A stretch of 64,000 bases of DNA from Galerina marginata (taxonomy: Eukaryota > Basidiomycota > Agaricomycetes > Agaricales > Galerinaceae), in NCBI GenBank assembly GCA_023014335.1, contig JAECYW010000022.1, positions 992,001 to 1,056,000 of the forward strand. Reading direction: 5' to 3'. The notes under the pieces were generated by a model. It did no database searches, was not told the DNA's origin, and was given only the letters and a program-made list of their open reading frames with translations. The position numbers were made by a program, and so were the translations under genes. This document shows, in pieces, positions 1 through 64,000 of the stretch. Position 1 is the first letter of the stretch. The number at the start of each line of letters is the position of its first letter.

Positions 1-362
1 TCACCCTACTGGCGGCCCGCTCAAGCCAGTTCTGGAACGGATTGCCCAACGTATTTCCAAGGTGGTAGGGAAGGAGGTGGACGCGAACACTGTGCTTCTC
101 CTCTGGACTCGCGCCCAAGGAGTAGTCGTAGTAACTGCCAGTGGTAATCCGCAGCGAATTCAAGCCCTCGGCGAAATCGCCACACTTCCTGACCTCCTAG
201 AGGAAGGGGAGGTCGATGAAATCACACGTGTTGGGAAGACCATTCATTATAGGTATTATGTATGTATTTCGTCCTTTTCATGGCCTATCATTGATTGGCT
301 CTTATTACCAGACGGGGCAGATGCGAAAGAATTTCCCAGCACCCAATCTTCCAGGAGAGTAA
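1..362 (+). CDS. Aldo-keto reductase, 3' end (copy 1, truncated by window edge)
   Basis: This is the C-terminal part of a cytosolic-type NAD(P)H-dependent aldo-keto reductase. Reading is open from base 2. Exon 2-259 joins exon 312-362 across a 52-nt GT-AG intron (260-311), giving a tail that ends in NFPAPNLPGE. It is nearly identical to the complete reductase gene at 6816-7908 on the other strand, including the motif ANTVLLLWTRAQG and the intron position, which fixes frame and splice. The catalytic tetrad lies upstream of the window and cannot be checked. This copy faces the other one, so the two are the outer parts of an inverted duplication. Family assignment is firm; substrate is unknown. 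Confidence 0.85.
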
Positions 363-584
363 AGTGATAGTCGTTGGTGAATACCATTGGAAAAGGTAGT
401 TGACTTGTATTTACTATTTCTTATTGCGTGTTACAGTTTAAATAAGCAATTCATTGTGTGATTGTCTTCGACCTTCCGACGCGTGCCTGTACGTGTTATA
501 ACCCCCACCATCACCACTTCAAGATGTTCTTATTCTACTTATTACGCTATTAATAAACCAAAGGTCAACAATATTACTTCAAGT

Positions 585-735
585 TTCTGCCCCGGAACAT
601 TCTTATGGACGGAACTTCAGCAACTTCGACACTGGTAGAAACCGGTCGTTCCAACCGCGCTGTTTTCTTCTTCAGGTGTCGTTATAACACAGACCCGAGG
701 AAGCTGGGCAATAAATCCGCAGTGCAGTATTGTCC
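585..735 (-). pseudogene. Decayed 3' end of a kinase-like gene
   Basis: Read on the minus strand, this stretch matches the last exon of the kinase-like gene at 5326-6645 (the part around GTTAFLAKLLKLSPEERARP), but with scattered substitutions and small indels that break the frame. It follows the end of reductase copy 1 in the same order and orientation as the intact pair at 6461-7284, seen in mirror image. It is therefore a relic left by the inverted duplication, with no sign of function. Confidence 0.7.
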
Positions 736-943
736 ACTGGCAGAATTCACTGGATCTACTTCAAGGCTTGGATGCCAAGCAACGGTACTACTTGAGCAAG
801 AAGTGTGATTTACCTCTAGTTTCATTTTTGAAAGCGGTCTTCAGATGCTATCATAGAGAAGGATAGACACCGAACGTTGAACGTTGAGTTGAACGCTGAT
901 CAGCTTACGCGACGCGCCAAGATTGACAATCACGTGCCCGCGT

Positions 944-953
944 CATATAAAAG
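944..953 (+). promoter_or_regulatory. TATA-box-like element of the F-box gene
   Basis: CATATAAAAG lies about 124 nt upstream of the ATG at 1077, a normal position for a core promoter element in a fungal gene with a short 5' leader. No other gene on the plus strand starts nearby. Confidence 0.45.
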
Positions 954-1076
954 AGGCCCTAGAACCGTGCCCACTGCCACCGCGACCTTTCTAGTCTTGA
1001 TTTTTTTTGTCATATTCATACCTGGCACCTGCTAAGCAGTGTACATACGTTGGAAATTGGCTCCTCTGTCGACGAG

Positions 1077-3933
1077 ATGACGACGAGGCCAGACAAAGTC
1101 ATTCCTCAATCCGAGCCGGCCGATGACAGTCAGGACCTCAACATGGACGAGGATGAGGAGGAAGACGGGTATTCCTCCAGCGATGGAAGCGAATATGGTG
1201 TTGGTTAGATTTTTTGCTGTAAACTGCGTCTGGTTCTTCTTCGTCTTATACGCGATAATAGGCAAAAGAAGAACCACGAAAAGGCCGCCAGCAAAGCGCC
1301 CGAAGATGGCGAGTTCGTCTCCAAAGAAGAACTCGCCTCAGAAAAGGCCCGTTAGAGCGAAAAAGAGCCTTAGTCTTCTTCCTACTATGCCTCTGGATTT
1401 GCTATTTGAGGCATGAATTTTCTTATTTTGGGTTGACGGCCAGCTAATCAATTGAACCCTTTCAGATTATGGGGTTTCTCGCTCCAAAAGACATCATCAA
1501 TGTGTCGAGGACGAACAAGCTTTTTAGAGAAACTCTTCGAGCAAAGAGTGCAATAACGATATGGAAAGCTGCGAGAGAACGCTCGGGCATCCCAGAACCG
1601 CCTACCTGGGTGTCGGAATCGGCTTGGGCAGGAATGCTTTTTGGGACCTCGTGTCAGGTAAGTCGCACTCCCTCCATTGGCACGGTTCCTCGTTCTGATC
1701 GCCCCCAAAGAATTGTGGGGCCAATAATATCCAGAAAATTGACTTTCTACTTTACCGCCGTCTCTGTACGACATGCAAAAAGAAACGGTGCGTCTTTCGT
1801 CTCCTCTTTGCCTACGGCTCACCAACCGCCTCAAAGTTACGTAGTAGAATCCCGAGTGAAATCAGTTTTCCCGGACGTTGAAGCATATGTTCTCGATCTT
1901 ATCCCTCATACGAATAGTGCGATTGAACCTCCTTTTGTTTTCTCTGTCGACTTGCTTATGAGTTCCTCAGTTGGTGGATGGGCCCACGGCCATCGAAGTG
2001 GTAGCCGGTTCTTTTGGGATGAGGATATTGAGAAGATGGTCCAGAAACTGACTGTCCTCGAGCATGCTATACATATGCGTCTCACTGATGCCAGGAAGAA
2101 ATTGGATGAGTTCAAGGCGCAGCAAATCCAGCGTGTAGAAGACATTCACTCTGTAAGTACATAAGTTACCTGTTCTTGGCCCGTTTGCTCACCACATCTC
2201 CCGTAGAGAGCACAAAATTATAGCCACTGGCTCGACAGTTGTATACTGGACCGCCAGCTGAACAAGGAAAATATCCAACTCCTTCGTCGAGAGGCGTAAG
2301 TTGGCCATGTTTCAATGACATTTCCGCTCACAAACTCGCATTCGTTCAGGATATGTGAACGCTTCATTCAGCTAGGATATACTGAAAAGGACGTATCTTA
2401 CCATTATAGACTCCCTGAATTTAACCAGTCCTCTTTACTTACCGATCGCAGTACGCTTTCTTCTTACATTGCATGGTATCGGTCACTTACCTTACCCTGC
2501 CAGTCTGGAACCGTATACGCCCAATTTTAGAACCAAAGGTCATGGAACGTAAAGCCATTAGACTTGAAAGAGAAATGGGCTCCATCAGGGCCGCTCGTAG
2601 GCGGATCGTTGACGGGCTATACAAAACATACAAGGCATCACTGCATCCTTCGCAGTGGAGGTACCTTCCGCGGACCTTCGATATTTGCAAATTCGACCCT
2701 TTCGCCATCGTTATTGACACACCTGCCGATGCGACCGTCACTGAAGATACCTTCGACCAAGCCATGCAGTCCCTACCTGAACTCCTGTCAACCGTCTCAG
2801 AGAAGAAAAAGGCTGAACTAAGAGGTTTATTGGCCGGCCCAACCTCTGACCGTGCTCTCGAAGCTGGAGAGATATCTAGTGGTGACGATTGTTTGGATTT
2901 GGCCACATCTACTTTCTTGTGCATGCGCCGCCAACACCCTCGCCACTCCGATGCTTCCGACTCACTTCTTATCGGTATACAAGATCTCCTGACGCACCAT
3001 TGTGATGACGAAAGTGAAGGTGTTTCAAGGTCGTATTCCTTAATGGCGACGACTCTCTCCAATCCAATTGTTTTCAGTGAAAAAGGTTCTGAAATGGCGA
3101 AGTTGATCATTCAGCTTGCTGGACTTGATCCCAGAACGGCCTTGGCATCCTACATGGATCAGAAAGACCTTCGGTTTTCTTGCGACTACTGCAGTCTTCA
3201 AATGCGAAGCGGAAAATGGGTACGTTGTGGTTACTCGTGGCGCACCGCGGTGAGTGCTTCCTTATTCCTTACTCGAGTAAATATATACCTCTGAACACGA
3301 TAAACCATTAGATTTCTCATTCATTGGTAAACATGCATTCGAAAGGATCTACGAAATTCGATCTTACCTGGACAGTTCTCTCTTCTGTCGACGCGAACTT
3401 CGTGAAAGAGAACGAACGGGGTGATTCAAAATGGCAAAAGTCGCTTTGGACATGTGGCCATTGCAGTGCCTACATGACAAACCTGCAAGCCCGTGGCGAG
3501 ATTGTTCAACATGTTCAGACTGTGTAAGTCCTGATATATGATCGGTTTTTTGTGTCACTTTCCTGATTACTGACACCCTTCACTTAGACATCAAATTTCG
3601 GCCCCAACAGAACCCGCCGATCTTTTCTTCTATGAAAGATTCCGCATGCCCTTCGCCAAAACGATTGTGTACCCAACACCTGGACCTGTCAAGAGCGCTG
3701 CTTCCTCAAAAAACATTTCTCCGTCAATGATTTTTCGATGCCTCCACTGCGCGTCGCATCAATCTTCGAACGTCAGAAATCGACTGTTCAATTCTCAAGG
3801 GATTGTCTCTCATATCGAGGCCAAGTAAGTTTTTATCTGTTGGTTCCTATTTGCGGGTTGCTCATGATGCACATTTTTTAGGCACACGATCAAAGGTCCA
3901 AAAATCGGAACGGATTGGGTCCAAGGAGTTTAG
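1077..3933 (+). CDS. F-box protein with CxxC zinc-ligand pairs (12 exons)
   Basis: Likely substrate-recruiting subunit of an SCF ubiquitin ligase. Exons: 1077-1197, 1262-1410, 1466-1657, 1711-1787, 1837-1916, 1971-2152, 2207-2295, 2350-2450, 2504-3249, 3312-3523, 3588-3824, 3882-3933; phases close to 745 aa. After an acidic start (EDEEEDGYSSSDGS) comes a Lys/Arg-rich stretch that looks like a nuclear signal. The F-box is about residues 77-113 (LPTMPLDLLFEIMGFLAPKD). Cys153/156 and Cys173/176 form a CxxC-x16-CxxC pair typical of Agaricomycete F-box proteins. Further CxxC pairs near the C-terminus (CDYC, CGHC, CLHC followed by His) suggest more metal sites. Intron 2 starts with GC (GCATGA) instead of GT. 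The substrate is unknown; the F-box and cysteine pattern are what I see, the ligase role is family knowledge. Confidence 0.88.
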
Positions 3934-5325
3934 GGCTGTTCTACACAGATCTTCCTAGCGGAACGTCGTTATCGATGTCAAAGTGACCAGTCCCACTCGC
4001 GTTGCAAATCAGGAGCTTCAAGACTGAAGTCCGAACCACCCGGATGTCAACCATTGCTCACTCTCCCGCTTTTCGATCCCAATCCTGTATACTGTATACA
4101 TCATTTTTGCCACTATCTTCACCAATATCCACTCATTCGCAAATTTTATCCGTCCACTTAATTTCTTATGTCTTCGTATATACGACGACTAAATAATCTT
4201 GCACCAATCTTGCACCATATTATCAACATGTTAAATATCCATATCTAGTTATATTCCGCATCGATAGGACAGACCACACTCCATTTGTACATACAATCAT
4301 TTCGTTCTAGCTCAATGTTCATAATGTTCGTTTTAGATTTTCAATACTAGTATTTCACTGACTACTCGTATGGTACATTCCGCAACCATTCTTCCTCAAT
4401 ATGACTGGCCGGACTGCGGCCACTTGTAGTTAAGAGTATACTTTATACGTTTGACGAAATGATCTATCGCACCGTGAGCTGCCATTTACTGCCAATATCA
4501 AACGAGCCATCTTCCAACCTGGCGGACAATACTGTTCGAAAACGACCAGAGAATTACCAGAAAAATTCTCAATGGAATGATGGCCGTGAATCAAGGAGTC
4601 CAGACGTGATCGGAAGCGTGCTGTCCTAGTTAAGTTCTAGAATAGGCTTGGAAATTAAAAGTTTGGACAACGGGCAATAAAACGATTTTGGGTGTCCTTG
4701 TCGCCTTCCTTGCGATATTCGGCAATCTACATCAACTGAGGCAGTGGGATGTTTGTGGTGGGGCGTATTCTGTGACTCCTTTCAGGCCTTCCTGGATTGT
4801 TCCACGTCAAATCTTTCGTTTCCTCCTGTGGCGCCGCACCATTCAGGGAGATGCGTTGACACGGCCGGGAAACATAGTAATACGTACCTTCGACGCAGCA
4901 AGAAGGATTAGTTTTCCGTTGATTTACGCCTTCCACTCGTCGGTGTATTTGGGCTTGAAGGAGCTTACTCGAATAAAGCTCCGAGTCTGACGATTGAAAA
5001 ACCTTTCACGCCTTCAAACGCACTACGGAAACACAGAAGTTATTGAAATGTGCGAGCGGTCTCACCTTCTCACCCCCGACTTCTCACCTCGCCTTTGCCT
5101 TTACACCTAAAAGATTAGGCTTCCATCGAGGATCGAGTACAAAGTAACCGGCGAACCTTCGGGCTCCAGACCTTGAGACTTCAGCCTTCCCGAGAACCAT
5201 CCGGTGAATAATGGCCCGCAAGTGAGCCGCTGAGCAGGCACGATTTATGAAAGCTTGAGGTCCTCATAAGAGTTGAGAGTAATTTCCCATCGTCTTTGTC
5301 CTTCATTTTACACCATTCTTCCCAG
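3934..5325. other. Intergenic region between F-box gene and kinase-like gene
   Basis: The first few hundred bases are the likely 3' UTR of the F-box gene and are AT-rich. Around 4688-4990 there is an open frame of about 100 codons with no recognisable motif, no plausible intron signals and no paralogue in the window, so I do not call it a gene. The last 300 bases should hold the promoter of the kinase-like gene, but I see no clear TATA element. Confidence 0.4.
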
Positions 5326-6645
5326 ATGCATCGGACCGTCATAGACAGGTTGAAGTCCCTCATCCGGGCCATCGGGTCGTTCAGCTCTTTCCTAGGAAGT
5401 GGTCGACGCAAGTCTAGTGGCAAGAGCAAGATCAATAAACGCCTCATCGTCCGGATACTACCCTCTGACACTCCCTTTCGACTCGAAGATGGAGAACCCT
5501 TTGGTTCGGATAGGATCCCAGCCGACCAACTCCAGGCACGCCGTCGTGCACAGGCAGAGGTGTATCTCCCCGCTCATGTCTGGGACGCGCTTAATCCAGG
5601 GGAGCGCTTTGCCTCCGTTGCGGATCTTTGTGCACATATTGGAGACAAATTGCCGATGCAAGTGGTGAAGCTCATCGCACGGGATGTTCTCCGCGGTTTG
5701 GAAAGCCAGAAAAATGGCAGCTACCCGCGCAGTAGTTTGCACACTGGTACGTATCCCTAATTTAGTGTCGTTCGAGAGGAAACACTAACCTTCATGGCGG
5801 CAGATATCAACCCTAACACCATTCTTCTCTCGCCTTCGGATCTGCGCGCCCTCATATCGCAACTACAAGCAGAGACACAGACGTCCTTCTGGCCGTCTGA
5901 AATATCTGTCGGCATGCCGTTCAGCAGAGAAGGGTTTCCATTACCGGATATGACGGCCGTTTTTACGCTGTCCAATGCTGGACCAAACGGTGCGCCTTGC
6001 TTATTCTCGCGAAAAAAAACAGAAACCTGAGGAGGTATTAGGCGATAACCACCGGCCTGAATACCCAGATCGAGAGGCCTTGCAACCTCCTGAATCGCTC
6101 CTCGGTGCCTCGTGCGGAACGGACGGTATGGCCAGACACATGTGGGCTCTGGGATGTGTGGTACGTGCCAAATCCTGCCTGCAGACTCAGAAAAAATTAA
6201 TCAGTTTCGTAAAGCTTTTCGAACTCCTTACAGGCGAAGCCCTGTTCGACCCTGAGTTTCAAACAGACGAACTGGAGATCTCGAGAGAAGAATCGCACCT
6301 GATACAGATGATCGAGTTGTTTGGCAACATGCCCGCGAATATGGTGAAATCTGGACAATTCAGCCGCGAGTGGTTCACTGAGGATGGTAAGTCGTAATTC
6401 TTGGGCTCGTCTATGAAAAGAAGCAATTAAATTGGCGGTTCTTTGGGTTTCATGATCCAGGTGCACTGCGGATAGACACAACGTACTACCCCATTTCCCT
6501 CGGGTCCGTGTTGGAACGGCACCTGGAGAAGAATGACGCAGTTGGAACGACTGCGTTTCTGGCGAAATTGCTGAAGCTCAGTCCAGAAGAGCGTGCCCGG
6601 CCAGAAAACATGATCGATGACCCGTGGTTCATTGATAACCAGTGA
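5326..6645 (+). pseudogene. SRPK-like kinase gene lacking the N-lobe, one frameshift
   Basis: Exons 5326-5746, 5804-6160, 6215-6386 and 6461-6645 join with good GT-AG introns, but the total is one base too long. The extra base lies in exon 2, most easily in the run of eight A at about 6011-6018; skipping it would give about 377 aa. The C-lobe is recognisable: a helix LPMQVVKLIARDVLRGLE, a catalytic-loop-like HTDINPN (SRPK-type kinases have HTDIKPDN, so Lys and Asn positions differ), a region ALQPPESLLG matching the APE-type segment, then LGCVLFELLTGEALFDP and a tail PENMIDDPWF. The glycine loop, VAIK lysine and a DFG motif are not seen. It is thus either a dying gene or a catalytically dead pseudokinase with an assembly error. 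The ATG at 5326 is the first in frame; an N-lobe exon could lie upstream but none was found. Confidence 0.65.
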
Positions 6646-6815
6646 ATTGAGCGGGTAAAGCATGAAATAATGGGGGTCAACCTATTAGTACATGCGCATG
6701 CACACACCGGAAGATCAAAGAAAATTAGACGATGAAACGTTCATTTGAACTGCAACAGGGAATAGCAAATACAATATAATTATCTTGCTTCGTGGTATTT
6801 ACCAACAACTATCAC

Positions 6816-7908
6816 TTATTCGCGTGGAAGGTTGGGCACTGGGAAGTCTGTTTCCATGTGTTCTGTCTGGAGATGAGAGTCAATCAATGTCAGGCAATGG
6901 AAAGGATAAGATACGTACATAATTCCTATAATGAATGGTCTTCCCAACGCGTGTGATTTCATCGACCTCGCCTTCTTCCAGGAGGTCAGGAAGTGTGGCA
7001 ATTTCGCCGAGGCCTTGAATTCGCTGGGGAGTACCACTGGCAGTTACCACGACTACCCCTTGAGCACGAGTCCAGAGCAGAAGTACAGTGTTCGCATCCA
7101 CCTCCTTCCCTACCACCTTGGAAATACGTTCGGCGATCCGTTCCAGAACGGGTTTGAGCGGGCCGCCAGTAGGATGACGCAGTATGGGTGAGAGGGTGCC
7201 GTAGGAGGCTGTGAGTATCCCATGCTTAGCTTGCAAGTCCAGTACCGGTTGAAGATGCGCCAATAAGTAAGGATGAAACTCAAGCTATCAATTTAAAATC
7301 ATCGTTAAACAGGTAAAGAAATAACCAATTCAAAAGAAAAGGACGCACTTGGTTAATTACAGGTTTATATTTGGCATTGTCTAAAATCGTCTCTAGGTCT
7401 TGTGGCCTGAAGTTGCTCACGCCGATACTCTTGAGTTTGCCTTGTGACTTGAGGTCTTCTAAGATCTTCCACATGGCTTTCAACTCCCCCGGAGCGGCGA
7501 CGAATGGATTGTGTATCAGATAGAGATCTGGTACGAAGCCAAGCCTATCGGTAGACTCCTTCACAGAGCCGATCACCTTATCTAGAGGTACTGGGGAACC
7601 GTCGTCGTTGGCGGAGACTGGAGGTTGGAGATCAACAAATGAACACCTGAATTAATCCAATGAGGCGTACGCTTCGAGGTGACATAGACATCGTCACGGT
7701 TCAGCGATGACTTCGCAATTGCCTCTCCAGTCTCTTTTTCAGTTTTATACAGCTGAGCTGTGTCGATATGTCGAATACCGCCTTCCAGCGCCAGTTGACC
7801 GCACTCAACAGCACTTTTGTTTGATAAGCCTGTCCCGTTTCCCCAGGCGATCCAGGGGATGGTCGTGCCATCAAGGAGGGTGAAAGATGGAACGGATTGA
7901 ATGGTCAT
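6816..7908 (-). CDS. Aldo-keto reductase (copy 2, complete)
   Basis: NAD(P)H-dependent reductase of carbonyl compounds, cytosolic, about 307 aa, the normal length for the family. Exons on the minus strand: 7671-7908, 7349-7617, 6919-7284, 6816-6866; phases close. The catalytic tetrad is visible: Asp49 and Tyr54 in HIDTAQLY, Lys79 in YVTSK, His115 in LIHNPF. Later motifs GVSNF, INQLEFHPYLL and the cofactor-side VVVVTASGTPQRI are also present. The start at 7908 (MTIQSVPSFTLLDG) fits family N-termini; an in-frame ATG a little upstream is possible. It faces the kinase-like gene, with 170 bp between the two stop codons. Substrate is unknown; nearby genes do not indicate a pathway. Confidence 0.9.
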
Positions 7909-9069
7909 TGTGGTCTTGGTTTGAGGAGCGGCAAGCCTACCGGTCCGATGATATTTCATCGTTGTAGATGCCGGTAGGTTCCGCACATTGCGTCATACAG
8001 CTGGGGCCGCGGACAAGCCAATGGCTTCTGTAGGAGCATCAGCAGGCAAGAAGTTTTCAGAAATTGATTATAAGGCGTAGTAGCAGGTATAGTGACACGG
8101 TACTCACCCATTTCTGCCTATAGGATCAACTAGTGGAAATTTTCGAGTCGCCCAGGAAATCGTTAATAATGTTCGATTGATCTTGTGTAGAAAGAAAGTG
8201 GTGTCAAAATCAGACACCTAGGGGAGTTACCAGGCGCTTTAAAAATATGATCGCCAACCCTATGTATCCTACAAGACTGAGAAATCGTTGAGAGTGGAGG
8301 AAGCAGTGAGCAATTGATTGAGGTCGTGAGTATTGAAATCGTGGAAAATTCTTACAAATTCCGAATTGCGGCACACCTGATTCCTGGGTTAGGAGCGACG
8401 GTTCATGCCCACATCCTCAGCGGCTCAGCCTCATCGCCTGCTGTGCTTTCCAACCGAGCGTCGCCGGAGGATGGTCTGGTTGTACGCGAAAAGGGTCGAC
8501 AGTAATGGCGAAGAGTCGATAAGCCAGTGCTGCTACTTTCGAGGAGAACGACAGAACGACCCCCGGCGAGATACAACTGCGAAGAGTTACTTGGCAGCCT
8601 TCTTCACCTGTAGTAAAGGCGACGGAGGCGTGGCAAGATCGAGCTGCGGGGCTGCTGCTCCTTCAGTGCACGCTGCTGTCTGAGTGGTCTGCATCGCCGT
8701 CGTCGATGTGGTTCGGGTCCGAAGTACCTTCGCCGCCGCTTTTTGTTTTGCCTGACGTACTTACTCAAATGATGGAAAATTTTACAAAAGAAAAAAAAAT
8801 TAGTAGTTCAACGCGGACCTTTGTCAGAGTCTTACACTCTCAGGTTTACAATTATGATACTCTAACTTGAGCAATCGTGTTCGAACTGCACCTCCATACA
8901 AAATTATAGTCTCTTGAAAAACTTATTTCGCCGGCAGTAATATCACACCCCTTTCCTCCTGCGCTATTTCTTATTGATTCATAAATAACTAGTTGTTATG
9001 CTACAGATTGTTGTTTTAGCCCTACATCCACTATGAGAAATGAAATGACTTACAAACGAAATCCACAAC
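7909..9069. repeat. Spacer with remnant of the NACHT-cassette linker and acidic-gene 5' end
   Basis: About 7909-8380 shows nothing recognisable beyond the reductase promoter region. From about 8381 to 9069 the sequence resembles the linkers at 34340-34760, 44940-45482, 53760-54242 and 62690-63266, which separate each NACHT gene from the acid-rich gene downstream. Here only about 300 bp of the acidic gene's beginning survives; the remainder is deleted. Open frames in this stretch are low-complexity and not conserved between copies. Confidence 0.55.
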
Positions 9070-11533
9070 TCACTCCGCCAGTGGGTCCTCTGCATCTACC
9101 CGGGCCAGATACCGAGTAATCTCCCTCGTTACAGCTCTTTTTCGGCGGGCATGCTTCCTTGCTAATGGTCTGAACTTCTGTCGACGTGCCAGTGCGGTTA
9201 GCTCTTCGGAGATATCGGATTTGGGGAGTACATGGACAAAGCATTTCAGTGCCAGGTGGAAGGCATGCTCAGAGTCATGCTGAGGATATATGATTGGAAA
9301 CATTCCTTTCCTTCTGGGTGGCCATTTGTCTATTTGTGCCGCTTCAGATGAGCATGCATTGTGTACAAGTTTTCGCCAAAGCCAGGGGAGATTTATTTGT
9401 CTTCTGTATTTCCTTTCTGTTGTGTTGTTCGAGGGGAGAATTTGTTTGTCTTGATTGGAAATGTGCTTCAGAAAATACACTGCGGCCGTCGCATACCGTT
9501 GGCCGTTCAGCGCGTATACCCCAGATCGATTAGGGGCTTCTAGAAATTCCGAAATAAATTCAGTATACTCGGAATAGATGTGGACGTATTGCGAAAACGA
9601 AAGCTTGTCGAAGGCCCATTGGGCCCTATCCAGCTGGAATAAATCCAACCCTGATAAAAAGGGTTGACTGGCAACCTTCATTTTGGCGACGGCAACCAGA
9701 GCAACCAGATTTCTGGCCGAATACATTTTTTCCATTATTCCTTGAGCAAATTGGTCAAAGAGCCGCAGTTGGTGACTGTGTACATTGGATCCGTTGTCAA
9801 ATTTCTAACATGAATGTCAAAGTCAGACAAATGAATGCCGAAAAGGGTACATACCCATAGTTTGATGGAGGTGATTCTGAAAAATCGAGCAACATGTTCA
9901 GGATACCCACAATCCATTAGAAGTGACCCCAATGAGAAATTGGTTAGGTCATTGCGGAGCTCCTGGGTAGGTGCAGCATTGCAAAGAAGATTCACGACAC
10001 ACCATGCCATCGCATAGTTTTTTTCTCCCTCTGTTGTCAGGATTATTGGGGTTTCGAGGACAAATTTAAAGCCCTGAACAATTATTTACCTTGGAGGCAG
10101 TGAATGCATAAATGTGCCAATTCAGCACAGAGCAAAGGATCACTGATATAGAATTCTTTCGACCTTGAATAATCAAGAAGAAAGTCCAGCAGGGAAGCAT
10201 GAAAAATATTCAGTTCCTGCCAATGTGTACCTTCATGGTCACTTCGGTTCTCGAGAGAAATAAGCGAGGAGAGATCACATATGAGCAGTGAAATATCCCC
10301 AGTATTGAGCAACAGAATCTTTTCAATTTGGCTTACAACAGGAACGGGAAGGATGAAAAGAAGGACGAGGATGCGCAAGACTGAATCATGATCCTCTGCA
10401 GACAACAAAATTTGCCTGTATAAAGCATCAAGCTCAGCAAAGGGCATTTCACAGTGTGCTGGACGGAGTCCAAGGATAATATCCAAGCGCTGAGGGGGTC
10501 GATGACGAGACGACGAGATAAATTTGACCACAGTCGACGCATAAATGAATTGACCAGACGATTTCCGGACTAATTCCCATAAGTCTTTGTCAGCTGGCCA
10601 AGTCAATGGGATTTGCGCTTTAAAGGGGTGCGTTTCCTTAATTTCCGTGAATTTGTCCTGAAGGAAGAGTCGAATGTCGTCGGATGGGAGGTAGTCATGA
10701 TTGAGGGCAACCCTGGTCGTGATCTCCTTCAAGTATCCTACGTCGAATGAGTGTCTGATGTCGTGCTCTGGGCGACTTGCTATGAGGAATATTAAGGGTA
10801 CGTGATGTTGTTGGAGTGCTCGTGAAATAGTGCTTAGGATTTTGACCTGACTTTCCCGGTCGTTACATTCGTCGAGGCCATCAATAATAACAATACGGGC
10901 GGCCGTCACTGCATCAAAGAATCCAGCTTCAATGCGCTCCTGTAGTGGCTCGACGATCAGAGCCAATATCTGCGCATCGAGTGAACGGGTAAAAATGAAT
11001 GGATCCAGGGCAATTGTTTGGATGATGTGATCCATAATATCCGGGAAACAAATTGAGGCTTGGTAGGCAATAGTGGCGATGAGAGAGCGGCCGTGGTTAC
11101 GAGTGGGGTCAGACCTGGCGAAAAAGTAACTGGCCACCAGAATGCCTTCCTCGCAGCAGCACTCAGCGATCGAGCGGGCGATGGCTGATTTGCCCGAGCC
11201 AGCTGGGCCGTAGAGCCACATAATCAACGCCTCTCGTGCCTCCGGGTCGAGACCGCGAATCCAAGCCATAATCTTGTCAAGAACTGCGACTCGAGTGTTG
11301 GGATGACATTTCGGAGGGTCGTAAACGTCATTGGAATTGTGGAATGCTGTCGGTGAAGTAGCCTCGAGCAGGCGCTCTCGGGGATCTGAAAAAATCCTGC
11401 ATTCATCTTCAGATCTAAGGCTTTGCGGATCGTACGTACCTTTCGAAACGGGGTTGTGATGATTATGAATGTTCTGTTGGTAAAATTGTCCACCAGTCAC
11501 TACAGTTTGTGACCCGAACATCGAGGAAGGCAT
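9070..11533 (-). CDS. NACHT domain NTPase, NLR-like (copy A)
   Basis: STAND-class signalling NTPase of the kind linked to fungal self/non-self recognition and defence; cytoplasmic by lack of signal peptide. Exons on the minus strand: 11440-11533, 10090-11385, 9855-10030, 9070-9804, giving 766 aa. The N-terminus MPSSMFGSQTVVTGGQF precedes a short linker; Walker A is GPAGSGKS (residues 91-98), Walker B IVIIDGLDEC (about 196-205), then a sensor-like IASRPEHD. No WD40, ankyrin or TPR repeats follow. The C-terminal 245 aa (from KFDNGSNVHSHQLRLFDQFA) is a domain shared only with the other copies here. Intron 1 is exactly 54 nt and stop-free, so retaining it would add 18 residues. ATG at 11533 is shared with copies C and D. 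Confidence 0.88.
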
Positions 11534-11755
11534 TTCAACAAAGGGAACACCAGCGAATGTCGGTGAGGACAGTGGATGAAGACGGACAGATTCAAGAACG
11601 AGCCAGACTGTGCTGCTATTGGAGTGGGTGAGAATACATCAACCAGCCCAGGATAGGAAGGGACAGACGTGAGACCGATATAGCTCTATGTGGTTTCCTG
11701 TGCTGAACAGCTGGCAGTGTGTACTGGTTTAGAGTAGATCGCAGTGGGCTGTGTC

Positions 11756-11768
11756 GATAAATATAAGC
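11756..11768 (-). promoter_or_regulatory. TATA-like element of NACHT A, conserved upstream in copy C
   Basis: On the minus strand GCTTATATTTATC lies about 230 nt upstream of the ATG at 11533. The same element inside a conserved block occurs upstream of copy C (48168-48180), and a shorter form upstream of copy D (57510-57520). Conservation among paralogues supports a promoter role, but no transcript start is known. Confidence 0.4.
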
Positions 11769-12526
11769 AGTCGATTCGTTTGACGTGCACTATATTACGT
11801 GAAGTGAATTTCTTGCCTTCGTTGAACCAAGTCAAGTTCCTATGAAAGCGTAAGCAATTATAACGATGGATCAACGACTCATTTGACGAAGCGCAATAAG
11901 GTATGAATGAAGCCGAATAAATCCAAGTAAGGATGACTTTAATATCAATCACGCTGACCATAGAGCAGGATTGGAATGGTAAGACGCCGCGAGAAGGAGC
12001 GAATAGGCCACCACAAATAAATGCATAGCCTGACAGCATAGGACTCGGATATTTGGGCATAGAAGTGCATGCAGTTAAAACGATGAATCGAGAATATAGA
12101 GAACCGGTCAGATAAACTACGGCTGTAACACACTTAGTCGGCTGACGCACCAACGTATGAATTACATCCTCCCAGACGCGAAGCCCTGTAGAAAAAAGCA
12201 ACTTGATGTTCCAAGGTATAAAAGCAAACGACAGATGCAACAAAGCAGCAAGCGAGCAAAGAAATAATTATGAAAAAATGTGTTAACCGAGAATCTTCCT
12301 TGATAAAATCAGCCGCCTAAAACAGAACCGTAAGCATTTCATTTTGGAAGAGAGACCAGGTAAAGCCATAGCGACCTCCAGGTCAAGCTTGACCGAGAAC
12401 GAATCCGGCTCCTTTACACATAAATTTCGTCACATAAATTTGCACAGAGAGGGTATTGAGATACATGTTCCAGGGTATAAAAGCAAAATGACAGATGCAA
12501 CAACGCAGCTCATCAGAAAGAAACGA
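11769..12526. repeat. NACHT A upstream region and partial tandem duplicate of the GMC last exon
   Basis: Up to about 12200 this is the 5' flank of NACHT A, similar in part to the upstream region of NACHT C. At about 12205-12345 is a decayed copy of the sequence at about 12465-12605, which holds the last exon and 3' flank of GMC copy 1. The duplicate keeps the intron acceptor-like end but has lost the reading frame. From about 12400 the sequence belongs to the left arm of the large GMC inverted repeat. Confidence 0.6.
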
Positions 12527-15500
12527 TTATGAAAAATCGTTTTTTAAACGAGAATCTTCCTTAATGAAGTCGGCCGCCTAAGAAAGGATTGTAAGTATTT
12601 AATTTTAAAAGAGAAGCAGTGAAAGTCGTACCCTCTCAGCGATCATGTAGACAGTGGAGACCTTTCTTTAAATTTTAGCGATCTTCCCACATCAAAACAA
12701 ACAACTAAACGGGTACTCACCAAATGTGCGCTGATAGGAAAAGGAATGACCGACGCATCTAAATCAAGACCAACGAAAAGTCAACACTCAAACGAAAAAG
12801 CACGAAAAAAAAAAAAGCACACACCAACAACCCGAACATTATCCACCCCATACACCCTCAACCTCCCATCCACCACACCCCCCAGCTCAGCCGCCATCAT
12901 CGCCATCGACCCCGTAACATGATTATCGCTCCTCGACACCCTCCTTGCCCACTCGCCCACCTTCACCTCCTCATCCTCATCCTCATCCTCATCCTCATCC
13001 TCATCCTCATCCTCATCCTCATCCTCATCCTCATCCTCATCCTCATCCTCATCCTCATCCTCATCCTCATCCTCATCCTCATCCTCATCCGTCGTCGTCC
13101 CATTCCCCTTCCCATTCCCACTGTTATTCCCCTTCCCTTTCAAATCCGCACCAGGCTGATACTCCCCCGCATAAATCCTATCCATCGGCGGGGCCCTCAA
13201 CATCCGCCTCCCCATCTGGATCCCTTTCACATGCGTCGTAAGATCCAGCGGGTGCGCGTAGTACGCTGGGTCGACCGCGGGCGCTTTATGTGGCGAGGAA
13301 GAGGAGATGTGCGTGCGGCCTCTGGAGAGGGGGGAGACGAGGACGGCGTTGATGGATGAGAATTGTTTTTTGGTGCGTTTTCGGGATCGGGGGTCTGGGC
13401 CTGCGTAGCCTGGTTCTTGCTTACTACGTTAGATCGTGGTTGAGGGAAAGAGAAGGAGCGCGAACCGAAGTTAAGCTCCATAGGAGCCGACTTATCCTCC
13501 TCCCAAGCGTCGAGCATGATAGTATGCTGCTTTTCAATCCCCCTCGCGAGGTTGGCGTTTCCGTTCGAAAACGATTCAGCATATCTCCGAAGACCCTCTC
13601 TCGCACTCTTAATACCGCTCATGAGTTGGGATTGGCCTTCGGAGTGTGCGTATAGCTGGGAGGGGAGGGCGAGGCTTAGGGAGCGAGGAGCGGCTGATAA
13701 CATGCCTTTGTTTTTTCGGTGTCGTTAGTACAAAATACAGAATCCAAAATAAAAGAGAAAGAGGGGAGGTTGGATGAATACCTGTACGGTTATAATACCA
13801 CAACTCCCTCTGCTCGCGCTGGAAATCAGGATCCGAAAGAGCGTCGCGAGTCACGCTGTACCGCTTGGTATAAGCAAAAACAAAACAAAAAAACACGAAT
13901 TGATATAGTTTGAGTTTGGATTAAACTCACGGAGCGGTAGTGTATGCATTCGCCCAGCTATGAACGTGATCTTCCGACAAGACGGTTTATTCATTAAATA
14001 TCAACCAGTCAATATATAGGAAAGAGTGAATGTATGCGTACCAGCTAGGTTTTCTCCTACAGTAGGCAAGTCCAAAACCGGTTCTACACCTGCTGAGCGA
14101 AGAATACTTCAAAAAAACCCACATTAGCGCTCAAATCTCCTTCAGGAAAACTCGGCGTACTTGGAATTACCAATACCCGAAAGTTCCAAGATCTTCGGAC
14201 TCCCAATCGCACCCGCAGACAGGATAACCTCCTTCCGCACGCGGAGCTGGCTGAGTTGGCCGTCTTTGGATTTGAACTCTACTCCGATGGCTCGTGGACG
14301 TGCTATAGGTGACGTTGAGGAAGAAGACGATGTTGAAGGAGAAGGAGAAGAAGAAGGCTGCCACAGCAACCTAGTAGCCAAAACCTCAGTCAGAACAGTC
14401 AAGTTCGGACGATCGGCGAAAGGGGTGTAATAAGCGCAAGCCGAAGAACATCTGCGGACCATCAGGGTAAGTAAAAAGTGGGGGATACCACAACAGAATA
14501 GAACAGAATGGAATGGAATAAAGTTACCGAGTATTATTCCTCGGATCAAGAGAACTAAAAGCCACCCCCACCCTCCCCTGCGTCTCCCCATCCAACAAAT
14601 CCTCCGAATCCTCAAAACCCGTCGCTTCCCTCCACAACGCGGCTTGTGGGAAGAAGTAGTTCGAGAACCCCACTTGTACGCCGCCTTTTCCTTTGCCTTT
14701 TTCTTTTCTTTCGCCTTTGCCTTGGCCTTTACCTTCCGCACTGGCAAACGCAGACCCATGGAACGCCGGATCGTAGCGCGCCCCAGAGGCCGTTTGGTAC
14801 GCGTTCGGGGGGTGGAACCGCTCGGATCTCTGGAAGTAGGGGAGGAGGGCGGGCCAGGTCCAGTTGGGGTCGTCGTTGAGGAGCGTGCTCCATGCGTTGT
14901 ATTGGGTTTTCTCTCCTGTGGTCTGTGAGAGCGAGAGTGTGTTGGGTGTTGGGGTTTATGTGGATGGGTAAGGTGAGGGATGGACTTACGAATATCATGC
15001 TGTTGACTGGAAAAAAAGAATTAAGGAAAGGCGGGTCAGGGAAAGGGATAAGGCCGATCAGAGGAGAAGAGAGGAGAGGAGAAGAGAAGAGAAACGCACT
15101 GATCGTCCCTCCTCCAAGCACCTTCCCAGCGTTAACAGTCGATTTTCGTTTGCCTAGGTGTTCTTGTGGGATCGTTTCGTAGAACCAGTTGAAGGCCATG
15201 AATGATGGGCCCATGGACGCCATCCCGGGGATGAATATCTGAATTAAAACATACGGTCATATTCGAATCGAAGGGCAGAGAACAAAGAACGAAGAAGACG
15301 AGAAACGAGAATCGCACGTCTGGTAGGTTTTCCGCGTTGGGTCCTGCTTCGAGGACGACGACGCTGATGTTAGGATCTTCGGTTAGCCGACCGGCGACGG
15401 CTAGTCCGCTGTGAAGACCCATGCAGCGAGTCAAGCTCTATGTTAGCATAGAGTTATGCTGGGCTTACGCAGTTCCACCACCGACGACGATGTAGTCGTA

Positions 15501-15949
15501 TACTTTCTGTGATTCTTGGCCATCGTCGTTCGTTTGAGGCGTGCTGCCAGTGCCTGAACGAGGATCTTCGGCTTTGCGTCGGAAGGCGCCTGCCTGGATG
15601 ATTAGAGAAGAATTAGGGAAGTCGTGAGCGCATTTATTTGGCTATATACCCTTATTCTCTCGCCGGGGTTTAGAGGTGGAGGATTGAGAGGTGTGGACCT
15701 ATGGAGATTGCGTCAGATACGCCTTGCAAAGAAAAAGTACGACATACGGTTTGTCCATGACTGTAGCGTCCTTCATGGACGGGCTATCGACAGTCTCTGG
15801 AGGATTAAGAGACGAGGACCTGCCAAACAACCTCAGACGCGTATTAGTGAAGTAAAAACAACTTACTTATTATTCCCAACAGCTGGAGTCCCCATCCCAC
15901 TACATGAACGGCTGAGCGCCAAGAGCGCGACGATGACAGAGAGCCGCAT
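12527..15949 (-). CDS. GMC oxidoreductase, secreted, with poly(Asp-Glu) insertion (copy 1)
   Basis: FAD-dependent glucose-methanol-choline family enzyme that oxidises alcohols and reduces oxygen or quinones; a signal peptide (MRLSVIVALLALSRSCSG) indicates export. Seventeen exons on the minus strand: 15867-15949, 15748-15819, 15650-15698, 15469-15593, 15318-15408, 15100-15238, 14990-15006, 14528-14922, 14161-14451, 14042-14106, 13931-13970, 13782-13855, 13466-13705, 12825-13415, 12721-12758, 12632-12661, 12527-12577; phases close to 796 aa. The FAD motif is VVGGGTAGL; GMC signatures are GKVLGGGT, LSAGAIGSPKILELSG and GENL-DH. The C-terminal domain has DNHVTGSMAM and a second His (PISAHL) as the likely catalytic pair. 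Compared with copy 2 it carries an Asp-Glu repeat tract (12969-13090) before the catalytic His region. Lys/Gly- and Ser-rich linkers are present in both copies. Exact substrate unknown. Confidence 0.88.
12969..13090. repeat. Hexanucleotide repeat (TCCTCA)n, about 20 copies, coding
   Basis: A nearly perfect hexamer tract lies in exon 14 of GMC copy 1 and encodes about 20 Asp-Glu dipeptides on the minus strand. The paralogue has only GEDEE at this place. Hexamer changes keep the frame, so the tract can vary in length without killing the gene. Confidence 0.95.
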
Positions 15950-17063
15950 TGTCAAAACAAGTCCTTGTCAAGTCGTTCTGGAGTAGAAGTAGAATGGTTG
16001 TGGCGGCGACGCGATAGGAGGTCTTCTGGTGAAGCAATTGTGGTGAGGAGTACGAAGCCTCGACGCGATCCTGTCCTTTTATGCTTCGGGAACGGAAACC
16101 CCTTTTCTTCTAGACTGGGCTGGTCGTGACATTGGCGCCGATGAACGCCATTAGCCTAGGACTGCGTTTTTGGTTTGATGATGAGCGAGACGAATGGGTG
16201 GAAGCACTTGGAGAGATACAGGGCCACGGTGAAAGTCGTTAGTATTGAACTGAACTGAACGGGTCCGGCGGTGGACTCGTCGTGGACTCGGACGACCGTG
16301 CGAACAAATTGTATTCTGCAACGACGTCAACTTCATGCTGCGAGCTACTGACGCGCTCAGCGATCGATTAGAACGGCGTACTCGATATCGGGCTTGAATG
16401 GCTTCCGCCTTGCATCAGTGACTCCCTGGGTCTGGATGGATTTGACCGCCACTCCAACGCCACTTGGTCAACAGATCACCTCGCCCTTCATATCCGAGAG
16501 TCCTGACTCCTGAAGTTTGGACTCAGTACTCAAAGTACTCAACCCTTATCGCTCCTGCACTGCCGTACGCTATACCTGGAATCTTTCAGAAAGAGCTCGA
16601 GCGCTGCCCGCTACCGCAATCGTCCTCAGGCTGGGATGGAGTCACGGTTTGGCTATAGGTGACCTGGACGCACTGATATTAGTCGTCATCTGGAGAACGA
16701 TGGTGTTCAAATTCTATAGGCAAAAAAAGCCTCGAGCTATCTTGCTATGAAGTTCGAGGAACCCCACATTCAAGGATTTCCTTGTTATCGTCTAGATGGA
16801 CTCCGATCTGATTCCGAAGCTTCCGACTCGGACACCAAGTAGAACTCCAGTTTGCTGCGCCCGCGGCAACTGAAGACGGGTATTAGCGTCCTGCACACAT
16901 CAGACTCGTCCCCTGCAAGATCACATGCCTGCAACGTGCTGCTCTATACTCCACTCTCTACTTGGGTTATCTCTACACAGCCTGAATCCACACCGCTAAG
17001 TACTTAGAGCATGGCAAGAGAAGGAATCGCCTCTCCGAACTCCCCCTCGTGTACTTCTTCGAG
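15950..17063. other. Divergent intergenic region between GMC copy 1 and membrane protein 1
   Basis: On the minus strand CATAAAAGG at about 16077-16085, some 130 nt upstream of the GMC ATG, is a TATA candidate. Sequence up to about 16780 repeats in reverse complement at 24545-25300 upstream of GMC copy 2, so it is shared promoter-side DNA. The remaining part should contain the promoter of the membrane-protein gene. No further gene is supported. Confidence 0.45.
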
Positions 17064-18666
17064 ATGGCGAAAGCCTTCCCAATCGACGCCGCACAAGTAG
17101 TCGCTCTCTTCATGGAAAGCGTCTTTTACGGGTAAGCCTCTTCCCTTCCCTCCCCCCCACGAACGCTTATCAAACCCTTTCTGAATCCCAGCAAGCCCTC
17201 CCACCTCACCTCTACATTTCCACTAACCCCCACCTCTCATCCAGGAATATACCTAGTCTCATTCTTCACCTCCCTCCGCGTCCTCCTCTGGTCACCCTCA
17301 GAAGGCCGATTCAAACCCCCCTCCCTCATCAACAAGAAAATGCTCTCCGCCGCTCTCCTAATGCTCCTCTTCGCGTCGATGGATGTGGCTTTTCATCTGC
17401 GGCATAACCTCGAAGCGTTCGTGTATTTCAATGGCGATCCTGTTGAGGACTTTGAGAGGACGGCTAATTGGATAAATGTTATGAAGATGGGGTGTTATGT
17501 TGCTCAGACGTTTGTGGGGGATAGTATTCTGGTGCGCGTTTCTCCTCTCCGTATCGTCTGAGGGATATATTTATCATTATTTCTGCGGCTCAGCTCTTCC
17601 GATGTTGGATCGTATACGACCGAAGTTGGCTCGTAGTCTCCCTCCCAATCGTCTTATGGCTAGGCACATCAGGCAAGTCCTTCCCTCCCTCACCCTCACC
17701 CTCACCCTCACCCATCCCTCATCTTCCGTTCTAAAAAAAAACCCACTAGCCTGCGGAGCGATCACGATCTACGCCGAAGCAACCCTCAACACCTCCTCCG
17801 GAAAAACCAAGATGCTCAACTCATCCACCCTCCTACCCTTCATCACCAGCATGCTGTGCCTCACACTCGCCACCAACTTTATCACTACCTGTAAGTACCG
17901 TACTTCCCGCTTTCTCTTTCTCTACGTCTGAATCATCACGCCACTTACCACTTACCACTTAACTCATTAACACTCCCGACCCGACCTGAATCTAGCCCTC
18001 GTCGTACACCGCATATGGACGATCCGCAACTCCATCAAACGCAGTTCAGCGCTCATCTCGCCCTCAAGCTCCCGCCTCACCAACGTGCTCGTCGTCCTCA
18101 TCGAGTCCGGGCTGATGTATACATTCTCCATCATAATCCTGTTCGGGGTGTACATGGCGTCTAATAACGCCCAGTATGGTGTCTCCAACGCGGTATGTCC
18201 AAGTATTCTCCATTCCATCCCATCTGCAGAACTCCTGATTCTTTCTGCTTCTGCTTCCTAGGTCGTCCAAATCATCGTAAGTGCATCATCTCTTATCTAC
18301 TCTCCCAATTTCAAGTCGTCCGAGACATCCGCTCATAATCCTTCCACCTGGACCCTCAAACAGGGTATCACATTTAACCTAATCATCATAAGCGTCGACC
18401 GCGGAGAAGCGACGCAGCCCCCCTCTCCCTCCCCCTCCCCCTCCCCCTCCCACTCCCGTGGAGCGCGCTCAAGAATAAGCCAGCACGAATCCCAAAGAAA
18501 TAATCCTCCGCCAGTGCACTTGATCAACCTCCAAACGAGCGTGGCTAGGTTCCCTGACCCGACGACTCGCGATCGGACGCCTGTGAAGTCTGGGTCTGGG
18601 TCTGAGCATGGGTTGGATGTTGGGGATTTACGCGTACGGACCGAGCGGGATTGGAAGCTTCGTTAG
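17064..18666 (+). CDS. Seven-helix membrane protein, Agaricomycete family (copy 1)
   Basis: Uncharacterised integral membrane protein with seven predicted helices: around ALFMESVFYG, AALLMLLFASMDVAF, YVAQTFVGDSILL, WLVVSLPIVLWLG, ITSMLCLTLATNFI, VLIESGLMYTFSIIILFG and IIGITFNLIIISV; the soluble C-tail is Ser/Pro/Arg-rich. Exons 17064-17130, 17245-17531, 17594-17672, 17750-17890, 17996-18192, 18264-18278 (15 nt), 18364-18666 give 362 aa. Exons 1 and 2 join in frame only if 17131-17244 is a twin intron (see separate entry). Intron 17673-17749 begins with GC (GCAAGT). The paralogue at 20352-21748 shares all splice positions. Such proteins are numerous in mushrooms; function is unknown. Next to P450 and GMC genes it could be a sensor or transporter, but there is no direct evidence. 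Confidence 0.82.
17131..17244 (+). other. Predicted twin intron (stwintron) in membrane protein 1
   Basis: A single GT-AG intron here puts the next exon in the wrong frame. If the internal intron 17132-17191 (GTAAGCC...CCCAG, 60 nt) is removed first, the leftover G17131 joins CAAGCC to create a GC-type donor (GCAAGC) for an external intron of 54 nt ending at 17244. It has a good branch site (CACTAAC). The codon then closes as G|GA and gives FYGIYLVSFF, the expected family sequence. The paralogue has the same arrangement at 20422-20545. Confidence 0.6.
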
Positions 18667-20351
18667 TGGTTATGGTTATGTTGGCAGATTGGCATATTTG
18701 GTTTTTGGTTTTTTGGTTTCTTTCGGTCGAATTTAATTGGAGCCTGGAGGAGTGTAAGTGTCGATTGCATGGAAATTCACATTCTAAAGGCCTAGATACT
18801 CTCTTTACCCTAGTCACCGAAATAATGCAATCGTGACTCCTGAGTTCTCCTAATCTAAACGCGTGCTCTGAGTCCTGTTCACTACTGGGGTCGAATTATT
18901 TTGACGGGGGTCAAAAGGTCATGGTAAGTCGTTTTGCTTTTGACCGTACATTTTGCCATGGGGTCTTCCCCTAAATTCCGACGGCAAAATGACTTGACAA
19001 AATCCAAGCGATGTGACTCGTACTTTGACCACTGGCAATATTTTCCCACCTCAGTAGTGGTTGATAATTGATGGTCATCCAAATCATTCATCTACCAGTT
19101 GCAAGTTATGGATACGTTGATAATCCTTCCGTCCTCAACCAGGACATCACGTTTAACCCGCTCAAGCAGGAATCTCAAAGAAATAGTCCTCTCCACTTGA
19201 ATAACATTCAAACGAGTGTAGCTAGGTTTCCCGACCCGACGACTCGTACGCCTGCAAAGTTTGAGTCGGGCTTACATTCTAAGGGCATAGATATCCTCGC
19301 CGCTCGGTGTCCTAGTCATCGAAAGAACGAATCACTGGGACTCCTGAGTCGCCTAATTTAAACGCGGGCTCTGAGGTCTGTTGACAAGGGTCATTGAGGA
19401 AATTTATCTTCAGGGTCGACGAGGCTCTTTGAATTGACCTATTATCATGTCTTCATTGACCGTCGGTATGAGTCTGGTGTCTGAAATTCACCACACGAGC
19501 ACGACTGGAAGCTTCGTTAATGGTGAAGTAGACCAGTTAGATCTAATTTTTGATCCTTTAGGTTTCTGTCGTTTCTTAGGTTAAGCACTGTAGGCGTTGA
19601 TAGTACTGGTATTTAATCCTGCTGGATTCATAGGCATATAATTTACTTTCTAATGGAAAAAGCACCTGCAATCGAAAGAATGGAATCACTGGGACTCCTA
19701 AGTCGCCTAATTTAACGGCGGTCTTCGAGTTCTGTCGATAAAGAATTGTAGAGGACCTTTACCTTCATGGTGGATGAGATGAGCTTTGAATTGACCTGTT
19801 ATCGTCTTTATTGACCAGCCATCGAGCGGGTAACACGATCAATCGAGTGTCTGAGGCGCAAGTCTATTTTTGGTTGGCACGCCAACCACGTGTCGACGTA
19901 CCCCTTGAATGATCGTCGATCGACGCTTGCCTAATTCGTTATCATCATGAGAACGATAAAAATTATAAAATGAAAAACGGGGTGCAGAAATCCACCTTCT
20001 ATCTACCTATCTATTTGAACAAGCTCGTACTGTATTGCGCTTCTTTTTATATGGCTGGGGAGAGGGGCCTGGGGAATATCAAGCGCTCATTTGGTTAATC
20101 GCGGCGCGTGGCTCGGCATGCTGTTAAAATGCCGGATATAACTTGAACTGTGTCATTGCAACTCCAACTTCAGATCTGCGACATTCCACTGAATGAGTTC
20201 AAGTTCTACAATACTTGATCCCTGAAAAATCGATGCCTGCGACGCGCTTGCCCATGCTCCATTTTGCACTTGCATTTCGCACAGCCCGAATCGGCTTCGC
20301 TTACTTATAGGATCGCAAACGTTAGGACCGTCGTCGTAGATTTCAGCAGGC
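18667..20351. repeat. Spacer with tandem decayed 3' flanks of the membrane-protein gene
   Basis: Three related blocks at about 18750-18860, 19270-19385 and 19640-19740 (each containing CTGGGACTCCT-like or GACTCCTGAG-like text and an AATTTAA end) repeat the gene's 3' flank. Between them lies a coding remnant (19065-19365). The 300 bp before 20352 resembles the promoter region of membrane protein 1. So this spacer is the scar of at least one further tandem duplicate. Confidence 0.6.
19065..19365 (+). pseudogene. Remnant of a third membrane-protein copy (last exons)
   Basis: The translation contains VIQII, then DITFNPLKQESQRN and LNNIQTSVARFPDPTTRTP, matching the last two exons of membrane protein 1 (VVQII, GITFNLIII and INLQTSVARFPDPTTRD). 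Everything upstream of the 15-nt exon equivalent is missing, and the membrane helix in the last exon is lost. It lies between the two intact genes in the same orientation. Confidence 0.75.
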
Positions 20352-21748
20352 ATGGGGCAAGGTTCCTTCCCAATCGACGCAGCCCAAATAGTCGGGCTCT
20401 TCATAGAAAGCGTCTTTTACGGGTAAGCCTCGTCTTTGTAACACGCGAATGCTTAGCGCTTATCCTCGAATGTGGACTTTCAGCAAGCTCTCGATGCTTA
20501 CAGGCTCGAAGTATCATTCTCTCTGACCGCTTGATTGTCGTTTAGGAATGTACCTCATCTCGTTCTTCAACTGCATCCACGTACTGGTTTGGTCGAACAG
20601 GTGGTTTAAACCACGACACAACATAAAGAAGGCGATGTTGCTCGCGGCTCTTCTGATGCTTATCTTTGCATCGATGGATGTAGCCTTCCATCTGCGACAT
20701 GTCCTCGAAGCCTTTATTTATTTCAATAGCGACCCTATCAAAACATTCGACAGAACATCTAACTGGATCAATGTCATGAAGATGGGTTGTTTTGTCGCTC
20801 AGACATTCGTCGGGGACAGCATCCTGGCGCGTATTTTCCCTTCCATCGTCCAGTAGAACTCATGTGAATATTATCCTTCGACACCCCAGATCTATCGGTG
20901 CTGGATTGTGTATGACCGAAATTGGCTTGTTGTCGCGTTACCGATTTTTTTGTGGCTGGGCACAACAGGCAAGCTGATTTCCTAAATTTGTATTTTTCTA
21001 AGAACGTCGTCAGCCTGTGGAGTGGTGACAATTCACGCCGAAGCCACTCTGCACCATGAGTCTGGGAAGCTGCTCAATTCTCCGACACTCGTGCCATTCA
21101 TCACAAGTATGCTGTGCCTCACTCTTGCCACCAACGTTATCACGACCTGTATGTGCATCGGCTGCAATGTGAGGTCATGCAACGTAACTCACCCCCTCCT
21201 AGCCCTCATCGTTCACCGTATTTGGAGGATTCGTAATTCGTTAAAGCGCCGTTCGGTCGTCGTCGTCTCGACCTCTCGCCTCACCAGCGTAGTCCTGGTC
21301 CTTATCGAATCGGGTCTGATGTACACCCTTTCGATTGTCATTTTGTTTGTGTTGTATATGTCATCCAACAACGCCCAATACGGTGTCTCCAACGCGGTAT
21401 GTTATTTTTCGTTCCGGTTCAAAATTTCCTGACACTTGTCCATCTGACGGCTTCAAGATCGTACAAATCATCGTAAGTGTATCATTTACCAGGTAAGAAT
21501 TCTAGTAATGACAATCCTTCCCTGCCTAATAATAGGGTATCACTTTCAACCTGATCATCGTGAGCGTGGGCCGCGGTGATGCTACTATTTCTCCTCCCTC
21601 AGGTTCATGTACCAGCGAACGGGAACACCACAAGGACGCCCCGCCACTGCACTTGATCAATATTCAGACCAGCGTTTCCACATTCCACGACCCAACGACG
21701 CCGGTAAAGTCTGGAACGGATGTAGAAAATGCATCGACAAGATCTTAG
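20352..21748 (+). CDS. Seven-helix membrane protein, Agaricomycete family (copy 2)
   Basis: Paralogue of the gene at 17064-18666 with the same seven helices and exon plan: 20352-20421, 20546-20826, 20890-20968, 21014-21148, 21203-21396, 21458-21472 (15 nt), 21536-21748; 328 aa. The C-terminal tail is shorter and lacks the Ser-Pro repeats. The exon 1/2 junction again needs a twin intron. Two further introns have GC donors: 20827 (GCGCGT, where copy 1 has GTGCGC) and 20969 (GCAAGC). If the first of these no longer splices, the protein would be cut short in helix three, so this copy might be weakly expressed. Function unknown. Confidence 0.78.
20422..20545 (+). other. Predicted twin intron (stwintron) in membrane protein 2
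   Basis: Internal intron 20423-20483 (GTAAGCC...TTTCAG, 61 nt) sits one base inside the external intron. After its removal G20422 meets CAAGCT to form a GC donor, and the external intron (63 nt after removal) ends at 20545 with a CTGAC branch site. The exon join G|GA gives GMYLISFF in frame. Same logic and position as in copy 1 although intron sequences have diverged. Confidence 0.6.
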
Positions 21749-22135
21749 TGGGACTCTCGTCCGCGATAAGATGAGTAGTTGGATTTCAATTTTGGACTTC
21801 AGTTGTTGGTCTCCTTACGGCATAGAAATATCTTAATGTGCTACTTTTTATCTTCTATACTTGATTGGTCTATACTTGATTGGTGACTGGTAGGGACAAT
21901 TGATTCGCGGTCGCATTCTTTCTCCATCTCTGGTTAAAGTAGGTTACTCTGAATCTGCGGCTTTCAGTGTATCTGACTACTTAAGGAGTTAAACGGGAAA
22001 GATCTTGTTCTCCCGAGTTTGCCTCTGTAATCAACTCGATCGCTGTAGCAGAACGCGGCCTTATCGAGCACTTGAAAGGCGTCTTATGACTAGGACCAAC
22101 CTGATGAGTGTTGGAAAAGCCGAGGGCGAAAAAAC
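21749..22135. other. Convergent intergenic region
   Basis: The 3' flanks of membrane protein 2 (+) and P450 copy 1 (-) meet here. From about 22000 the sequence repeats at about 28845 next to P450 copy 2, so it marks the left end of the P450 duplication. No gene seen. Confidence 0.5.
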
Positions 22136-24116
22136 CTACTTGACGAAACCGCGTTCCTCGTAACCTTCGTCAATTTGGATATCATTTCCGAACTGGTCTT
22201 TGGCTTTCTCGATGTTGAAGGTCGCCAATATCGATGCGATTGTAAGCCACACCTATATCCATGTCAGTCAAAGCAGATAAATTGCGCCTTTGCTAAGAAA
22301 ATGACTTGCAGTTGAACTGGCAAGATGTCTGCCTGGACAAACCCTACGACCAAAGTTCGGGCACTCAAATACCATCCTCTAAGATGGAACTTACCTTCTT
22401 CCAAATCCAAAAGCTGTGATTCTACTGTCATCGTTCAGCTTTCCATTCTGATCGAGGAATCTCTCGGGTTTAAACTCTAGAGGTGCTTCGTACACCTCGG
22501 GGTCGCGCGTCATTGCCCTTGAAACCTTTAATTTCGAGAGAAAAGGCGTAATTGTATCGTGCATACCAAATATTACCGAAAATATTGGTACCTGACAATG
22601 GAGCATTCTAGGTCTACTTAACTGGGAATAGAGAATGTACTAACCTTTGGGTATGAAATAGCCTTTGTAGTAATCGTCCTCGGTGGAACGATGTGGAACA
22701 CTGAGTACGGCGGGAGGGTTCCACCGCATTACTTCGTGGTATATCGCCTCAATGTATGGCAGAGAACTTCGATCTGCGAATTCCGGGAGACGATCCGACC
22801 CAATAACCATGTCGATTTCCTTTTGGGCTTTTGTCTGGATCTCTGGGTTAACGGCCATGAGGAAGAAGAAGGTTGCGGTTGCGGCGTTGGTCTGGTTAAT
22901 GAATAAGAAATTGGTCGAAACTCAACGGATAATGTTTTTACTGTATCGGAACCGGCTACAATGGAACTGTTAAGTCGGGGATATATCATGAGACAAAAAA
23001 TCTCTTACCAGTGTGGATTGTATAAGCCACATCTTTTATGACCTTCTCCTCTTGCTCCGAAGCTCCGAAGCTATTTTTTTTCTCCAAGAAGGTGGAAACA
23101 AGAGAAGGAACAGCGGTCCCCTCACTCTAATAATTCAGCTACAATCAGTGGTATTGACCTGACAACGCAGATAATACTCACGACGCGTTTCTTGACGAAT
23201 TCCATTGGTATTCTCTGCATCTCTTCTGTGAACCCACGAACAATTTCCGCCGTCTTACGTGAAGATGCGCCAGGAAACCAAGCTGGTATGTGCGCAAGTG
23301 CCGGAATGATGTCAATGAAATTCGCACCAGGTAAAACCAGACGATTGCCGATATTAGCGCTGTTGTCTGCAGCAGAAATACATGGATCGTCGATGGATTC
23401 AACCTCGTATCCGTACATCATCTGCATGGAGATGGCTATAGACAACCTGCACAAATGAAAACTAGTCAAATCCGTGTGGACGTGGAAAGGAATGATTCCC
23501 AACTTTTTGTTATGTTTCTCAAAAATTTCGGGGGTTTGAAGCAGTCCTTTGAGCATTTCGTGAACCTTCCTGAGCTGAAGGGGATAGTACTGCTGTATGT
23601 TTTGGAGATGAAAATTCTGATGGTAGACCTTTCTGTGCCATCGCCATTCATCACCATATGGCAGAAGACCAGTGTGGATCGACCATCCCATCCTTAAAGA
23701 GAGATTAGACACGCGCGCTTTCCTACTAGATAGTTGCGAATTTACAATTTGATTATCGGTATGGCCGGTCGATCAGAGTATATTCTCGCTCTATGTTCCA
23801 ACAGTTCATCCGCGTCCTCGCGCTTGTTCAGGACAAGAACTTTATTACCCAAGGCATTAGCGTACAAAATGTCACCTTCAGTTGGCATCGGGATCAGTAA
23901 AGGTATTATTGATCAATTGAACGTACTTTTGTACTCATCGCCCCATCGCATATACCCCTCATGGGCATTCTTCTGGGGAACATCAAACAGATTTCCAATG
24001 AATGGCTTGGGTAGCGGCCCAGGGGGGTACGGTGCATTCCGTCTCCTTTTGCCCAAAATATCTGACGTTTTCTTTGCCAACCACGCAAGAAAAAAGAGAA
24101 TAACGGTCGTCAGCAT
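22136..24116 (-). CDS. Cytochrome P450 monooxygenase (copy 1)
   Basis: Membrane-anchored heme-thiolate monooxygenase of the ER, 481 aa, of the type that decorates secondary metabolites or degrades xenobiotics. Exons on the minus strand: 23927-24116, 23746-23875, 23504-23692, 23182-23446, 23009-23120, 22942-22955 (14 nt), 22645-22891, 22567-22591 (25 nt), 22395-22517, 22310-22343, 22136-22252. The N-terminal anchor is MLTTVILFFLAWLAKK, followed by the proline hinge YPPGPLPKP; the I-helix is AGSDTT (built across the 14-nt exon), the K-helix EVMR, and the heme loop FGFGRRVCPGRH with Cys434. The intron at 22309 uses a GC donor (GCAAGT) where copy 2 has GT. An ATG 48 nt upstream is in frame but lies next to the TATA-like box and is lost in copy 2, so I start at 24116. 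Natural substrate unknown. Confidence 0.88.
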
Positions 24117-24170
24117 TATTGATGGGAATTGCAGACCAAGGGCGATGGGGTCACCGCCATCCATCAACAG

Positions 24171-24180
24171 GCTATTTAAG
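24171..24180 (-). promoter_or_regulatory. TATA-like element of P450 copy 1
   Basis: CTTAAATAGC on the minus strand lies 55-64 nt upstream of the chosen ATG. The same box stands at the same distance from the start of copy 2 (31017-31026), which argues against the upstream ATG at 24164. Confidence 0.45.
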
Positions 24181-25307
24181 CAAATTCCCTCGTTAGGCAG
24201 GCTTCATAAACCTGTAAGCGTCACACATACTTCGTGAGTCTCGTGCAAGCTCGTAAGATGTTGTCCGTAGCGCTGTGAAGCCGTCCGTATTGCAGGTACG
24301 GCCGTCGGCCGTCATACTGACGGCCGCAAATGCTGTTTCCAAGCGGTACGGGTGGCTTAGAAGGCACCAACTAGACCTGATGAAAGTTGAATCAGGCGTT
24401 GGGAGTGGAGAGACTAGATCTGATACACACTGGCACGGAAGTGCTTAATCACATTTCGCATCCAGAGTTCTACTTGGCGTCGGAAGCTCCGGAAATCAGA
24501 TCAAAGTCAATCAAGACGACAAGACTGGAATTCCTTGAAGGTAGGGTTCCTCGAACTTCGCAGCAAGATAGTTCGAGGCTTTGTCCTTGTAGAACTTAGA
24601 CACCATCCCAACCACGAGAGTTCCGTTCCGTTCTCCAGATGACGACTAAAAGCAGTCTAAGTGGTCACCTATAGCCAAACTGTGACTCTATCCCGGAAAG
24701 TTTGCGGTAGCGGGCAGCGCTCGAGTTCTTTATGGAAGGTTCCAGGTATAGCGTACGGTAGTGCAGGAGCGATTAGGGTCGAGTACTGAGTTCAGGAGTC
24801 AGGACCCTCGGATATGGCGGAAGCCATTCCAGCTTCAAGCTTCAAGGCCGATATCGAGTACGCCGTTCTAATCGATCGCTCTAAGATCGAGAGTGACTTG
24901 ACAAACGAGCGCGTCAGTAGCTCGCAGTGTTGTTGTAGAATACAATTGTTCGCACGGTCGTCCACAAGAGGCCACCGACCCGTTCATGATCAGCTCAATA
25001 CTCTACTAACGACTACCACTGTCGAATTTTGGCCACCTATCTCTCCAAGTCCTTCCACCCATTCGCCTCGCCCATCATCAAGCCAAATACGCAGTCCTAG
25101 GCTAATGACGCTCATCGGCGCCAATGTCACGACCAGCCCAGTCTACAAGAAAAGGGGTTTCTGTTTCCGATGCATAAATGAACAGGATCGCGTCGAGGCT
25201 TCGTACTCCTCACCCCAATTTGTTCTGCCAGAGGACCTCCTATCGTATTGCCGCCACAACCGTTCTACTCCAGAACGACTTGACCAGGACTCGCTTCGAA
25301 AACGAAA
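24181..25307. repeat. P450 upstream repeat and right-arm flank of the GMC inverted repeat
   Basis: 24230-24400 is repeated at about 31070-31240 upstream of P450 copy 2 and includes a GC-rich palindromic block of GGCCGTC motifs, possibly regulatory. From about 24545 the sequence is the reverse complement of the region upstream of GMC copy 1. GCATAAATG at about 25170 is a TATA candidate for GMC copy 2. Confidence 0.5.
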
Positions 25308-28300
25308 ATGCGGCTCTCCTTCATCGTCGCGCTCTTCGCGCTCGGCCATTCATGTAGTGGGATGGGGACTCCTACTGTTGGGAATAATAGGTACGTTGTT
25401 TCTCCTTCACTAATACGCGTCTGACGTGGTATGGCAGGTCCTCGTCTCTTAATCCTCTGATTACTGTCGATAGCTCGTCCGTGAAGGACGCTACAGTCAT
25501 GGACAAAACGTATGTCGTACTTTTTCTTCGCAAGATATATCTGACACAGTCTTTATAGGTCCACACCTCTCAATCCTCTACCTTTGGACCCCGCCGAGAG
25601 AATAAGGGTACGTAACCCTCCAGCCAAATAAATGCGATCGTGACTTTTCTAATTCTTTCTCTAACCATCCAGGCAGGCGCCTTCCGACGCAAAGCCGAAG
25701 ATCCTCATTCAGGCACTGGCAGCACGCCTCAAACGAACGACGATGGACAAGGATCCCAGAAAGTGTACGACTACATCGTCGTCGGTGGTGGAACTGCGTA
25801 AGTCTGGCATAACTCCAATCCTAACATAGAGCTTGACTCGCTGCATGGATCTTCATAGAGGACTGGCCGTCGCCAGTCGGCTAACAGAGGATCCTAACAT
25901 CAGCGTCGTCGTTCTCGAAGCAGGACCCAACGCGGAAAACCTACCAGACGTGCGTTTCTCGTCCTCTTCGTTCTTCGTTCTTTGCCCTTCGATTCGAATG
26001 TGAAAATGTCGTCGTTGTCGTTCCAGATATTCATCCCCGGGATGGCGTCCATGGGCCCATCGTTCATGGCGTTCAACTGGTTCTACGAAACGATCCCACA
26101 AAAATATCTAGCCAAACGAAAGTCGACCGTTAATGCTGGGAAGGTGCTTGGAGGAGGGACGATCAGTGCGTTTATCTCCTCTTTTCTTCTCTTCCGATCG
26201 GCCTTATTCCTTCTCTCTGAACCCGCCTTTCTTCGTTTCTTTTTTTCCAGTCAACAGCATGATATTCGTAAGTCCTATCACTCACCTTAGCCAACCACAT
26301 AACCCCAACACCCAACGCCCACTCTCGCTCTCGCAGACCACAGGAGAGAGAGCCCAATACAACGCCTGGAGCACGCTCCTCAACGACGACCCCAACTGGA
26401 CCTGGCCCGCCCTCCTCCCCTACTTCCAGAGATCCGAGATATTCCACCCCCCGAACGCGTACCAAACTGCCTCTGGCGCGCGCTACGATCCGGCGTTCCA
26501 CGGGTCCGCAGCTGCTAGTGCCAGTGCTCCGGAAAGTAAAGGCAAAGGCAAAGGTAAAGGCGAGGGCAAAGGCAAAGGTGAAGGCGGCGTGCAAGTGGGC
26601 TTCTCGAACTACTTCTTCCCACAAGCAGCGTTGTGGAGGGCAGCGACGGGGTTTAAGGAAGCGAAGGATTTGTTGGATGGGGAGACGCAGGGGAGGGTGG
26701 GGGTGGCGTTTAGCTCGCTTGATCCGAGGAATAACACTCGGTAACTATCTTCCATTCCATTCTGTTCTGTTCTGTTGTGGTATCATAGCTTTTTACTCAA
26801 CGTGATGACCTCAGATGTTCTTCGGCTTGCGCATACTACACCCCTTTCGCCGATCGTCCAAACCTGACCGTCCTAACTGAGGTTTTGGCTACTAGATTGC
26901 TGTGGCAGCCTTCTTCTTCTCCTTCGACATCGTCTTCTTCTTCTTCAACGTCGCCTATAGCACGTCCGCGAGCCGTCGGCGTAGAGTTCAAGTCAAAAGA
27001 CGGGCAACTAACCCAGGTCCGCGTGAGGAAGGAGGTCGTCCTCTCAGCAGGCACGATTGGGAGCCCGAAGATCTTGGAGCTTTCTGGGGTTGGTAATAAA
27101 GAGTACGTCGGGTTTTTCTTCTTGAAAGATATTTGAGAGCTAACTTTACGAAGTATTCTTCGAGCAGCAGGCGTAGAACTGGTTTTGGACCTACCCACCG
27201 TAGGCGAAAACCTAGCTGGTACGCATACATTCACTCTTTCCTATATTGATTGGTTGATATTTAATTAATAACCGTCTTGTCGGAAGATCACGTTCATAGC
27301 TGGGCGAATGCATACACTACCGCTCCGTGAGTTATCTTAACTCAAACCATCCGATTTGGCTCCTTGCTTTGCGTATACTATTACTAATAGCGGTCCAGTG
27401 TGACCCGCGACGCTCTTTCGGATCCTGATTTCCAGCGTGAGCAGAGGGAGTTGTGGTATTATAACCGTACAGGTGAGTAACTTCACCCAACCTCCCCTCT
27501 TTCTCTTTCTCTTTCTCTTTCTCTTTCTCTTTCTCTTTGATTGTATTTTGCACTAACGACACCAAAAAAACAAAGGCATGCTATCCGCGGCTCCTCGCTC
27601 CCTAAGCCTCGCCCTCCCCTCCCAACTATACGCACACCCCAAAGGCCAAGCCCAACTCGCAAGCGGCATCGAGAGTGCGAGAGAGGGTCTTCGAAGATAT
27701 GCAGAATCGTTTTCGAACGGGAACGCCAACCTCGCGAGGGGGATTGAGAGGCAGCACTCTATCATGCTGGACGCTTGGGAGGAGGACAAGTCGGCTCCTA
27801 TGGAGCTTAACTTCGGTTCGTGTCCCCTTCTCTTTCTTTCCTCCAACCGCGATCTGACTCAAGCTACTTTACGGTCTACTATTATAAGAACCCGGCTACG
27901 CAGGCCCAGACCCCCGCTCCCGAAAACGCACCAACCCAAAAAAGCGGTTCTCATCCATCAACGCCGTCCTCGTCTCCCCGCTCTCCAGAGGCCGCACGCA
28001 CATCGTCTCTTCCTCGCCACATAAAGCGCCCGCGGTCGACCCGGCTTACTACGCGCACCCGCTGGACCTTACGACGCATGTGAAGGGGATCCAGATGGGG
28101 AGGCGGATGTTGAGGGCTCCGCCGATGGATAGGATATATGCGGGGGAGTATCAGCCTGGTGCGGATTTGAAGGGGAATGGGACGATGGGGGAGGACGAGG
28201 AAGTGGGCGAGTGGGCGAGGAGGGTGTCGAGGAGCGATAATCATGTGACGGGGTCGATGGCGATGATGGCGCCTGAGCTGGGGGGTGTGGTGGATGGGAA

Positions 28301-28656
28301 GTTGAGGGTGTATGGGTTGGATAATGTTCGTGTTGTTGGTGTGTGATTTTTTCTTGAGCGCGTTTTCGTTTGAGTGCTTTTTTTTTCGTTTGAGTGTTGA
28401 TTGGATTGTTGGTTTTTATGTAGATGCGTCGGTTATTCCTTTCCCTATCAGCGCACATCTGGTGAGTACTCATTTATTTATTTATTTTGATGTGGTGAAA
28501 GTTGCTAAAATTTAAAGAAAGGTCTCCACTGTCTACATGATCGCTGAGAGGGTATGCTGTTAACTGCTGCTGTTCTAAAATTGAATGTTTACGGTGCTGT
28601 TTTAGGCGGCTGATTTCATTAAGGATGATTCTCGTTTAAAAAACGAATTTTCATAA
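25308..28656 (+). CDS. GMC oxidoreductase, secreted (copy 2)
   Basis: FAD-dependent alcohol oxidoreductase of the GMC family with signal peptide MRLSFIVALFALGHSCSG. Seventeen exons: 25308-25390, 25438-25509, 25559-25607, 25673-25797, 25859-25949, 26027-26165, 26251-26267 (17 nt), 26337-26740, 26815-27102, 27154-27218, 27287-27326, 27399-27472, 27576-27815, 27889-28338, 28424-28461, 28522-28551, 28606-28656; phases close to 751 aa. FAD-binding YIVVGGGTAGLAVASRL, GKVLGGGT and LSAGTIGSPKILELSG are intact, as are the C-terminal DNHVTGSMAM and FPISAHLVSTVYMIAE with the likely catalytic His residues. A Lys-Gly-rich linker follows FHGSAAAS and a Ser-rich stretch follows LLWQPSS. No poly(Asp-Glu) tract, unlike copy 1. 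It is transcribed toward P450 copy 2, suggesting but not proving a joint pathway. Confidence 0.9.
27496..27538. repeat. (TTTCTC)n hexamer in intron 12 of GMC copy 2
   Basis: About seven units of TTTCTC lie just after the donor of the intron 27473-27575. The matching intron of copy 1 has only a short pyrimidine stretch, so the repeat expanded after the duplication. Confidence 0.9.
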
Positions 28657-28968
28657 TCGTTTCTTTCTGATGAGCTGCGTTGTTGCATCTGTCGTTTTGC
28701 TTTTATACCCTGGAACATGAATCTGAATATCCTGTCATCTCTTTTCTATCGTGCATATCTACTGTGTTATAAAATTTAAGTGTAAAGGAGCCGGATTGGT
28801 TCGTGCTCTAGAGTCGACTCTGAGCGGGCTCGAGTCCCTGCTCTCCCGAGGTTGCCTCTCTAATTAACTCGATCGCTGTAGCGGAACGCGGCCTTATCGA
28901 GCACTTGAAAGGCGCCTTGTGACTAGGACCAACCTGATGAGTGTTGGAAAAGCCGAGGGCGATAAAAC

Positions 28969-30962
28969 CTACTTGACGAAACCGCGTTCCTCATAACCTT
29001 CGTCAATTTGGATATCATTTCCGAACTGGTCTTTGGCTTTCTCGATGTTGAAGGTCGCCAATACCGATGCGATTGTAAGCCACACCTATATCCATGTCAT
29101 TCAAAGCAAATATATGGCGCATTGGCTTGGAAAGCTACTTACCGTTGAGCTGGCGAGATGTCTGCCTGGACAAACCCTACGACCATAGGTTGGGTATGCA
29201 AATGCCATCCTCTAAGCTGGAACTTACCTTCTTCCAAACCCAAAAGCTGTGATTCTGCTGTCGTCGTTCAGCTTTCCATTCTGATCGAGGAATCTCTCGG
29301 GTTTAAACTCTAGAGGTGATTCGTACACTTCGGGGTCGCGCGTCATTGCCCTTGAAACATTTAGATATCAGAAGAAAGGGTGTAATCGAACCGTCTGTAT
29401 GGGCATACCATATATTGCCGAAAATAGTGGTACCTGTGAAACAGACCATTTAGGCCAGAAGGTCGACCTAAGTGAGAATAGAAAATGTTTTCACCTTTGG
29501 GTATGAAATAACCCTTATAGTAATCGTCCTCGATGGAACGATGTGGGACACCGAGTACGACAGGAGGTCTCCACCGCATCACTTCGCGGTATATTGCCTC
29601 AATATAGGGCAGGGAACTTCGATCTGCGAAATCCGGGAGACGATCCGACCCAATAACACTGTCGAGTTCCTGGTGGGCTTTTTTCTGGACGTCTGGGTTA
29701 ACGGCCATGAGGAAGAAGAAGGTTGCGGTTGCGGCGTTGGTCTGGTTGATGAATGAGAGATAGGTCGAAACTCAACAAATAATGATTTTACTGTATCGGA
29801 AGCGGCTACAAGGGAAGTCTTAGGTCGGGGGTATAGCATGACCCAACAAAATCTCTTACCACCATAGACTGAATAAACCACATCCTTTATGACCTTCTCC
29901 TCTTGCTCCGAAGCTCCGAAGCTATTCTTCTTCTCAAAGAAGGTGGAAACAAGAGACGGAACAGCGGTCCCCTCACTCTAATAATTCAGATACAATCAAT
30001 GGTATTGATCTTACAATTTAAACTACTCACGACGCGTTTCTTAACGAATTCCATCGGTAGTCTCCGCATCTCTTCCGTGAATCTGCGAACAATTTCTGCC
30101 GTCTTACGTGAAGATGCGCCAGGAAACCAAGCTGGTATGCGTGCAAGTGCCGGAATGATGTCAATGAAATTCGCACCAGGTAAAATCAGACGATTGCCGA
30201 TATTAGTGCTGTTTTCGGCAGCAGAGATACATGGATCGTCGAGGGATTCAACCTCGTACCCGTACGTTATCTGCATGGGGATAGCTATAGACAACCTCAC
30301 AAATGAAAATTCGTCAGATCCGTGAGGAGATGTAGAGCATTGATTGGTCACTTTTTGTTGTGTTTCTCAAAGTCTTCGGGGGTTTGAAGCAATCCTTTGA
30401 GCATTTCGTGAACCTTCCTGAGCTGAAGGGGATAGTATTGCTGTATGTTTTGGAGATGAAAATTCTGATGGTCGACCTTTCTGTGCCATCGCCATTCGTC
30501 ACCATATGGCAGAAGACCAGTGTTGGACGACCATCCCATCCTAAAGAGTGATTAGGATGCGCGCTTTTCGATTAGATAGTTGCGAATTTACAATTTGGTG
30601 ATTGGTATGACCGGTCGGTCAGAGTATATTCTTGCTCTACGTTCCAATAGTTCATCCGCGTCCTCGTGCTTGTTCAGGACAAGGATTTTATTACCCAAGA
30701 CGTTGGCGTACAAAATGTCACCTTCAGTTGGCATCAGGCTCAGTAAAGGTATTATTGATCAATTGAACGTACTTTTATACTTATCTCCCCATCGCATGTA
30801 CCCCTCATGGGCATTCTTCTGGGGAACATCAAACGAATTTCCAATGAGAGGTTTGGGTAGCGGCCCAGGGGGGTACGGTGCATTCCGTGTCCTTCTGCCC
30901 AAAATATCTGACGTTTGCTTCGCCAACCACGCAAGAAGAAAGAGAATAACAGTCGTCAGCAT
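28969..30962 (-). CDS. Cytochrome P450 monooxygenase (copy 2)
   Basis: Close paralogue of copy 1 with identical exon plan: 30773-30962, 30592-30721, 30352-30540, 30031-30295, 29860-29971, 29792-29805 (14 nt), 29495-29741, 29409-29433 (25 nt), 29228-29350, 29143-29176, 28969-29085; 481 aa. The anchor is MLTTVILFLLAWLAKQ; the I-helix reads AASDTT instead of AGSDTT, a change of the conserved Gly to Ala that is common in P450s; EVMR and the CPGRH heme loop are intact. All donors are GT, including the one that is GC in copy 1. The upstream in-frame ATG of copy 1 is AAG here. Ends face GMC copy 2 (3' to 3', about 310 bp apart). Confidence 0.87.
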
Positions 30963-31499
30963 TATTGATGGGAAGTACAGACCGAGGGAGATGGGGTCCC
31001 TGCCATCCTTCGCCAGGGTATTTAAGCCTGTTCCCTCGTTAGGCAGACTTCAAAAACCCGTAAGCGTCACACGTACTTTTTGAGTCGTGCAAGCTCGTAA
31101 GATGTTGTCCATAGCGCTGTGAAACCGTCCGTATTCCGTATTACGGGTACGGCCGTCAGTTTGACGGCCGCAAATGCCGTTTCAATACGCTACGGGTGGC
31201 TTAGAAGTAGACTTGATGAAACTTAAACCAGGCGTCGGGAACACACGGACGTGCTCAATCAAATTCGCATCTTATAACTGCAAGAAGTAGTTGAGCAAAC
31301 ATGGATAAAGGAATGAGAAATGAAGCATGACACTAGCGGCATCGTGGTTATTCTGGTGCCTGATTCTTCTGTAGGTGCGGCACCGTTCTCATGAGTCGTC
31401 CGTGCAAAAAGCCGTGGTCGTGGCAAGTGGAGAGTTCTCGGGCTGGGTCTTGGGATTGGATTACGCGCTGAAACAGAGCTGGAGCCAGCCCGTATCCAC
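30963..31499. other. P450 copy 2 promoter region
   Basis: A TATA-like box (CTTAAATACC on the minus strand) lies at 31017-31026. To about 31240 the sequence parallels the upstream region of P450 copy 1, with a GGCCGTC inverted block at about 31150-31170. After that the similarity stops and nothing is recognised up to the transposon. Confidence 0.4.
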
Positions 31500-32423
31500 C
31501 AGTGGTGTCACTGACCCGGGTCATGACCGGTCAGGCCGGGGTCAGTCAAAAAAAGGTCAAGAAGCGGTCAACCAGGACTGACCGGTCAACAAAGGGTCGT
31601 GCGAACACGGCAATTTGGAGACCCGACAGCCGGATGACTCCCGCGTCAAAGCGTCTGCGTTTCGTTCACGTCCTACTTACCTCGTTTAACTGTCCATTTT
31701 AAGCTGCTTTGAACCACTCTATGCAACAAAAGTATGATATTAGAGAGTTTCCGTCTAAGTAAGCTGTAAATTGGAAACATTCATAAGCAATAGGTATTAG
31801 CAGCAGTCAACAGGGCAAGAGTGTGTTGCAGCCCTTGATATGTATTTGCATGTGGGCGGCTTTGCCAAAAATGGGGCTGACCTTTGAAATGGCTACGTAT
31901 TGGTTAGGTCAGTCAAAATAATAGACGCTATTGCCAACTTACCTGCGGTTTCTAATTCCAAAGGCGTTCATGTTGCAACAGTTTCGCCGGCACGAACTTT
32001 TGACGCGTCCAGCTCCATCAGGACACGTTTCTGGGAGTTTATACATGCCTTGCACCAGGCGTTTACATGAGTCTTATCATTTTTGTAGTGAGTCTTGTCG
32101 TAATGAAAATATGGCCAGAGTGGCGAATCATGATGGGGTCATGGTGGATTTTTGAACCAAGGGAGCAGGAGGAACGATACGGGTTTGAACTACGCATTCA
32201 ACACCTCCAATATACTATTATTACTCTACCTATGAATTCCGCGACAGAGGACGATGCAAGCTTCCGCTACTCTCAGTCTCTCCCTACTTTTGCAACTGTC
32301 GCGGGTAGGCCCAAGTTTGGCATACACGTGACACTTGACCCCTTTGACCTCGGGCCTGACCCGGTCAAATTGGCCTGACCCGATTTCGGCCTGACCCTTT
32401 TGGCCGGGGTCAAGACACCACTG
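31500..32423. mobile_element. Non-autonomous hAT-like element, 924 bp
   Basis: Ends are CAGTGGTGTC at the left and its reverse complement GACACCACTG at the right, with extended imperfect inverted similarity around TGACCC. The 8-bp direct repeat GTATCCAC flanks both ends exactly (31492-31499 and 32424-32431). An 8-bp target duplication with CAGTG-type ends is characteristic of the hAT superfamily. Subterminal regions are full of TGACC/GGTCA motifs in both orientations. No transposase-like frame is present, so it must have been mobilised by another element. Confidence 0.82.
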
Positions 32424-33407
32424 GTATCCACTAGGTGAACAAGCTCATCGTCAGTACCGTGGAGCACAATAAAACTTGTAATCATACCTATAGCCATTGA
32501 ACGACTTGTTTGTTTCGTTCTGATGTGCTTTGACATATTGTCACCTGCCTTCCAAGGTTGACTTATCCGGTGAGGAAATAGGACTGAAGCGGGGGCTTAA
32601 CGTGGCATGTGCTCGTTAGGTTATTCCAAGTTCGCGGAGTCACCGCTTGGAGATCATCGATCAGTACTCGCTTAGAAAGAGCCAGGAACTTTGAAGATAC
32701 TAACGAATTGAAGTCCAGTACATCCTGAGGTCAAATTTTCACGATATGTGTAAGAAAGAGCACGAGGGATTCGGAGGAAAGCTGCTTCGCTTACGTTATG
32801 GCGTGAGATTTGAAATTGATCCGTTGTGCTCCCGTTGGCCTCTGCTTTACCATCGACTTACACAACTTGCTAGGCTCGACCCAGCCGATATGGATGAAGG
32901 GTATTGATCCATAGAGACTGGAGGCGAGTCTAACAACTTGCTGTTTCTTCGCCCTTTCTCCCTATCCTCCACTACCTCACTGCGAACATCTACACCATTT
33001 CTTTTTGCATACACCACAGATCCCAAGCGGCACAGACTTTGAACACCTTGCACTCTCCCGTCAATGCGGTCTTAATCTATTGGAATCTCTCACCAGTGAG
33101 TTGTATTGCACGAATCTTTTATCCTCTCTTATCTTCGAACATTAGTGGAATCTAAAACGATGTTCAAGGCACCCGAATCAAATTAAAATTGCCTCAATCT
33201 TAGCTCTCTTTGAGCTTGCTCGTCGAAACTAGCGATCTAGGTAGCCTTTATCGCCAGTTATAACCTGTCAGCGGATCGATCAACCTCTGGATTCGCTCAA
33301 GAATTTTGTTATTTTGTGGGTATCATTGACTGCTTTGCCAAAACCAAGTCTACGCCAGCTAACATTCGAATGACAGCTTCAGCCACCCCCCTCGACATTC
33401 GAGTTCT
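32424..33407. repeat. Cassette flank repeated elsewhere in the window
   Basis: After the element's target repeat, about 32700-33400 resembles 38820-39330, 50400-50620 and 58100-58320. Each of these regions lies just past the 3' end of an acidic-gene copy. Small conserved pieces such as CTCACCAGTGAG and GAACATTAGTGG recur. No frame is conserved well enough to call a gene, although some plus-strand splice-like signals recur (see findings). Confidence 0.45.
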
Positions 33408-34330
33408 TCACTCAAGCCTAGCCCTCTTGAAGCACCAGCAGGTGTAGGCTCTGCACCCTCGTCGTCGTTCCTGGAATTGGCCCGACCCCCAATGCAAACA
33501 CCGTCGTTGGCACATCCATTCTGAACTTGATGCCCTCCTTTTCATCGACGTCGTGGTGGCTTTGATTTTGGTCCACGCTCTCCCTTTCATGGGCCGAGTG
33601 CTCATCAGCATGGTCCCATGCACACACTCCAGCTCCTCCCTCTCCGTCTCTGACTTCAAGCGAAGGGTCCTCTTCAAGATTGCCAACACCGCGTTTACCA
33701 TCGCCGCCGCCGTCCTCTTTGGCTTTCGTAAATCTGACCACACTGTCGGCCCCTTTCAGTCTCAATCACCATAATACCATAATACCATCTAACTTGTCGA
33801 CATCCATTTCCATCCACTCGCACTGCCTCCTTCGTAGTCCTCCGCGGTGGGTGCCTGAGAGGAAGAATATTCAACTTGGGCGTGTTACCCTGCGAATGCG
33901 GGTGTGACTGCGGGCGCTTGCCTTCGATGACGGATTCGTCGTCGCCGGATCCCCCGTCTCTCACTTCGTCCCCAACAACCGAAACAGTAGTATCTACATC
34001 CCTCGCCCCCCGCCTTCCTTCTACAGCACCTTCGTCAGCGCAGGTTGCACTTGCACTGCCAGTGAGTTCGTTGGCGGAACTTAAGTCATGTCCTCGGTGC
34101 CTATTCGAATTCGAATTCGGGTAGGCTGTCGCGTTTTTCAACTCTGGGTGGTTCTTCGGGTTTGCCTTCAGCTTTGTCTTCGGGTTCAGAATGCCCAGCG
34201 GTGTGAATCCCGACGCCAGTCACAGCACAACCGCTGGCTTTTCATTCACTTGCCTAGTCGTCATGAACGTCCACGTCCGTGTTGAGGTGATTCCCTGACG
34301 AGACTGTCGAGAAATAATGACGGAGAGATA
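33408..34330 (-). pseudogene. Acidic gene family, shortened copy (B cassette)
   Basis: Minus-strand sequence ends in FKRARLE and stop (TCA at 33408), the same basic tail as the full copy in cassette E (FKRARIE). Upstream pieces match the acid-rich middle of the C copy, for example the ELTGSASATCADE region against YLSGSAGAGCTDD. The N-terminal third and the coiled-coil segment are missing and frames shift, so it is a deletion derivative. Confidence 0.5.
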
Positions 34331-34759
34331 TTAATGTAACGCGAGTGCTAGGGGCAACCGGAGACGTGGCAAACCGAGCGGCGGAGCTGTTGCTCCTTCG
34401 GTTCACGCTGCTGTATGAGTTGTCGGCATCACCGTCGTCGACGTTGTTGAGATCAGAGTTACCTTCGCCTGCAAGTTCTATTTTTTTCGATGTATTCAAA
34501 CGACGGAAAGGTTTACAAAAGAATGCATAACGTCAATTCAAGTCGGACGTCAGGCTTACAATATAGAGTTATCAATTGTGTTCGAACTGCCAACATTATC
34601 ATCTGGGTACTAACTCGTTTGCCGGTGGTAATATTACACCCTTTTCCTCCTGTGCTATTTCTTATTGAACCATAAATAACTGATTGTTTTGCTTCAGATT
34701 GTTGTTTTAGTAATATATCATGTCCGAGAAACGGATTGACTTACAAAAATTCCTGCAAT
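34331..34759. repeat. Conserved linker between NACHT B and the acidic gene
   Basis: This block of roughly 400 bp is shared by all five cassettes. Just past each NACHT stop codon is a GTAAGT on the minus strand, and in copies A and B a matching acceptor (CTAG or TCAG before TTATTTATG), so the NACHT 3' UTR may contain an intron. Confidence 0.5.
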
Positions 34760-37204
34760 TCACTCGGACAATGGGTCCTTTGCGTCTACCCGGGCCAGAT
34801 ATCGAGCAATCTCCCTGGTGACAGCTCTTGTTCGGCAGGTGTACTTCCTCAATAGTGGCCCAAACCTCTGTCTACGTGCCAGGGCGGTCAACTCTTCGGA
34901 GATGTCGGATTTGGGGAGTACATGGACAAGGCATTTCAACGCCAGGCAGAAGGCGCTCTCATATAGGTGCAGGCGATTCAGCGGGACACTTTCCGTTCTT
35001 TTGAGTTGCAATTTGACTATATGCGCAGCTTCGGATGAGTATGCTTGTTGTACAAGTTTTTGCCACAGCCAGGGGAGATTTTTTTGTCGTCTGTATTTCC
35101 TTTCGGTTGTGTGGTTCGATAGGCGAATTTGTTCATAATGATTGGAGATGTGCTTCAGAAAATATACAGCTGCCATCGCATACCGTTGGCCGTTCAGCAT
35201 GTATTCCCCAGATCGATTGGAATCTTCAAGAAATTCTGAAATGAATTGGCCATATTCGGAATAATAGTGGATGTAGAACAAAAAGGAAAGTTTGTCCAAG
35301 GCCAATTGAGCCTCGTCCAGCTGGAATAAACCAATGCTCGGAAGAAAAACAAGCGAGTGACCTTTCATCTTGACAACAGCAACCAGAGCAGTCAGATTTG
35401 GGCCTGAATACATTTTTTCCATTATTTCTTGAGCAAAGTGGTCAAAGAGCCGCAGTTGGTGACTGTGTACATCTGATCCATTGTCGAATTTCTAACATAA
35501 AGGTCAAAGTCAAAAAATTTAAAGCAGATAAAGGTACATACCCATAGTTTGACGGTGGTGAAAAATTCTGCAACACCCCCATGGTACCGACATCCCACTA
35601 GAAGAGACCCAATTGAGAAATTGGTTAGGTCATTGAGGAGGTCCTGGGTAGGTGCAGCATTGCAAAGAAGATCCACAGCACTAAATGCCACTGTCCATTT
35701 TTTTTCTCCCTCTGTTGCCAGGATTATGAGAGTTTCAAGGGCAAAGTCAGAACAACTGAAAATAATTATTCACCTTTGAGGTAATGAATGCATAAATGTG
35801 CTAATTCAGCACAGAGAAAGGGATCACTGATATAGAATTCTTGTGACCTTGAATAATCACGAAGAAAATCCCACAGAGAAGCATGAAAAATGTTCAGTCC
35901 TTGCCAATGTTTGCCTTCACCGTTTGTTCGGTCCTCGACAGAAATAAGCGAGGTAAGATCACATAAAAGCCACGAAATATCCCCAAGATTGAGCGACAAG
36001 ATTTTTTCTATGTCACTCACTGTATGATCTATGGGCAAGTGGAAATCGAGGGCAAGGATGCGTAGGACTGATTCATGATCCTCTGCAGACAATAAAATGT
36101 GCCTGTATAATGCATCAAGCTCAGCAAACGGCATTTCACGGTTCGCTGGATGAATTCCGAGGACAATATCCAACCGTATATGTGGTCGATGACGAGACGA
36201 CGAGATAAATTTTACCACAGTTGATGCGTAAACGAATTGTCCCGAAGATTTTTCGACTAAGGAGTTCAAGATGCTGTCAGTGGGCCATGCAGGCGGAATA
36301 TGTGTGTTAAATGGGTGGGTGTCCTTGATTTCTGTGAACTTGTCCTGAAGGAAGACGCGAATGTCGTCGGATGGAAGGTAATCGTCATTGAGGGCAACCC
36401 TGGTTGTGATTTCCTTCAAGTATCCCACGTCGAATGTGCGCATTATATCGTGCTCTGGGCGACTAGCAATGAAGAATATTAAGGGTAAATTATGTTGTTG
36501 GAGCGCTCGTGAAATAGTGGTTAGGATTTTGACCTGACTTTCCCGGTCGTCGCATTCGTCGAGGCCATCGATAATGACTATACAGGGGGCAGCCACCGCG
36601 TCAAAGCTTCCCGCTTCAATGCGCTTCTGTAGTGGCTCGATGATTAGGGCCAATATCTGCGCATCGAGTGAACGGGTAAAGATGAATGGATCCAGGTCAA
36701 TTGCTCGGATGAGGTGATCCCTAAGGTCCGGGAAACAAATTGAGGCTTGGTAGGCAATAGTGGCAATGAGGGAACGGCCGTGGTTTCGCGTTGGGTCTGA
36801 CCTCGAGAAGAAATAACTGGCGACAAGAATTCCTTCCTCGTCGCATAGCTCAGCGATCGAGTGGGCAATGGCCGACTTGCCCGATCCAGCTGGGCCGTAG
36901 AGCCACATAATCAACGCCTCTCGCGTCTCTGGGTCGAGACCGCAAATCCAATCCATAATTTTGTCGAGAACGGCGACGCGAGTGTTTGGATGGCATTTTG
37001 GCGGGTCGTGCACGTCGTTGGAATTGTGGAATGCTGTCGGTGAAGCAGCCTCGAGCAGGCGGTCGAAAGGATCTAAACATCGCGTATTTATTTTCGAAAT
37101 TACCTAGGTCTTTGGAGAGGGTACGTACCCTTGGAGACAGTAGTATACTGGTGAATGTGTTGCTGAAAGTGTCCTCCTGTAATCAAGTTCTGTGAACCGA
37201 ACAT
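34760..37204 (-). CDS. NACHT domain NTPase, NLR-like (copy B)
   Basis: Same architecture as copy A. Exons on the minus strand: 37129-37204, 35774-37072, 35542-35711, 34760-35491; 758 aa. The start is MFGSQNLITGGHFQQ, four residues shorter at the N-terminus than copies A, C and D because the MPSS codons are absent. Walker A GPAGSGKS is at about 85-92, Walker B reads IVIIDGLDECDD, and the sensor-like IASRPEHD follows. The C-terminal domain begins KFDNGSDVHSHQLRLFDHFA. Intron 1 (56 nt) would break the frame if retained, unlike in A and D. Role in allorecognition or defence is inferred from the family. Confidence 0.88.
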
Positions 37205-40200
37205 AGTTAGCAGTTATGGAACATTGGAAGGGAACGGGATGCGCAAAGGTGGATGATAAGTAGGGATGTGGGCGAACAGAGTAAGGCTGTGGCCGGGTCT
37301 CGCAGCCATCTGGGTTGATGGTGATGCATCAGCCCAGGATAGAACAGATAGATGTGGAACTGACATTGCTCTGATAAAGGATGTCCTTTGCTGATCAGCT
37401 GCCTGCATTAGACCTAGATGGCGTGAATAAATAGAACGATTCATCGCTCACTTGACCTGCAATGCATGCCATAATTAGAAGAGGACACGATTGTTGGAGT
37501 TTGGGAATAAGAAGAATAGGGATTGAATACATAAATACAAGACGGAATTGATAATGACATCAATTAAATGTGCAGAATGGAACGGAAGGGGGCATGGACG
37601 TGCGCGGGGAAAAAGCAAAAAGTGACAATCGAAATGGAATGACGAAATAAAAGCAACAAACTTGAAGTATAGCAACCTCGAGGATGGAAGACCAAAATAA
37701 AACTTGGCGTTGGTTCGCTACGTGATATTTAGGAAGGTCGGGTCCAACGCTAACAGTTCTCCTCAAAGCATTGGGAGAAACTCAAGAAGACGACAGTGAA
37801 AGAATTCGACAACAGGTCCAGCTTCGAAACAAATGTTAATTATAAGCAAACTCGATTCAAAATTGGCTATACCCACTCCGAGCATCGTCGCGATGTCTGC
37901 CTTCTGTAAAATTGCAGAGTTGGAATACAAGATTCAGAATAATGCGGTTCCACGCCTATGGCACCAAAGGAGTCGAAAAAAGATGTGAAGTACTTCATCG
38001 GCGGAAGTTCACCAGGCCAGCAAGTCGTCTGTACACCCTTCTGGGTTGCGAATCCCTCAGGAAAAGCGACAGGGCTTGGGAAAACGAGCCGTGACGGAGG
38101 GTATGAGGGTTTTAAATCGCGTTTCGAGCCCTACTGCGCCTGCACGTTAACCCGAGCAGCATGCGAGACGATAGAAAGAGGAGGAGTCGAGTTGGTGCGA
38201 GTGTCACTGGGGCCTGTGGTTCGGATGCCTGGCATCCGCCTGGGGGAGCGGAAGTTCTTCCTGTGAGTGTCCAGCAGTATCTGCGATTTCTCGTTGGTGC
38301 CCGCTTCGCCTGCGTATGAGGGTACCTAGATATGATGTCAGATTAGCATGAATATTGCTCACGACGACCTACGTACTTAACATACAGTGCAAACTTGGCC
38401 AGCGCCCAATCAACTTGTTCTTTTGTCGTGATACATTTCGACATATCATGCTGCGTCTTGAGGTCCACGTCCGGAAGGATGAAGGGTATTAAGTAAAGAA
38501 GGAATAAAGCCCGGGTTAGTAGCTCTAATAGCCTATAGGTTGGTGCCGCGGGTGCTATTGAGTTTCGAAGGCCTGAAGAGAGACCCTGCGTTTGGGTGGT
38601 CTCCTCGGTATATTGAAATCCATTCCTGAAATGCCGTCCATTGCCGAGATCGAAGAGGGAAATGCAAAGAGGTAAGTAGAAGATTACTGGTCAACCGGTC
38701 ACTCTTAGTTCGATTCGATTCGGCGAAGGTGAAAGATGCGCATAGAGGTGGCAAATATACCAGGAGATCTGTATCTGTATAAGAAGAATAATCAATGAAG
38801 GTACCGGAGAATGGGCCAAAACAAACAATACTTATATGCTGAGGTCAAATTCTCGCGATGAAGAGAGCAGGAGGGATGGTGGTCGACGAGGTCAAAGGAA
38901 AGCTGCTTTGCTTACGTTATCCCTTAGTTGGAATTGATCCGCTGCACCGTGCTCTGCTTCACCATCGACTTCTTCTCTCTATGCACCACTACCTCAATAA
39001 TCAAATAATAGAGTAAAATCACGCTTCATACGAACCAGGGTGGCTTGTGGAAGGTTTGGGGCTCGAAAATCGGTCCCATGAATCTTTTCAGTGAGTGTAT
39101 TGCACAAATTTTCATCCCTTTCTTACCCTTGAACGTCAGGAGCCTCTAAAGCAAAGTTCAGGGTACCAAACCCTCATTGCACATAGCTTTCTCTGAGATT
39201 TACCGCCAAAACTCTCGTTCTGTGTGGCAAATATCGCCAGGAGTGATGCGTCGATTGGTACAACTCGATCCAATCTCGGGACTTTCCGGCTTCTCCCGCA
39301 CCACGTTCCACGCCCGTTCACGGCGCCTTGACGGTCAACAACATTGCAGGCCGACGCCATGTTAAGTCAATAAAAAAAACCTTTACTTGATTACTTCGTT
39401 GGCTATGGCTCCGAGCAACAGTATCTGCACATTAGAGCCCAACTACAACAACGTCCACCTTCAACACCACCTTCAACAGCGACCGTAGTTTGGGGAACTT
39501 AGGTATGTCCTCGGTATGTCCTTGCGATATCATGTCTAACTGTTTTTCTACAGATTACATACTTTGCCTGGGCTTGTGCTGCCTGGCCTGCTCGCGCTTT
39601 TCTTTCATTCGACGAAGTTAACAAGGCCGACCTCATGTCTTGAACCACAGACTGGGAAGGCACCAAAGTGGGACACAGGCGCCTTGCATGTGCCGTTCTA
39701 AGTGGCCCGCCGTTTTCCTGCTAACCTCAAATCTTCTAGCTGTGATACGACAACAACCACCATTCCCCCCGTTGTTGGTGTCTCGTTGTCGCTGTTCCGG
39801 CCACCTTCGAGCTTCAACCCCTCGAGAGTCGTAGAAAGCTACGTCAAGCGCGGTACCGCTTGGCGCGGTTTTGTCCACACACCAATCCGAACCATCGACC
39901 ACCACCGAAATTTTTATCAACCACAGACCGAGAAGGCACCGATTCGAGCTTCAAGTTTCAAGTTTCAACCTATCGTATTCCAAACTCGGCCTCGAGATCA
40001 CGGTCTAGATATTGACGTGGACGTAGACGTGGATGTCGTTACACTATGCGGATATCGCGTCGGTGAAACTGGTGTGTATTTGAAAACCCTGCCTCCCTCC
40101 CCTTTCCTCACTCCCTGCATGCTGTCAGCTGTGTCCTTATCCTCCTTTTTCCATCTCAGACGTCTTTTGTGTGTGTCTCTGCTCATTTCCTAGCTGACCT

Positions 40201-41940
40201 GTCTCCCCTTAGAGTAAACATCGTCCTACTAGCAACATCAACCCGATGCTGCTCGCCCAACTCAACGTCGAACGGGAGGGTACCTGTATATACCCATGCC
40301 CAACACCCATCCCTCACCCAGGAGCGGAATGCCGAAGGCTCCTGCACCCGCCTGCACCATGAACAGTGGTAACTCATTTTATTTTCCTGTTGCTTATCAT
40401 GAACCTGTAGAGCCCAGCATAAATGACCAAACCATACGAGTGAAAATGCAAGCTACGAAAAAGAAGAAGAATAATACAGCGGCCGTCGGCTTAATGCGCC
40501 GAAGGAAAGGTTACAACGGTAAGTCTTACCCACTTTTATCATCATGACCAACTGCTCAGTATCTCTAGACCATTACTACTTTGTTGCGAAGATTTTATTC
40601 ACCCCAATCACCTCACAGGTCTGTATAGCTGTGCTGATTGACACAAGTTAATACGTCTGTGAGGTCACGAAAGGTGGTATACCTCCTGTAATTATGGCCA
40701 CCATTCCCTGTCATAAGTAGGCCCTTCAACTGGTCTCTATCGCTAAGAGGTTATGCTGAAAGCCGGAGAAATGAGATTCTCCTCGGAATTCTCCTCCTCT
40801 CCTCTATTCAACGGCTGCTTAAGAGTTTAGATAGTAATGGTCTCCTCAAGTGATTCAGATGTCTGTCATTGGCCGAGGGAAGGGTATGTACCTGTGATTC
40901 AAGTGAGGGTTCATCTGTTGTCTTATCGGTTTGAGGCTCCTCAAAATTCCAAGTGGCCATTTCAACGTCAGGAAATCGCTGCTAGACAGAGGCTTGAAAT
41001 AGTTTAATGTAAGTGTTCCATTAGCACCATTCAATTCATAATGCTTATTTAATTTCTTGGCAGTCCCTCCCCAAAGCACCTCACAGAAATTTGAAGATTC
41101 AGGTGAATATGTCAACCGATTTTAAGAGCTGAAATGGCCTTATCTTCATCCATGGTTTTCCATGGTTTCCTTTATTAATCTGTCGACTATTCTTTCTTGT
41201 TATTGTTTCTTCCCTTCATTCCATTATTCTGCATTGGCAGGATCGGTTGGCTGGGCTCTCATTATTCCTTTGCTTATCTTTATTCCATGCTTACGACCTA
41301 CAGATGTTTCCGTTCACTTACCTATATATATATTACCATGGTGTCTAACGGACGGCATACCTTCACTCCGTATTCCCTCAGTGCAGAAATTTGGTAGCTG
41401 TTTCTTTTTCCATATAATTTCACTATACTCAAGCCCCTTCCCGATGACACTTAAATATGACTTTGTGTTGATTTTTTTATCCCTTTACCCACTCGCAATC
41501 CATTTTGTTTTTGGTGTGCTACTCGAGTATAAACATGAAGGACTTAAGTTGTTCCGATTCCTTTGAACCCAACTTCAATTTATTCAAATAATTATCACTG
41601 TGACCTTGGCATTGTTTAATTAATAGAATACCCTACCTAGACGCAGACCGGATTGCCGTCCAGCGACTGATTTTCGGGCTGAGGACGCTCCGTTTGGCGG
41701 GATGGGAATTTGCTGTATAAGGAAAGCCACGTGTAAGATCTGGATCGAGTTGTACCAATCGACCTAAGACTCTATCGCCAGCTATCAGGCATGGCGGATC
41801 GACAACCATGGCTTCGCTCAAGAATCCCGTCAATTTGTGGGTAAATACGTCTTCCCAAATCTTCCAAACCAAGTATACAAATCGTTTGCTAACAACGTGA
41901 ATTACAGAACCTTCAACTACCCCCGCGAGATTCGAGTTCT
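37205..41940. other. Inter-cassette region without a confident gene
   Basis: Begins with the NACHT B upstream region, with a possible TATA (CTATTTATTC, minus strand, about 37424-37433). Frames at 37958-38266 (+) and 39702-40193 (+, ending in repeated Asp-Val) lack recognisable domains. The stretch 38820-39330 is a decayed copy of the cassette flank. 40560-41160 is AT-richer with nothing recognised. A 134-codon hydrophobic frame at 41162-41566 (+) has no splice context or paralogue and is probably chance. Confidence 0.35.
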
Positions 41941-44920
41941 TCAATCAACCTTGGCTGCCTTGAACTGGCGTTCTTCGACTGAAGACGTCCTCGCCGTCCG
42001 GTGTCGAAGAAGATGTCACTGGGGTTTTCCGCAAGTTGGGGTTCTCCGCCTCGTCGCTTGGGTATGAGCCACCGTCCCCGTCGTCCCCCTGACGAATGCC
42101 GAGTGCTGTGAAGCCGACATTGCGTTTATCATTCCTGCCCTCATCGCCATTGTCGACTGTATTCTCGTCAAAACCTTCAGCTGGCAGCTGTGCTCGCTTT
42201 TCGTCGTTGCTGTAGTTGAACTGGCCGCCCGCGCACGTGAAATAGTCCACACGTCCATCCTGCACGTTGCCGCTCTCCTCGTCATCGTCGTCGTGGTGGC
42301 ATTGGTTTTGGACCATCCTTCCTTTCTTTTCATGGTCCAAGAATTGGTCGTTCGGTTCTTCGCACCACTGCAGCGCCCTCTTCATCTCCTCCGGCACCTC
42401 CTCCACAATCTCTCGCAAATTCAACTTCAAGACCCTCAGCACTGAGGCTTCCACAATCGCCACCTCACTACCATCACCTCTGTTCTGCCCTAACCACAGT
42501 CCCGTCTCCTTCGTCGAGGTCAAGGTCATCCATCCCATTCTCGCTGCCTCCATCGTGGTCCTCGGCGGTCGATGCTTGGAACGGAAGAAGATACAAATTA
42601 AGCGCATTGCAATGCAGCACTGGCAACTGCAGCTCCGGGTGGTTGCCTTCAAGTACGACGAGTCGTCTTCGCTGGAGTCGTCGCTGGATTCCTGGTCACT
42701 AAAGTCGTCCTCCTTATCTGAACCAGTGGATTTGTGGTTAACACCACCCTCGCCCCCCGGGCGATCTCCTGCATCGTCGTCGTCGGTGCAGCCTGCACCC
42801 GCACTGCCTGAGAGGTAATTGGTATGATTCAGATCACCGTGTTTGGTTCCCAATTCGAATTTGGGTGCAGTTTCGCATTTTTTCAACTCCAGGGGATCCT
42901 TCCTCCTCCTTTCAGGTTTGTCTTCAGGTTCATCTTCAGGTTCAGAACGCTCAGGGGTGTGTATACCAGCTCCAGTCATACCGCTGGCCCCGCCTTCCTC
43001 ACCATGCTCGTCATCGACGTCCATATCGACGTCCACGTTGTTGGTGGTGTTCCTGTCGTCGTAAGCATGTTTGAGTGATGGGGTGCCCTTGATGGGATGG
43101 GGTGCCCTTGATGCTCCTGTGTTGGTGCAGCTGCATGCTGAGGAAGAGGGTAAAGTCGTTACTGGGTTCGTCATCGCCGGCATAATAAATGGTGGCATCG
43201 TCATCCCCGCCATCCGCGTCAGCATCAAGCACAACGGCACCGTTGCCAGCAGGACCCATCGCAGAGTCGTCGAGTGTACTACGTGAGGAGACATCATACG
43301 TGTATTCGCGATTATCGTGCCGTCCGCCCTCTCGCCCAACATCATCGTCGCCATCACCGTCTCCCCCGCCCTCGCGTAGTTCCCGTTCCCATTCCAGGTC
43401 CAGGTCCAGGCAGGTGCTGCTCCTGCTCCTGCTCCTGCTGCCGTAAGGTACCCTCCTTTCACCGTGGTTGCTGGCCCTATCTTCAGCCCCGGTTCTGAGC
43501 CCGTCTTCTGCGCCTGCTCCTTCTTCTGCGCCGCGTCGCGGGGTCCTGGTGTCCCAAGTTCATACAGAATCGGTGTTGGCATCGGCGTTGATGCTCTTCC
43601 GCTTCCACTTCCACTTCCGCTCGATCAAGGTATGTGTTAGCTTTAATTCCAGGTTTATAATGTTTTCTAATCGTAGTTTTGCCTGTTAGTCTCGATCGTG
43701 AAATCCACGTCTTCCTCCTGCGCTGCTGCTTTTTCTTGAACACCCGCTGGTCCAGATCTGGCTGACTGAGCTTTAGAGGCAATGAAGGACAGCATGACAG
43801 CAGGTGTGGGTGGGGGCGCAAGGCGAGGGCGAGGGCAGGGGTGATCTTGCTGCCTCGATAGACCGTCGTCGGCGTTGTCGTTATCGGAGGAGAAAGATCC
43901 TCTGCAAAAGGGAGAGTGGGAGTGAAAGTGGGAGGGAGAGTGGGAGGAGGTCGCAAGGACGCCGCTACCTCCATCTTGCAATCGAGGCCGAGGTCGACAC
44001 GAGCAAGCCTATAACCCCGTCGTGGTCAGCTTCGGCATCGGCATTGGCACCCCCATCGTCGTCGTCTACGTCGACCTGGCCTGGCCTGACGTAATTTCGC
44101 GTCTCGTGCCACCGGTACTTCTACAACCAGCAATATGTTCTAAGTCCTCCTCCTGTACATCGCCTCCCTCTCCAACCTCGTCGTTCGTATCAGCGTAGAC
44201 GTACTCCGCCTCCGCATCTTCCGCTTCCGCATGGCCAACGCCATCTCCAAGCGCTTTCGCCCCAGTCGCGCCCACGTTCTCCGCCTCCTCGGGCTCAACA
44301 ACTAGAGGCGCGGGTGCCGGTACTGCCCACTGTGGCTGAGCTTCATAGGAGGACCGCATGCATATGCCGCTGCGAGAGGAAGAAGGTCGAGGGTGTCGAG
44401 GGAGATTTGATGGGTATTTGTCGTCGTGATCCCTGGTGGATGCACCAGACCCACCACGTGAACGAGTGGCAGGAGTCCGAATGCTGCTGGTCGAGGCTGG
44501 TGCGCCTCTGCCATGCCCGTGGTTCTTCTTGATGTCGTATCCTATCAGCATCTGCGCTTGATTCTTCTCATCCTGTTTCTGATCGTCCTGCAGATTCTCC
44601 TCTCTGAGCTTCTCCTCCTCGGTGGTATCCGTCTCCTCTGCCTTCGCCTCCTGCGCTCCAACACGCACCGCTCTTCCCAATCGAACTTCGTTGAATGGTG
44701 CGGATATACGTACGGATGGCCGTGCATATTGGGCGGGAATTGATAGGTCGTCCTCGTCGTCGTTAATGTAGGAGAACTGTTTGCCACGAAGGCGAGCGGC
44801 AGAGGAGGACGTTCTCATAATCGATGCTGGCGTGCTTTGCCTGTCTTCGTGGTCCTCGGCGATGCTTCCTTCATCAACGTATCTCGCTGGATTTCCTAGA
44901 TCAGCCGTCGCCATTTTCAT
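41941..44920 (-). CDS. Acid-rich protein with C-terminal basic tail (C cassette), exons unresolved
   Basis: Not a family I recognise. On the minus strand the first exon from ATG 44920 encodes KMATADLGNPARYVDEG, acidic tracts (INDDEDDLSIPAQY), Glu/Lys-rich runs and EYVYADTNDEVGEGGD. Later blocks include KLRLENIINLEL-like sequence, DVDMDVDDEHGEEGG and SDQESSDDSSEDDSS, ending near FKAAKVD and stop (41941). The same blocks in the same order occur in cassettes D and E, which argues for a real gene on this strand. An indel in the ENIINLEL region suggests this copy is decaying. Composition suggests a largely disordered, perhaps nuclear protein. Several introns are needed and I could not place them all. 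Confidence 0.4.
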
Positions 44921-45482
44921 GGCCTTAGCCTCTTCGCCTGCTGTGCATGCCAACCGAGCGTCACTGGCGGATGTACATGGATAAAGGCGAAGAGCCGATA
45001 GGCCAGCGCTGTCGCTCTTCGAAGAGAACGACCACTGGCGAGACGGCCGAGAATGACAACGCAGAGATATTGTGCAGTCATCCTTGCCAGCAGTCGGCGA
45101 AGCAGCTGCTCCTTCGGTTCACGCTACTGTCTGAGTGGTCGACATCGCTGCCGTTGACGTGGTTGGCGTTCGAAGAACCTTCGCTGCCAAATTCTGTTTT
45201 TCTCGACGTATTTAATTGATGGCAAGTTTTACAAAGGAACACATAATATTAGTTCAACGCGAACCTTCGTCGGAGCCAGGGTTATGATATAGATTTAGCA
45301 ATCGTGCACATTTGTACATAATTACAATCCGTTCGAAAACTTGTTCGTCGGCTGGAACATTTTATCCTTTTCCTCCTCTATTTTCTAAACCGAGATTCAT
45401 AATTAGTTGTTTTGCTGCAGGTCGTTGTTTTAGTAATACATCCAGTAGAAGCAACAGACTGACTTACAAAAAGTCCCGCAAT
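44921..45482. repeat. Conserved linker between NACHT C and the acidic gene
   Basis: Equivalent to 34331-34759, 53719-54242 and 62646-63266. Contains the presumed promoter of the acidic gene and the NACHT 3' UTR. Short open frames differ between copies and are not conserved as protein. Confidence 0.5.
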
Positions 45483-47939
45483 TCACTCTTTCAATAGGTC
45501 CTCTGCTTCTACCCGGGCCAGATACCAAGCAATCTCCCTTGTCACAGCTCTTTTTTGGCGGGGGGCCTTCCTTGATAATGGCCCAAACTTCTGTCGACGT
45601 GCCAGTGCAGTCAACTCTTCGGAAATATCAGATTTCGGAAGTACATGGACAAGGCATTTGAACGCCAGCTGGAGAGCGTACTCAGATTGGTACAGTTTAT
45701 AAGGTGTATACCTTCTTTGTCTTCTGAGTTGCAATTTGACTATTTGTGCCGCTTCAGATGAGTGTGCTTGGTGTACAAGTTTTTGCCAAAGCCAGGGGAG
45801 ATTTGTTTGTCTTGTGTATTTCCTTTTGGATTCATTGTACGATGGGAGAATTTGTTCGGAATGACTGGAAATGTGCTTCAGAAAGTACACAGCCGCCGTC
45901 GCGTACCGTTGGCCGTTCAGTGCGTATACCCCAGATCGATTGGGGTCTTCTAGAAATTCCGAAATAAATTGACCATACTCGGAATCCCTGTGAACATCAT
46001 AAGAAAATGAAAGCCTATCCAAGGCATATTGAGCCTCATCCAGCTGGAATAAATTGACCCGGCCTGCATAGAAAGAAGACCACCAGTGAACTTTCATTTT
46101 TGCAACAGCAACCAGAGCAGTCAGATTTGTGTCCGAATACATTTTTTCCATTATTCCTTGAGCAAATTGGTCAAACAGCTGCAGTTGGTGACTGTGTACA
46201 TCCAATCCGTTGTCAAATTTCTAACGTGAATGTCAAAGTCGGAAAAATAAAAGCAGAAAAAAGTACATACCCATAGTTTGATGGAGGTAAAAAATGGAGC
46301 AACCACGTAATAGCAGTCGCAATCCACGAGAAGAGACCCAATTGAGAAATTGGTTAGGTCATCTAGGAGCTCCTGAGTAGCCGCGGCATTGCAGATAAAA
46401 TCCACAGCACTCCGTACCACCCTATAGTCATCTTCTCCCTCTGCAATCAGGATTATTGGAGTTTCGAGGATGAATTCAAAACTCTGAACAATTATTTACC
46501 TTTGAGGTAATAAATGCATAAATGTGCTAATTCAGCAGAGAACAAAGGATCACCGATATAGAATTCTTGTGATCTTGAATAATCGAGAAGAAAATCCCGC
46601 AGAGATGCATGAAAGGCGGTCAGTATTTGCCAATGTGTACCTTCACCATCGTTTTGGTCCTCCACAGAAATAAGCGCTGTGAGGTCACATAAAAGCAATG
46701 GAGTATCCCCAGAATTGAGTGACAAGATGCCTTCTATATCCCTTACACTACAGGAGGACAGTGGGAGGAACCTGAGGGCAAGGATGCGTAAGACCGACTC
46801 TCGATCCTCCACAGATGACAAAATGTGCCCATATAAAGCATCAAGCTCAGCAAAGGGCATTTCACGGTGCGCTGGACAAAGTCCGAGAATAATATCCAAG
46901 CGCTGAGGGGGTCGATGACGAGACGACGAGATAAATTTGACCACAGTCGACGCATAAATGAATTGACCAGACGATTTCCAGACTAATTCCTCCATGTTTT
47001 CATTAGCTGGCCAAGTCAACGGGATTTGCACTTTAAAAGGGTGTGTTTTCTTGATTTCTGTGAATTTGTCATGAAGGAAGAGGCGAATGTCGTCGGATGG
47101 AAGGTAGTCGTCATTGAGGGCAAGTCTGGTTGCGATCTCCTTCAGGTATCCTATGTCGAATGAGTGTCTGATGTCGTGCTCTGGGCGGCTCGCTATGAGG
47201 AATATTAACGGTAATCGATGGCGCTGAAGGGTTGTTGAAATAGCAGTTAGTATTTTGACTTGACTGGACCTGTCATCGCACTCGTCGAGACCGTCTACAA
47301 TGACGATGCGCGGGCCCGCTGCGGACAAGTCAATGTGATCCTGTAGAGGCTCGACGATCAGGGCCAATATCTGTGCATCGAGTGAACGGGTAAAGATGAA
47401 TGGATCCAGGTCAATTGTGCGGATGAGGTGATCCCTAATGTCCGGGAAACGAATGGAGGCTTGGTAGGCAATGGTGGCAATGAGGGAACGGGCGTGGTTT
47501 CGCGTTGGGTCTGCCCTCGAGAAGAAATAACTGGCGACAAGAATGCCTTCCTCGTAGCAGAGCTCCGCAATGGATCGGGCGATGGCTGACTTTCCACATC
47601 CAGCTGGGCCGTTGAGCCACATAATCAATGCCTCTCGTGTCTCCGCGTCAAGACCGCAAATCCAATCTATGATTTTGTTGAGGACTGCGACGCGAGTGTT
47701 GGGATGACATTTCGGAGGATCGTAAACATCATTGGAATTGTGGAATGCCGTAGGAGAAGCAGCCTCGAGCAGGCGCTCCCAGGGATCTGAAAAGTCCTGC
47801 ATTCATCTTCAGATCTGAGGTTTAGCGGATCGTACGTACCTTTGGAAATAGTGTTATTATGATGATGATGGTTGATATTTTGTTGGTGAAATTGTCCGCC
47901 AGTCACTACATTATGCGACCCGAACATTGAGGAGGGCAT
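45483..47939 (-). CDS. NACHT domain NTPase, NLR-like (copy C)
   Basis: Exons on the minus strand: 47840-47939, 46500-47786, 46271-46440, 45483-46220; 764 aa. The N-terminus MPSSMFGSHNVVTGGQF precedes a His-rich stretch (NHHHHNN). Walker A reads GPAGCGKS (about 93-100) with Ser changed to Cys at the variable position; Lys and Ser of the motif are intact. Walker B is IVIVDGLDECDD. The C-terminal domain KFDNGLDVHSHQLQLFDQFA to KAPRQKRAVTREIAWYLARV is shared with the other copies. Compared with A and B the part around the NACHT lid has lost a few residues (DLSAAGPR). The cassette partner is the acidic gene at 41941-44920. Confidence 0.88.
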
Positions 47940-48167
47940 TTTGGCGAGGGGAACACTAGAAAATGTCCGTGTGGACAGTGGACGAAGGTAACGGAGTCAA
48001 GATAGAGCCAGACCTCGCTGCTCTGCTCTATCTGATCATGAGGCGGTGAGATTTCATCAGCCAATAGGAATGAATAGACATAAGCTGGCATAACTCTAAT
48101 GCGGTTTCCTGTGCTGAGCGGCTGACAGCGTGTTCTGTTTTAGAATAGAACGGCAGTGGGCTGTGTC

Positions 48168-48180
48168 GATAAATATAAGC
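48168..48180 (-). promoter_or_regulatory. TATA-like element of NACHT C
   Basis: GCTTATATTTATC on the minus strand, about 230 nt upstream of the ATG, inside a block shared with the NACHT A upstream region. Confidence 0.4.
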
Positions 48181-48411
48181 AGTGAGAAAGCGCAATAACG
48201 AATGAACGAATCCGAATATCTCATACAGGTCGCCCATGATGCATTCATTCCTGACCGCATTGAGCATGAGGGCGGCGTAGACACAAGAGTCAATAGTTGG
48301 CGAGGGTCTTATTCGATTTAGTTAAATAGAAAACCTATCGGCGATGGTTTGGGTGCATGGTCGAGGAGCAACTTGAGGAGCGCTCTGTAAATGGAGTGGG
48401 ATTGATCATTA

Positions 48412-49079
48412 GGGACGTTCAAAGTTGAGCTGCAGAATCTGCAGCTCGCAGCTGCAGCTGCAGACGAGTCACTGGTCACCATATGTCACAGCGCGAGAAA
48501 GGGTTCGGGTTTGTTCGGGTTCTCGAAACGAACAAGGGTCTGTCCCTAAAAAGGATGCGCCGTGTCGCCGGTGTCGGCTTGTCCTCTTGGACCTTCGGAG
48601 AGACTAAAATACTACCACTATGGCTTACGACCTTCTGAAAATTGGTTTAGAAACTAAATACTACTGTATCTGACTGAAAACCTTGATGTAAAAAGCCCAA
48701 TTTAAGTACTATGTTCAACGGTTTGATAAAATATTTTTTAATCTCCGAAAGGCTGCCGAGCATGCTAACGAAGGGCTCTTTCATGAGCGCGCTTCACCCA
48801 TTTAAGGCCCGACAGGGTAGATCGCTTATTTAGGCTGCCTATGGACATACACCGTCAATTTTAAATGCTTGTGGCTCACACTGGTTGCGGGACGTTCGTC
48901 GGGGGAGCTGTCCCGCCGCCCGTGCCGCTGTTGATCGTGCTGACAGCGATTGATGCAATTGATGGACGGTCCAATTCGGTTCTCGACAGTTTTTGGAAGC
49001 CACGTGTAAGCTTACATCATGTCACCGCTGCAGCTGCAGCTGCGAGCTGCAGAATCTGCAGCTCAACTTTGAACGTCCC
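48412..49079. mobile_element. TA-flanked element with long terminal inverted repeats, 668 bp
   Basis: Both ends start GGGACGTTCAAAGTTGAG and continue as inverted repeats for about 50 bp through a run of GCAGCTGCAG motifs. A TA dinucleotide flanks each end (48410-48411 and 49080-49081), as in Tc1/mariner-type MITEs. Each terminal repeat contains a perfect 21-nt palindrome starting GAGCTGCAGA, so the ends can form nested hairpins. No transposase frame inside. It sits in the upstream region of NACHT C, about 470 bp from the ATG. Confidence 0.75.
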
Positions 49080-49184
49080 TATTGGAAATTTGGAATGGTA
49101 TGTAAGCCGCTATGAAAAAGAGCGAATAAGTCCACAAAAAATGCACAAATCCCGACGCGCCTAGGCCTGGTGTGATTGGTCGTC

Positions 49185-49738
49185 ACGCTCAGTAAAAAGA
49201 GAAATTTTGCACTAGTCGTGCGAAAGTCACAGAGTCGCACGTTAGTCTTGCTTGGGTCAGGACCAAAAGTCAGATTTTGTGCAAGCAGAAAAATGTCATA
49301 AAAAATTAACTCCCCCGGTTCTATTTCAATGCAAAAAAATGTCAAGTTCAAGAAGGTATCTCTAGCTCCAATCTTCGAAAAATAGGAGGTCATAGCCCTT
49401 CTCCTCGCTGAGCTATCTAGCAATTCAAAACTGGTCCTGAAATTGCTTGTGACGGTCGAAGTCATTCAAAACTCAGCGCTAGTCAGGCAAATCCTCAACG
49501 CGTTCACACACCTGTCGTTCCTTGGGAATCTAGTGTGCCTGAAATTGGGGTTGGTGGGAAAGTTGACTTTTCTTACCCAACTTAAGCGTGACTTTGGCGC
49601 GACTGTCGGTTAGGCCTAGTTAGGCAATGGTCCTGCCGTAGTCAAGCACTGCACAAAAGCTGACTTTCGAAAATGAGTTTTGCCTGACTTTGCTTACTAC
49701 TACATGACTAATGCAAAATTTCCGTTTTTACTGAGCGT
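49185..49738. mobile_element. Second inverted-repeat element candidate, 554 bp
   Basis: The left end ACGCTCAGTAAAAA, followed by GAAATTTTGCAYTAGTC, recurs in reverse complement at the right end (to 49738), with about 45 bp of imperfect inverted similarity. I cannot define a clean target duplication. It lies directly beside the TA-flanked element. Confidence 0.5.
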
Positions 49739-50622
49739 CACGTGTGCCTTTGATTGGTGTTCACGTCCTACTATCACGTGCAACGGGATTCAAACGGTCA
49801 GGGAGATTCAAAACCGCGTCTACAGCTTGCACAACACAGCATCTCTGCCAAAATTTTTGCATATTCTAAATTCCTTTTATCTTAGCTTCACGAATATCCA
49901 AAAATTTTGAGGAAAAGTTGACTTGAGCATGTTGTGGACGGCGTTCTCTCGAGACTACCCACATCCAATTGTAATAGATTTGTGTCTCAAGCTCCACCGA
50001 CTTCGATTTAGAGCACAAAATTTTAGAGATACATTTTTCCAATGGTTTGACACCTGTGTACAAAAAATTGGGATGTCAAAGTGAGTGTAGCACATAATGT
50101 AGAAGAAAAGGTCGAAAAAGCGTGACGAAATCGTGACACTTCAAAGGATTTGTCCGCTTTCGGCTCGCTGGAAGATTCCGTGACTTTGCGTTACTTTTTT
50201 TGAATCTCTCTGACCGCCTTTATTTTGAGCTCAATTCTACACCAAATGTCTCAAAAATTTGCATTCGAAGTCCTTAAGATAAAAAGAAAGTCGTTGTAAA
50301 ATTTGGTGAAGATTGAAGGAAAACTCGTTGGGGAATTTGAGATTTAAAATCGCTTATCGGGGTTTTTGAATCTCCTTGGGCTTGATAGTACTCATCGTCG
50401 TCCTTGGACTCCTTGCGCTCTCCCCTCAATATGGTCTTATGAATCTCTTACCAGTGAGCTCTTTTAAATTTTCTTATATTTGAACATTAGTGGCCTCTAA
50501 AACGCGGTTCAAGGGACCCGAATCTCATTGCAAAGAATCGTCATTGGTTGCCCTTCAAAAAGCTAAGAGGCGGATCGATCAACCTATGAATTCGCTCAAG
50601 AACACGGCCAGTTCGAATTTTT
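49739..50622. other. AT-rich spacer, nothing recognised
   Basis: Contains many short frames without motif or paralogue. From about 50400 the cassette flank repeat begins (CTTACCAGTGAG, GAACATTAGTGG), which is also seen near 33090 and, in part, near 58120. Confidence 0.4.
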
Positions 50623-53600
50623 CACTCGACCTTGGCCCTCTTGAAGTTTTAGCGCGACCGTTGATCATGACGTTCGTTAGCTGAAGACCCATTACTGTCA
50701 AATCCTTGACGTTCTCCAAGGTCGTCAATTTCTACTTCTTTCTCCTCCATGTTTTCGTCTTCATCTTCGTCAGGCAGCCCTCGTTTTCAATTCCGGTTCT
50801 TCCCTATCTCGGCAGCCCGATACTTCATGAACGTAACGGCGTCGTGTTTGTCTTTGTCTTCACCCTCACACTCTGGCGTCCGGATGACCTGAGCACCCCC
50901 GTCCCCGTCCCCCCACAAACAAACCTGGACCTCCTTATCAATTTCCTCCTGCAATTCGGGCAGCGCCTGCAGGCTCTGGGTGTCCGCCTGTTGCTCGACT
51001 CGGAGTTGGTGTCCTTGGCATTGGACGATGCTGGTGCGGAGCCCGAGACAGGCGAGGAACTTGATGTGCTTTTGGGCTTAGGGTCATTGGACGGGCGGGG
51101 CGGGTGGAGGGGAAGGGGAGGGAAGTAGGGAAGGGAGGCAGGGAGCGAAGGGGTTAGTGGAGGAAAGGACGGGTAAGGGTGAGGGACGAACTTTTCAAGT
51201 CGGCTCGTAGGCAGGGACGCAGGCATTGGATCTCGTCCTCGCACAGTGCGTCCACCGTGTCCGGTGTTGAAGGAGATCTGCAAACTTCTTGTCCTGGTTC
51301 GGGTCTTCCACCATACCCTCTCTGGGGCAGGAGCCTCCATCGTCATCGCCGCCGTCCTCCTGATGAATTTCGGGCGCTGGGAACTTTGCGTCGTGTTCGT
51401 CAGCTGTGCACTCATCGTGAGTCCTATCGTCATCGCGGTTGTCGACTCAGCTCTCATGGACACCTTCAGCTGCCGGCTCTGCTTTCGTGTCGTTGTACTT
51501 GTAACGGCCTGGCCCCCCGCGCATACATCGGCGTCGACACCTCCATTCTCGGCGTCCAAGTAGCAGATCACGTCCTTATCGACATTATGGTGAACTCGTC
51601 AGCGTGGTCCATCGAACGCATCCGCTACAGCACCACCTCCACCATCTCCTCGATCATCTTTCTCAACTTCAACTTCAAGGCTGCCAACACTGCGGTTTGC
51701 ACCCTCACCACTACTACACCCGTCCTCCTTGGCCATTTTAACCCTAACCAGAGCCGATGCACCCTTTGTGCCGCCGTGCTCTGAATCATCAACGCCATCG
51801 ACCTCCATCCCACTTTCGCTGCCTCCGTGATGATCGTGGTCTTCGGCAGTAGAAGCTCGAAGTTGGTCGTGTTGCCCTGCGGGTGCCTTCGAGGGCGGAG
51901 TCGTCATTGCTGGAGTCGCCGTCACCGGATTTGTCATCACTAAAATCGTCCACCTCAATTGAAGCATCGGGATTGTCGACCCCACCTCTGCCTCCCCAGG
52001 CACTACCAGCATCATCATCAAAGCAGCCACACTCACACTGCCGGAGAGGTCATTGGTACAATTTAAATCATTCTCTTTGGTGCCCAATTCGTATTCGTAC
52101 TTGAATACGAATTCGGATGCTATTTCGCTTTTTTTCAACTTCGGGAGGCCCTTCGGGTTCAGCTTCAGGTTCATCTTCGGAATGCCCAGCGGTGTGGATA
52201 CCGGCGCCAGCTCCAGTCATACCGCTGGCCTTGCGTTCACCTCCATGCTTGTTATCGGCGTTCATATCGACGTTTTTGTTGTTGGTGGTGTTGCTGTCCT
52301 CGTGATCATCTTCGAATGCGGGTGCAGGTGTGGGAGGGAGATTGGGATGAGGCGTGGTGCTGTGTGGGTGCGAGTGGGTGCTGTAGACGGTAGAGTTGTC
52401 ATCGCGGGGCTAGCCATCGCCAATATCATAAGTTTAAAGTCGGCCGCGTTTTCATCTTGGGGATCGCTCTCAATTGCAGCGCCGATGTCGTCATCAGCAT
52501 CGTGATGGTTATCACCATTGTCGTATTCAATTATCAAAGCACAACGCCGCTTCTGCTTCCACGGACATGGTCAACATCACCTCGCGGTCGCCGGCAGGGC
52601 CCCCGCACAAATCAACCACCATTGCAGAGTCGTCGATGTAGGGGATATTGAATGTGTATTCGTCGGCTGGTGGTCGTCCTCTTCACCTCCCAGTCTTCGC
52701 TTCGCCGTGCCCTCTCGCAGTTCGCGTTCGCGTTCGCGTTCCAGCTCCAGCTCAAGTTCCAGTCCCGCGGGCGCTGCTTCTGCTTCTGCTGCTGCTGCTC
52801 CACTTCCACATCCATTTCTGCTTGATCGAGGTATGTTTCAGCTTTAATTCCAAGTTGATAATCTTTTCTAATCGTAGTTTTTTGCCTTCTTTAGCCTCTA
52901 GCATAAAACCCTCGTCTGCCTCCTGCGCTGCCGCTTCGACATCCGCTGCTCTAAGATCCTGCCGATCGAAGGGTGATTGCGCTGCGTCGATAGGCCATCG
53001 TTCGTCGTTGTCGTTTATCTGAGGAGAAGGACGAGAGTGAAAGTGAGAGTGGGAGGGGGAGATGGTGGGGGAGGAGGCTGCATAAACGCCGCTGCCGCTA
53101 CTGCTCTGTCTTGCGATCGAGGTCCAGGTTGAGGCGAGCAAGCCTCTAACCACGTCGGCTTCGCCATCGTCATGGTTATCGCCATATCCATCTTCGCCAT
53201 CGTCGATGTCGACATATTCATTGCCCCAGCGTGGTTTTGCGACTTTCGATGGCGCCGGCACTTCTACAACCAGGGATGTTTCCTAACACCACCTTCTCTG
53301 AATCGATTCCCCCTCCATCCTCATCAACAGTGTCGGCGTAGACGAGCTTTCTGCATGTCCTGCTCTCTGGGCTTCTCCTCATTGATGTCCATTTCTTCCT
53401 CCTGTCCTTCAACACCCATCGCGCTCCAAAGTCCAGCCTCAGAGGAAGGAGGCTCAAATATACGACAACTAGAAGAAGGTCCTGGATATTGGACGGGGAA
53501 TCGATAGGTTGTCATCGCGACCCATCATCCGTGATGGAGGAGAACGACCCACCACGATAGCGAGTGGCAGAAGAGGAGACCTTGATGATCGATTTTGGCG

Positions 53601-53718
53601 CGATTAGGCTGTCATTGTTGTTCTCGGCTATACCTCCTTCCTCACCTTATCCTGCCGGCGCTGCATATTCCAAATCGTAATATGCCGCATTTTCTGGGTC
53701 AGCCGCGTCCATTATCAT
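50623..53718 (-). pseudogene. Acidic gene family, decayed full-length copy (D cassette)
   Basis: From ATG 53718 (MIMDAADPEN) the minus strand follows the same blocks as the C copy: SSSATRYRGGSFSSITDD, VYADTVDEDGGG, NIPGCRSAG, EGKKLRLEKIINLELKLKHT. Later segments match the coiled-coil part of the E copy (LACLGLRTSI against LARFGLRTSL, VEQQADTQSLQ against VDQHADTEGLQ). A stop interrupts soon after the N-terminus (after EYAAPAG) and another lies before FKRAKVE at the end, so I judge it a pseudogene unless introns remove both. Confidence 0.45.
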
Positions 53719-54242
53719 GTCGTCAGCCCCATCACCTGCTATGCTTGCCAGCGGAGCGGAGGTTGGTCTGAGTGTAAGTGGAGAGGGGCGAGGAGTCAAT
53801 CGGCTGGTGATGCTGCCGTTCGAAGAGAACGATCCCCGGCGAGATAATCATCCTCGCCAGTAGTAGGGGCGACGGAGACGGGGCAAAATCAAGCGGCGGA
53901 GCTGCTGCACCTTCAGTTCAGGTTGTTGTCTGAGTGGTCGGCATCGCTGTCGTCGACATGGTTGGCACCCGAAGGACCTTCGCCACCAAGTTCTATTTTC
54001 TTGGTTGCAAAAAGAACCAACAATATTAGCTCAAGACAGACTTTCGTCAAAGTCAGGCTTATAATGTAGATTTAGCAATCATCTTCGAACTGCACATTTG
54101 TACATAATTAGTCTATTGAAAACTCGTTCGCCAGCGGTAATATCACACCATTTTCCGATATTGAGTTGTTTTGCTGCAGGATGTTATTTCAGTAATACAT
54201 CATGTACAAGGAACGAATTGAACTACCAAAAATCCTTGAAAT
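53719..54242. repeat. Conserved linker between NACHT D and the acidic gene
   Basis: Same linker as in the other cassettes, somewhat shortened around 54000-54020. No gene. Confidence 0.5.
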
Positions 54243-57200
54243 TCACTCTGTCAATGAGTCCTCTGCGTCTACCCGGGCCAGATATCGAGCAATCTCCCTT
54301 GTCACGGCTCTTTTTTGGTGGGCATCCTTTCTTGATAATGGCCCAAACTTCTGTCGACATGCCAGGGCGGTCAACTCTTCGGAGATTTCGGCTTTGGGAA
54401 GTACATGAACGAGGCATACCAATGCCAGGTGGAAGGTGCCCTCGGAGTTGGACAGTTGATAAGGTGTAAGCTTTCCTTGCCTTCTGAGTTGCCATTTGAC
54501 TATCGCTGCTTCAGATGAGCATGCTTGGTGTACTAGTTTCTGCCAAAGCCATGGGAGATTTCTTTGTCTGGTGTATTTCCTATGGGTTGTGTTGAGCGAT
54601 GGGAGAATTTGTTCGGAATGATTGGAAATGTATTTCAGAAAATACACTGCAGCCGTTGTGTACCTTTGGCCATTCAGCGCATATACCCCAGATCGATTTG
54701 AGTCTTCTAGAAATTCTGAAATAAATTGACCATATCCAGAATAAATGTGGATGTAAAAAGAAAATGAAAGTTTATCCAAGGCCCGTTGAGCTTCATCCAG
54801 CTGGAATAAATTAAGCTGGCCGGCACGGAAAGAAGACCCAGGCCAGCGAACTTTTATTTTGGCCATGGCGACCAGAGCAGTCAGATTTGTGTCTGAATAC
54901 ATTTTTTCCATTATTCCTTGAGCAAACTGGTCAAAGAGCTGCAGCTGGTGACTGTGTACATCCGATCCATTGTCAAATTTCTAACATGAATGTCAAGGGG
55001 AGGTCAGTAAAAAAATACGCGACATGGGGTCGGTTAGTTAGTCCAGGCCAACCAGTCCTTAAAAAAAAAATTTACATAGTCAATATTTCAGGCCGAAGCA
55101 GCTGTTAAATACCATTTTACATCCAATTTAACTTCTATAGGTATGGTGGGGCATCAAAACTGAGGGATTAATGAGAAATGGCACCCATTTACATCATAAA
55201 GCGGTAAAAAAGAACAAGACAAGGCAGTCGTTTTTGAAAATGCTCTCACAAAGTCAGTTTTATGGTGGTTTACCTGAATTGCATTTGTATGAAGTACAAA
55301 CTGAATAAATGGAGGTGTCAGCCTTTCCTGGGAACAAATTAAAGGCTGTAGAAACAATGAAGGAGTTGAGTGGAGAAGCAACAAAGTCAACTGGGCAAGC
55401 GACAAGGGCAAAATGGCAGGATTGTGCCGATAAGATTATGTAAATTTACCTTTTTTGGAAATATATTCCCACAGTGGTTAGTTAGTCCAACGATCTGGCC
55501 CTTAGAAAAAAATCTGACCCCATGTCATAATTTTTTTTACTGACCCCCCCTTGATGAATGTCAAAGTCAGACTGTCAGACAAATGAATGCAGAGAAAAGC
55601 ACATACCCATAGTTTGATGGTGGTGAAAAATTCCGCAACAGCAGCACGGCTCTTGTGTTCCATTAGAAGAGACCCAATTGAGAAATTGGTTAGGTCGTCG
55701 AGGAGGTCCTGGGTAGGTGTGGCATTGCGAAGAAGTTCAACAGCACTCCATGCCGCCATTCCGCTTTTTTCTGCCCCTGTCACAACTTGTCATGATTATT
55801 GGAGTTTCAAGGACAAATTCAAAACTCTGAACAACTATTTACCTTGAAGGTATTGAATGCATAAATGTGCTAATTTAGCACAGAGCAAAGGATCACTGAT
55901 ATAGAATTCTTGCGACCTTGAATAATCGAGAAGAAAATCCTCCAGGGAAGCATGAAAAGCCCTCAGTTCTTGCCAGTGCCTACCATTCCTGTTGCTTTGG
56001 TCCTCGACAGAAATAAGCGAGGTGAGATCACATAAGAGCCACGAAACATCACCGGAATTGAGGGACAAGATTTTTTCTATGACACTCACTTCATCTTGAT
56101 GCGGGACAAAAAAGAGGGTAAGAATGCATAGGACAGATTCTTGATCTCCTGCAGATGATAGAATGTGCTTGTATAGGGTGTCAAGTTCAGCAAAGGGCAT
56201 TTCGCGATCCGCAGGACGAAGTCCAAGGACAATATCCAACTGTAGATGTGGTCGATGACGAGATGATGAGATAAACTTAACCACAGTTGATGCATAAACA
56301 AATTGTCCCGAAGATTTATCGACCAAAGATTCCAATACCTCCGGTGAGGGCCAGGTAGGGGGAATATGCACCTTAAACGGATGGGTGTCCTTGATTTCTG
56401 TGAACTTGTCCTGAAGGAAGAGGTGTATGTCGTCAGATGGGAGGTAGTCATCATTGAGGGCAATCCTGGTCGTGATCTCCTTCAAGTATCCCACGTCGAA
56501 TGAGTGTCTGATATCATGCTCGGGGCGGCTCGCAATGAGAAATATCAAGGGTAATCGATGATGCTGAAGGGTTGTCGAAATAGCAGTTAGTATTTTGACT
56601 TGACTATTCCTGTCGTCGCACTCATCGAGACCGTCTATAATGACGATGCGCGGGGCGGCTGCGGATACGTCAATGCGGTCCTGTAGAGGCTCGACGATCA
56701 GAGCCAATATCTGCGCATCGAGTGAGCGGGTAAAAATGAACGGATCCAGGTCGACCGTTTGGATTATGTGGTCCCTAATGTCCGGAAACCGAATTGAGGC
56801 TTGATAGGCAATAGTGGCGATGAGAGAACGGGCGTGATTTCGCGTCGTGTCTGCCCTCGAAAAGAAATAACTTGCAACGAGAATTCCTTCCTCATAGCAC
56901 AGCTCAGCGATCGAGCGGGCGATGGCTGACTTCCCCGATCCAGCTGGGCCGTTGAGCCACATAATCAACGCCTCTCGTGTCTCTGGGTCAAGACCGCGAA
57001 TCCAATTCATGATTTTGTTGAGAACGGCGACGCGAGTGTTGGGATGGCATTTTGGCGGGTCGTGAACGTCGTTGGAATTGTGGAAGGCTGTCGACGAAGC
57101 AGCCTCGAGCAGGCGCTCCCAGGGATCTGAAAAATCCTGCATAACCATCTTCAGATCTAGGTATTGCGGATCGTACGTACCTTTGGAAACGGGGTTATGA

Positions 57201-57286
57201 TGATGATGAATATTTTGGTGAGTGTTGTGTTGGTGAAATTGGCCACCAGTCACTACAGTTTGTGACCCGAACATTGAGGAAGGCAT
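54243..57286 (-). CDS. NACHT domain NTPase, NLR-like (copy D), with transposon in intron 3
   Basis: Exons on the minus strand: 57181-57286, 55843-57126, 55607-55776, 54243-54980; phases close to 765 aa. N-terminus MPSSMFGSQTVVTGGQFHQH, then a His/Asn-rich linker. Walker A GPAGSGKS is at about 95-102, Walker B IVIIDGLDECDD, and the sensor-like IASRPEHD follows. The C-terminal domain is complete (KFDNGSDVHSHQLQLFDQFA to ARVDAEDSLTE). Intron 3 is enlarged to 626 nt by a 560-bp hAT-like element inserted 5 nt upstream of the acceptor's last AG. The coding sequence is otherwise undamaged. Intron 1 is 54 nt and stop-free as in copy A. Confidence 0.85.
54994..55553. mobile_element. Non-autonomous hAT-like element, 560 bp, in intron 3 of NACHT D
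   Basis: Terminal inverted repeats start CAAGGGGNGGTCAGT and extend through GACATGGGGTC with one gap region. The exact 8-bp target duplication ATGAATGT flanks the element (54986-54993 and 55554-55561); the paralogous introns have this 8-mer once. Inside each end is a direct (not inverted) subterminal repeat beginning GGTTAGTTAGTCCA. No protein-coding capacity. The near identity of the ends suggests a fairly recent insertion. Confidence 0.88.
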
Positions 57287-57509
57287 TATAGCGAGGGGAA
57301 CACCAGTGAATGTCGGTGTGAACAGTCAATGAAGGCGAACGGAGTCAAGATGGAGCCCGACCGCGCTGCTATCCGAGGTAGTGAGAATGCATCAAGCAGT
57401 ACGCCAGGATAAGAATGGATAGACGTGAGATTGCTACGACTGTAAACGGTTTCCGGTGCTGAGCGGCCGGCAGCGTGTTCTGGTTTAGAATAAAACACGG
57501 GTGGGCAGT

Positions 57510-57520
57510 GAATATAAGAA
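57510..57520 (-). promoter_or_regulatory. TATA-like element of NACHT D
   Basis: TTCTTATATTC on the minus strand, about 230 nt upstream of the ATG at 57286, at the position of the TATA-like blocks of copies A and C but shorter. Confidence 0.35.
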
Positions 57521-58700
57521 GCCGCCTCATTTGACATGTACTGAATCTCGTGGAAGGGTGTGTTAATTTTGGCATTCGCTAATTCAAGTTAAGTTTGTGA
57601 ACAAGCAATTCAACTCACACATGAACAGACGGGATTGGAATGGTAAGACGTCGCGGAAAGGAGTGAATGGCCCAAAATAAATGCCTAGGATGGGCATAGG
57701 AATGCCTACATTGGGAGTAAATCGATGAAACGGCACATAGATAGAGCAAAATGATGAATTAAAATACCAGAAATAATGGCGAGCCGCGACGCGAAGATAG
57801 GAAATCATATTAGAAGGCCTGCGCCAGCTCCCATATTTATATTCGAGCTTCAAGCCTCAGGCGACGCCTTCTACTTGAAGCACTTAGCAGCCACACGCAG
57901 GAGGTCGATGGGAAGGAGGAAAGGGACATTGCTTACGTCATGCTATTCGCTGTTGCTGTTGCCTGTCTCTCACCAGCTCACCAGCTCACCCTTCCCTTTA
58001 TGCTCACTGAAAACCTCTACACCATCTCTCTTTGCACACCACCGTTCTCGAAAATTGAGGCACCATGCTACGATATGGTAGTAGAGAATAAAGGAACCGA
58101 AGGAACCGAACGATGACGCCTTTGAACGTCAGTGGCCTCCAATCGAAGTTCAAAGGACTGGAATCTAACTTAAATTACCCTCTATTTCAGCCGAATTTGA
58201 GCTTCCTCGTCAAAATATCCTTATGTGATTCTGAAGAATCGAGATAGGAATAGTTGTTGTTTACGCATTGCCAGCTACGAAGCGTGGTGGTTCAACAACC
58301 ATGAATTCGCTCAAAAACATTGTGGTATCATTCAGTAAGTACATCTCATAATATAATCTCCTGAGTCAAATCTTTTCGCTAATGTTCGAATAATAGCGGC
58401 GACGAATTTTTCACTCAAACCTGGCCATCTTGAATCGCGAACGTTGAGGTTCTTCGACTGAAGATTCATCCGATCCTGGAGGTTCTCCAATTGGGGCATG
58501 TTAAAACTATCGGTCTATGAAGAATCAAGATTCGAATAACAGTTCCTTATCGCCAGCTATGAGGCGTCGCAGATCGATCAACATATGGATTCGCTCAAGA
58601 CTTTCGTGGGTTTGGTATCACTAAGTAAGTACATCAAATGCTTAAAAACAATAGTTCTTTAACATTCGAATAACAGCACCTTCAACCACCCACGGATTGT
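57521..58700. repeat. NACHT D upstream region and duplicated acidic-gene 3' ends
   Basis: To about 57850 this is the NACHT D upstream region. About 58100-58320 is the cassette flank repeat. A decayed extra copy of the acidic gene's last codons (FKMARFE and stop, minus strand) lies near 58430, followed by a second flank copy before the true end at 58701, so the 3' end of the gene has been tandemly duplicated. Confidence 0.5.
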
Positions 58701-61700
58701 TCACTCGATCCTAGCCCTCTTGAATCGCGAACGCGGATGATCTTCAAATGAAAATTTCTGTGATCCTCGAGGTCCTCTAAAGTCGCCCACACCATCTTCC
58801 TCATGGCTTTCGTCCTCCTCAGACAGCCGTCGCCGTCGTTTCCCATTCCGGTTCTTCTCCAGCTCAACAGCACCCACATCATACTCATACTCATACTCAT
58901 CTCCTCCACCCTCAAACCCAGCCACCCGCCGAGCCCCAACCCCAACCCCAAACATACAAGCCTCGACTCCCCTGTCGATCTCGTCTTGAAGAGCGCGTAG
59001 CGCATCTTGCAGGCCCTCAGTATCCGCATGTTGGTCGACTTGGAGACGGTGTTCTTCGCGTCGGGCTAGGCTGGTGCGGAGGCCGAAGCGGGCGAGGAGG
59101 TTGATGCGGTTTTTGGATTGGGCTTTTTTGGGTGGAATGAGGACAGGACGAATCAGGAAGAATGAAATACGCACTTTTCAACTCGGCTCGTAGGCGGGCA
59201 GAAGTTTTCTGCTCGTCCTCTAGTGCCTGACGGAGGCGGTGGATTTCGTCCTCGCTGTTTGGTGTTGAAGAAGATTCTGCTGGGTTTTGGATTACATTTG
59301 CTTTTGTCCCGTGGTCTTTGGAGCAGGAGTCGCCGTCGCCGTCGTAGTCGTCTTCCTGATCAAAATCGGGCGCTGTGACATCGCCGACGGGTTCATCATC
59401 ATCGCTGCCTTCACGATTGTCGACTATATTCGCATCATCACCTTCAGCTGGCGGTTCTGCTGCTATCTCTTCATCGTTCCTGAAGTCGACCTGGCCCTCC
59501 GAGCATGCACCGTCATCTACAAAACCACTAGAACCGTCGAGATCGCTGGGCTCGTCCTCATCGATGTTGCGGTTCGGTTAATACCCTCCCCCTCGCGGCC
59601 TGAAAACCCGTCGGTATGGTCTTCAGCACGCGCTGCACCTGCACCACCTCCCTCGCCTCCAAGTTCAACTTCAAGACCGTCAGGACTGCGGCTTCCATCA
59701 CCATCATCACTCACACTACCACAACCGCTGTCGTTCAGGGCCCTCTTAACCCTAACCAGATCGACATTGACATCCTCACTGTCATTGGCATCGCCGGTGG
59801 TTGGCTGAAAAGGCAGGAGGTTGGGCGCGTAGGTATCTGGCTGCAGGCGGAGTCGTCGCTGGAGTTGTCGTCCGCACCCGCACCGCAGCAGATTAGTATG
59901 GTCTACGCCATGGGACTCGTATTGCGTCTTCCGATTGTCCTATCGCCATCGCCATGGTTGACTGTACGCTCATCGACACCTTCAGTTCGGACGATGTTGG
60001 TGCGGAGTCTTAGGCGGGCGAGGAGAATGATGTGATGTTGGGACTCATCAACACGAGGCGTTGCTTCCATAATGGTCCTTGCCCAATGTATGCGCTTTTT
60101 GTTTGTCCCATTCATGGCCCAGGAACTGGTTGGTCATCGCTAGCACCCTCTGCAGCACGTTCTCCATCACCTCTCCACCATCTCTTTCAACTTCAACCTC
60201 AAGACCGTCAACACCGCAGGCCAATGACATCGTCACTATCACCACCCCAACCTCAGCGTCGTCGGCCTCCATCCCGTTTTCGCCGCTTCCGTTGTGGCCG
60301 TTGTGGGGTTGGGTCAACGTCATCCTCGCCCCCGCAGCTGTCCAGAATCGCCTCCCCATCGAAATTCAGCCCGCGTCCACTCTCACTCTCGATGCCACCT
60401 CGATGCCCACATTCACACCCACGTCCTTGGCTGCCTCTTCGTTCTCGACGCGGTGTTCTTCCTCCCTCTCGCTCGGGCGGCTGGAGAGCTTGAACCACCA
60501 ATATGATTGGAAATTAATTCATGTCCGAATTCGAGGGCTATGTCGCGTTTTCAGCTCCATCTTCGTCTTTCGAGTGGTCAGCGGTGTGGATACCAGCGCC
60601 AGCACTACTGTGCCTTGCCCTCGCCCTCGTGATCATCATCAACGTTCACGTCCAGGTTCTAGTCGCTGTCGTCGTCTTCGCAGTCAGGTGCGGGTGCGGG
60701 TGCAGGTGGCGCAAGGAGATGGGGATGGGGATGGGGCATGGTGCTCTTGCTGTGTGGGTGCAGCTGCGTGCTCTGGAAGGGAGGCTAGAATTGTTATCGC
60801 TGGATGTGTTATTTCTGGAACCATTGTCGCCAGAGTCGTCGTTCCCAATTCCTCTCCGTCCCAGCTGCCGCCGACGCTGACGCTAATGCCAGTCACCATT
60901 GTTGTTGTTGCTGCCATTATGGTCATCAAGCGCAATGCCAAACTCGACGCTCCTGCTCCTTCTTCGACGGACATGGTCAATCTCGCCCCCGCCATCTCTG
61001 TCTGAGCCCGCAGGGCAAACACTATCGCAATGTCGTCTAGGAGGTTGCACGCCAGCACCATGTCCGCCCTTTCCCTCTCCCTCTCCATCGTCGCCGCCGT
61101 CGACCCCTCCCCCGCCCCCGCGCAGCTCTCGTTCTGATTCCAGCTCCAGCTCCAGTTTCGCAGATGCTGCTCCAGCTCCAGCTGCTGCCACAGCGTATCC
61201 TCCTTTCTCCATTGATGCTGGCCCATCTTCAGCCGCGGTTCTGAGCCTGTCTTCTGCGCCTGCTCTTCCTCCTTCACATCACGAGAGTCCTGGTGTCCCA
61301 AGTTCATACAGCATCGGTGTTGGCATCAGCGTTGATGCTCATCCACTCCCGCTTCCACTTCCGCTTGTTCGGGGTATGTGTTAGCTCTAATTCCAGGTTT
61401 ATAATGTTTTCTAATCGTAGTTTGCCTTCTTTAGTCTTGATCGTGAAACCCATGTCTTCCTCTTGCGCTGCTGCTTTTTCTTGAACACCCGCTGGTCCAG
61501 ATCTGGCTGACTGAGCTTTAGAGGCAGTGAAGGACAGCATAACAGCAGGTGTAGGGCTGGGCGAGGTGATCGCGCTGTCTCGATGCGCTGCCTCGGGCAG
61601 GGGGGAGGAGGAGGAGGAGGAGGCTGCAGGGACGCCGCTCTCTCTCTCTCTCTCTTGTGATCAATGTCGAGGTCGAGGCGGGCGGGCATCTCACCGGTCG

Positions 61701-62645
61701 GCTTCTTTGTCGTCATCGCTATCGCCGTCTTCAACGACGACCTCCTCATTACCCGGGCCCGACATAATTTCGCGTCTCTCGTCACCGTGGTCCAGTTCCC
61801 TCTGCATCGCATCCCTCGCCAACCTTGTCACTCGTGTCAGCCTAGACGTACTCCGCCTCCACCTCTTCCACTTCCGCCTGGCCAACGCCATCTCCAAGCG
61901 CTTTCGCCGCAGTCGCGCCCACGCTCTTCGCCTCCTCTGGCTTAACGACCACATGCGCTGGGTCTGTCAACAGGGGCTGAGCTATATGGGAGGTCGGGTG
62001 GTTATGCTGCTGCGTGAGGAGGAAGGTTGAGGGTGACGAGGAAGACTTGACGGGTGCTCCTTGTTCTCTGCGAATGAGACAGACCACCACGAGAACGAGG
62101 GGCAGGAGCCCAACTGCTGCCGGTCGAAGTGGGCGCGTGTCTGTCATCCTCGACCTCCTCGTCGGTATTGTATCCTGTCAATGCCGGTGCTGGGTCTTTC
62201 TCCTGGTCGGGCCGTTTTTCGTCTTCCTGGTGCATGAAGCGTTGTAGCCCTACCTTTTCCTCGTCCTTTCTGCGCTGACGGTGTTAATATTGGCCCTGAG
62301 CAAGCCCTCCTCTCCGAACTCGTTCTCAATGCTGTCCACCCCCTCCGCCTCCTTTTCTTCAACGCCCACCGCTCTCCACAATTGAGCTTTATAGGAAGAG
62401 GGCGGCGCGGGTATACTTGCAGAAAGTCGTGAATATCGGGTAGGAATCAATAGGCCGTCGTCATCGTTGCTAAGGAGAAAGCTGATCGGCAGAGGAGGAG
62501 GTTTAATGGTCGATGCTGCTGTGCTTTCCCTGTCTTTGTGGTCCTCGCGATCGTCGATAACTCCTTCGTCATCCTATCCCATCGGCCCTGCGTCTTCTAA
62601 ATCGTGGTACGCCTGATTTCCTGGGTCAGCCGTCGCTGTGTCTGT
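58701..62645 (-). CDS. Acid-rich coiled-coil protein (E cassette), 3' exons resolved
   Basis: Unrecognised family; best preserved copy at its 3' end. The last exon 58701-59122 joins the preceding exon (ending at 59175) across a 52-nt GT-AG intron. The joined product contains NIDEDEPSDLDGSSG and other Asp/Glu-rich text, then a heptad-like stretch (EIHRLRQALEDEQKTSARLR) and ARREEHRLQVDQHADTEGLQ with ALQDEIDRGVEA, i.e. a coiled coil. It ends with a KRRRR cluster and the tail RFKRARIE. The resolved acidic frame is open from about 59575. Upstream blocks to about 62645 match the C copy (ATADPGNQAYHDLEDAG; EGKLRLENIINLELEL), but the start codon seen in C and D is missing and frames shift, so the 5' part is uncertain or decayed. 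Confidence 0.45.
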
Positions 62646-63266
62646 GTAGCTCTGTGTAGTTAGCCTCTTTGCTGCACTTGCTAAGCGAGCGTAACTGGTG
62701 GATGATCTGAATGTACGCGGAGTGGGCCGACAATAATGATAGACTGGTGATGTTGCTTTTTGAAGAGAAAGATCCACGGCGAGACGGTCGAGAATAAAGC
62801 AAAGAGATATTCAAGTTGCACAGTCAATGGTCAGGCAACGGAGTTGTGGCGAAATCGAGCGGCGGAGCTGCTGCTGCTCCTTTGATTCAAGGTCCTGTCT
62901 GAGGGTCGGCATCATCGTCGATGTGGTTCGGGTCCGAAGTACCTTCGCTGCCAAATTTTATACTCGACATATTCGAATGATGGAAAGTCCACATAATATT
63001 AATTCAGTTCGGACCTTTGTATACTTTCAGCCTTACGATATAGATTTAGACAATATTTAGAGATCGTCTTTGAAGTTTGAACCGCATATCTATACATAAA
63101 TATAATCCGTTTGAAAACTCGTTCGCCAGAGGTAATATCACGCCCTTTTCCTCCTGCGTTGCGTTAAGCCTTGATTCATAAATAATTAGTTGCTTTGCTG
63201 CAGGTTTTCGTTTGAGTAACACATCATGTACGAGAAATAGATAAACTTACAAGAAATCCCCACATT
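62646..63266. repeat. Conserved linker between NACHT E and the acidic gene
   Basis: Same linker as in the other cassettes, including the GCGGAGCTGCTG block and the GTAAGT (minus strand) just past the NACHT stop codon. No gene. Confidence 0.5.
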
Positions 63267-64000
63267 TCACTCCCTTAAAGGGTCTTCTGCGTCTACCCGG
63301 ACCAGATACCGAGCAATCTCCCTTGTCACAGCTCTTTTTCGGCGGGCATCCTTTCTTGATAGTGGCCCGAACTTCTGTCGACGTGCCAGGGCAGTCAACT
63401 CTTCGGAGATATCGCATTTTGGGAGTACATGTACGAGGCATTTCAATGCCAGGTGGAAGGCGCGCTCTGATCGGTACAGGGGACGAGGTGGAAGCCTCCC
63501 TTGTCTTTTGAGTTGCCATTTGACCATTTGCGCTGCTTCAGATGAGCGTGCTTGCCGCACAAGTTTTCGCCAAAGCCAGGGGTGACTTTCTCGTCTCGTG
63601 TATTTCCTTTCAATTGTGTTGTACGATGGGGGAATTTGTTCGAGGTCATTGGAAATGTGGTTCAGAAAATACACAGCGGCCATCGCATACTGTTGGCCGT
63701 TCAGTGCGTATATCCCAGATCGATTGGGATCTTCTAGAAATTCCGAAATAAATTGACCATAGTCGGAATAAAAGTGGACAGAAGACAAAAATGAAAGTTT
63801 GTCCAAGGCCGATTGAGCATGATCCAGCTGGAATAAAACCAACCCCTGGCAAAAAGAATGATAGTTAACTTTCATTTTGGCAATTGCAACCAAAGCAGTC
63901 AGATTTGTGTCTGAATACATTTTTTCCATTATTCCTTGAGCAAATTGGTCAAAGAGCTGCAGTTGGTGACTGTGTACATCCGATCCATTGTCAAATTTCT
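63267..64000 (-). CDS. NACHT domain NTPase, NLR-like (copy E), last exon only
   Basis: The last exon (63267-63998) of a fifth paralogue; the intron acceptor lies at the window's end and the NACHT part is outside. The exon encodes the cassette-specific C-terminal domain from KFDNGSDVHSHQLQLFDQFA to ARRKRAVTREIARYLVRVDA and ends DPLRE; 244 codons including stop, as in copy B. The frame is intact. Whether the NACHT core is complete cannot be seen. Confidence 0.82.
   Translation of the reverse strand, partial: KFDNGSDVHSHQLQLFDQFAQGIMEKMYSDTNLTALVAIAKMKVNYHSFCQGLVLFQLDHAQSALDKLSFLSSVHFYSDYGQFISEFLEDPNRSGIYALNGQQYAMAAVYFLNHISNDLEQIPPSYNTIERKYTRRESHPWLWRKLVRQARSSEAAQMVKWQLKRQGRLPPRPLYRSERAFHLALKCLVHVLPKCDISEELTALARRQKFGPLSRKDARRKRAVTREIARYLVRVDAEDPLRE

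Follow-up and report, generated by a model that had tools for sequence, protein, structure and literature searches.

A candidate stwintron of the ambiguous [D1,2]/[A2,3] kind in paralogous membrane-protein genes of the mushroom Galerina marginata

Stwintrons show that introns can originate inside other introns, and they force splicing to proceed stepwise. The [D1,2] stwintrons of Pezizomycotina have been described in the lipS gene of Aspergillus and, in more than 1500 instances, in Hypoxylaceae (passages of PMC5639578 and PMC9024468). In these elements, the first G of the 3′ donor stands before the 5′ intron, the two introns are spliced consecutively, use of the outermost sites in one step leads to a +1 shift, and automated annotation misses the element; the locus presented here is predicted to resemble them in all four respects. 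It differs in residing in a basidiomycete, in having a GC external donor in two of its three copies, and in that a DNA search revealed no similar copies elsewhere. Alternatively spliced [D1,2]/[A2,3] stwintrons are reported for the alternative oxidase gene of Helminthosporium solani and for a multidrug efflux pump gene (passages of PMC5639578). As in our locus, exon 2 of the H. solani type starts with G, either intron may leave first and the mRNA is the same; in contrast, our locus concerns another gene in another phylum and has a GC donor in copies A and B. By the geometry outlined in passages of PMC5639578 and PMC9024468, an exon 1 ending with G followed by an exon 2 starting with G can be spliced as either [D1,2] or [A2,3]. 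A [D5,6] stwintron of a reticulon-like gene is likewise conserved at one gene position, yet its donor is split elsewhere; no structural homologue of that gene was traced in Basidiomycota, as stated in a passage of PMC6616335. We found no basidiomycete stwintron in the literature searched, which mostly comprised papers outside subscription, and the reports found were all on ascomycetes; an earlier note on this DNA had called stwintrons mainly an ascomycete finding. A term search of PMC9024468, PMC12403724, PMC7138796 and PMC8469720 did not return the word “Basidiomycota.”

The window analyzed here is a 64,000-nt stretch of G. marginata contig JAECYW010000022.1, from an assembly of 69.3 Mb in 43 contigs. 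It contains two neighboring paralogous membrane-protein genes of seven exons each, copy A (17064–18666) and copy B (20352–21748), for which the earlier note had proposed a stwintron between exons 1 and 2. We found a third close paralogue, copy C, on contig C40 of the same assembly; its protein is 74% identical to that of A and 73% to that of B. The coordinates and lengths given earlier for the introns of A and B hold (Table 1): the gap between exons 1 and 2 (113 nt in A and 123 nt in B) is accounted for by two introns with one G in common. Removal of both yields an identical glycine codon and the sequence FYG-[IM]YL[VI]SFF in all three copies, and leaves reading frames open to the stop codon of 362 (A), 328 (B), and 334 (C) residues. 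The introns of each gene sum up to 514, 410, and 416 nt, respectively.

Table 1. Predicted exons and introns of copies A and B (window coordinates) and the twin introns of copy C.
Feature	Location	Strand	Remarks
Copy A exon 1	17064–17131	+	ATG…TTT TAC GG; G17131 ends the exon or, alternatively, opens the external donor
Copy A 5′ intron, 60 nt	17132–17191	+	GTAAGC…CCCAG; internal in the [D1,2] reading
Copy A 3′ intron, 54 nt	17191–17244	+	GCAAGC…TCCAG; external in the [D1,2] reading; G17191 common to 5′ intron
Copy A exon 2	17245–17531	+	starts GA ATA TAC (IYLVSFF…)
Copy A exons 3–7	17594–17672, 17750–17890, 17996–18192, 18262–18276, 18364–18666	+	intron 3 donor GC
Copy A intron 3	17673–17749		GC donor GCAAGT; GT in copy C
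Copy B exon 1	20352–20422	+	ends …TTT TAC GG
Copy B 5′ intron, 61 nt	20423–20483	+	GTAAGC…TTTCAG
Copy B 3′ intron, 63 nt	20483–20545	+	GCAAGC…GTTTAG; G20483 common to 5′ intron
Copy B exon 2	20546–20826	+	starts GA ATG TAC (MYLISFF…)
Copy B exons 3–7	20890–20968, 21014–21148, 21203–21396, 21458–21472, 21536–21748	+	introns 2 and 3 donors GC
Copy B intron 2	20827–20889		GC donor GCGCGT; GT in copy C
Copy B intron 3	20969–21013		GC donor GCAAGC; GT in copy C
Copy C twin introns	contig C40		GTAAGT…TTTCAG, 63 nt, overlapping GTAAGC…TATAG, 59 nt

In copy C, both introns are of the GT-AG type (GTAAGT…TTTCAG|TAAGC…CTAAC…TATAG|GAAT), and A and B depart from it in the second base of the 3′ donor, which is C instead of T. 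All three copies read G|GTAAG, which places one intron between bases 1 and 2 of the other intron's donor, the geometry of [D1,2] stwintrons. In addition, a G directly follows the last acceptor in each copy (exon 2 starts with GAATAT in A, GAATGT in B, and GAATTT in C). The 3′ introns carry branch-like sites (CTAAC, CTGAC, and CTAAC in A, B, and C) at 18, 19, and 19 nt from their ends; those of A and B are the clear external branch sites described earlier. Those of the 5′ introns are weak and include CTTAT at 21–30 nt from the end as well as CTGAA at 7 nt in A and CTAAA at 24 nt in C. The branch site is stronger in the 3′ introns, while in A and B the donor is stronger in the 5′ introns. When only the 5′ intron is removed, an in-frame stop remains in B and C, and 18 extra residues in A; removal of the 3′ intron alone brings an immediate stop in all three copies. 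A single-step splice between the outermost sites puts exon 2 out of frame, and removal of both introns restores the conserved frame.

In structure and predicted mature product, intron 1 is very probably a stwintron of the ambiguous [D1,2]/[A2,3] kind. Since exon 2 begins with G, either intron could leave first with identical mRNA as the outcome. On the 5′-first route, the last G of exon 1 would complete the GC donor (GT in C) of the 3′ intron; on the 3′-first route, the first G of exon 2 would complete the AG acceptor of the 5′ intron. Either route would lead in copy A to TTT TAC GGA ATA TAC (F Y G I Y), with the predicted mature junction TTTTACG|GAATATAC. The earlier description of an internal intron splitting the external donor therefore applies as one route, but the G of exon 2 allows the [A2,3] route equally. 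A halfway product or a one-step outer splice would result in a stop or a frameshift; in A alone, a halfway product could instead insert 18 residues into the first membrane helix. For A and B, we infer a bias toward 5′-first splicing, since joining to exon 1 would put a G in place of the A at position −1 of the GC donor, a change expected to strengthen its pairing with U1. The coexistence of GC and GT forms in the same genome would offer a natural way of testing if donor strength decides which intron leaves first.

About 1% of fungal introns are of the GC-AG type, a figure of Kupfer et al. (2004) cited in a passage of PMC7407476. The earlier note remarked that a GC external donor would be unusual, but GC donors are common in A and B. 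Among the seven donors of each gene, two are GC in A (the 3′ twin intron and intron 3), three in B (the 3′ twin intron and introns 2 and 3), and none in C, i.e., 5 of 14 in A and B together. The GC donor of the twin intron is thus part of a local tendency of these two genes. The 3′ introns of A and B (GCAAGC…AG) combine a GC donor with a strong remaining consensus, as do the fungal GC-AG introns treated in passages of PMC7407476, but here the donor overlaps another acceptor. According to a passage of PMC8469720, [D1,2] stwintrons occasionally begin with GGC, that is, with a GC donor of the internal intron; a GC external donor is not mentioned in the passages of that paper.

To weigh other ways of joining exons 1 and 2, we enumerated single GT/GC-AG introns of 40–160 nt and scored their products against homologue P0004. 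Open products numbered 11 in A, one in B (with a GC donor), and six in C; the earlier claim that exons 1 and 2 cannot be joined in frame by a single GT-AG intron thus holds for B in this range but is too strong for A. The best of them in A is the removal of the 5′ intron alone, which adds 18 residues (KPSHLTSTFPLTPTSHPG) inside the first helix, and the best in C adds four residues. The twin products reached 436 (A), 434 (B), and 490 (C), the highest scores among the enumerated single-intron and overlapping two-step solutions. Other frame-restoring splices, which by the earlier note would refute the stwintron if seen in reads, thus do exist as sequence solutions, but each of them fits P0004 less well than the twin product. 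We also tried a micro-exon between two non-overlapping introns of 35–160 nt and rejected it: this gave 62, 133, and 104 distinct open products in A, B, and C, the best of which scored 395, 417, and 478, below the twin values, with weak second donors. The same protein is given by two twin solutions in A, two in B, and three in C, where the alternatives are two weaker internal splits (one each in A and B). As AG followed by C or T is common in the middle of introns, the existence of a twin solution alone proves little.

More informative is the motif at the overlap. In 4000 dinucleotide shuffles per copy, with both halves required to be of normal size and the position usable, the strict motif YAG|YAAGY arose 0 (A), 9 (B), and 34 (C) times, and a relaxed motif 1, 88, and 103 times. 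YAG|YAAGC is retained at positions 60, 61, and 63 of the three copies. Similarity between intron cores was matched by 2 of 300 shuffles for A–B, 3 of 300 for B–C, and 59 of 300 for A–C; the cores align weakly or not at all between copies, and the motif has thus outlived most of the sequence around it. Conservation of the motif among A, B, and C counts as one ancestral event and not as three independent ones, and on this comparison the structure would be older than the duplications that gave rise to the three copies.

These figures bear on the rival that fares best, a single non-canonical GG…AG intron of 114–124 nt, in which GTAAG is recognized but cleavage takes place one base upstream, with no nested intron. 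It would give the same product and its length is plausible, copy A intron 4 being 105 nt long. Yet, it leaves unexplained why YAG|YAAGC recurs at 60, 61, and 63 (0, 9, and 34 of 4000 shuffles), why both halves are of near-normal intron length and why there is a second branch-like site, and we regard it as unlikely. The stwintron reading accommodates these features, and it draws additional support from the canonical GT-AG version in copy C, from codon divergence next to the junction and from annotation failures in relatives. The eight codons following the junction differ at first, second, and third positions by 0/1/7 between A and C, 1/1/7 between B and C, and 1/1/3 between A and B. This mostly third-position divergence indicates that they are coding and counts against gene models which delete them.

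A protein search yielded 198 homologues, the best 120 of which were classified at six junctions. Models of close relatives often fail at junction 1. Among 42 genome-annotated models of rank 1–60, junction 1 shows 19 indels, exon 1 is absent from 11 models and the other 12 are scored clean, so that 30 of 42 are abnormal, or 31 by eye, since P0057 was miscalled clean by the indel scan and is in fact broken; the same models have 1, 2, 9, 5, and 5 indels at junctions 2–6. A missing exon 1 may simply reflect a short first exon; a better gauge is the number of indels, found in 19 of the 31 models that include exon 1. Under a looser scan rule, which passed some late-starting models, the junction 1 counts were 19 indels, five truncations and 18 clean models. 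At rank 61–120, 54 genome-annotated models comprise four with indels, five without exon 1 and 45 clean; with 9 of 54 abnormal, the failure is concentrated in close relatives. Some of the close models scored clean may come from relatives without the structure or have better evidence behind them.

Homologues from short contigs (1.0–3.2 kb; sources jgi, lgn, and ena) behave differently. None of the six junctions carries an indel in the 18 of them at rank 1–60; junction 1 is crossed cleanly by 14, and four lack exon 1 by the rule used. Six more at rank 61–120 include five clean and one without exon 1. At the junction, all 19 short-contig proteins scored clean within rank 1–120 have YG and then I, M, or V. 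In 11 of the 18 (four of these 11 without exon 1), fewer than 410 bases are spare, too few for the 410–514 nt of introns found in A–C, and these 11 therefore look like cDNA. The short contigs as a group seem cDNA-like, although their sources are not stated to be transcriptomes.

The errors at junction 1 are not uniform among the models. Eight residues are lost in G. marginata, Cyclocybe aegerita, Pholiota conissans, and others, and 11 in three Crepidotus models, whereas insertions occur in Amanita, Volvariella, and Psilocybe cubensis. The short-contig protein P0045 reads FYGIFLITFF where the 82% identical Amanita rubescens model P0046 reads FYGQLRIRFGMFLITFF. In the models of Psilocybe cubensis (P0052) and Gymnopilus dilepis (P0025), FYG or LYG is followed by K, 16 residues and then [IV]YLV, the inserts having Lys at the start and Leu-Gly or Pro-Gly at the end. 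They may represent a retained 3′ intron (donor G|YAAG, acceptor YAG|G) of the form seen in A, GG[CT] AAG. As for G. marginata itself, the best matches to A, B, and C are P0022 (92% identity), P0013 (89%), and P0001 (99%), and at the junction these models are late-starting, partial, and deleted, respectively. Taken at the level of proteins, this pattern suggests that the stwintron is probably present in other Agaricales.

The relatives also help to judge the remaining rivals. Ordinary single GT-AG introns starting from the GTAAG donor would give products that differ per copy: A would keep the 18 residues, and C would be spliced as GTAAGT…ACTCAG (four residues gained) or GTAAGT…TTTTAG (eight lost). 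Such frames are open, and the deposited G. marginata model P0001 indeed has the 8-residue deletion. Nevertheless, B offers no GT-AG solution in the range tried and has an in-frame stop in its 3′ intron, the products are unlike between copies, the eight codons that P0001 lacks diverge in the manner of coding DNA, and 14 of 14 short-contig homologues of rank 1–60 that span the junction do so without insertion or deletion, all of which makes this rival very improbable. No likelier is a single intron whose donor lies within exon 1, 13 nt upstream (GCGTCT for A and B, GTGTGT for C), and which extends to the last acceptor, replacing SVFYG with R. It is open in all three copies, and the same form is seen in two deposited models, P0008 of Crucibulum laeve (FMERIFLV) and P0031 of Amanita thiersii (FMERVFLV); however, GCGTCT, with no G at +5, is a poor donor next to a strong GTAAG 13 nt downstream, the products score 394, 392, and 448, each falling short of the respective twin product by 42, and the YG before the junction is kept in 19 of 19 clean short-contig proteins of rank 1–120. 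Finally, a sequencing error or pseudogene, with a plain intron broken by a one-base error, could account for an out-of-frame junction in one copy, but the same anatomy in three copies on two contigs with unequal intron lengths, genes open to the stop throughout, and the broken, partial or late-starting models of the best G. marginata matches render it the least credible of all.

With the stwintron reading retained, we lean toward a wider interpretation, namely that this is an old stwintron occurring across much of Agaricales at a single site in helix 1 of a seven-helix protein family, the first conserved one in Basidiomycota, in which the GC donor of some copies would be improved by the first splicing step. 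If true, mushroom gene models would go wrong here for a systematic reason, and the phylum might contain many more elements of this type. A conserved mushroom case would carry the phenomenon beyond the ascomycetes into their sister phylum and account for a mistake that recurs in public gene models.

Within the genome, each of the three twin elements matched itself alone in a DNA search that skipped simple repeats and very frequent words; similar copies inserted elsewhere in genes, the mark of propagated (sister) stwintrons, were not detected by this search. Homologous DNA was not found in a virus collection either (60 pattern matches, none confirmed). Seven distant family loci (L004, L005, L006, L008, L028, L029, and L031) read through the junction site without an intron, so the twin-intron pair seems confined to one subfamily. 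These seven are the readable ones among 13 and include the nearly identical L028 and L029; L007 and L032–L035 were not resolved, and L030 repeats L008. Near-identical pairs lie across contigs, L028/L029 on C4 and C11 and L033/L034 on C17 and C27, as if both haplotypes had been assembled in places.

Regarding the protein, Pfam gave no match for copy C at E ≤ 0.001 and none better than E 0.071 for 14 homologues. The structure predicted for homologue P0003 has seven helices (mean pLDDT 62.1, pTM 0.56, moderate confidence), and in this model, with moderate confidence, the junction (residue 24) would fall in the middle of helix 1 (residues 10–38). Comparison of the model with the PDB produced no matches at E ≤ 0.001; the 50 fold matches listed are all GPCRs and weak, with yeast Ste2 (7ad3) having the top TM-scores among them (0.55/0.60). 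The label “GPCR-like” is only a lead at this point.

Several other features of the genes and their surroundings deserve mention. Intron 4 of copy A (17891–17995) measures 105 nt against 54 nt in B and 52 nt in C, and contains short CCACTTA-like tandem repeats. A 15-nt micro-exon encoding VVQII or IVQII lies between introns 5 and 6 in all three copies (18262–18276 in A, 21458–21472 in B), and is missing from some public models of relatives (P0025 and P0027). Downstream of copy B, minus-strand open frames at 22391–23772 resemble a cytochrome P450 gene. In the spacer between A and B, three stretches (19165–19191, 19185–19243, and 19496–19524; repeats D3, D10, and D11) resemble the last exon of A, and a 59-nt stretch is duplicated (19329–19387 with 19683–19741; repeat D6); these repeats are perhaps remnants of another tandem copy.
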